This document shows, one piece after another, positions 1 through 47,553 of a DNA stretch of 47,553 bases. Origin of the DNA: Caulobacteraceae bacterium (GTDB lineage Bacteria > Pseudomonadota > Alphaproteobacteria > Caulobacterales > Caulobacteraceae); assembly GCA_947475845.1 (NCBI GenBank), contig CANJMO010000012.1, positions 1-47,553 on the forward strand. The letters are read 5' to 3'. The notes under the pieces are model-generated. The model was not told the DNA's origin. It searched no databases and worked only from the letters and a program-made list of their open reading frames with translations. The position numbers and the translations under genes were made by a program. Each line of letters opens with the position of its first letter. Position 1 is the stretch's first letter.

Positions 1-492
1 GGAGCCCTGGAAGTCGCGGCGGGTGTAGTCGGCGCGCAGGCCGTTCTTGTCGTCGAAGAAGTACTGGCCGCCGGCGCCGTAGTTGAAGCTGCCGGACACG
101 ACCTGGGTGGTCCCGGTCGGGGTTTCGTACTTGAACTGGGTGTCTCCGCCGCCGACGCGGGCGAGCAGTTCGAACCTGGGGGTGATCGGCACATAGCCGA
201 CGATGTAGCCGGCGCCCGACGGCTGTTCGCTGAGCGAGGTGCGGCCGCCCGGCGAGGCGTAGGTCGTGCTGTTGACCCCCGTGCCCAGCTCGGCTTCGAC
301 ACCCCAGTACCGACCCATCTTGCCACCGAGACGCCCGGTGACTTCCCCGGCGTCGTGGCCGTTGGGCGAAAGGCCGGTGTAGCCGATCCCGGCGTAGGCC
401 TGGGGCTGGGGCTGGGACATGGTCTGGGCCAAAGCAGGCGCGCCAATACCGGCGAGGGCCGCAGCAGCCGCAGCAATAACGAAGGTCTTCAT
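1..492 (-). CDS. Outer-membrane beta-barrel protein (porin/opacity-like), 3' end outside window
   Basis: Partial gene: 164 codons are visible and the frame is open to the window edge. The start at 492 is an ATG with AGGAG seven bases upstream. Residues 1-22 form a typical signal peptide (MKTF, an Ala-rich core, ALA-Q cleavage site). The mature part begins AYAGIGYTGL and alternates hydrophobic and polar residues with many Gly/Tyr (for example GRYWGVEAELGTG, then FELLARVGGG and NYGAGGQYFF), as in small 8-10-stranded outer-membrane barrels. By inference it sits in the outer membrane as a small porin or structural OMP; the substrate is unknown. It is the last visible gene on this strand, downstream of ppdK but 207 bases away, so it probably has its own promoter. 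Confidence 0.75.
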   Translation of the reverse strand, partial: MKTFVIAAAAAALAGIGAPALAQTMSQPQPQAYAGIGYTGLSPNGHDAGEVTGRLGGKMGRYWGVEAELGTGVNSTTYASPGGRTSLSEQPSGAGYIVGYVPITPRFELLARVGGGDTQFKYETPTGTTQVVSGSFNYGAGGQYFFDDKNGLRADYTRRDFQGS

Positions 493-699
493 AACGGGTT
501 ACTCCTAGTTAGCCCTTTCGGGTCTCCGGGAATAACTCCGCTAATTCAGAAATGTTGTTCAATAACAGCCGCGAATTGACCTTCGGCGTCTGGCTGATGC
601 CTTTAGGCAACAGATTGTTTCACCAAACGACTCGATTTCGGCTAGACTTGAACGGTTGCTGAATAAACCAAGGACACTTTGTGGCTATTCTGTACGCCG
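493..699. other. Intergenic region between ppdK and the OMP gene
   Basis: This 207-base, comparatively AT-rich gap lies between the stop of ppdK and the start of the outer-membrane protein gene, both on the minus strand. It is the logical place for the OMP promoter. I see no convincing sigma-70 pair and no strong U-tract terminator for ppdK. The minus strand carries an imperfect dyad around 551-568 (TGTTATTGAACAACA). Confidence 0.4.
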
Positions 700-3378
<2,679 letters not shown>

Positions 3379-3406
3379 AAGCCTGTCCCTGTAATAGCGC
3401 GGGCGA

Positions 3407-5443
3407 TCAGCCCACGATCAGCGAGAAATCCGCAGCCAGGCCCATGGCGTCGCGCACCTGGGCCAGCAGTCGCAGACGGTTATCCCGCACTGCAACATCG
3501 TCCGCATTCACTAGCACCTTCTCGAAGAAGGCGTCCACCGGTTGGCGCAGCGAGGCGAGTGTCGCCAGGGCGTCGGCATAGCGCTCGGCGGCCAGCTCGA
3601 TCTGCAACTCCGGCAGCACCACGCGCAGGGTCACCAGCAGGGCCTGCTCCTCGGGCGGCGCGCCTTCGAGAACCGAGGCCTGGCCGGTGGGCAGCGGACC
3701 CTTCTTCTCCTCGGCCTTGAGGATGTTGGTGGCGCGGCGGTAGCCGGCCAGCAGGTTCGCGCCGTCCTCGGTCTTGAGGAAGGCGTCCAGCGCCTCGACC
3801 CGGTCGACGATGCGCACGAGGTCGTCGTCCCGGGTGGCGAAGATGGCGTCAACCAGATCGTGGCGCTTGCCCTGCTCGCGCAAGGCGACCTTCAGGCGGT
3901 CGGCGAAGAAGGCGAGCAGCTGTCCATCGACGCCCTCGGTCGCGGCGATGCGGCCCACGGCGGGCTTCAGCACCGCGCCCAGCGACAGGCGCAGACGATT
4001 GTCGAGGATCAGGCGGATCACGCCGAGCGCCGCGCGGCGCAGGGCGTAGGGGTCCTTGGATCCGGTGGGCTTCTCGTCGATGGCGAAGAAACCGGCCAGG
4101 GTGTCGAGCTTGTCGGCCAGGGCCACCGCCACCGAAATCGGCGCGGTCGGAACGGAGTCGCTGGGGCCGACGGGCTTGTAGTGGTCGCGGATGGCGTCGG
4201 CGATGTCGTCCATGCCCTCGGCGCGGGCGTAGTAGCCGCCCATCAGGCCCTGCAGCTCGGGGAACTCGCCGACCATGCCGGTGCCGAGGTCGGCCTTGGC
4301 CAAGCGCGCGGCCCTGGCGGCCAGTTCGGGATCGGCGCCGACCAGGGGCGCGATCTCGCGGGCCAGGGCCTCGATGCGCTCGACCCGGGCGTACATTGTG
4401 CCGAGCTTGGCGTGGAAGGTGACGCCCTTCAGCTTCTCCAGCCGGTCTTGCAGGCCGACCTTGCGGTCCTCGTCCCAGAAGAAGCGCGCGTCGTTCAGGC
4501 GCGCCGACAGCACCCGCGCGTTGCCGGCGGCGATGGCCGCGCCGCCGTCGATGGCCTCGATATTGGCCACGGTCAGGAAGTGCGGCGCGAGCTTGCCTGT
4601 GGCCGGGTCGCGGACGGCGAAATACTTCTGGTGCGTGCGCATCGAGGTGCGGATCACCTCGGGCGGCAAATCCAGGAACGCCGAGTCCATGTCGCCGAGG
4701 ATCGGGGTCGGCCATTCGGACAGGCCGGACACCTCGTCCAGCAGGCCTTCGTCCTCGACCAGTTCCAGATTGCGCGCGTGGCACAGGGTGCGCGCCTCGT
4801 GCTGGATGCGCTGCTTGCGCTCCTCCACGTCGAGCACGACGTAGTGGGCTTCCAGCCCCTCGGCGTATTGTTCGAAGGTCTTGGCGCGGAACGCCTGGCG
4901 CGGACCCATGAAGCGGTGGCCTTCGGAAAGGTCGCCGCTCCTGATGCCATCGATGTCGATCGGCACGATCTCGCCGTCGAACACGCACAGGATCCGCTGC
5001 AGCGGGCGCACCCAGCGCAGGGAGCCCGTGCCCCACTTCATCGACTTGGGCCAGGCGAAGCCGCGGACGATGGCTTCCACCATCTCGGCGACGATCTCGG
5101 GGGTCGGGCGGCCGGCCTTGTGGATGTGGGCATACAGAACGCCGTCGCGCTCGGTCAGCTGGTCGCGGGTCAGGCCGGTGGAGCGCAGGAAGCCTTCGAT
5201 GGCCTGATCGGGCGAGCCGGCGCGCGGGCCTTTGCGCTCTTCATGGCGGTCAGACTGGGTCGGCGCGAGCCCGTCGGCCACCAGGGTCAGGCGACGCGGG
5301 CCGGCGAAGGCCTTGACGCCCTCGGGCAAGAAGCCGGCCTCGGCCAGCTTTTCACGGGCCATGCGTTCGAGGTCGCGCGCGGCCTGGGCCTGCATGCGCG
5401 CGGGGATTTCTTCGGAAAACAGTTCGAGGAGGAGCTGGGGCAT
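3407..5443 (-). CDS. glyS: Glycyl-tRNA synthetase beta subunit
   Basis: About 678 aa; partner of GlyQ in the bacterial alpha2beta2 glycyl-tRNA synthetase, which charges tRNA-Gly. I chose the ATG at 5443, giving the conserved N-terminus MPQLLLELFSEEIPARMQ. An upstream in-frame ATG at 5485 would extend into the glyQ coding region with a sequence unlike the family. Family landmarks include SMKWGTGSLRWVRPLQ, MRTHQKYFAV and DDARFFWDED-type segments (seen here as NDARFFWDED), and the C-terminal anticodon-binding region ending near FFEKVLVNADD. The start lies two bases after the glyQ stop, so translation is probably coupled. Confidence 0.97.
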   Translation of the reverse strand: MPQLLLELFSEEIPARMQAQAARDLERMAREKLAEAGFLPEGVKAFAGPRRLTLVADGLAPTQSDRHEERKGPRAGSPDQAIEGFLRSTGLTRDQLTERDGVLYAHIHKAGRPTPEIVAEMVEAIVRGFAWPKSMKWGTGSLRWVRPLQRILCVFDGEIVPIDIDGIRSGDLSEGHRFMGPRQAFRAKTFEQYAEGLEAHYVVLDVEERKQRIQHEARTLCHARNLELVEDEGLLDEVSGLSEWPTPILGDMDSAFLDLPPEVIRTSMRTHQKYFAVRDPATGKLAPHFLTVANIEAIDGGAAIAAGNARVLSARLNDARFFWDEDRKVGLQDRLEKLKGVTFHAKLGTMYARVERIEALAREIAPLVGADPELAARAARLAKADLGTGMVGEFPELQGLMGGYYARAEGMDDIADAIRDHYKPVGPSDSVPTAPISVAVALADKLDTLAGFFAIDEKPTGSKDPYALRRAALGVIRLILDNRLRLSLGAVLKPAVGRIAATEGVDGQLLAFFADRLKVALREQGKRHDLVDAIFATRDDDLVRIVDRVEALDAFLKTEDGANLLAGYRRATNILKAEEKKGPLPTGQASVLEGAPPEEQALLVTLRVVLPELQIELAAERYADALATLASLRQPVDAFFEKVLVNADDVAVRDNRLRLLAQVRDAMGLAADFSLIVG

Positions 5444-5445
5444 GG

Positions 5446-6345
5446 TTACGCGGCGGTCTGCTGGGCGACCCAGGCTTCGGCGCACATCTTACACAGGTCG
5501 CGGATGCGGCCGATGTAGCTCTGGCGTTCGGCCACGGCGATGGCGCCGCGGGCGTCCATCAGGTTGAACAGGTGGCTGGCCTTGAGCACATGATCATAGG
5601 CGGGCAGCACCAGTTGCTGGCCCTGCGGCCCGGTCATGGCCAGGAAGCGCGGCACCTGGCGTTCCATGTCCTCGAACTGGCGCTTGAGCACCTCGACGTC
5701 GAAGGCGTGGAAGTTGGCTTCCGACCACTGGCGCTCGTTCTCCAGGAACACGTCGCCGTAGGAGACCCCGGCGTTGTTGAAGCGCAGGTCGTACACATTG
5801 TCGACGCCCTGCACATACATGCACAGACGCTCCAGGCCGTAGGTCAGCTCGCCGGCCACCGGATCGACGTCGAGACCGCCGACCTGCTGGAAGTAGGTGT
5901 ACTGCGACACCTCCATCCCGTCGCACCAAACCTCCCAGCCGAGGCCCCAGGCGCCCACGGTGGGGTTCTCCCAGTCGTCCTCGACGAAGCGGATGTCGTG
6001 CAGGGTCGGGTCCAGGCCGATGGCCGCCAGGGAGCCCAGATAGAGGTCCTGCATGTTGGGTGGGTTGGGCTTCAGGATCACCTGGTACTGATAATAGTGC
6101 TGCAGGCGGTTGGGGTTCTCGCCGTAGCGGCCGTCGGACGGGCGGCGCGAGGGCTGCACATAGGCGGCGTTCCACGGCTTGGGGCCGAGCGCGCGCAGCA
6201 CCGTCGCCGGATGCAAGGTCCCCGCCCCCACTTCAACGTCATAGGGCTGCAGAATCGCGCAGCCCTTGTCGCTCCAATAGGCGTGGAGGGTCAGGATCAG
6301 ATCCTGGAACGAAAGCGGTGTTGTGCTGGCGTTTGCGGCAGACAT
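5446..6345 (-). CDS. glyQ: Glycyl-tRNA synthetase alpha subunit
   Basis: 299 aa, the standard size of the catalytic class II alpha subunit. I chose the ATG at 6345 ([17 protein letters not shown]); an in-frame ATG at 6399 adds 18 residues not typical of the family. Diagnostic segments are [39 protein letters not shown] and [19 protein letters not shown], which form the glycyl-adenylate site. The C-terminus ends in [19 protein letters not shown]. It is the first gene of the glyQ-glyS-ppdK run. Confidence 0.97.
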
Positions 6346-6419
6346 CGGGAGGCCCAAAAAAAGTCGGCGGACCATAGGGCCCGCCGACGATGGCTTCAAC
6401 CGCTGGTGTCGCGGGGAAC

Positions 6420-6701
6420 CTACTTCTTCTTACGGGCCGGAGCCTTGGCCGCGGCGGCCTTGGGAGCCGGTTCCGGCGCCGCTTCGGCGGCGGGGGCCAC
6501 GGTGGCGTCAGAGCTGGACAGCGGCGCGGTCAAATCGCCGCCGGCGGGCTGACCCTTGGCGCCCATGTTCGAGGCGGCGTTGCCGGTCGCCACGCCATCC
6601 GGCAAGGTTGTGGGGTTCACGGCGGTGTCCGATTGAGCGTAGGCGGCGCCGGCCAGAAGAGCGGCGGCGGCGGCGGTGGCAATCATCAGCTTGGTGCGCA
6701 T
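6420..6701 (-). CDS. Small secreted Ala/Pro-rich protein, unknown function
   Basis: 93 aa from the ATG at 6701, which has GAGGAT about five bases upstream. An in-frame ATG at 6788 is possible but would place the signal peptide internally. Residues 1-23 are a clean Sec signal peptide (MRTKLMIA, an Ala core, AYA-Q). The mature part has [20 protein letters not shown] and ends in an Ala/Pro-rich stretch with a basic tail (APARKKK). There are no catalytic motifs. It reads towards glyQ, 74 bases away. I do not recognise the family; a periplasmic or envelope-associated disordered protein is the most that can be said. Confidence 0.7.
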
Positions 6702-7658
<957 letters not shown>

Positions 7659-7681
7659 AGACAGGTTCAAGGGGATCATCG

Positions 7682-9106
7682 ATGAAAATTTTCGGCAAAT
7701 TTGGATTGAGCCGGTTCGGGGCGTTAGCCCTCGCCGTCGCGATCCTGGGCTCGCCCCTGGCGGCGCCCGTAATCGCCCACGCGCAAGACGCATCCACGGC
7801 GGCCGCCAGCGACGCAGCCTCCAGCGCCGCTCCGGCGGCTGAAGCCGCCGCCGCCGCTCCCGAGGCTCCGGCCGCGGCCCCGGCTCCCAAGCTGGACACC
7901 GGCGACACCGCCTGGGTGCTCACCTCCACCGCCCTGGTGCTGATGATGACCATCCCGGGCCTGGCGCTGTTCTACGGCGGCATGGTGCGCAAGAAGAACG
8001 TGATCGCCACCCTGGCGCAGTCATTCGTGATCACCTGCATCGTCACGGTGCTGTGGTTCATGTTCGGCTACAGCCTGGCGTTCACCTCCAACCCGGACGC
8101 CGGGTTGAACATGTTCATCGGGGGCTACGGCAACTTCTTCATGAAGGCCGCCTCGATGACCACGACCAACTCCCTGGCCGCGACGATCCCTGAGTACGTC
8201 TTCATGATGTTCCAGATGACCTTCGCGATCATCACCCCGGCCCTGATCGCCGGCTCGTTCGCCGAACGCTTCAAGTTCTCGGGCCTGCTGCTGTTCATGA
8301 CACTGTGGCTGCTGGCGGTCTACCTGCCCGTCGCGCACATGGTCTGGGGCGGCGGCTTTGTCGGCGGCTGGGGCGTGCTGGATTTCGCCGGCGGCACCGT
8401 CGTTCACATCAACGCGGGTATCGCTGGTCTGGTCACCGCCCTGTTCCTGGGCAAGCGCATCGGTTACGGCACCGAGAACATGGCTCCGCACAACCTGGTG
8501 CTGACCATGATCGGCGCCTCCCTGCTGTGGGTTGGCTGGTTCGGCTTCAACGCCGGTTCGGCCGTCGGCTCCAACGCCCTGGCGGGCGTGGCCATGCTCA
8601 ACACCCAGGTCGCCACCGGCGCTGCCGCTTTGGCCTGGATGTTCGTGGAATGGTTCGAGCGTAAGAAGCCCGGCATGCTGGGTCTGGCCTCCGGCGCCGT
8701 CGCCGGCCTGGTCGCCATCACCCCGGCCGCCGGCTTCGTCAATCCGACGGGTGCTCTGATCATCGGCATCGCCGCCGGTGTGATGTGCTACCTCGGCGCG
8801 GTCTGGCTCAAGCGCATCTTCAAGTACGACGACAGCCTGGATGCCTTCGGCGTTCACTGCATCGGCGGTATCTTGGGCGCGCTGCTGACGGGTGTGTTCG
8901 CCGACCCGGCGATCAACGCCCTGGGCATGACCCACTCGGTCGTCACCCAGGCCAAGGGCGTTCTCGTCACCCTGGTCTACTCGGGTGTGCTGACCTTCAT
9001 CATCCTGCTGATCTGCAAGTTCACCACGGGCGTGCGGGTCTCCGAGGAAGCGGAAGTGGAAGGCCTGGACCTCTCGCAGCACGGCGAAAGCCTGCACGAG
9101 CACTAA
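7682..9106 (+). CDS. amtB: Ammonium transporter (Amt family)
   Basis: 474 aa, longer than the roughly 400-residue core because of an N-terminal signal peptide (to about residue 35, AHA-Q) and an Ala/Pro-rich linker (about 36-72) before the first channel helix at DTAWVLTSTALVLMM. The Amt signature regions are present: GLALFYGGMVRKKNV, then HMVWGGG with the first pore His at about 219, and FGVHCIGG with the twin His at about 392. The C-terminal cytoplasmic tail GVRVSEEAEVEGLDLSQHGE is the segment that couples to GlnK. It forms trimeric ammonium channels in the inner membrane. It is cotranscribed with glnK and terminated at 9139-9170. Confidence 0.97.
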   Translation: MKIFGKFGLSRFGALALAVAILGSPLAAPVIAHAQDASTAAASDAASSAAPAAEAAAAAPEAPAAAPAPKLDTGDTAWVLTSTALVLMMTIPGLALFYGGMVRKKNVIATLAQSFVITCIVTVLWFMFGYSLAFTSNPDAGLNMFIGGYGNFFMKAASMTTTNSLAATIPEYVFMMFQMTFAIITPALIAGSFAERFKFSGLLLFMTLWLLAVYLPVAHMVWGGGFVGGWGVLDFAGGTVVHINAGIAGLVTALFLGKRIGYGTENMAPHNLVLTMIGASLLWVGWFGFNAGSAVGSNALAGVAMLNTQVATGAAALAWMFVEWFERKKPGMLGLASGAVAGLVAITPAAGFVNPTGALIIGIAAGVMCYLGAVWLKRIFKYDDSLDAFGVHCIGGILGALLTGVFADPAINALGMTHSVVTQAKGVLVTLVYSGVLTFIILLICKFTTGVRVSEEAEVEGLDLSQHGESLHEH

Positions 9107-9138
9107 GCCTAGCCTAGCCTTACGGCAAAGACTAACGG

Positions 9139-9170
9139 CGGGGGCCCTTCGGGGCCCCCGTTTCGTTTTG
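9139..9170 (+). terminator. Rho-independent terminator of glnK-amtB
   Basis: A perfect nine-base-pair GC stem (9139-9147 with 9152-9160) closes a TTCG tetraloop and is followed at once by TTTCGTTTT. It lies 33 bases after the amtB stop. The exceptionally stable loop and the T-rich tract make this the clearest terminator in the window. Confidence 0.93.
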
Positions 9171-9208
9171 GGGTTGCGCTCTGTCGAGGGTCATCCCCAC
9201 CATATGTG

Positions 9209-9558
9209 ATGGACCGCGGGCACAAAGCGATATCCGGATGGCCACTCCTTGTCCTGGCGCCGATCCTTGTTCCAATCGCGTTGGTGGTCGGCCTCCTTCA
9301 CAGGATTGGCCTAATTAAGTCCCAACCTAGTGAACCCACTGACATGCCCGCTGAAGAGGTTGCTGGTTACATTCGAGACTTCATCGATGGAACCGGTGGG
9401 GCTTGGGATTGGGACGCGTTCGAGCACACAACCCTAAGGACCCGACCTTGGAAGCCATTCGCCGTGAGGCGTGCTGGGCGGGACCACCCGACGCAGACTT
9501 AGCCAAACTTAGAGAATGCTTGGCGCGAGCCGAAGCCCTGATCGGAAAAGTCAGCTGA
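9209..9558 (+). pseudogene. Small membrane-anchored protein gene with a one-base frameshift
   Basis: The first frame starts at ATG 9209 (or the overlapping GTG at 9206). It encodes a hydrophobic helix (WPLLVLAPILVPIALVVGLL) and then EEVAGYIRDFIDGTGGAWDWDAFE, a segment I associate with a small conserved bacterial family. After about codon 75 the frame degenerates into an unrelated Arg-rich tail ending at 9502. The other frame, entered at AAG 9436, reads DPTLEAIRREA and continues with a plausible Leu/Ala-rich helix to TGA at 9556-9558. One missing base in ACCCTAAGG (9431-9439) would join the two. Either the gene is broken or the base is an assembly error. The restored end overlaps the convergent ispE stop. 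Confidence 0.7.
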
Positions 9559-10429
9559 GCGTAGAGGCCCTGACCCACCAGCCCGGCCGGGCGGCGGTGA
9601 GCCTTGCGGCCAGCACCTCGGCGTCATGCCGCGTGGCGCATAGGCAGAAGCAGGTGGCGCCCGAGCCCGACATGCGGGTCAGGATGCTTTCCGGCTCGGC
9701 GGCTAGGGCGGCCAGGGCCTCGGCGATGCGCGGCTCCAGCGCCAGGGCGGACGGCTCCAGATCGTTGCGGCATTGGGCCAGCCAGGCGGCGGCCTTGGCC
9801 ACGGAGCCGAGGTCCGGCGCGAGGGGCAGATCGTCTCCGCCCGGCGCGCCGCTCTTGTCGTAGGCCCGGTAGACCGCGCCGGTGGGCGACGGCACGCCCG
9901 GATTGACCAGGACCGCGGGCAGCGGCGGCATGGCGGGCGCGGCGGACAGGACTTCTCCCCTGCCCTGGGCCGTCAGCATCTGTCCGCGCAGGCAGGCGGC
10001 GCCGTCCGCGCCGATCTCGGCGGCGACGGCTTCGAGCCGCGCCTCGCTGAAGCCCAGCTCGAGCATGTCGTTGATCAGGCGCAGGGCCGCGCCCGCGTCG
10101 CTGGAGCCGCCGCCGAGCCCGGCCGCGATCGGCAGGGCCTTGGTCAGGATCAACTTGGCGCCCGCATCGGGACGGCGGGCGTGGGCCAGCAAAGCCCGAA
10201 CGGCGCGCAGGACCAGGTTGTCGTCGCTCACCGGGAGGCCGGCCGAGAACGGGCCGACGATGCTGAGCGACAGGGTATCCGCCGGCTCGGCCGAGAGCTC
10301 GTCGCCAACGTCGGCGAAGGCCATCAGGCTGGCGATCGGGTGATAGCCGTCCGGGGTCGGCGGGGCGACGTGGAGGTAGAGGTTCACCTTGGCCGCGGCG
10401 AAGGCCGTGGCCGCTATCGGAGCGGTCAT
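9551..10429 (-). CDS. ispE: 4-diphosphocytidyl-2-C-methyl-D-erythritol kinase
   Basis: 292 aa, normal for IspE, the GHMP kinase that phosphorylates CDP-methylerythritol in the non-mevalonate isoprenoid pathway. Landmarks are AKVNLYLHV with Lys14, DGYHPIASLM near 27-36, the ATP-binding glycine motif PIAAGLGGGSSDA at 100-112, and the C-terminal MSGSGATCFCLC near 262-273. It starts at ATG 10429, 13 bases after the stop of the TPR lipoprotein gene on the same strand. The two may be co-transcribed. Confidence 0.96.
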   Translation of the reverse strand: MTAPIAATAFAAAKVNLYLHVAPPTPDGYHPIASLMAFADVGDELSAEPADTLSLSIVGPFSAGLPVSDDNLVLRAVRALLAHARRPDAGAKLILTKALPIAAGLGGGSSDAGAALRLINDMLELGFSEARLEAVAAEIGADGAACLRGQMLTAQGRGEVLSAAPAMPPLPAVLVNPGVPSPTGAVYRAYDKSGAPGGDDLPLAPDLGSVAKAAAWLAQCRNDLEPSALALEPRIAEALAALAAEPESILTRMSGSGATCFCLCATRHDAEVLAARLTAARPGWWVRASTLS

Positions 10430-10442
10430 CGAAGCGGGCTCT

Positions 10443-12203
10443 CTAGGAGCGGGTGGCCGCCGCCACCGGCGCCATCAGGCCCGAGGACAGCTTCTGCTGG
10501 GCGGAGGTCTTCAGCTCCTCGGTGGGCTGCAGGGTCAGCACCCGGCTCCACTGATACTGAGCCTCGGTCTTGCGGCCCGCGCGCCAGTAGGCGTCGCCCA
10601 GGTGATCGGTGATCTCGGGGCTGACCGGGCTCAACGAGACGGCCCGCTCCAGCCGCTGCACGGCGGTCTTGTAGTCGCCCATGCTGTAGTAGGCCCAGCC
10701 GAGGCTGTCCGCGATCTCGCCCGACTGCGGCTGCGCCTGGAACGCCTTCTGCAGCATGTTCATGGCCTGCTGCAGCTTCTCGCCGCGCACCACCCAGGAA
10801 TAGCCGAGGTAGTTGAGCACGTCCGGCTCGTCCGGCTGCAGGGTCAGGGCCTTGAGCAGGTCCTTCTCCGCTTCGGGCCAGCGGCCGGCGCGATCCAGCG
10901 AAGTGCCGCGTTCGAAATACAGAGCCCAGTCGCCGTTGGACGGGCCCGCCGCGATGATCTTGTCGAGCACAGTCACCGCTTCGCCGTAGCGGTTGGTGGC
11001 GCGCAGCAGGTCGGCCTCGGCGATCAGGGCGTCGCGATCGTCGGGCTGGGCCTTGATCAGGTCGCGGGCCAGTTTCAGGGCGGTCTCGTTGTCGCCCTGC
11101 GCCTGATAGCTGGACACGATGCGCTGGCGCGCCTGCGACCAGTTGGGCGAGGCGGCGGCGACGTGGCCGTAGGCGTCGCGGGCGGAGTCGTGCTGGTCGG
11201 ACGAGGCGCGGATGTCGCCCAGCAGCACCCAGGCCTCGTCGCGGACCGGATCGAGCTTCAGCGCCAGGCGCAGATAGACCTCGCCCTCGTTGATCTGCTT
11301 GTTGACCAGGGCCAGTTCGGCAGCGGCGGTCAGGGCCTTGGCCGCCCCCTGCTTGAGGGTCATCATCGGCGGCGCGCGTTTGCCGGTGGAGGCGCGGGCG
11401 AAGGCCCGCTTCATGTCGCGGTCGTTGGGCGCGCGCTTGAGGATTTCACCATACAGTTCGGCGGCATCCTTGGGCCGGCCGCGCCGCTCGAGGAAGGCGC
11501 CGTAGGAGCCGGCGTAGAGCGCGCCCAGCTGGGCGTTACCGGTCAGGATCTTGTAATCCTTCTCCGCCTCGTCGTAGCGCTTGGCCCGCTCCAGCAGCAG
11601 GGCCTGGCCCTCGAGAGCCGACAGGCGTGTCAGACGCGGCCCGGGCGCTTCGGTGGTGCTGAGCGAGGCGTCGACATCGCCCGCCGCCGCCGCTACCCAG
11701 GGGCGCAGCAGAACCAGGCCGCCGGCGAAGGCCACGCCGCCGCCCGGTCCGGTGATGATCTCGTGGGCTTCCTTGTTGCGACCGGCGGAGAAGGCGTCGA
11801 CCGTCTTGACCAGACGCGCCAGGCGCTGCGGCGCGGCGCCGACCGGCACGTCGGCGGCGGGGACCAGGGTCACGGCGCGCTCGATCTCGCCGGCCATCAC
11901 CGCGGTCTCGAACGCCTTTTCGCGGATCAGGGCCCGGTCGGCGGGGCTGAGGTCGGCGGAGCCTTCGGCGGCGCGGGAGAAGTAGCGCGAGGCGTCCTCG
12001 GCGCGGCCGTCCTGCAGGGCGGACTCGCCGGCCAGGAACAGGCCGTAGTTGGAGCTGCCGGTGCTCGGTTGCGCGGCGGCGGGCGGCGGGGTCAGGGCGG
12101 CGGTCGCCCCGCTGTTCGGGGTGGTGGCGCACCCGGCCAGGGCGAGGCCGGCGAGCGGCGCGGCCAGGGCGGCGGTGAACAGCAGGCGGGAGGATCTGGA
12201 CAT
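10443..12203 (-). CDS. Tetratricopeptide-repeat lipoprotein
   Basis: 586 aa from ATG 12203 (MSRSSRLLFTAALAAPL); an upstream in-frame start at 12254 is less likely. Residues 1-24 are a lipoprotein signal with lipobox LAGC. The rest is almost entirely helical TPR units, for example DPVRDEAWVLLGDIRASSDQHDSARDAY-like repeats, and the final cluster with NYLGYSWVVRGEKLQQA and DSLGWAYYSMGDYKTAVQRLERAVSL. It is presumably anchored in the periplasm or outer membrane as a protein-interaction scaffold. Related alphaproteobacterial proteins are mostly annotated only by their TPRs. It lies between ETF-QO and ispE, with 82 bases separating it from ETF-QO. Confidence 0.9.
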   Translation of the reverse strand: MSRSSRLLFTAALAAPLAGLALAGCATTPNSGATAALTPPPAAAQPSTGSSNYGLFLAGESALQDGRAEDASRYFSRAAEGSADLSPADRALIREKAFETAVMAGEIERAVTLVPAADVPVGAAPQRLARLVKTVDAFSAGRNKEAHEIITGPGGGVAFAGGLVLLRPWVAAAAGDVDASLSTTEAPGPRLTRLSALEGQALLLERAKRYDEAEKDYKILTGNAQLGALYAGSYGAFLERRGRPKDAAELYGEILKRAPNDRDMKRAFARASTGKRAPPMMTLKQGAAKALTAAAELALVNKQINEGEVYLRLALKLDPVRDEAWVLLGDIRASSDQHDSARDAYGHVAAASPNWSQARQRIVSSYQAQGDNETALKLARDLIKAQPDDRDALIAEADLLRATNRYGEAVTVLDKIIAAGPSNGDWALYFERGTSLDRAGRWPEAEKDLLKALTLQPDEPDVLNYLGYSWVVRGEKLQQAMNMLQKAFQAQPQSGEIADSLGWAYYSMGDYKTAVQRLERAVSLSPVSPEITDHLGDAYWRAGRKTEAQYQWSRVLTLQPTEELKTSAQQKLSSGLMAPVAAATRS

Positions 12204-12285
12204 AAACGCAGGTTCCGTCGTTTCCAGCCGCGGATCAAGGCCGCTGCCCACCATGATCCATTCGGCAAGGCGAATGTAGGGCGGA

Positions 12286-13965
12286 CTACATGTTCGGATA
12301 GTTGGGACCGCCTCCGCCTTCGGGCGGCGCCCAGTCGATGTTCTGCGACGGATCCTTGATATCGCAGGTTTTGCAGTGGACGCAGTTCTGGGCGTTGATC
12401 ACGAACACCGGCGCCCCCTGCTTTTCGACCACCTCGTAGACCCCAGCCGGGCAGTAGCGCTGGGCCGGTTCGGCGTAGAGCGGCAGGTTGACGTTGATCG
12501 GGATGGAGGGGTCGCGCAGCTTCAGGTGGCTGGGCTGGTCCTCGTCGTGGTTGGTGTTGGACACATAGACCGACGACAGCTTGTCGAACGACAGCACCCC
12601 GTCCGGCTTGGGATAGTCGATCGGCGCGAAATCCTTGGCGAAGCCGGTCGAGGCCGCGTCGGTCTTGCCATGCTTCAGCGTGCCGAACGGCGACCAGCCG
12701 CCGGTCAGGCTGTTGATCCACAGGTCGATGCCGGTCAGCAGCAGCCCGCCCAGCACCGTGCCGTAGCGCGACCACAGGGGCTTGGCGTTGCGCACCAGCT
12801 TCAGGTCGTGATGCACCCAGGACTTTTCGTAAGCTGTCTCGTAGGCGCTCAGCACGTCGCCCCCGCGCCCGGCCTGCAAGGCCTCGAACGCCGCCTCGGC
12901 CGCCAGCATGCCGGTCTTCATGGCGTTGTGGCTGCCCTTGATGCGCGGCAGGTTCACGAAGCCGGCGGAACAGCCGATCAAGGCGCCGCCAGGGAAGGCC
13001 AGCTTGGGCACCGATTGCAGCCCGCCCTCGGTGATCGCCCGCGCGCCGCAGGACACCCGCGTGCCGCCGGTCAGGTGCTTGGCGATGGCCGGGTGGTGCT
13101 TGAGCCGCTGGAACTCGTCGAACGGCGAGAGGTACGGGTTGGCGTAGTTCAGGTGCGTCACCAGTCCCACGGCCACATAGCGGTCGCCGAAGTGGTAGAC
13201 GAATGAGCCGCCGCCGACGTCGTTGGCCAGGGGCCAGCCCATCGAATGCTGGACCAGGCCCGGGCGGAACCGCTCCTGCGGCACCTGCCAGATCTCCTTG
13301 ACGCCCAGACCGTACTTTTGGGGCTCTCGACCGGCGCAGAGATCGAACCGGGCCTGGATCTGTTTGGCCAGCGACCCGCGCGCGCCTTCGGCGATCAGGA
13401 AATAGCGGCCGTTGATCTCCATGCCGGGCTGGTAGTCGGCCTTGGGCTGGCAGTCCTTGCCGACGCCCATGAACCCGGCGACCACCCCGCGCAGGGCGCC
13501 GTCATCGTTGTAGAGCGCTTCGGACGCGGCGAAGCCGGGGTAGACCTCCACTCCCAAGGACTCGGCCTGTTCGGCCAGCCAGCGGCAGAGATTTGCCAGC
13601 GATCCGATGTAGGCGCCGTGGTTGGACATGAGGCTGGGCTTGGGCAGCATCGAGATGTCGATCTCGCTGTCCGGCGTCAGCACGAGGTAGCGGTCCCTGG
13701 TCACCGCCGTGTCGAGCGGCGCGCCCTTTTCTTTCCAGTCTGGGATCAGTTCGTTCAGCGCGCGGGGATCGATCACGGCGCCGGACAGGATATGGGCGCC
13801 GACTTCGGAGCCCTTTTCCAAGACCGCGACCGAGACTTCCGCACCCGCCGCGGCGGCCAACTGCTTCAGCCGGATGGCGGCGCCGAGGCCGGCGGGGCCG
13901 GCGCCGACGATGACGACGTCGTAGTCCATGGCCTCGCGGGCGGGAACTTCCTGCGCGTCGGTCAT
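12286..13965 (-). CDS. Electron transfer flavoprotein-ubiquinone oxidoreductase
   Basis: 559 aa, the family's usual length. It passes electrons from reduced ETF (fatty-acid and amino-acid dehydrogenases) to ubiquinone at the inner membrane. The N-terminal FAD motif is DVVIVGAGPAGLGAAIRLKQ (about 15-34). Ubiquinone/FAD-domain segments include SGAVIDPRALNELIPDW and GCSAGFVNLPRIKGSHNAMKTG. The C-terminal 4Fe-4S domain has CPAGVYE followed by NCVHCKTCDIKDPSQNI, supplying four cysteines. The end GGGGPNYPNM is typical. No etfA or etfB is in the window. Confidence 0.96.
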   Translation of the reverse strand: MTDAQEVPAREAMDYDVVIVGAGPAGLGAAIRLKQLAAAAGAEVSVAVLEKGSEVGAHILSGAVIDPRALNELIPDWKEKGAPLDTAVTRDRYLVLTPDSEIDISMLPKPSLMSNHGAYIGSLANLCRWLAEQAESLGVEVYPGFAASEALYNDDGALRGVVAGFMGVGKDCQPKADYQPGMEINGRYFLIAEGARGSLAKQIQARFDLCAGREPQKYGLGVKEIWQVPQERFRPGLVQHSMGWPLANDVGGGSFVYHFGDRYVAVGLVTHLNYANPYLSPFDEFQRLKHHPAIAKHLTGGTRVSCGARAITEGGLQSVPKLAFPGGALIGCSAGFVNLPRIKGSHNAMKTGMLAAEAAFEALQAGRGGDVLSAYETAYEKSWVHHDLKLVRNAKPLWSRYGTVLGGLLLTGIDLWINSLTGGWSPFGTLKHGKTDAASTGFAKDFAPIDYPKPDGVLSFDKLSSVYVSNTNHDEDQPSHLKLRDPSIPINVNLPLYAEPAQRYCPAGVYEVVEKQGAPVFVINAQNCVHCKTCDIKDPSQNIDWAPPEGGGGPNYPNM

Positions 13966-14059
13966 GATGATTGTCTCCGCGGCATTGAACGCGGGGCCGG
14001 TTTATCCGAAGCTGGCGTCCGAGGGGTAGAAAAACCCGCTCCCAGCCCCACGGACTTCA

Positions 14060-14887
14060 GTGAACGCCGCTTCCGACACCCTCGATCCTCGCGCCGTCGA
14101 GAGCCTGCTCGCCTTCTGGGCCGACGCCGGCGCCGACGCCGTGCTGCTGGAAACCCCGATCGACCGGATCGCAGAGGGCCGCCGCGCGCCGCCTAAACCG
14201 ACCCCGACCATCCGCGCCGCAGTGACGCCCCAGGCCCCCGTCCCGGCTCGCACGGCGCCGGATACCACCGCCGCCGTGGCCGACGCCAAGCGGCTGGCGG
14301 CCGAGGCTCCCGATCTGGCCGCTCTGGAAGCCGCCATCGCCGCCTTCGACGGCTGCGCCTTGAAATTCGAGGGGGCGAAGCGCGCGGTGTTCTCGCGGGG
14401 CGACCCTGCGGCTCCCGTCATGATCATCGGCGAAGGCCCGGGCGCCGAGGAAGACGCCCAGGGCGCGCCGTTCGTCGGCCGCGCCGGCCAGCTGCTGGAC
14501 CGCATGCTGAAGGCGGCCGGGCTGGAGGGCCGGGTGTTCATCACCAACACCGTGTTCTGGCGCCCGCCCGGCAACCGCACCCCGACGCTCGGCGAGCAGC
14601 TGGCCTGCCAGCCTTTCCTGGAGCGGGCCATCGAACTGGTGCAGCCGCGCCTGCTGCTGCTGGCCGGCGGGGCCTCGGCCAAGTCGATTCTCAAGCGCGA
14701 GGAAGGCATCCTGTCGTTGCGCGGCCGCTGGTTCGACTGGACCTCGGACGACGGCGCCCGGCAGATCCCGGCCATGCCGACCCTGCATCCGGCCTTCCTG
14801 CTGCGCCAGCCGGGGGCCAAGAAGCGGGCCTGGGCCGATCTGCTGACCCTGACCGAGCGCCTGGACCGGCCCGACCGGCCCGACTAG
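14060..14887 (+). CDS. Uracil-DNA glycosylase, family 4 type
   Basis: 275 aa starting at GTG 14060. It removes uracil from DNA in base-excision repair. The catalytic core starts near residue 90. It has motif [21 protein letters not shown] (about 123-142), the segment [14 protein letters not shown], and motif [14 protein letters not shown] (about 243-255), as in the [4Fe-4S] UDG families. Candidate cluster cysteines include those in DGCALKFEG and LACQPF. The first 90 residues are an Ala/Pro-rich extension common in alphaproteobacterial members. Its stop shares the tetranucleotide CTAG with the convergent glycosyltransferase gene. Confidence 0.93.
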
Positions 14888-15333
14888 GGCTTCAGCCGGC
14901 GGCCCTTGGCGGCCAAGGGACCTGAGAAGCCGGGCCCGACAAGCTTCCTGGGCATCAGCACCGCCTGCGGCTTGCCGCCGAAGAACGACAACGGTCCCGA
15001 TTTAGCCGGCCACCACGCCGCCTGATCGGCATGCTCGCGCAGGTGATCGCTGACCGCCCGCATCCACCCGTCCGCCAGCAGCGTCTTCGGCTCCAGGATC
15101 AGCAGCCAGTCGCTGCGAGCCATGGCGCAGCCCTGGGCCAGGGCGTCTGGTCCGGACGACTTGAGAATCCGCGCCCCGGCGTCATCGGCGATCTCCAGGG
15201 TCTGGTCGGTGGAGCCGGCGTCGATCACGATCACTTCGCGCACCAGGCCGTCGACGGCGGCGGCGACAAGGGACCCCAAGGTCTCCCCCAGGGTCCGCTC
15301 ATCGTTCAGGGTGGCGATCACGACCGAAATCAT
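14884..15333 (-). CDS. Short family-2 glycosyltransferase-like protein
   Basis: 149 aa. The N-terminus MISVVIATLNDERTLGETL and the following EVIVIDAGSTDQTLEIADDAGARIL are the nucleotide-binding half of a GT-A fold. Where active GT2 enzymes have a D-x-D (as in LFLDADT) this protein has LILEPKT, so the metal-binding aspartates are absent. It also lacks the C-terminal acceptor half. It may be a degenerate or non-catalytic member. The start is ATG 15333 and the stop overlaps that of the uracil-DNA glycosylase gene. Confidence 0.82.
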   Translation of the reverse strand: MISVVIATLNDERTLGETLGSLVAAAVDGLVREVIVIDAGSTDQTLEIADDAGARILKSSGPDALAQGCAMARSDWLLILEPKTLLADGWMRAVSDHLREHADQAAWWPAKSGPLSFFGGKPQAVLMPRKLVGPGFSGPLAAKGRRLKP

Positions 15334-15424
15334 TGGCGCATCAAGCGCGGCGCGCGGCGCCGGTCAAGGGCGGACTTAAAGGTTTATTCTTGTTTTGTTC
15401 GTACGCCAGCCCTAGTTTGCCGCC

Positions 15425-16498
15425 ATGTCGAACCCTGCGTTCCCACCGCGCGGCCGAGGCGCGCAGACCAACGCCACTGGCCGCTTTGAATCCCAGGTCC
15501 GCGAAGCCTTCGACGACGGCTGGACCGAGGAGGACGCCGAGCCGCCCAAGCTAAAGACGACCCTGTCGATCGACCGGGCGAGGACCATTATCAGCCGCAA
15601 CGACAGCCCCGACATCGGCTTCGACCGCTCGATCAACCCCTACCGGGGCTGCGAGCACGGCTGCATCTATTGCTTCGCCCGGCCGACCCACGCCTACCTC
15701 GGCCTATCGCCGGGGTTGGATTTCGAGAGCCAGCTCTACTTCAAGCCCGAGGCGGCGAACCTGCTGCACAGAGAGCTGTCGCGGCCCAAGTACCAGTGCG
15801 AGCGCATCCAGCTTGGCGCCAACACCGACCCCTACCAGCCGATCGAGCGCAAGCTGCGCGTCACCCGCGGGGTGCTGGAGGTGCTGGAGGCGTTCAGGCA
15901 CCCGGTCGGCATCACCACCAAGAACGCCACGATCGTGCGCGACGCCGACATCCTCGGCCGAATGGGCCAGGCCGGCCTGGCCATGGCCTCGATGTCGATC
16001 ACCACCCTGGACCGCAAGCTGGCTCGGGCCATGGAGCCGCGCGCCTCGACCCCCGAGCGGCGGCTGGAGGCCGTGCGGATCATGAGCGAGGCTGGCCTGC
16101 CGATAGCGGTCGGGTTCGCGCCGGTGATCCCAGGCCTCAACGATCACGAGCTTGAGTCGGTCTTGCAGCGCGGCGCCGAAGCGGGGGCCCGGCTCGCCTA
16201 TTTCACGGTCCTGAGGCTGCCGCTCGAAATCAAGGAACTGTTTAAAGAGTGGCTTGAAGCCGAGCGTCCGGACCGCGCCGCACGAGTCATGTCGCTGGTC
16301 CGCCAGATGCGGAAAGGCAAGGATTACGACGCAGAGTGGGGCACGCGGATGAAGGGCGAAGGCCCCATCGCGGAGCTGATTTCACTGAGATTCAAGGCCG
16401 CCTGCAAGCGCTACGGACTAAATCGCGAGCGCCTGGTGATGGATACGAGCCAATTTCGCGTCCCGCCGAAGTCAGGGGATCAATTACCCCTGTTCTGA
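15425..16498 (+). CDS. Radical SAM protein, PA0069/spore-photoproduct-lyase-like family
   Basis: 357 aa. The radical SAM cluster motif is C-x3-C-x2-C at Cys76, Cys80 and Cys83 in YRGCEHGCIYCFARP. This binds a 4Fe-4S cluster that cleaves S-adenosylmethionine. The following HAYLGLSPGLDFES, QLGANTDPYQPIER and GITTKNATIVRD are typical of the family often labelled PA0069, distantly related to spore photoproduct lyase. The substrate is not known. The start ATG lies 91 bases from the divergent glycosyltransferase start, so the short region 15334-15424 should hold both promoters. Confidence 0.92.
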   Translation: MSNPAFPPRGRGAQTNATGRFESQVREAFDDGWTEEDAEPPKLKTTLSIDRARTIISRNDSPDIGFDRSINPYRGCEHGCIYCFARPTHAYLGLSPGLDFESQLYFKPEAANLLHRELSRPKYQCERIQLGANTDPYQPIERKLRVTRGVLEVLEAFRHPVGITTKNATIVRDADILGRMGQAGLAMASMSITTLDRKLARAMEPRASTPERRLEAVRIMSEAGLPIAVGFAPVIPGLNDHELESVLQRGAEAGARLAYFTVLRLPLEIKELFKEWLEAERPDRAARVMSLVRQMRKGKDYDAEWGTRMKGEGPIAELISLRFKAACKRYGLNRERLVMDTSQFRVPPKSGDQLPLF

Positions 16499-16680
16499 CG
16501 TTAAGGCTGCGCTTGCTCTGGATTCCGCGTTTGCTTTGGGGCGCCGCGGCAGGCCATGGCTACGCTTTCGACATGTACCGCAACGCACCCGACCGGAATT
16601 GTGGCTTTTTGGAAATCCGTTCGCCACGTTCTGCCGTCACCCCATAACGCTGCTATCCGCCTACCTGGCCGAGGACCCGT
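16499..16680. other. Intergenic region upstream of the RND operon
   Basis: 182 bases between the radical SAM gene and the efflux operon, read in the same direction. It should carry the operon promoter. I see no regulator gene adjacent and no clear operator dyad or terminator. Confidence 0.35.
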
Positions 16681-18429
16681 ATGCCTGACACTCGATCGCG
16701 CAAAATCGGTCCCGATCATCAGCTGACCTACCGCAAGAAGAGCCCGCTCAAGACCGGGCTGGGCATCGCCGGCGTGGTCCTGGTGGCGGTGGCCGCCGGA
16801 TGGCTGCTGACCCATCAGGGCAAGCCCGCCGCCGGTCGCGGCGGTCCGGGCGGACCCGGCGGTCCGGGCGCCGGTGGTCCGGGCGGAGGCGGCGGCGGAC
16901 GCGGCGGACGTTTCGGCGGGCGCGCGGCGATCACGGTCGGGACGGCTCCGGTCAGCCTTGGCAACATTCTGATCCAGCTCGACGCGCTCGGCACCGTCAC
17001 CCCGCCGGTGACCGCCACCATCACCTCGCGCGTCTCCGGTCAGCTGATGGCCGTCTATTTCACCGAAGGTCAGATGGTGAAGAAGGGTCAGCGGCTCGAA
17101 CTGATCGATCCGGGCCCCTATCAGGTGGCGCTCGAGCAGGTGCAGGGCACCCTGGCCCGCGATCAGGCCGCCCTGGCCAACGCCAGGCTCGACCTGCAGC
17201 GCTACCAGACCCTGCTGGCCCAGAACTCCATCGCCAAGCAGCAGGTCGATACGCAGGCCGCCCTGGTCAAGCAGAACGAAGCGGTGGTCAAAACCGACCA
17301 GGCGTCCGTCGCCAGCGCCAGGCTTAACCTCAGCTACACTCAGATCACCGCTCCGGTGGCCGGCCGCGTCGGCCTGCGCCTAGTGGATGTCGGCAATTTC
17401 GTCTCCGCCGGCGGAGGCCAGGGCCTGCTGGTGATCACCCAGGTCGATCCGATCGACGTGCTGTTCACCGTGCCCGAGGATAATGTCCCCGCGATCACCC
17501 GCCGCCAGCGCAGCGGCGCCGGCCTGCCCGTCACCGTGTTCGACCGCAGCGGCGGCAGCGCCCTGGCCCAGGGGTCGCTATCGACCCTCGACAACCAGAT
17601 CGATACCGCCACCGGCACGGTGAAGGCCAAGGCCCGTTTCACCAACGGCTCCGGCGCCCTGTTCCCCAACCAGTTCGTCAACGCCCGCATGCTGGTGGAC
17701 GTGCTGTGCAACCAGGTGGTGGTGCCGACCACCGCCGTGCGCCACGGCTCGACCGGCGACTATGTGTTCCTGCTGCAGCCCGACAAGACCGCCAAGATGG
17801 TGATGGTCACCGCCGGCCCCGGCACGGGCGAGACCGTCTCCATCGTCAAAGGCCTGCAGGCCGGCGGCACGGTGATCACCGAAGGCGGCGACCGCCTGCG
17901 CGACGGCTCCACCGTCAACCTGCCCGGCGACCGTCCAGCGGGCTCCGGCTTCAGCGGCGGACGCCGCGGACGTGGCGGCGCGGCTCAGGCCGGCGGCCAA
18001 CGCCGCCCGGGCGGCCAAGGCGGACAGGGCGGTCAACGTCCCGGCGGCGGCCAGGGCCGCCGCGGCGGCGCGGCGGCGGGCGGCGATCCCACCGCTCCGG
18101 CGCCCGATACCGAAGCCGCGCAGAACAAGGCGCTGCCCACCGTGCAGATTCCCGCCGGCGCCTGCTCGGCGTCCGGCGCGGCCGCCGGCCCCGGCGGCCG
18201 GACGGGACCGCGTGGACAGGGCGGACAGGGCGGCCAGACCGCCGTCAGCCCGCAACCGGACCAGGGCTTCGAAGGCCGCCGCCGGTTCGGCGGCCAGGGC
18301 GGCCAGGGCGGCCAGGGCCGTCCGCCCGGCGTCGAAGGCCGTCCTCCCGGTCAAGGTCCCGGCCCAGGCGGTTTCCGCCGCGGCGGACCGCGTCCGGACG
18401 GCGCTCCTCAAGGCCAGGCTCCGGGTTAA
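16681..18429 (+). CDS. RND efflux periplasmic adaptor (MdtA-like) with Gly-rich linker and tail
   Basis: 582 aa, about 170 longer than usual. It is a membrane-fusion protein that bridges the RND pump to the outer-membrane channel. A membrane anchor (25-44) is followed by a Gly/Pro/Arg-rich linker (47-80). The core then has the lipoyl/barrel-sandwich half VTATITSRVSGQLMAVYFTEGQMVKKGQ, the coiled-coil hairpin (LARDQAALANARLDLQRYQTLLAQNS), and TQITAPVAGRVGLRLVDVGNFV. The beta-barrel ends near LPGDRPAGSG (about 413-420). After that comes a roughly 160-residue tail of GGQGGQ/GRRG repeats, containing one Cys in PAGACSAS. It is the first gene of the operon. Confidence 0.93.
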   Translation: MPDTRSRKIGPDHQLTYRKKSPLKTGLGIAGVVLVAVAAGWLLTHQGKPAAGRGGPGGPGGPGAGGPGGGGGGRGGRFGGRAAITVGTAPVSLGNILIQLDALGTVTPPVTATITSRVSGQLMAVYFTEGQMVKKGQRLELIDPGPYQVALEQVQGTLARDQAALANARLDLQRYQTLLAQNSIAKQQVDTQAALVKQNEAVVKTDQASVASARLNLSYTQITAPVAGRVGLRLVDVGNFVSAGGGQGLLVITQVDPIDVLFTVPEDNVPAITRRQRSGAGLPVTVFDRSGGSALAQGSLSTLDNQIDTATGTVKAKARFTNGSGALFPNQFVNARMLVDVLCNQVVVPTTAVRHGSTGDYVFLLQPDKTAKMVMVTAGPGTGETVSIVKGLQAGGTVITEGGDRLRDGSTVNLPGDRPAGSGFSGGRRGRGGAAQAGGQRRPGGQGGQGGQRPGGGQGRRGGAAAGGDPTAPAPDTEAAQNKALPTVQIPAGACSASGAAAGPGGRTGPRGQGGQGGQTAVSPQPDQGFEGRRRFGGQGGQGGQGRPPGVEGRPPGQGPGPGGFRRGGPRPDGAPQGQAPG

Positions 18430-18474
18430 GCCAGTGAACCCATCGCCGATCACCGCCCCTGAGACGGCCACAGC

Positions 18475-21400
18475 ATGAGCCCGTCACGCCCGTTCATCAT
18501 GCGGCCGGTGGCCACCTCGCTGTTCATGGCCGCCATCTTCCTGGCCGGGCTGATCGCGTTCCGTTTCCTGCCGCTGTCGGCCCTGCCCGAGGTCGACTAT
18601 CCAACCATCCAGGTGCAGACCGCCTATCCGGGGGCCAGCCCCGAGGTGATGTCGACCACCGTCACCGCGCCGCTGGAGCGCCAGTTCGGCCAGATGGCCG
18701 ACCTGAACCGGATGTCGTCGATCAGCTCGGCCGGCTCCTCGATCATCACCCTGCAGTTCAACCTCGACCTCAACCTCGACGTGGCCGAACAGGAAGTGCA
18801 GGCGGCGATCAACGCCTCGGGCACCCTGTTGCCCGTCGATCTGCCGGCGCCGCCGGTCTACGCCAAGGTAAACCCGGCCGACGCGCCGATCATGACCCTG
18901 GCCCTGACCTCCAAGACCATGCCCCTGACCCAGCTTCAGGACCTGGCGGACTCGCGCCTGGCTCAGAAGATGTCGCAGGTGAAGGGCGTCGGCATGGTGC
19001 TGATCGCCGGGGGCCAGCGGCCAGCCGTGCGCATCCAGGCTAATACCCAGGCCCTGGCCTCCTACGGCATGACCCTGGCCGACCTGCGCACCGCCATCGC
19101 CTCGGCCAACGCCAACGCGGCCAAGGGCACCTTCGACGGTCCGACCCGCGCCTACACCATCAACGCCAACGACCAGCTGGCCACCGCCGCCGACTATGTG
19201 AACCAGATCATCGCCTTCAAGAACGGCGCGCCGGTCCGGCTGAAGGACGTGGCCACCGCCGTCGAGGGCGCCGAGAACACCCGCCTGGGCGCCTGGGTCA
19301 ACGACCAGCCCGGCATCATCCTCAACGTGCAGCGCCAGCCCGGCGCCAACGTCATCGCCACCGTCGACCAGATCAAGGCGATCCTGCCCGAGCTGGAAGC
19401 CGCCCTGCCGGACTCGGTCAAGGTCGAGGTGATGAGCGACCGCACCACCGGCATCCGCGCCTCGGTCCACGACGTCGAGTTCGAACTGCTGCTGGCCATC
19501 GCCCTGGTGACGGCGGTGATCTTCGTCTTCCTGCGCAGCATCCCGGCGACCTTCATCGCCTCGGTGGCGGCCCCGATCTCGCTGGTGGGCACCTTCGCCG
19601 TCATGCACATGCTCGGGTTCAGCCTTAACAACCTGACCCTGATGGCCCTGACCATCTCGACCGGATTCGTGGTCGACGACGCCATCGTCATGATCGAGAA
19701 CATCGCGCGCTATATCGAAAAGGGCGAGAAACCGCTGGCGGCCGCGCTCAAGGGCGCCGGCGAGATCGGCTTCACCATCATCTCCCTGACCGTATCGCTG
19801 ATCGCGGTGCTGATCCCGCTGCTGTTCATGGGCGACGTGGTGGGCCGGCTGTTCCGCGAGTTCGCCATCACCCTGGCGGTGACCATCGTCATCTCCGCCG
19901 TGGTCTCCCTGACCCTGGTGCCGACCCTGTCGGCCCTGTGGCTGAAGAACCACGACAAGACCCAGGACTCCAAGTTCGGCAAATGGAGCCAGGAGAAGTT
20001 CGACCGGCTGATCGACAAATACGACGAAGGCCTGACCTGGGTGCTCGGCCATCAGAAGTTCACCCTGATCGTCGCGGCCGCGACCCTGGCCCTCACCTGC
20101 CTGCTCTACATCGTCATCCCCAAGGGCCTGTTCCCGACCCAGGACACCGGCATCGTTCAGGGCTACACCGAGGCCGGGCAATCGGTGTCCTACACCCGCA
20201 TGGCCGGCCTGCAGCAGAACCTGGCCAAGGAGCTGCTCAAGGATCCCGACGTGGTCTCGCTGACCTCCTATATCGGGGTTGACGGCTCCAACACGACGAT
20301 GAACGTCGGCCGGGTGCTGATCAATCTGAAGCCGCAGGGCCAACGCACCGGCTCGCAGGAGAAGGTGTTGGAGAACCTGCGCCAGCGCGCGCGCAACGTC
20401 GCCGGCATCACCCTCTATGTGCAGCCGGTCCAGGACCTGAGCATCGATTCCAGCGTCAGCCGCACCCAGTACCAGTTCTCGCTGGAAGGCTCCGACCAGG
20501 CCCAGGTCAACCAGTGGGCGGCCAAGATCGTCGACCGGCTGAACGACGACAACAAGGTTCGCAACGTCGCCGCCGACGTCCAAGCCGAGGGCCTCTCGAC
20601 CTTCATCGAGATCGACCGCGACACCGCCGCCCGGGTCGGGGTGGCCGCCTCCACCGTCGACGACGCCCTCTACGACGCTTTCGGTCAGCGGATCATCTCG
20701 ACCATCTTCACCCAGTCCAACCAGTACCGGGTGATCCTGCAGGCCGATCCCAAGCTGCTGGAAAACCCTGACGGGCTGAAGCACATCTACCTGCGCGCCG
20801 CCAACGGCGAGGCCACGCCGCTGGCCTCGTTCTCGACCATCAGGCAGCAGCTGTCGCCGCTGCAGATCAACAAGGTCAGCCAGTTCCCGTCGGCCAATAT
20901 CTCATTCGACACCGCGCCCGGGGTCTCGCTCGGCGCGGCGGTCAATGCGGTCAAGCAGGCGGAAAAGGACATCGGCATCCCGGCAGCGATCACCACCTCG
21001 TTCCTGGGCGCCGCCAACGCCTTCCAGTCCTCGCTGTCCAACGAGCTGTGGCTGATCCTGGCGGCGATCGTAACCGTCTATATCGTGCTGGGCGTGCTCT
21101 ATGAGAGCTACATCCACCCGCTGACGATCCTGTCGACGCTTCCTTCGGCCGGGGTGGGCGCTCTGCTTGCCCTGATGCTGTTCCGCCAGGACATGGGCGT
21201 GATCGCCATCATCGGGCTGATCCTGCTGATCGGCATCGTCAAGAAGAACGCGATCATGATGATCGACTTCGCCCTGGACGCCGAGCGCAACGAGGGCAAG
21301 AGCCCGCAGGAAGCCATCCACCAGGCCGCCCTGCTGCGCTTCCGGCCGATCCTGATGACCACCCTGGCCGCCCTGTTCGGCGCCCTGCCGCTGATGCTGG

Positions 21401-21636
21401 GCTGGGGCGAGGGCTCGGAGCTGCGCCATCCGCTGGGCATCAGCATCGTCGGCGGCCTGATCGTCAGCCAGATGCTGACCCTGTTCACCACCCCCGTGAT
21501 CTATGTGACCTTCGACAATCTGGCCAATCGCTGGCGCAAGCGCGGCGACAAGACGGATGAAGGCGAAGACAAGACCCGCCTGCTTGAGCCGCCGGTCCAC
21601 CCGCAGGGCGGCGCGGCGGACGCGAGCGCCACGTGA
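18475..21636 (+). CDS. RND multidrug efflux permease (MdtB-like, HAE1 family)
   Basis: 1053 aa, full length. It is an inner-membrane proton-drug antiporter. The N-terminus [20 protein letters not shown] leads into TM1. TM4 carries the proton-relay pair Asp401-Asp402 in [15 protein letters not shown]10 has Lys924 in [18 protein letters not shown]. Porter-domain landmarks include [21 protein letters not shown] and [11 protein letters not shown]-type helices. It follows the adaptor by 45 bases and overlaps the next RND gene by four bases (GTGA). With the different downstream RND subunit this suggests a heteromeric pump like MdtBC. Confidence 0.95.
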
Positions 21637-24600
21637 ACATCTCCGCCTTCTTCGTCAGGCGGCCGATCGGCACCACCCTGCTGACCATCGGCATCGCCCT
21701 GGCCGGGATCGCGGCCTATTTCCAGCTGCCCGTCTCGCCCCTGCCCCAGGTGGATTTCCCGACCGTGTCGGTGTCCGCCCGCCTGGCCGGGGCCAGCCCC
21801 GAAACCATGGCCACCAGCGTCGCCACCCCGCTGGAAAAGCGCCTGGGCAGGCTGGCCGATGTGTCGGAGATGACCTCGCGCTCGGGCGTCGGCCAGACCA
21901 ATGTGGTTTTGCAGTTCGGCCTCAACCGCAACATCGACGGGGCCGCGCGCGACGTGCAGGCGGCGATCAACGCCTCGCACGTCGACCTGCCGGCGACGCT
22001 GCGCAACAACCCGACCTACAGGAAGCAGAACCCCGCCGACGCGCCGATCCTGATCGTCGCGATGAAATCGACGACCCGCAGCCGCTCGGACATCTACGAC
22101 AGCGCCGCCACCATCGTTCAGCAGCAGCTGGCCCAGGTGAAGGGGGTCGGCGACATCGGCGTGTCGGGCGGGGCCCTGCCGGCGGTGCGGGTCGAGCTGA
22201 ACCCCATGGCCCTGTCGCGCTACGGCATCGCCCTGGAGGACGTGCGCGCGGCCCTGTCGGCGGCCAACGCCAACCGGCCCAAGGGCGTGGTCGATACCGG
22301 CGCCCTGCGCTATCAGATCTACACCAACGACGCCGGCCGCGTGGCCAAGGACTATTCCGGACTGGTGGTCGCCTATCGTAACGGCTCGGCGGTGCGCCTG
22401 AGCGACGTGGCCGAGGTGGTCGACGGGCCCGAGGACACCCACAACGTCGGCCTTGTGAATGGCGTCAACTCGATCGCCGTGATCGTCAGCCGGGCGCCCG
22501 GCGCCAACATCATCCAGACCGTGGACGCGCTGAAGAAGCGCCTGCCGATCATCAAGGCCGCCCTGCCCGGCGACGTCGATCTCGAAGTCGCCATGGACCG
22601 CTCGACCACCATCCGCGCCTCCCTGGCCGACGTGGAGCGCACCCTGGCGATCGCCGTACTGCTGGTGATCGGCGTGGTGGCGTTCTTCCTGCAGAGCGGC
22701 GGCGCGACCCTGGTCCCGTCGGTGGCGGTGACGGTCTCGCTGCTGGGCACGCTCGGGGTCATGTACCTGCTGGGCTTCAGCCTCGACAACCTGTCGCTGA
22801 TGGCCCTGACCATCGCCACCGGCTTCGTCGTCGACGACGCCATCGTCGTGCTGGAGAACATCACCCGCAACGTCGAGAAGGGCATACCGCGCTACCAGGC
22901 GGCGCTGAAGGGCGCCCAGGAGGTCGGCTTCACCGTCATGTCGATCTCGGTCTCGCTGATCGCGGTGTTCATCCCGATCCTGCTGATGGGCGGCATCGTC
23001 GGGCGCCTGTTCCACGAGTTCGCCATCGTCTTGTCGACCGCCATCCTGGTGTCGCTGGTGCTGTCGCTGACCACCACCCCGATGATGTGCGCCTATCTGA
23101 TCGGGCGGCCCAAGCCGGCCGCTCAGCGGGGCTGGTTCGCCCGCACCGCCGACCGCTCGATCGCCTGGATGACCGGGGTCTACGAAAAGGGCCTGACGTG
23201 GGCCCTGGAGTCCGGCCCGGTGATCCTGGCCATCCTGGTCGCCACCATCTGCCTCAACGTCTATCTGTTCTCCGCAGTGCCCAAGGGCTTCTTTCCGCAG
23301 CAGGACACCTCGACCATGATGGGCGGGCTGCAGTCCGACCAGAGCTCGTCGTTCCAGCTGAGCCAGACCCGCCTGCGCCGTTTCGCCGCCATCCTGCAGG
23401 CCGATCCGGCGGTGAACACCGTGGTCGCCAATACGGGCGGCAACTCGGCCGGAGCCTTCTTCCAGGTCGGGCTGAAGCCGAAGAACAAGCGCGATCCGAT
23501 CGATGTGGTGGTGGCGCGCCTACGGCCCCAGCTGGCCCGGGTGACCGGCGCCAGCCTGTTCCTCAATCCGGTGCAGGACGTGCGCGTCGGCGGGCGGCAA
23601 TCCAACGCCACCTATCAATACACCCTGGAGGCCGACGACCTGACCCAGCTGCGCTCATGGGCGACCAAGCTCAGCGAGGCGATGAAGGGCTATCCGTCGC
23701 TGCAGGACGTCAACACCGACCAGGAAGACCACGGCCTGCAGACGTTCCTCAACATCGACCGCGACGCGGCGGCGCGGCTGGGCCTGACCACCACCGACAT
23801 TGACAACACCCTGTACGACGCCTTCGGCCAGCGTCAGGTGACCACCATCTACAACGCCCAGAACCAGTACCATGTGATCATGGAGGTGGCGCCGCAGTAC
23901 GCCCAGGATCCGACCGCGCTGAAGTACATCTACTTGGCCCGCCGCGCGCCCGCCTCCGGGGCCTCGGCCGCCGCGGCGCAGGCCGCCGCCGACACCAGCA
24001 AGAACACGCCGTCCGGCACGGCGCCGACCAACACCGCGACCGGCGCGGCCTCCAACGAAGCGGTCGCCCCGCCTTCGCGCGGCGCGTCCCAGGGCGCGGC
24101 CCTGGCTATCGGCGTCAAGAACAGCATCCCGCTGTCGGCCATCGCCACCTGGAGCGACGGCTCGACCCCGACCTCGGTCAACCACCAGGACGGCTCGGCC
24201 GCCACCACCATCTCGTTCAACCTGGCCGAGGGCGCCTCGCTCAGCGACGCCACCGCCGACATCAAGGCCGCCGAGGGCTCGATCGGCCTGCCCGCCACCA
24301 TCCACGGGTCTTTCCAGGGCACAGCTGCTGTCTTCCAACAGTCGCTGAAGGATGAGCCGCTGCTGATCGGAGCCGCGATCCTGGCGGTCTATATCGTGCT
24401 CGGCATCCTCTACGAGAGCTACATCCACCCGCTGACTGTGCTGTCGACCCTGCCCTCAGCCGGGCTCGGAGCGGTGATCGCGCTTTTGCTGTTCAAGGTG
24501 GAGTTCACCATCATCGCCCTGATCGGGGTCATTCTGCTAATCGGCATCGTCAAGAAGAACGCGATCATGATGATCGACTTCGCCCTGGAGGCGGAGCGAT

Positions 24601-24899
24601 CCCGAGGCCTGTCCGCGCGCGACGCCATCTACGAAGCGGCGATGACCCGCTTCCGCCCGATCATGATGACCACCTTCGCCGCCCTGTTCGGCGCCATTCC
24701 CCTGGCCATCGGCTGGGGCGAAGGCTCGGAAATGCGGCGCCCGCTGGGTATCACCATCATCGGCGGCCTGATGGTCAGTCAGGTACTAACGCTTTTGACG
24801 ACCCCAGTAGTTTATATGTATCTGGACCGCTTCCGCCGGAAGAAGGCCGACGAGGGCTATCTCAGCCGCTCTGGAGCCGCCCCAAATCCGGCTGAATAA
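21633..24899 (+). CDS. RND multidrug efflux permease (MdtC-like) with Ala/Thr-rich insert
   Basis: 1088 aa, starting at a GTG that overlaps the previous stop, which implies translational coupling. The N-terminus is [20 protein letters not shown]. The relay residues are Asp401-Asp402 ([12 protein letters not shown]) and Lys975 ([17 protein letters not shown]). Between YIYLARRA (about 767) and [13 protein letters not shown] (about 827) lies a roughly 55-residue Ala/Ser/Thr/Pro-rich insertion that is absent at the equivalent place in the upstream paralogue ([17 protein letters not shown]). Otherwise it is a complete, apparently functional pump subunit. Confidence 0.95.
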
Positions 24900-24946
24900 T
24901 CATTCACAGAAATAATCACGACAAGAACGGCTTGAATAATGGCGCC

Positions 24947-26488
24947 ATGACCATCCAACAGATCCGCCTCGACCTGCTGTGCAACGCCCGTCCCGCCCTG
25001 TGCCTGACCGCCATCGGTCTGGTGCTCGCCGGCTGCGCGGTCGGCCCCAACTATTCGCGCCCCACGGCCAGCGCGCCCGCCGCGTTCAAGGAAGCCGACG
25101 GCTGGCGCCAGGCGGCCCCCGCCGACACCCTGGACAAGGGTCAATGGTGGACCCTGTTCAACGATCCGGTGCTCAACGACCTGGAAGCCCGGGTCGAGGT
25201 CTCCAACCAGAACCTCAAGGCCGCCGAGGCCTCCTACCGCCAGGCCCGCGCCCTGCTCGACCAGCAGAACGCCACCCTGTTCCCCAGCGTCAACCTGACC
25301 GGCTCGGCCACCCGCACCAAGGGCGCGGCCACCGGCGGCGGCGTGTCCAGCGGCACGACCACCACCACCGTCAACGGCGTGACCACGACCACCACCGGCA
25401 CGACGACCACGAGCAGCCCCAGCGTCAGCCGCACCACCAACCAATATACAGCCCGTCTCGGCGCGACCTGGGACGTCGATGTCTGGGGCCGCATCCGCCG
25501 CTCAATCGAGGCCGCCCGCGACAACGCCGAGGCCAGCCAGGCGGACATCGCCAACGCCAAGCTGTCGGCCCAGGTGCTGCTGGCCGCCAACTACATCCAG
25601 CTGCGCGCCGCCGACGAGCAGAAGCGCCTGATCGACCTGACCGTCAAAGGCTACGCCGACAACCTGCGCATCGCCCAGAACCGCTACAACGTCGGCGTCG
25701 GCGCGCGTAACGACGTGCTGACCGCCCAGACCCAGCTAAAGACAGCCCAGTCCCAGGCCATCGACCTGGTGCGCACCCGTTCGCAGTACGAGCACGCCAT
25801 CGCCGTCCTGACCGGCGCGGCCCCGGCCGACCTGACCCTGACCCAGGCGACCTGGACCCTGGTGGTGCCGCCGGTGCCGGTGGGCGTGCCCTCCACCTTG
25901 CTTGAGCGCCGTCCCGACATCGCCGCCGCCGAACGGGCGATGGCCGCGGCCAACGCCCAGATCGGCGTCCAGACCGCCGGCTACTTCCCCGACCTGTCGC
26001 TGAGCGGCTCGGACGGCTTCTCCTCCAGCACCCTGTCGAAGTTCTTCTCGGCGGCCAACAACAGCTGGTCGATCGGCGCCAGCATCGCCCAGACCATCTT
26101 CGACGCCGGCGCCACCTCGGCCCGGGTCCGCGCCGCGCGCGCCGCCTACGACGTCAATGTGGCCAACTATCGCCAGACCGTGCTGACCGCCTTCCAGCAG
26201 GTCGAGGACAACATCGCCGCCCTGCGCGTGCTGGAGGCCGAGTACGACCTCGACCTGTCCGCCTCGCAGAACGCCGACGAGGCCGAGAAGATCGTCAACA
26301 ACCAGTACCAGGCCGGGCAAGTCGACTTCACCACCGTGGTGGTGGCGCAGAACACAGCCCTGCAAGCCCGGCGCAACGTGATCCAGACCGCCGGCGCCCG
26401 CATGGTGGCCGAGATCGACCTGATCTCGGCGCTGGGCGGCGGATACCACGCGGGCGACCCCGCGCCGCAGAACGTGGCCGCGAAGTAA
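24947..26488 (+). CDS. Outer-membrane efflux lipoprotein (NodT/OprM family)
   Basis: 513 aa from ATG 24947; an in-frame TTG at 24932 is an alternative. The lipoprotein signal has lipobox LAGC with Cys30, followed by AVGPNYSRP, typical of NodT-type TolC-like trimers. The sequence has two OEP halves, for example NQNLKAAEASYRQARALLDQQ, and ERRPDIAAAERAMAAANAQIGV with LQARRNVIQTAGARM. A Thr-rich stretch (about 124-160) sits between FPSVNLTGSATRT and YTARLGATWDVDVWG, that is, between the first two outer-membrane strands, so it is probably an enlarged extracellular loop. It is the last gene of the RND operon. Confidence 0.94.
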   Translation: MTIQQIRLDLLCNARPALCLTAIGLVLAGCAVGPNYSRPTASAPAAFKEADGWRQAAPADTLDKGQWWTLFNDPVLNDLEARVEVSNQNLKAAEASYRQARALLDQQNATLFPSVNLTGSATRTKGAATGGGVSSGTTTTTVNGVTTTTTGTTTTSSPSVSRTTNQYTARLGATWDVDVWGRIRRSIEAARDNAEASQADIANAKLSAQVLLAANYIQLRAADEQKRLIDLTVKGYADNLRIAQNRYNVGVGARNDVLTAQTQLKTAQSQAIDLVRTRSQYEHAIAVLTGAAPADLTLTQATWTLVVPPVPVGVPSTLLERRPDIAAAERAMAAANAQIGVQTAGYFPDLSLSGSDGFSSSTLSKFFSAANNSWSIGASIAQTIFDAGATSARVRAARAAYDVNVANYRQTVLTAFQQVEDNIAALRVLEAEYDLDLSASQNADEAEKIVNNQYQAGQVDFTTVVVAQNTALQARRNVIQTAGARMVAEIDLISALGGGYHAGDPAPQNVAAK

Positions 26489-26510
26489 GGCGGTACAGCC
26501 GAAAGGTGGG

Positions 26511-26556
26511 TCCCCGGCTCGGCCTACGCGGCTGCGCCGCTCCGTTTGGCCGGGGA
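26511..26556. repeat. Palindromic (REP-like) element between convergent genes
   Basis: The arms TCCCCGGC (26511-26518) and GCCGGGGA (26549-26556) pair perfectly. Inside them a second hairpin GCGGC-TGC-GCCGC spans 26528-26540. The right arm continues as TGACGGGC. It lies between the stop of the efflux operon and the stop of the DUF4337 gene, so it may also serve as a two-way terminator. The end motif GGGGATGAC recurs in the element at 37803-37901. Confidence 0.65.
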
Positions 26557-26565
26557 TGACGGGCT

Positions 26566-27135
26566 TTAAATGTAGGCCCAGATCGCCACCGCTGACCCGG
26601 CCACGGCCAGGAACAGCGAGGTCAGCCACGGCCACTTCTTGTGGGCGATGATGGCGATGGTGGCGATGGCGATGCCCATGTGCAGCAGGGTCGCGGCCAC
26701 GGTCAGCTTGTGATGCCGGTCCTCGGCGATCTCGCTCAGCTTCAGCTTCTCGTCGCGCTCCTTCTCGAAGGCCTTGGCCTCGCCCTGGATACGCTCTTCG
26801 TCGCCGGCGTTTTCCGCCTCGGTCTTGCGGTACTTGTCGGCCTTGGGCCCGCCGCCGTCGGCGGCGATGCCGTAGATGTGCTTCTTCAGGCTCTTGGCCT
26901 GGTAGAAGGCCCAGCTGTCCGACGCCCGCGCCTGGGCCAGCACCGCCTCGTTCTTTTGCGCCAGGGCCGAGCCGCTGGCGACGGTCTCCAGGCTGCCCAC
27001 CACCGCCGACAGCACCGCCAGCATGGCGATGGTGATCGAGACGTAGGTCAGCAGCTTGTCGTTGCCGTGCGCCGCGTGCTCGGCATGTTCGGCGTGTTCG
27101 TGGGCTTCGAGTTCCTCAAGCGGGCTATCGGTCAT
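26566..27135 (-). CDS. DUF4337 membrane protein
   Basis: 189 aa. It has a His/Glu-rich N-terminus (LEAHEHAEHAEHAAH, 9-23), a first TM helix (about 28-48, YVSITIAMLAVLSAVVGSL), a soluble segment with ALAQKNEAVLAQARASDSWAFYQAKSLKKH and a charged coiled-coil-like stretch to about 140, then two TM helices at the end (HMGIAIATIAIIAH; WLTSLFLAVAGSAVAIWAYI). This matches the DUF4337 family, whose function is unknown. The His-rich tail could bind metal (inference). It is divergent from DUF1345, with 79 bases between the starts. Confidence 0.88.
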   Translation of the reverse strand: MTDSPLEELEAHEHAEHAEHAAHGNDKLLTYVSITIAMLAVLSAVVGSLETVASGSALAQKNEAVLAQARASDSWAFYQAKSLKKHIYGIAADGGGPKADKYRKTEAENAGDEERIQGEAKAFEKERDEKLKLSEIAEDRHHKLTVAATLLHMGIAIATIAIIAHKKWPWLTSLFLAVAGSAVAIWAYI

Positions 27136-27214
27136 CGGACACGGACTCCAGAATCGTTACAACATATCATAGCGTGACTCCGCACGCCGCCGCCCCTCCG
27201 ATCGGACGCTTCCC

Positions 27215-27925
27215 ATGTCCACGCCGCCCGCCCCGTTTCCGGTCGCCACCTATCGCGCCTTCCGCGACCGGCCGCGCATGGCGGCCGCTATCGGCGTGGG
27301 CGTCGTCATGGCGGCGGGCTTGCATTTCATCCCCAACGACCTGCGCTGGAGCACCCGCGCGATCCTGTCCTGGGACAGCGCGGCGGGCTGTTTCATCGCC
27401 CTGATGATGCTGATGATGTGCGACTGCGGCATCGACAAGATTCAGGCCCGCGCCGCCGCTCAGGACGAAGGCCAGGGCCTGACCCTGTTCCTGTCGATCA
27501 CCTCGGCCCTGGCATCGGTCCTGGCCATCGCCGTCGAACTGAGCCTGGCCAAGGAGGATCACGGGTTCATCAAGCCGCTGCGGGTCGGCCTGGCCTTTTC
27601 CACCATCGCCCTGTCGTGGTTCTTCACCCATCTGATCTTCGCCCTGCACTACGCCCATGAGTACTACGCCCCGGAAACCTGCGCCGATCAGGACAAGGAC
27701 GGCGACGGGCGGCGCGGCGGGCTCGGCTTCCCGGGCGACGAGCCGCCGGACTACTGGGACTTCGTGCACTTCGCGGTGATCATCGGGGTGGCCTCGCAGA
27801 CCGCCGACATCTCGTTCACGTCCAAGCCCCTGCGCCGGATCGGCACCATCCACGGGGTGCTGTCGTTCGTGTTCAACACCGTGGTCCTGGCCCTGACCAT
27901 CAACCTGCTGGCCGGTCTGTTCTAG
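27215..27925 (+). CDS. DUF1345 membrane protein
   Basis: 236 aa, with about five hydrophobic helices: around 22-38, 55-70, 90-108, 125-145 and 215-236. The pattern SWDSAAGCFIALMMLMM, LSWFFTHLIFALHYAHEYY and GVASQTADISFTSKPLRR is the DUF1345 signature set. It is a multi-pass inner-membrane protein of unknown function. An Asp/Gly-rich loop (CADQDKDGDGRRGG, about 155-170) resembles but does not match an EF-hand loop. Its stop is three bases from the convergent metallophosphatase stop, with no room for a terminator. Confidence 0.9.
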   Translation: MSTPPAPFPVATYRAFRDRPRMAAAIGVGVVMAAGLHFIPNDLRWSTRAILSWDSAAGCFIALMMLMMCDCGIDKIQARAAAQDEGQGLTLFLSITSALASVLAIAVELSLAKEDHGFIKPLRVGLAFSTIALSWFFTHLIFALHYAHEYYAPETCADQDKDGDGRRGGLGFPGDEPPDYWDFVHFAVIIGVASQTADISFTSKPLRRIGTIHGVLSFVFNTVVLALTINLLAGLF

Positions 27926-27928
27926 GAT

Positions 27929-29182
27929 TCAGGTCTTGGGCGTGGCGCAGGTTAGCTGGCGCTCGTGTAGGCGGCAGCTGGCGCGGACGATGTCGTCGGC
28001 GTCGTGGAAGGTCCCGATCCAGTCCTGGCCCTCGGCCTTGTCCATCACGAAGTAGCCGTAGCGAGAGAACGACAGGCTGACGGCGTCCATGTCGTCGATG
28101 AAGGTGGGCCCGCCATAGGCCTTGGGCGTATCGGCCGCCTCGCCGACGTCGCCGCCGGTGCCGACGATCAGCTGCGCCGGCCGCTTGGGTCCGAAACTCA
28201 GCGACTGGAAGTCGTGGATGTGGCCCGACACCATCATCTGCACGCCGCCGAGCGGACGGCCCCTGATCGCCTTCTGTTCAGTGAGGTTGATGCCGACCCT
28301 CAGTGGTCCGATCGGGCCGACCCGCGCCACCGGCACCATGCCCCACACCGGACGATGGGTGACCATCCAGCCCTGTCCCTGGTCCAGGGCCGCGCCGAGC
28401 CTGTCCAGCTGGCGCACGAAACCGGCGACGACGCCGCGCGGCGCCGAACGGTCGGCCGAGTTGGCGCTGTCCATGACATGCAGGTTCAGATCGCCCGCGT
28501 GGACCGTGAACGGATCGCTGACCCCCCGGCACCTGTCGGGTAAGGCGGCGGCGTCTAGCAGCAGAAACCAGCCCTTGCCGCCCCGGTCGCAGGTCTCGTG
28601 ATTGCCGCGCGCGAAGATCCACGGCGCGGCCTTCAGCAGCGGCGCCGCCGGATCGAAGAACTCCGCCGCCCAGGTGTCCCAGCGGTCGCCGAACGGGCTG
28701 CCTGCGCACACCGTCACGCCCTCGGGACAGGCGGTCTCGCGGTAGTAGTAATCGCCGACATGGATCACCAGATCCGGCTTGCTCTGCGCCGCCAGCCGCG
28801 AGACGGCGGCGAAGGGCCACTCGCGGGAATCGTTGCAGGCCTGCACCGTGTAGGTGGTGATGCGGCAGCCGGTGTCGCCCATGATGACGATGCGGCGGAT
28901 GTCCTTTTGCGGCAGGGCCATGACTTGATCGCCCACCGACACCGAGCGAGCGGGTGCCGGCACGGCCAGGGTGCAGACCGTCGGGAAATCGGCCGACGCC
29001 ACTCCGCGCATCCGCATCGGCCGCGCCTGCCCATCGACCATGGCGGAGGGACAGGGTCCGGCCACGACGGCCCGCGCCTCGGCGCCCTGGCCGGTCATCT
29101 GGATCCAGGCCGAGCGCACCTGGGCGTGAGCCGGGTCTGCGAACAACAAGAGGGTCAGAACGGCGGCGAGAGAGCGGAACAT
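27929..29182 (-). CDS. Secreted calcineurin-like metallophosphoesterase
   Basis: 417 aa with an N-terminal signal peptide (MFRSLAAVLTLLLFADPAHA-Q). The metallophosphoesterase motifs are all present: IVIMGDTGC (GDxG-like), LVIHVGDYYYRE (GD), FARGNHETC (GNHE), VTHRPVWG (H) and SGHIHDFQS (GHxH). These provide the two-metal site. The protein is presumably periplasmic; the natural phosphoester is unknown. About 100 residues between the signal peptide and the first motif form a separate N-terminal beta-rich region. The start is ATG 29182. Confidence 0.92.
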   Translation of the reverse strand: MFRSLAAVLTLLLFADPAHAQVRSAWIQMTGQGAEARAVVAGPCPSAMVDGQARPMRMRGVASADFPTVCTLAVPAPARSVSVGDQVMALPQKDIRRIVIMGDTGCRITTYTVQACNDSREWPFAAVSRLAAQSKPDLVIHVGDYYYRETACPEGVTVCAGSPFGDRWDTWAAEFFDPAAPLLKAAPWIFARGNHETCDRGGKGWFLLLDAAALPDRCRGVSDPFTVHAGDLNLHVMDSANSADRSAPRGVVAGFVRQLDRLGAALDQGQGWMVTHRPVWGMVPVARVGPIGPLRVGINLTEQKAIRGRPLGGVQMMVSGHIHDFQSLSFGPKRPAQLIVGTGGDVGEAADTPKAYGGPTFIDDMDAVSLSFSRYGYFVMDKAEGQDWIGTFHDADDIVRASCRLHERQLTCATPKT

Positions 29183-29338
29183 GACCTACGGAAATCGGCT
29201 AACCCCGCCGTCGTCAAGCCGGCCTCGCTGGCGCGGGCGGGTATCAGAGGCTATGGGTTGGCCTGGGCCGCGACTCTCAAGAGTGCGCCCGTGTGGAGGA
29301 TCGGTTTGGCGCGGGAAGCGGCGAGGCTCGGAGGACAG

Positions 29339-30445
29339 GTGGCGCCGAGCGAGCGCTCGGCCTCCGCCTACGAGCTGACCATCGTCTCCCCCACATTCAA
29401 CGAACGCCCCAACATCCGCCCGCTGATCGCCAAGCTGGACGCGGCGCTGCGGGGCATCCACTGGCAAGTGATCTTCGTCGACGACAATTCGCCCGACGGC
29501 ACAGCCGAAGAGGTCAAGGCCGCCGCGCGCGAGGACAGCCGCGTCTACTGCATCCGCCGGGTCGGACGGCGCGGCCTCGCCGGCGCCGTGCTCGAAGGCG
29601 CCCTGGCCAGCGCGGCCCCGTTCGTGGCGGTGATCGACGCCGATCTGCAGCATGACGAGACCCTGCTGCCGGCCATGCTGGAGGTGCTGCGCGAGGATCG
29701 CGCCGACATGGTCGTGGCCAGCCGCTACCTGGAGCCGGAGGGCCTCTCTACTGGACTCAGCCCGCCCCGCCAGCAGGGCAGCCGCCTGGCCACCTGGATG
29801 AGCCGCAAGGTTCTGCGCAACGACGTGTCGGACCCGGTCAGCGGCTACTTCATGGCCCGCCGCGCGGTGTGGGACGCCTCGGCGCACAAGCTGTCGACCG
29901 AGGGCTTCAAGGTGCTGTTCGACATCCTCGCCTCGCACCCCGAACCCCTGCGGGTCAGCGAACTGCCCTACAAGTTCCGCGACCGCCTGGCCGGCGAGAG
30001 CAAGCTCGACCGCCGCGTCGTCATCGAATACCTGAGCCTGATCCTGAACAAGGCGACCAACGACATGATCCCGGCGCGGGCGATCATGTTCGCCCTGGTC
30101 GGATCGACCGGCTTCCTGGTCAATGTCGGGGTGGTGCTGGCGCTGGACGGTGCGCACGCGCCGCTGCCATTCTGGGGCGTGCAGCTAACCGCGGCCATGG
30201 TCGCGATGACCTCCAACTACCTGATCAACAATGCGGTCACCTACCAAGACCGCCGCCGCAAGGGCCTGGCCTTGCTGAGCGGCTATGTCCGCTTCTGCCT
30301 GCTCTGCAGCGCCGGCCTGTTCGTCAACGTCGCCATCGCCTCCTTCCTCGACGACCGCCTGCACGCCGCGATCCTCGCCGGCGTGGCCGGAGCCCTGTTC
30401 GGGGCCGTCTGGAACTATGTCACCACCGCGCTCGCCGTCTGGTGA
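29339..30445 (+). CDS. Dolichol-phosphate-mannose synthase-like glycosyltransferase with GtrA domain
   Basis: 368 aa from GTG 29339, which has GGAGG five bases upstream. TTG 29306, also with GGAGGA, and GTG 29291 are in-frame alternatives. The GT2 domain has YELTIVSPTFNERPNI, the nucleotide-binding VIFVDDNSPDGT, and the catalytic AVIDADLQHDE. From about residue 240 a GtrA-type domain with four helices begins (ARAIMFALVGSTGFLVNVGVVLAL ... NYLINNAVTYQDRR). It probably makes a polyprenyl-phosphate sugar at the inner membrane. The next gene overlaps it and encodes a GT-C transferase that could use the product. Confidence 0.92.
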   Translation: MAPSERSASAYELTIVSPTFNERPNIRPLIAKLDAALRGIHWQVIFVDDNSPDGTAEEVKAAAREDSRVYCIRRVGRRGLAGAVLEGALASAAPFVAVIDADLQHDETLLPAMLEVLREDRADMVVASRYLEPEGLSTGLSPPRQQGSRLATWMSRKVLRNDVSDPVSGYFMARRAVWDASAHKLSTEGFKVLFDILASHPEPLRVSELPYKFRDRLAGESKLDRRVVIEYLSLILNKATNDMIPARAIMFALVGSTGFLVNVGVVLALDGAHAPLPFWGVQLTAAMVAMTSNYLINNAVTYQDRRRKGLALLSGYVRFCLLCSAGLFVNVAIASFLDDRLHAAILAGVAGALFGAVWNYVTTALAVW

Positions 30446-31892
30446 GGACGGCCGGCGCCGTTCCGCGGCGACGCCCCTGATCCTCCTGATCGGCGCCCTG
30501 GCGCTGATCCGCCTGCTGGCGGCCGCCTTCATCCCCCTGACCGAGGACGAAGCCTACTATCGCCTGTGGGCCCAGCATCCGGGCCTGGGCTACTACGATC
30601 ACCCGCCGATGATTTCCTGGTGGATCGCCGCCGGCATGCGCCTGGCCGGCGACAGCGCGCTCGGCGTGCGGTTGCTGCCGGTTCTGTCCAGCCTGATGAC
30701 CACCGCCCTGGTCATCGACCTCGGACGGCGCATGGGCGCGGAGCGGACGGGCCTGACCGCCGCCCTGCTCTACAACGCCACTCTGACCGTCGGCGCGGGC
30801 GCCATCCTGGCCATTCCCGACGCGCCGGCCAGCCTGTTCTGGGTAGCGACCCTGTGGGCCATGGTCCGCGCGACCGAGGACCACGACCGCTGGTGGCTGA
30901 TGGCGGGAGCGGCGGCGGGGCTGGCGTGCCTGTCCAAATATTCCGCCCTGTTCCTGGCTCCCGGCGTGATCGCCTGGCTGGCCCTGAGCGTCGATGGCCG
31001 TCGACGCCTGGCCAGCCCGTGGCCGTGGCTGGCGGCCCTGATCGCGGCCGCGGTCTTTTCAGTCAACGTCGCCTGGAACGCCGACCACCACTGGCTGACC
31101 TTCGCCAAGCAGTTCGGTCGGGTCAGCCCCGGACGCTTCACCCCGCGCTATCTCGGTGAGTTCATCGGCGCGCAGTTTGTCCTGCTCAATCCGGCGGTCG
31201 CCATCCTGGCTGGGCTGGGGGCGGCCAAGGCCTGCAAGGCGCGCCAAGGCGTCCCCCTGATGGCCGTGGCCACCAGCATCGCCTTCCTCGCCTATCTGCT
31301 GCTGCACAGCCTGCACGACCGGGTTCAGGCGCACTGGCCGGTCCCGCTCTACCCCGCCGCCGCCCTGCTGGCCGCCTACGCCCTGGAGGGCGCGTCCGGC
31401 TGGCGCGCCGGGCTCGGCCGCTGGGCCCCGGCCGCCATCGGCCTGACCACCATCGCCCTGGCCTACATGGCCCTGCCCTTCAGCCTGCTGGCCAAGGGCG
31501 ATCCCGCGGCCCAATTGCGCGGCTGGCCGCAGTTCGCATCCGGGGTCGATCTGCTGCGCGCGGGCCAGGGCGCAGGCTGGGTCGGGTCGTTGAGCTACGG
31601 CGTCAACGCCCAACTCCTGGCCCAGCGGCGGATCGCCGCGCCCGTTCTGCAGATCAGCGAACGCGACCGCTACCTCGACATGCCCGACACCGCAGCCGAC
31701 CTGGCCAAGCCGGGCCTGCTGGTCGACCTGCTGCGGCGGGTGGACCGCGCCAAGCTGGAAGCCTGTTTCGCCTCGGTGGGGCCGGTGCAGGAGATCTATC
31801 GAGGCTCGGTCCAGGACCCGGACAGCCGCTATGGCGCCGTGCTCGTGTCCGGGCCCAAACTCGACTTGAAAAAGACCGGCTGCCCTAGCTGA
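30417..31892 (+). CDS. ArnT/GT39-type integral membrane glycosyltransferase
   Basis: 491 aa from ATG 30417, overlapping the previous gene by 29 bases. It is a polytopic GT-C protein. The first periplasmic loop has the acidic motif TEDEAYYRLWAQHPGLGYYDHPPMI (Glu43-Asp44-Glu45), typical of PMT/ArnT enzymes that take sugars from polyprenyl-phosphate donors. About eleven hydrophobic helices follow to about residue 375, then a roughly 110-residue soluble C-terminal domain. With the upstream DPM-like gene it forms a plausible two-step system for modifying lipid A, polysaccharide or protein; the acceptor is unknown. Confidence 0.92.
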   Translation: MSPPRSPSGEDGRRRSAATPLILLIGALALIRLLAAAFIPLTEDEAYYRLWAQHPGLGYYDHPPMISWWIAAGMRLAGDSALGVRLLPVLSSLMTTALVIDLGRRMGAERTGLTAALLYNATLTVGAGAILAIPDAPASLFWVATLWAMVRATEDHDRWWLMAGAAAGLACLSKYSALFLAPGVIAWLALSVDGRRRLASPWPWLAALIAAAVFSVNVAWNADHHWLTFAKQFGRVSPGRFTPRYLGEFIGAQFVLLNPAVAILAGLGAAKACKARQGVPLMAVATSIAFLAYLLLHSLHDRVQAHWPVPLYPAAALLAAYALEGASGWRAGLGRWAPAAIGLTTIALAYMALPFSLLAKGDPAAQLRGWPQFASGVDLLRAGQGAGWVGSLSYGVNAQLLAQRRIAAPVLQISERDRYLDMPDTAADLAKPGLLVDLLRRVDRAKLEACFASVGPVQEIYRGSVQDPDSRYGAVLVSGPKLDLKKTGCPS

Positions 31893-31949
31893 AAACCCGA
31901 CATCGACAACGCCGCGTTAACCCTAGTGCAAGGGGCTCACGCCAAGCTG

Positions 31950-31976
31950 TCCTGGCGTCTCTATGGACGCCAGGAG
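31950..31976 (+). promoter_or_regulatory. Perfect 10-bp hairpin covering an ATG and a Shine-Dalgarno
   Basis: TCCTGGCGTC (31950-31959) pairs exactly with GACGCCAGGA (31966-31975). The six-base loop TCTATG contains the ATG at 31963. The 3' arm runs into AGGAG (31972-31976), seven bases before an in-frame TTG at 31984. If translation starts at the TTG, the hairpin hides its ribosome site. No T-tract follows, so it is a poor intrinsic terminator. Confidence 0.55.
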
Positions 31977-32262
31977 TCTCGCCTTGGTCGCAGCCGCCAG
32001 ATTACCCGCCGCTCGCCACGGGTTTGTGGAAGCCGCGTCCTGGCCGGCGGACATCTCCGATCCCGCGATCCTTGAAACCGGCGCCCTACTGACGGCCGGC
32101 GGCGACAGCCGCATCGAACTGGACGAAACGTCCGGGGTGAACCGCTACGGCTGCGCCCCGGCGCCCGACCCAGAGATCGCGCCTTACGGTTCGTCCACCG
32201 CCTCGACTATTTCCCCCGCCGCCTTCGCCGCCGCGCTCAGCATCACATGCTGGCCGAGGTAG
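31963..32262 (+). pseudogene. Truncated 5' part of an unrecognised gene
   Basis: The frame opens at ATG 31963 (or TTG 31984). It reads as credible protein through ETGALLTAGGDSRIELDETS, GVNRYGCAPAPDPEIAPYGS and STASTIS, about 84 residues to 32214. It then enters DNA whose other strand encodes the start of an ABC permease, and ends 16 codons later. I do not recognise the family. The compact motifs (GGDSRI, NRYGC.P.P, SSTASTIS) look like the N-terminus of a longer enzyme. I infer that the 3' part was lost in a deletion. Confidence 0.55.
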
Positions 32263-32306
32263 TTCGGCAGCAGCTTCCAGGCGGCGGCGACCTGCGGACT
32301 ATTCAT
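32184..32306 (-). pseudogene. Truncated osmoprotectant-type ABC permease, first ~27 codons
   Basis: It begins at ATG 32306, overlapping the ATPase stop by eight bases (ATGAATAG), the normal coupling in such operons. The product is 40 aa: MNSPQVAAAWKLLPNYLGQH, then VMLSAAA, followed by a hydrophilic, unrelated KAAGEIVEAVDEP and a stop. The first part matches the start of glycine-betaine/choline-type (OpuB/YehW-like) permeases, where a TM helix should continue. The permease is missing from about codon 28. The break coincides with the end of the plus-strand remnant at about 32214-32225. Confidence 0.65.
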
Positions 32307-33075
32307 GCGGCTTGGCCATCAGGGCGGAGACGCGGTCGGCCTGTTGTTTCGGGGTGGCCATCAGGGCGGCGACATCGGGGTCGGCGGCGCCGGCCAGCAG
32401 GTTGCGCGGCGTGTCGTCGGCCAGCACCCGCCCGCCCTTCATCACCACGATACGGTCGGCCAGCAGCACGGCTTCGGACACGTCATGCGTGACCATCACC
32501 GTGGTCAGGCCCAGGCGGTCGTGCAGGGCGCGGTAGGCGTCGCCAAGCTCGATGCGGGTGACAGGATCTAGCGCGCCGAACGGCTCGTCCATCAGCATCA
32601 GTTTCGGCTTGGCGGCCAGGGCGCGGGCCACCCCCACGCGCTGGCGCTCGCCGCCAGACAGAGCCGCGGGAAAGCGCGCGCCATAGGCCTGCGGCAGGGC
32701 GACCAGATGGAGCAACTCGGCGGTGCGCTTGGCGATATCGTACGCAGACCAGCCCAACAGGCGCGGCGTGACCGCGATGTTCTCGGCCACGGTCAGATGC
32801 GGGAACAGCCCGACGCCCTGGAATACATAGCCGATACTCCGGCGCAGCAGCGGGCCTGGCCGATCGCGCACCGACTTGCCGTCCAGGCGCACTTCGCCCT
32901 TATCTGGGTCGATCAGGCGGTTGATGGTCTTGAGGGTGGTGGTCTTGCCGGACCCCGAGGTCCCGACCAGGGCCACGAACTCGCCCGCCGCGATGCTCAT
33001 GCTGACATCGGTCAGGGCCGCGCCGCCGGGGTAGGCCTTGCTGACCTTGTCGATCGCGATCATGGGTGCGGCCAT
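32299..33075 (-). CDS. ABC transporter ATPase, osmoprotectant (OpuCA/YehX-like) type
   Basis: 258 aa. It has Walker A GTSGSGKTT (38-46), Q-loop YVFQGVG (Gln86), signature LSGGERQ (139-145), Walker B LMLMDEP (159-165) and the H-loop VTHDVSEA. The segment TTLKTINRLIDPDKGEVRLDGK is characteristic of the glycine-betaine/carnitine/choline ATPases. Its usual next gene, the permease, survives only as a 40-codon remnant, and no substrate-binding protein is nearby. Unless it works with a permease encoded elsewhere, it is an orphan. Confidence 0.93.
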   Translation of the reverse strand: MAAPMIAIDKVSKAYPGGAALTDVSMSIAAGEFVALVGTSGSGKTTTLKTINRLIDPDKGEVRLDGKSVRDRPGPLLRRSIGYVFQGVGLFPHLTVAENIAVTPRLLGWSAYDIAKRTAELLHLVALPQAYGARFPAALSGGERQRVGVARALAAKPKLMLMDEPFGALDPVTRIELGDAYRALHDRLGLTTVMVTHDVSEAVLLADRIVVMKGGRVLADDTPRNLLAGAADPDVAALMATPKQQADRVSALMAKPHE

Positions 33076-33150
33076 GCCGTCAGGCTAGGCCATTTGCGGC
33101 GCATCCCCAACCGCCGTCGAACAGCGGTTGGAGAGCATCGGTCGATAGTT

Positions 33151-33384
33151 TTAGTTGGCCTTGGTCCAGCGGCGCTCGGCTTCGTCGCGGTCGAGGTTCA
33201 GGTGAACCTTCTCATCGATGTAGTCGACCCAGCTGAGCGGGATCAGGTGATGCTTGCCCATGGCCTGCAGGTCCATCTTGGCCAGCTCGATCTCGGAGCC
33301 GCGCACATGGTCCACGCGGCCGACGTGCTTGCCGTCCGAGCTGAGGACTTCCATGTGCTCGGTGATCTGGGAGGATTCGATCAT
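33151..33384 (-). CDS. DUF2171 protein
   Basis: 77 aa from ATG 33384 (MIESSQITEHMEVLSSDGKH). An in-frame start at 33414 would add ten residues. The sequence VGRVDHVRGSEIELAKMD, then HHLIPLSWVDYIDEKVHL, is the compact beta-barrel (PRC-barrel-like) pattern of DUF2171. Function is unknown. It is probably cytosolic, since no signal peptide is visible. It stands alone between the ABC ATPase gene and the divergent DUF4169 gene. Confidence 0.88.
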   Translation of the reverse strand: MIESSQITEHMEVLSSDGKHVGRVDHVRGSEIELAKMDLQAMGKHHLIPLSWVDYIDEKVHLNLDRDEAERRWTKAN

Positions 33385-33510
33385 GGTCTTGTCTCGATTG
33401 GTTACGCCCGCCAATCGCGGGAGATGCTCCTACAACTGAAAAAGCAGCTTGGCCGTTGCACTCTATCTGCACCCCTGGCCCGTTTATCGGTTCGGCGTTA
33501 GGCTTGGGCC

Positions 33511-33699
33511 ATGGCCGGCAACGTCATCAACCTGAGCAAAGCCCGCAAGGCGCGCGACAAGGCGGCCAAGCAAACTCAGGCCGCCCATAACCGCGCCGGT
33601 TTCGGCCGCACCAAGGGCGAGAAGGCGCACGGCATCTCCCTGGCGGAGAAGGTCAAGCGTGTGCTGGACGACGCCAAGCGCGACCGCGACCCCAAATAA
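33511..33699 (+). CDS. DUF4169 small basic protein
   Basis: 62 aa. MAGNVINLSKARKARDKAAK, a strongly basic helix, is followed by AAHNRAGFGRTKGEK and a basic tail. This is the DUF4169 pattern of alphaproteobacteria. Function is unknown; the charge and short length suggest nucleic-acid or ribosome association (inference). The stop TAA is followed immediately by the GTG start of the ribbon-helix-helix gene (TAAGGTG), which suggests coupled translation. Confidence 0.88.
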   Translation: MAGNVINLSKARKARDKAAKQTQAAHNRAGFGRTKGEKAHGISLAEKVKRVLDDAKRDRDPK

Positions 33700-33700
33700 G

Positions 33701-33922
33701 GTGGCCGGCCTTTCCAAGCGTTCCCTGCTGCTGGCCGGCCACGCCACTTCCCTGGCGCTGGAGCCGCCGTTCTGGGCGGTGATGGAGCGGATCGCCGCGG
33801 CCGAGGGCGTCAGCCTGCCGGCCCTGCTGGTGCAGATCGACGCCCAGCGCGGCGCCGCCTCCCTGGCATCGGCCTGCCGCGTGCGGGCGCTGCAATGGGT
33901 CGCCGCCAACCCGGCGGACTGA
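33701..33922 (+). CDS. Ribbon-helix-helix domain protein
   Basis: 73 aa from GTG 33701. KRSLLLAGHATSLALEPPFW, then AVMERIAAAEGVSLPALLVQ, matches the RHH_4 type: a beta-strand followed by two helices that dimerise and bind DNA. Proteins of this type are widespread next to DUF4169 in alphaproteobacteria. The target is unknown. No toxin-like partner is visible, so I do not call it an antitoxin. Confidence 0.88.
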   Translation: MAGLSKRSLLLAGHATSLALEPPFWAVMERIAAAEGVSLPALLVQIDAQRGAASLASACRVRALQWVAANPAD

Positions 33923-34022
33923 CAAGGGACGGTTCCGTTCGGGCCGTAGCGCGCTTATATCCAGGCCCGCTTGTGCTACATTCGTTCTCATCCGCCCGCG
34001 TCCCAGTGATTCAGGAATTGCC

Positions 34023-36359
34023 TTGTCCGACCCCGAAGTCCCCGCCGTCCGCATCAGCGACCTGGCCCGGCCGCAAGGCCCGCGCGTCTCAGGCTACCTG
34101 GACGGCCTGAATCCCGAGCAGCGCCGCGCGGTCGAGGCGACCGAGGGCCCGGTGCTGGTCCTAGCGGGCGCCGGCACCGGCAAGACCCGCGTGCTGACCA
34201 CCCGGCTGGCCCACATCCTCAACCAGGGCAAGGCGCGGCCGTGGGAGCTGCTGGTGGTCACCTTCACCAACAAGGCCGCGCGCGAGATGCGCGAGCGGAT
34301 CACCCACCTGATCGGGCCCGAGGCCGAGGGCCTGCGCTGGCTGGGCACCTTCCACTCCGTCGCCGCCCAGATCCTGCGCCGCCATGCGGAACTGGTGGGT
34401 CTGAAGTCCAGCTTCACAATCCTCGACGACGACGATCAGGAGCGCCTGATCAAGCAACTGCTGGCGGCCGAGAACATCGACTCCAAGCGCTGGCCGTCGC
34501 GCATGCTGGCCGGGCTGATCGACCAGTGGAAGAACCGCGGCTGGACCCCGGACAAACTGCCCGCCGTCGAGAGCGCCGCCTTCGCCAACAACCGCGGGCA
34601 GGCCCTGTACAAGATGTACCAGGACCGCATGCGCGTGCTGAACGCCTGCGATTTCGGCGACCTGCTGCTGCACAACCTGACGATCTTCACCCAGCATCCC
34701 GACGTGCTGGCAGATTTCCACAACCGCTTCCGCTACATCCTGGTGGACGAATACCAGGACACCAACGTCGCCCAGTATCTGTGGCTGCGTCTGCTGGCCC
34801 AGCACCGCCAGAATGTCTGCTGCGTGGGCGACGACGACCAGTCGATCTACGGCTGGCGCGGGGCCGAGGTGGACAACATCCTGCGTTTCGAGCGCGACTT
34901 TCCGGGCGCCGAGGTGATCCGGCTGGAGCGCAACTACCGTTCGACCGAACACATCCTCGGGGCCGCCTCGGGGCTGATCAAGGCCAACAAGGGACGCCTG
35001 GGCAAGACCTTGTGGACGCAGGACAAGGGCGGCGAGAAGGTCCAGGTGCGCGGCGTCTGGGACGGCGAGGCCGAGAGCCGGCTGATCGCCGAGGAGATCG
35101 AGCGCTACAAGCGCAAGGACGGCCACAAGTACCGCGACATCGCCATCCTGGTGCGCGCCTCGTTCCAGATGCGCGCCTTCGAAGAGCGCTTCGTGATGGA
35201 GGCGATCCCCTACACCGTGGTCGGCGGCCCGCGCTTCTTCGAGCGCGCCGAAATCCGCGACGCCCACGCCTATCTGCGGCTGATCCAGTCCGAAGACGAC
35301 GACCTGGCCTTCGAGCGCATCGTCAACACGCCCAAGCGCGGCATCGGCGACACCACGGTGTCGAAAATCCTGCAGATCGCGCGGGGCGCCAATCTGTCGG
35401 CGGCGCTGGCCTCGCACGGTATCGTTAATTCCGACGAGCTGGCCGCGCGCACCCGCACGGCCCTGTCGAACTTCCTGCGCGACCTGGACCGCTGGCGGAA
35501 GCTGGGCGAAGTGACGCCCCACGCCCAGTTGCTGGAAACCATCCTGGAGGAGAGCGGCTACACCGACGCGCTCAAAGCCGACAAGGGCCCTACCAGCCAG
35601 ACCCGCCTGGAGAACCTCAAGGAGCTGGTCCAGTCGATGGCCCAGTTCGAGGACCTGCAATCCTACCTCGAGCACGTCTCCCTGGTGATGGACCTGGACC
35701 GCGGTCCCGGCGGCGACGCGGTGCAGATCATGACCCTGCACTCGGCCAAGGGGCTGGAGTTCCCGCTGGTGTTCCTGCCCGGCTGGGAGGAAGGGATGTT
35801 CCCCTCGCAGCGCTCGATGGACGAGAAGGGCGAGAAGGGCCTGGAGGAAGAGCGCCGCCTGGCCTACGTCGGCATCACCCGCGCCAAGAGCGAGGCGCGC
35901 CTGTCGTTCGTCGCCAACCGCCAGGTCTACGGCCGCTGGACCAGCCAACTGCCCAGCCGCTTCATCGACGAACTGCCCCTGGCCCACGTCGAGGCGGCGT
36001 CGGAGACCGGCTACTACGGCGGCGGTCCCGGCATGCAACAGACGGCCTCGCGCTGGGAAGAATCCAGCTTCGGCGGCGCGGGTTACACCTCGCCCGGCTG
36101 GCAGCGAGCCCAGCAGCGCACCGCCGCGCGCACCGGCTTTTCCGAGCCCTCGCGCACCCGCACCCAGCCGATCGAGGGCGAGGGCCGGCTGGTGGCGATC
36201 TCCGAACCCGCCGCCTCCAGCTATACGCGCGGCGAGCGCGTGTTCCACATCAAGTTCGGCTACGGCCAGGTGGTGGGGGTCGAGGGCAACAAACTGACCG
36301 TCGCCTTCGACAAGGCCGGCGAGAAGAAGGTCATCGACAGCTTCGTCGAACGGGCCTGA
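34023..36359 (+). CDS. uvrD: ATP-dependent DNA helicase UvrD/PcrA
   Basis: 778 aa starting at TTG 34023. It is a superfamily 1A 3'-5' helicase in nucleotide-excision and mismatch repair. It has the Q motif LNPEQRRAVEA, motif I AGAGTGKT (about 48-55), Ia VTFTNKAAREM, II VDEYQDTN (about 241-248), III GDDDQSIYGWRGA, IV RLERNYRST, V TLHSAKGLEFPLVF and VI EERRLAYVGITRAK. The roughly 130-residue tail after motif VI ends in a Tudor-like segment ERVFHIKFGYGQVVGVEGNK, as in PcrA/UvrD, which binds RNA polymerase. All catalytic motifs are intact. Confidence 0.96.
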   Translation: MSDPEVPAVRISDLARPQGPRVSGYLDGLNPEQRRAVEATEGPVLVLAGAGTGKTRVLTTRLAHILNQGKARPWELLVVTFTNKAAREMRERITHLIGPEAEGLRWLGTFHSVAAQILRRHAELVGLKSSFTILDDDDQERLIKQLLAAENIDSKRWPSRMLAGLIDQWKNRGWTPDKLPAVESAAFANNRGQALYKMYQDRMRVLNACDFGDLLLHNLTIFTQHPDVLADFHNRFRYILVDEYQDTNVAQYLWLRLLAQHRQNVCCVGDDDQSIYGWRGAEVDNILRFERDFPGAEVIRLERNYRSTEHILGAASGLIKANKGRLGKTLWTQDKGGEKVQVRGVWDGEAESRLIAEEIERYKRKDGHKYRDIAILVRASFQMRAFEERFVMEAIPYTVVGGPRFFERAEIRDAHAYLRLIQSEDDDLAFERIVNTPKRGIGDTTVSKILQIARGANLSAALASHGIVNSDELAARTRTALSNFLRDLDRWRKLGEVTPHAQLLETILEESGYTDALKADKGPTSQTRLENLKELVQSMAQFEDLQSYLEHVSLVMDLDRGPGGDAVQIMTLHSAKGLEFPLVFLPGWEEGMFPSQRSMDEKGEKGLEEERRLAYVGITRAKSEARLSFVANRQVYGRWTSQLPSRFIDELPLAHVEAASETGYYGGGPGMQQTASRWEESSFGGAGYTSPGWQRAQQRTAARTGFSEPSRTRTQPIEGEGRLVAISEPAASSYTRGERVFHIKFGYGQVVGVEGNKLTVAFDKAGEKKVIDSFVERA

Positions 36360-36434
36360 ACATTTTTGGAATAATACCGCTCAAGCTCGAACCGTTTGCG
36401 GGCTGGTGCGCTCTGTCTACGCATGGAGCGCATG

Positions 36435-36890
36435 ATGAAGCCGTCCCTATTCTACGGAACAGCAGTATCCGCCGTCATCGGTCTGGCCCTTGGATTGGGC
36501 CTGCATAGCGAGTGGCAGTCGCATGAGGGCGGGCCGCAGGTTCTGGTCGCTTCAGCGGCCGCCGCCGAACTGGCGCGGGTGCGTGACGGCAACGACATCA
36601 TCGAAACGTCTGAGACAGCCGACACGACGTCAGGCTTTGCCGACATCAGCTGGCTCGACACCGGCCAGGGACCCGCCGACTCCCTGCCGGTGGTGCGCCT
36701 GACCCGCATGGGCGGCGCGCCGCGCCCTGCGGCGACGGAGGTCGAGCGCGTCGACGCCGACACCGCCTCCAAAGAGACCACCTCGGTCACCACGGTCGGC
36801 GACTTCAAGGACGACGCCCCGAGCGGACCGCGCATTCCCGCCGGTTCCTATGTGCCGGCCTCCTACACCCCCGGCGACGCCGCCTTCTGA
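36435..36890 (+). CDS. Membrane-anchored or secreted protein of unknown function
   Basis: 151 aa from ATG 36435, six bases after GGAG. In-frame ATGs at 36432 and 36423 and a GTG at 36396 are alternatives. Residues 1-22 (MKPSLFYGTAVSAVIGLALG) are an uncleaved anchor or signal sequence. The rest is Thr/Ser/Asp-rich and probably disordered: VRDGNDIIETSETADTTSGF, then SWLDTGQGPADSLPVVRLTR and a Pro-rich end. No domain is recognisable. It lies between uvrD and prmA in the same direction. Confidence 0.72.
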   Translation: MKPSLFYGTAVSAVIGLALGLGLHSEWQSHEGGPQVLVASAAAAELARVRDGNDIIETSETADTTSGFADISWLDTGQGPADSLPVVRLTRMGGAPRPAATEVERVDADTASKETTSVTTVGDFKDDAPSGPRIPAGSYVPASYTPGDAAF

Positions 36891-36934
36891 TCGCGGCGCT
36901 CGCCTTTCGCGCCTCCGCTTGCTAAGGCCCGGCC

Positions 36935-37798
36935 ATGAGCCAGCAAGCTTTCCAGATCATCGCCCGCGGCCCGCGCGCCGACGCCCAGACCGCCGCCGAG
37001 GCGGTGGACGCCGACATCCTGCTGGAGGGCGCTACCTATTCGATCCTCGAGGAAGACGAGGACAAGGGCCTCTGGCGCATCGACGCCTTCCCGACCAGCG
37101 ACGACGAGGCCGCGCGCTTCCAGGCCGTCCTGGCCGATTTCCCCGCCCTGAAAGTGACCCGCGAAGTCCTGGCCGACGCCGACTGGCTGGCCATGGCGCT
37201 GTCGGGCCTGCCGCCGGTCAAGGCCGGGCGCTTCTTCGTGTTCGGCGTGCACGACCGCGGCCGCGCGCCGGTCAACGCCGTCAACCTGCGGATCGAGGCG
37301 GGCGCCGCCTTCGGCACCGGCCACCATGGCACCACAGTCGGCTGCCTGCTGGCCTACGACCGCCTGCTCAAGGCCCATAGCTACAAGAAGGTGCTCGACG
37401 TCGGCGCCGGCACCGGCGTCCTGGCCATCGCCGCCGCGCGCACCGGCTCGCAGCTGGCGGTCGGCACCGACATCGACGCCGTGTCCGTGCGCATCTCCAA
37501 GGAGAATGCCGAGATCAACAGCGCCAACGCCCGCTTCGTCCACGCCTCCGGCCTGCGCCACCAGCTGGTGGCCCGCCACGCGCCCTACGACCTGGTGTTC
37601 GCCAATATCCTCGCGCGTCCCCTGATCGGCCTGTCGCAAGACATCAAGGGCGCGCTGAAGCCCGGCGGGGTCGCCATCCTGTCCGGCCTGCTGCGCACCC
37701 AGGAACGGGCGGTGAAAGCCGCCTACCTGTCGCGCGGTTTCCGCGTGATGTTCGCCATCCGCCGCGACGCCTGGGTGGCGCTGGTGCTTAAGCGCTAA
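36935..37798 (+). CDS. prmA: Ribosomal protein L11 methyltransferase
   Basis: 287 aa, the normal length. It trimethylates L11 using S-adenosylmethionine. The N-terminal substrate-recognition region (to about 115) is followed by [17 protein letters not shown], the SAM motif [16 protein letters not shown] (about 152-167), and the motif [11 protein letters not shown] (N-I-L-A, about 222-232). The end is [11 protein letters not shown]. The start is ATG 36935. Confidence 0.95.
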
Positions 37799-37802
37799 AA
37801 AC

Positions 37803-37901
37803 CGTCATCCCCCGACTTGATCGGGGGACCAAAGGTCGAGGCCAGGACTTTCAAGTCGCTTGGGTCCCCCGGTACGCCCTGCGGGCGTCCGTGGGATGAC
37901 G
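37803..37901. repeat. REP-like compound palindrome after prmA
   Basis: About 99 bases framed by CGTCATCCC (37803-37811) and its exact complement GGGATGACG (37893-37901). Inside are hairpin CCCCCGA-CTTGA-TCGGGGG (37809-37827) and hairpin ACGCCC-TGC-GGGCGT (37874-37888). Elements with GTCATCCCCCGACTTGATCG-type arms are common dispersed intergenic repeats in alphaproteobacteria (from memory). It fills nearly all the gap between prmA and the aminopeptidase gene. Confidence 0.8.
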
Positions 37902-37958
37902 TGGGAGAGATGGGATGCGGCCTTTGCATCCGTGCCCACGCGCGCCTAAATCTCTCTC

Positions 37959-39773
37959 ATGCGCCAGACATTCCAAGACAGCGCCGACCCGTCGTTCGGC
38001 ACATTGCACCTCCCGCTGATCCGCCAGGCCATTGAGCGGCAGAAGCTGGACGGGCTCTTGATCCCGCACGAGGACGAGCACCAGAACGAATATCTGCCCG
38101 ACGCTAACGACCGGCTGGCCTGGGCCACCGGCTTCACCGGCTCGGCCGGGGCGGCCGTGGTGCTAAAGGACAAGGCGGCCGTGTTCGTCGACGGCCGCTA
38201 CACCCTGCAGGTGCGCGATCAGGTGGACCTCGATCTGTTCGAGATCCGCGACCTGGTCGAGGGCGGCGTCTCGGCCTACCTCGAAACCCAGCTGAAGCCC
38301 GGCCAGGTGGTCGGCTACGATGCACGGCTGCACAGCCCCGATGCGCTTGACCGCCTGCGTCAGGCCGCGACCAAGGCGGGCGCCACGCTGAAGCCCGTCG
38401 CCGCCAATCCGCTGGACGAGGCCTGGGGCAAGGCCCGGCCGGCCCAACCGCTGGCCCCGGTGGTCCCGCACCCGCTGGCCTATGCCGGTGAAGACTCTGC
38501 CGCCAAGCGCGCCCGCGTCGGCGCCGCCATCGCCGGCCAGGGCGCCGACGCCGCCGTGGTCACCGCGCCGGGCTCGATCGCCTGGCTGTTCAATATCCGC
38601 GGCGGCGACGTGATCCGCTCGCCCCTGCCGCTAAGCCAGGCGATCCTGCGCAAGGACGGCACGGCGCGCCTGTTCCTCGACCCGGCCAAGGTCACCGGCG
38701 ACCTGCCCGCCTGGCTCGGCAATCAGGTGACGCTGGAGAACCCCGAGGTCCTGCCCGCCGCCCTGGCCGAGCTGAAGGGCATGAAGGTCCTGATCGACCC
38801 CGGCCAGTCCTCGTCCTGGTACTTCGACATCCTGGCGGCCGACGGCGCCGAGGTGGTGCGCGCCGCCGATCCCACCGCCCTGCCCCGCGCCTGCAAGAAC
38901 GACGTGGAAGTGGAGGGCTCGCGCCAGGCTCACATCCGCGACGGCGCCGCCCTGTCGCGCTTCCTGCACTGGCTGGCCACCGCGGCGCAGACCAGCCTGC
39001 CCGACGAGATCACCGTGGTCAGTAAGCTGGAGGCCTTCCGCGAGGCCACCGGCATGCTCAAGGACCTGAGCTTCGACACCATCGCCGGGGCCGGCCCCAA
39101 CGGCGCCATCGTCCACTACCGCCCGGTCGAGCGGCTCAATCGCGCCACCGAGCCCAATTCACTGCTGCTGGTCGATAGCGGCGCCCAGTATCTCGACGGC
39201 ACCACCGACGTCACCCGCACGGTCGCCATCGGTCAGCCAAGCCAGGAAATGCGCGAGCGTTTCACCCTGGTGCTGAAGGGCCACCTCGCGCTCGGCCGCG
39301 TGCGCTTCCCCGCCGGAATCACCGGCTCTTCGCTGGACGCCCTGGCGCGCATGGCGCTGTGGCAGCACGGCCTGGACTACGACCACGGCACCGGCCACGG
39401 CGTCGGCTCCTACCTCGGCGTGCATGAAGGTCCGCAGCGGATTTCAAAGGCGCCGTCGATGGTCGCCCTGCAGCCCGGCATGATCGTCTCCAATGAGCCC
39501 GGCTATTACAAGACCGGCGCCTACGGCATCCGCATCGAGAACCTGCAGGTGGTGACCCCCGCCACCGACATCCCCGGCGGCGAGCGGCCCATGCTCGGCT
39601 TCGAGCAGCTGACCCAGGCGCCCATCGACCGGCGCCTGATCGACACCGGCCTGCTGACACCTGAGGAGATCGCCCAGATGGACGCCTATCACGCGGGCGT
39701 CCTGGCCAAGGTCGGACCGCTGCTGGACAGTCCCGCCAAGGCCTGGCTGACCGAGGCCTGCGCGCCGCTCTAA
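37959..39773 (+). CDS. Xaa-Pro aminopeptidase (aminopeptidase P family)
   Basis: 604 aa, the long three-domain form. Two creatinase-like N-terminal domains (to about 310) precede the pita-bread metallopeptidase domain. Metal ligands are visible: the two Asp in LLVDSGAQYLDGTTDVTRT, His in HGTGHGVGSYLGVHEGP, Glu in VSNEPGYY and Glu in GIRIENLQVV. It removes N-terminal residues before proline in peptides. It is cytosolic, with no signal peptide. It follows the REP-like element and starts at ATG 37959. Confidence 0.95.
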   Translation: MRQTFQDSADPSFGTLHLPLIRQAIERQKLDGLLIPHEDEHQNEYLPDANDRLAWATGFTGSAGAAVVLKDKAAVFVDGRYTLQVRDQVDLDLFEIRDLVEGGVSAYLETQLKPGQVVGYDARLHSPDALDRLRQAATKAGATLKPVAANPLDEAWGKARPAQPLAPVVPHPLAYAGEDSAAKRARVGAAIAGQGADAAVVTAPGSIAWLFNIRGGDVIRSPLPLSQAILRKDGTARLFLDPAKVTGDLPAWLGNQVTLENPEVLPAALAELKGMKVLIDPGQSSSWYFDILAADGAEVVRAADPTALPRACKNDVEVEGSRQAHIRDGAALSRFLHWLATAAQTSLPDEITVVSKLEAFREATGMLKDLSFDTIAGAGPNGAIVHYRPVERLNRATEPNSLLLVDSGAQYLDGTTDVTRTVAIGQPSQEMRERFTLVLKGHLALGRVRFPAGITGSSLDALARMALWQHGLDYDHGTGHGVGSYLGVHEGPQRISKAPSMVALQPGMIVSNEPGYYKTGAYGIRIENLQVVTPATDIPGGERPMLGFEQLTQAPIDRRLIDTGLLTPEEIAQMDAYHAGVLAKVGPLLDSPAKAWLTEACAPL

Positions 39774-39802
39774 GCTGCCTTCAACCAAGCTGGGAGGCTT
39801 CC

Positions 39803-40264
39803 ATGAAGACCGTCATCGCCGCCGTCACGGCGCTCGCCCTCATGACCGGCGCGGCCCACGCCGCCGAGACCGCTCAGGAGAAAGCCAACAAGGCTCTGGT
39901 GCTGAAGTTCTGGAGCGAGGTGTTCGACCACCGCGACTGGACCAAGGCCAAGACCTACATGGCTGACGGCTACATTCAGCATAACCCCCTGGCGCCCACC
40001 GGGCGGGCGGGCTTCGAGGCCTTCTTCAGCAAAATCTGGCTCAAGCCCCTCACCGACGCCGAAGCCAAGACGACCCACTTCGATGTGGTCATGGCCAAGG
40101 GCGATCTTGTCACCCTGATCCAGAAGATTCCGCGCAAGGACATCAACGGCCAGTCCTACGACAGCTTCTGGTTCGATACCGTTCGGGTCAGGGACGGCAA
40201 GTTGGTCGAGCATTGGGATAACGCCCTGAAACCTGGCCCTGCCCCGCTGCCGAGCCAGCTCTAG
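39803..40264 (+). CDS. Secreted SnoaL/NTF2-like protein
   Basis: 153 aa with a signal peptide (MKTVIAAVTALALMTGAAHA-A). The ATG is preceded by GGGAGG. The mature part has NKALVLKFWSEVFDHRDWTK, then MADGYIQHNPLAPTGRAGFE and VRDGKLVEHWDNALKP, the SnoaL-like cone fold with conserved His/Asn/Asp pocket residues. It is a periplasmic protein of unknown substrate. The stop TAG is one base from the convergent ligA stop. Confidence 0.9.
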   Translation: MKTVIAAVTALALMTGAAHAAETAQEKANKALVLKFWSEVFDHRDWTKAKTYMADGYIQHNPLAPTGRAGFEAFFSKIWLKPLTDAEAKTTHFDVVMAKGDLVTLIQKIPRKDINGQSYDSFWFDTVRVRDGKLVEHWDNALKPGPAPLPSQL

Positions 40265-40265
40265 C

Positions 40266-44311
<4,046 letters not shown>

Positions 44312-44348
44312 GGCTGCATGATCTTCCCGAATCCGCTCCGGCTCAATG

Positions 44349-45227
44349 CTAGGCGGTCGGCGGCTTCAGGATATTCGGCAGTTTCGGCATGCGCACGGTG
44401 GGCAGCTTCATGATGCCGCGCTTGGCCGCACCGCGCGGAGCCACCGCCGGCTGGAGGCCCTTGCCCGACATCAGCGAATAGGCTTCCGAATACCAGCCGT
44501 CGCCGGGGTAGTTGAAGCCGAGCACGGCGGCGTTGCGCTTGGCCTCCTCGTCCAGGCCCAGGGTCAGATAGACCTCGACCAGGCGGTAGAGCGACTCGGC
44601 CGTGTGCGAGGTGGTCTGGTATTTATCGACCACGGTCTTGAAGCGGCCGATGGCGGCCAGCGGCATGTTCTGGCGCAGGTACCAGCGGCCGATGGCCATT
44701 TCCTTGCCGGCCAGCTGGTCGTTGACCATGTCCAGCTTCAGACGGGCCTCGGTGGCGTATTCGGTGGTGGGATAGCGGCGCACCACTTCGCGCAGCGCGG
44801 CCAGGGCCTGTTCGGTCGCGGCCTGGTCGCGCCCGACGTCGATGATCTGTTCGAAGTAGCAGATCGACTTGATGTAGTAGGCGTAGGCGGCCGACGGGCT
44901 GCCCGGATAGAGCGAGATGAAGCGGTCGGCGTCGGCGCGCGCTTCTTCGTAAGCGTTGCCCTCGTAGTGGGCGTAGGCGGTCATCAGGATCGAACGGCGC
45001 GACCATTCCGAATAGGGATGCTGGCGCTCCACTTCCTGGAAGTACTGCACCGCCTCGACCCACTTGCGGTCGTCCAGACGCTGGGCGCCGGCTGAGTAGA
45101 TGGCTTCCACCGGGCGCTCGGTAACGGCGATCTGCAGGCCATCCTTCTTGGCGCAGGCCGAGAGGGCCAGGACGCCGAGGGCGCCGACCAGAACCGCCTG
45201 AGCGCCGATGCGGAATTTGCTAAGCAT
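44349..45227 (-). CDS. bamD: Outer-membrane assembly lipoprotein BamD
   Basis: 292 aa. The lipoprotein signal ends in LSAC (Cys25). TPR-like repeats follow, including YSAGAQRLDDRKWVEAVQYF, QHPYSEWSRRSILMTAYAHY and RYPTTEYATEARLKLDMVND, and the BamD-typical QNMPLAAIGRFKTVVDKYQT. It is part of the Bam complex that inserts outer-membrane beta-barrels. The start ATG is at 45227. Its place between lpxC and recN is the usual alphaproteobacterial order. Confidence 0.95.
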   Translation of the reverse strand: MLSKFRIGAQAVLVGALGVLALSACAKKDGLQIAVTERPVEAIYSAGAQRLDDRKWVEAVQYFQEVERQHPYSEWSRRSILMTAYAHYEGNAYEEARADADRFISLYPGSPSAAYAYYIKSICYFEQIIDVGRDQAATEQALAALREVVRRYPTTEYATEARLKLDMVNDQLAGKEMAIGRWYLRQNMPLAAIGRFKTVVDKYQTTSHTAESLYRLVEVYLTLGLDEEAKRNAAVLGFNYPGDGWYSEAYSLMSGKGLQPAVAPRGAAKRGIMKLPTVRMPKLPNILKPPTA

Positions 45228-45244
45228 GGAATAGCCTCAACGCA

Positions 45245-45262
45245 GCGCGCCGGAGGGCGCGC
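45245..45262 (-). terminator. GC-rich hairpin between lpxC and bamD
   Basis: GCGCGCC (45245-45251) pairs with GGCGCGC (45256-45262) over a four-base loop. It lies in the 90-base gap after lpxC. There is no T-run on the minus strand, so it may only weaken read-through or protect mRNA ends rather than terminate. Confidence 0.4.
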
Positions 45263-45317
45263 GTCTTCGATGCTGGTTCTACACCAGCCGCAGGCCGGCG
45301 CAAACGGCTCTAGCCGA

Positions 45318-46205
45318 TCAGACGGCTTCGGCGAGGGCGACGTTGAGGGTGGTCATGCGCCAGGCCTCGGGCCGCGCCAGAAGCGCGCGCACCGCCATGT
45401 TGTTCAGGGCATGACCCGCATAGACGCCTTCGAAGCGGCCGATGATCGGCGCGCCCAGCACATAGAGGTCGCCGACCGCGTCCAGGGCCTTGTGCCGCAC
45501 GAACTCGTCGGGTCGGCGCAGACCTTCGGGGTTCAGCACCCGGTCGCCGTCGATCACCACCGCGTTTTCCAGAGACCCGCCGCGGGCCAGACCGGCTTCG
45601 CGCAGGGCGTTGACCTCGCTGAGGAAGCCGAAGGTGCGGCAGTCGGCCAGATCGCGGCGGAAGCTGGTTTCGTCGACGGTCATATCGACCCGCTGACGGC
45701 CGATGACAGCGGTGGGGAAAGCGATCTCGAAGGCCACTTCGAAGCGGTCGCTGGGCGACAGGCGCGCCCACTTGTCGCCTTCGGTGACTTCGACCGTATC
45801 GAGGATTTCGATGTATTGGCGCTCGGCTTCCTGCAGCCGGCGGCCGGCGCGGTCGATCAGCTGGATGAACGGCAGGGCCGAGCCATCCATGATCGGGATT
45901 TCAGGACCGTCCAGCTCGACCACGGCGTTGTCGACGTCGAGCGCGGCCAGGGCGGCCATCAGGTGTTCGATGGTGGCGACCTTCACGCCCGAGGCGTTCT
46001 CGATCACGGTGCACAGGCGCGTGGGCGTCACCGCCTCGGCCGCCGCGCGCACGCGGTTGTCGCCGTCCAGGTCGGTGCGCACGAACACGATGCCGGTATT
46101 GACCGGGGCCGGGCGGATCGACACACGGACGCGCTGGCCCGAGTGCAGGCCTACGCCCGCGCAGATCGCCGGCCCCGCCAATGTGTGCTGATAAGACAAC
46201 GACAA
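45318..46205 (-). CDS. lpxC: UDP-3-O-acyl-N-acetylglucosamine deacetylase
   Basis: About 295 aa. It is the zinc deacetylase that commits to lipid A synthesis. Landmarks are CAGVGLHSGQRV near the N-terminus, VATIEHLMAAL with the first zinc His, FVRHKALDAVGDL with the other zinc ligands His and Asp, and GHALNNMAVRALLA near the end. I place the start at TTG 46205, which has AAAGGG nine bases upstream and gives the family's usual distance to GVGLH. An ATG at 46268 is in frame, but it has no spaced ribosome site and would make a hairpin (46232-46249) coding. Confidence 0.93.
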   Translation of the reverse strand: MSLSYQHTLAGPAICAGVGLHSGQRVRVSIRPAPVNTGIVFVRTDLDGDNRVRAAAEAVTPTRLCTVIENASGVKVATIEHLMAALAALDVDNAVVELDGPEIPIMDGSALPFIQLIDRAGRRLQEAERQYIEILDTVEVTEGDKWARLSPSDRFEVAFEIAFPTAVIGRQRVDMTVDETSFRRDLADCRTFGFLSEVNALREAGLARGGSLENAVVIDGDRVLNPEGLRRPDEFVRHKALDAVGDLYVLGAPIIGRFEGVYAGHALNNMAVRALLARPEAWRMTTLNVALAEAV

Positions 46206-46216
46206 GGCCAAAGGCC

Positions 46217-46249
46217 CTTTCTGCAGAAAGACCGACTCTGGCGAGTCGG
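46217..46249 (-). terminator. Hairpin plus palindrome between ftsZ and lpxC
   Basis: On the minus strand CCGACTC-GCCA-GAGTCGG (46249-46232) forms a perfect seven-pair stem. It is followed by TCTTTCTG and then by the 14-base perfect palindrome CTTTCTGCAGAAAG (46230-46217). It could end ftsZ transcription or act as an attenuator in the lpxC leader. The AAAGGG used as the lpxC ribosome site begins inside the palindrome's right arm. Confidence 0.5.
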
Positions 46250-46349
46250 CCCCATGACGCCCGATCATCCTTTTAGGCGCACTGCAGCATAAGGCCAAAA
46301 CACATCCTGTTTCGGAATGTTTCGGGCCTAAACCTTCGATTAATAGGCG

Positions 46350-47553
46350 TTAATTCGCCAGACGACGGAGGAACGACGGGATGTTGAGATCCTCGCCTTC
46401 GTCGCCGCGCGGCTCTTCCGCCAACTGGGCGGAAGCGGTGGTGCGCGCCTGCGGCGCCGAGGGGGCGGCAGGACGGGCGGCTTCGCGCGCGGCGGGCTGT
46501 GTCGGCGCGGAAACGGGAGCCGCCTCATAGCGCGGGCGTCCGCCGCCGAACAGGCTGAGCCAGCCGCCCTTCTGCGGGCGACGGTCGTCGTGCATCTCGG
46601 GGAACAGGGGCTCTTCCTCCGCCTGAGCGGAGGTTTCCAGCGCGGGCTCGGCCGCGGCGACGCGGGGCTCGAACATGTCGGCGTCGATCAGGTCGGGCTG
46701 CACGGCGGCCACGAGGGGCTCCGGCTCGATCAGCAGTTGCTCGTCGAATGACCAGCCGCTTTCGTCCGCCAAGGAGGCGGCGACCGGCAAGGTGTCGAAC
46801 AGTTCGGGGCTTTCGTTTTCGGCGGCGGCGGTCATGGCCACGGCCGAGAAGTCGGCGACGGGTTCAGGAGCCTTGGCGAGGCCGGCGTCGCCCAGGCGGC
46901 GCGGGGCGGTCCCGACCGAACGCAGGCTGCGCGGCTCGACGGCGGACATGGCCGAGCCGTCCATGCCGGTGGCGACCACCGACACGCGGATCTTGCCGTC
47001 CAGCGACGGGTCGAAGGCGGCGCCGAAGATGATGTTGGCGTCCGGATCGACCTCGGCGGAGATGGCGTTGGCCGCTTCGTCGACTTCCAGCAGGGTCATG
47101 TCCAGGCCGCCGGTGACATTGACCAGCACCGCCTTGGCGCCCTTCAGCGAGATCTCGTCCAGCAGCGGATTGGCGATGGCGTTCTGCGCGGCCATCAGGG
47201 CGCGGTCCTCGCCCGTGGCCTCGCCGGTGCCCATCATCGCCTTGCCCATTTCGGTCATGACGGTGCGGACGTCGGCGAAGTCGAGGTTGATCAGGCCGGG
47301 CAGCACCATCAAATCGGTGATCGAGCGCACGCCCGAGTGCAGCACCTGATCGGCCATGCCGAAGGCTTCGGCGAAGGTGGTCTTCTCGTTGGCGATGCGG
47401 AACAGGTTCTGGTTGGGGATGACGATCAGGGTGTCAACGTAGCGCTGAAGCTCGCTGATGCCGGCGTCGGCCAGGCGCATACGGTGACGGCCTTCGAACT
47501 GGAACGGCTTGGTGACCACGCCCACCGTCAGGATGCCGCGCTCGCGGGCGCAC
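46350..47553 (-). CDS. ftsZ: Cell division protein FtsZ, 5' end outside window
   Basis: About 400 C-terminal residues are visible; the gene enters from the right edge. It is a tubulin-like GTPase forming the Z ring. Visible core segments are [54 protein letters not shown], and [21 protein letters not shown] roughly 170-residue variable linker rich in Ala/Pro/Glu follows, as in Caulobacter FtsZ. The conserved end [13 protein letters not shown] binds FtsA and other partners. The stop TAA is at 46350-46352. Confidence 0.97.

Follow-up and report, generated by a model that had tools for sequence, protein, structure and literature searches.

Two cut frames beside an intact ATPase gene

The window analyzed here, a stretch of 47,553 nucleotides, spans the entire contig C12 of G000, a Caulobacteraceae genome in draft assembly. 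The assembly totals 2.65 Mb on 101 contigs, with a completeness of 98.67% and a contamination of 0.91%. Three of its open frames are considered here: a plus-strand frame of 99 amino acids (31963-32262), a minus-strand frame of 40 amino acids that is open from 32306 (32187-32306, with a TAA stop at 32184-32186), and a minus-strand frame of 258 amino acids (32299-33075) that encodes an ABC importer ATPase of the ProV type. The ATPase is intact, as the initial annotation of this DNA had stated (ABC_tran, 4.8e-36); its best NCBIfam model is proV (7.7e-71), at 239.1 bits against a cut-off of 326.6, and the 25 of 198 NCBIfam models shown for it all score under their curated cut-offs.

Each of the two short frames consists of the beginning of a longer gene joined to an out-of-frame tail. 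On the plus strand, 31963-32235 is a 5' remnant of about 90-91 of the 535 codons of a gene referred to here as gene A, with 67-68% amino acid identity to its full-length homologue in a sister species (G002:C95:23106-24710), and 32236-32262 is a tail and stop that run antisense to the start of a permease gene. On the minus strand, 32226-32306 is a 5' remnant of about 27 of the 274 codons of that gene, an OpuB/ProW-type permease, and is followed by its own tail and TAA stop (32184-32225). The initial annotation had judged the permease frame to be good for about 27 codons, to 32225, and homology to the sister species indeed runs to about 32226. It had also recognized that the plus-strand frame loses sense, placing the break at 32214; homology continues some 20 bases further, to about codon 90-91 (32232-32235).

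The permease ATG lies inside the final codons of the ATPase frame (32299-32306), and the 40-codon chimeric frame may therefore still be translated through coupling.

The ancestral locus in two sister species

A protein search located the same genes in two sister species of the same genus, G001 and G002. The G002 genes lie together on one contig, C95 (locus L040), in the order of a PMT_2-type gene, which also precedes the break in the window, gene A on the plus strand, and then a row of minus-strand genes encoding a 407-aa protein, a 496-aa Pyridoxal_deC decarboxylase, a 264-aa OpuAC binding protein and a 274-aa permease (G002:C95:28199-29020), with the ATPase beyond them. Gene A lies within an open frame of 547 codons on C95. 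The alignment proposed in the initial annotation, which looked for a full plus-strand gene and a permease of 200-500 codons, is thus answered by genes of 535 and 274 amino acids with three more between them. In G001 the genes are spread over three contigs (C349, C183 and C444), each of which ends inside the locus, and one carries a nearly full-length permease gene at its edge (G001:C444:34-783). Both genes that are truncated in the window are full length in G002, and the G001 fragments agree.

Comparison of the window with the fetched stretches of G002:C95 gave twelve alignments. Of these, eight form a collinear series over window positions 8770-42768, and the remaining four are cross-matches within 18474-24808. 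The spacing of the collinear pieces indicates about 440 bp extra in G002 near window 39775-39854 and about 290 bp extra in the window near 9169-9553; the other spacings differ by at most a few hundred bases, and a gap of 5.57 kb is the sole large one. About 1 kb of C95 (20,001-20,999) falls outside the fetched parts, and the spacing there agrees.

Gene A resembles a PLP-dependent enzyme, by eye only; neither it nor the 407-aa protein has a match in Pfam or NCBIfam (E 0.001) or among solved structures in the PDB (E 0.1). Loci fetched from other members of the family separate the genes around gene A from those of the transporter. One genome (G033, locus L149; 10 kb fetched) has gene A, the 407-aa gene and the decarboxylase together without the transporter, G009 has gene A with the 407-aa gene, and G020 has gene A by itself (10 kb fetched each), while G013, G023, G009 and G007 have the transporter without gene A, the 407-aa gene or the decarboxylase within the stretch fetched (8-11 kb). 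Because the two groups occur separately in relatives, the deletion described below is one that took parts of two modules adjoining in this genus.

The 535-aa gene, the 407-aa gene and the PLP decarboxylase adjoin in two genera (L040 2107-6421, and L149 of G033), and the three may be a small biosynthetic module.

The junction

A BLASTN comparison of window 30000-37000 with G002:C95 gives two collinear pieces that meet at the junction: window 30000-32234 aligns with L040 147-2378 (1,836 bits) and window 32227-37000 with L040 7942-12679 (4,770 bits). The pieces lie 5,571 bp apart in G002, a length that the window lacks, and two of the G001 contigs, C349 and C444, have their own breaks no more than one base from the break points derived from G002. 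Both genes are therefore cut at one point (32226-32234) between flanks still collinear with G002:C95, which agrees with the single deletion cutting both 3' ends of a convergent pair that the initial annotation had proposed. Its account of the extent holds for the two gene ends, and by comparison with G002 three complete genes between them went as well.

Homology on the left stops at 32231-32234 and on the right begins at 32226-32227, and unbroken identity extends from 32209 to 32231 with G002 on the left and from 32226 to 32261 with G001 on the right. Judged by these limits, the breakpoint is within 32226-32233. The two breaks do coincide, as had been noted, but the site suggested for them, CCCCCGCCGCC (32213-32223), lies 3-10 bases too far to the left. 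The left and right homology limits overlap in a possible microhomology of 6-8 bp (32226-32233), which reads CGCCGC, or CGCCGCCG when the 8-base overlap of the BLAST alignments is used. Pairings of G002 gene A with the permease gene at random (200,000 pairings) give at least 6 bases of microhomology in 0.41% of cases and at least 8 in 0.06%, although 0.41% is a rough yardstick and the length of the microhomology is uncertain, its left side being read from G002 and its right side from G001 with the parent sequence lost. Read from G002 by itself, the parental sites agree only at scattered bases in the junction register. The microhomology, suggestive only for these reasons, suggests illegitimate recombination at a short repeat. 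A mobile element at the junction is ruled out, since the alignments overlap by 8 bases and leave no space for it.

We note that a stretch of the permease stub (32226-32261) equals G001 over 36 bases, in flanking alignments that are only about 77-84% identical, possibly by chance.

Assembly of the missing tract

A join made by the assembler, in which the population holds an intact locus and 5.6 kb of it were dropped, would be in keeping with a draft assembly of 101 contigs and a GC-rich breakpoint, and since the parent sequence is lost the repeat argument leans on the sister species. The window, however, contains no N, and the exact words common to the two sites within about 40 bases of the breaks are at most 7 bases long in G002 and at most 10 in G001 (out of register); over their full lengths, gene A and the permease gene of G002 have a longest common word of 11 bases, and assemblers usually use k-mers longer than this. 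A dropped tract would also be expected on another contig, and none of it is found in G000. A DNA query with the missing tract, on which the absence of the 407-aa gene rests, matches the positive controls G001 and G002 but nothing in G000. OpuAC has no match in G000 and one each in G001 and G002 (the search is positive in 7 of 14 control genomes), no Pyridoxal_deC decarboxylase of that kind is present, gene A is matched by residues 1-95 only, and a protein search for the lost kind of permease (E 0.001) finds only the stub. We accordingly discard the placement of the tract on another G000 contig, and consider an assembly artefact very improbable.

The lone ATPase and its relatives

Searches of G000 for the parts of an importer thus find an ABC_tran ATPase but neither an OpuAC binding protein nor a partner permease other than the stub, and the ATPase is left without either partner, as the initial annotation had supposed. 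Ten BPD_transp_1 permease matches are found elsewhere in G000, none of them on contig C12. The lost permease, used as a query, reaches none of the ten (E 0.001), and for this reason they are taken for parts of other importers.

The ATPase is 86% identical to its homologue in G002 and 82% to that in G001, and matches to it with E no higher than 1e-50 occur in 26 of 60 genomes, G000 among them. By score the 25 relatives separate into 16 at 251-462 bits (50-86% identity) and nine at 173-198 bits, with the dividing line put at the score gap after the scores were seen. Every one of the 16 with at least 251 bits has a permease within the locus fetched for it, and 15 of them have a binding protein there too; the exception is G001, whose locus stops at a contig edge and whose binding protein is on C183. 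Eight of the nine lower-scoring loci were examined with about 1.5 kb on each side (the ninth genome, G031, yielded no locus and was left out of the permease check), and seven lack such a permease, with the eighth (L037) having a weak match of 35%. Since its close relatives all have a permease, G000 is the only one of the genomes checked in which an ATPase of this type stands alone. A profile search of genome contigs with six aligned ATPases gave 594 matches, the best 80 of which are all more distant relatives; the top match among these (65%) is from an uncultured alphaproteobacterium, and their loci were not used.

The lost transporter comes nearest to the OpuA/OpuB/ProU type, whose members import quaternary amines or osmoprotectants: the G002 binding protein matches the solved ProX, OpuBC and EgtUC structures, the G002 permease matches choline and betaine permease models, and the window ATPase matches ProV best. 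All three score under the curated NCBIfam cut-offs, however, and no substrate can be assigned for that reason. Unlike such importers, the window retains the ATPase alone.

Age of the deletion

Branch dN/dS values were derived from Nei-Gojobori distances and a three-species split. For about 255 codons of the ATPase they are 0.26 (G000), 0.28 (G001) and 0.15 (G002), and for the first 91 codons of gene A 0.32, 0.71 and 0.40 respectively; the codons are few and the values carry no significance test. The permease stub (23-26 codons) gives erratic values, with a synonymous difference of 0.08 to G001 and 0.81 to G002 and one ratio above 1, and was excluded from the age argument as too short. The gene A stub has no evident use and yet appears no more relaxed than the intact copies. 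Amounting to one sixth of the protein it should be free to change, and its lack of relaxation suggests that the deletion is probably young against the species split. The initial annotation had offered either a recent event or another partner for the ATPase; the comparison of the gene A remnant with intact copies leans to the former. If the deletion is recent, the intact ATPase needs no new partner, and it is most likely a functionless leftover that has not yet had time to decay.

A second reading accepts the deletion but has the ATPase kept to energise another permease as a shared motor, either from before the deletion or since. An intact frame with a branch dN/dS of 0.26 and the ten BPD_transp_1 permeases left in G000 would fit such a role. 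None of those permeases is found with the lost permease, however, and OpuAC has no match; the gene A stub is unrelaxed too, so that recency alone can explain the intact ATPase; and in 16 of 16 close relatives of the ATPase a permease is encoded in the same fetched locus. A shared motor is consequently unlikely, and the part of it in which another importer took over the ATPase after the deletion is distinctly improbable.

Discussion

The genes are present in both other species of the genus, which makes the change a deletion on the branch to G000, very probably a single internal one of about 5.6 kb as far as the comparison of sequences can tell. It would have fused plus-strand gene A, cut near codon 91, with the 5' end of the minus-strand osmoprotectant-type permease gene, with loss of the 3' 83% of gene A, the 407-aa gene, the PLP decarboxylase gene, the OpuAC-type binding-protein gene and the 3' 90% of the permease gene, by illegitimate recombination or end joining at the 6-8 bp GC-rich microhomology. 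The ATPase gene, as the first of the former row on its strand, would thereby have kept its own 5' side and frame.

The opposite polarity, with the two open short frames as real small genes and an insertion behind the arrangement seen in the sisters, is hardly credible and is rejected, since the frames each align to the N-terminus of a long gene present in relatives (gene A in five other genomes of the family, the permease in 16) and lose homology within the same 6-8 bases, neither is seen conserved in another species among the genomes searched, and the insertion would need to bring in, each in frame, the ends of two genes that are unrelated.

Bacteria lose genes by deletion at short direct repeats, through illegitimate recombination or alternative end joining. 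The deletion in G000 resembles such events in its large internal loss, its abutting remnants, its few bases of possible microhomology and the lack of room for a mobile element. It differs from the usual case in that two convergent genes were cut at once and the ATPase, first of its row, was left intact, and the mechanism is inferred. The case rests on one draft assembly, and other strains of the species could still carry the deleted DNA.

The event is ordinary gene loss at an early stage in one draft genome. It offers a clean example of that stage, with frames beside the cut that have no visible decay and two sister species that show the ancestral state. Were a takeover of the ATPase by another importer true, a transport system would have been rewired and not destroyed. 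For annotators of such genomes, osmoprotectant import is not to be inferred from a lone ATPase.
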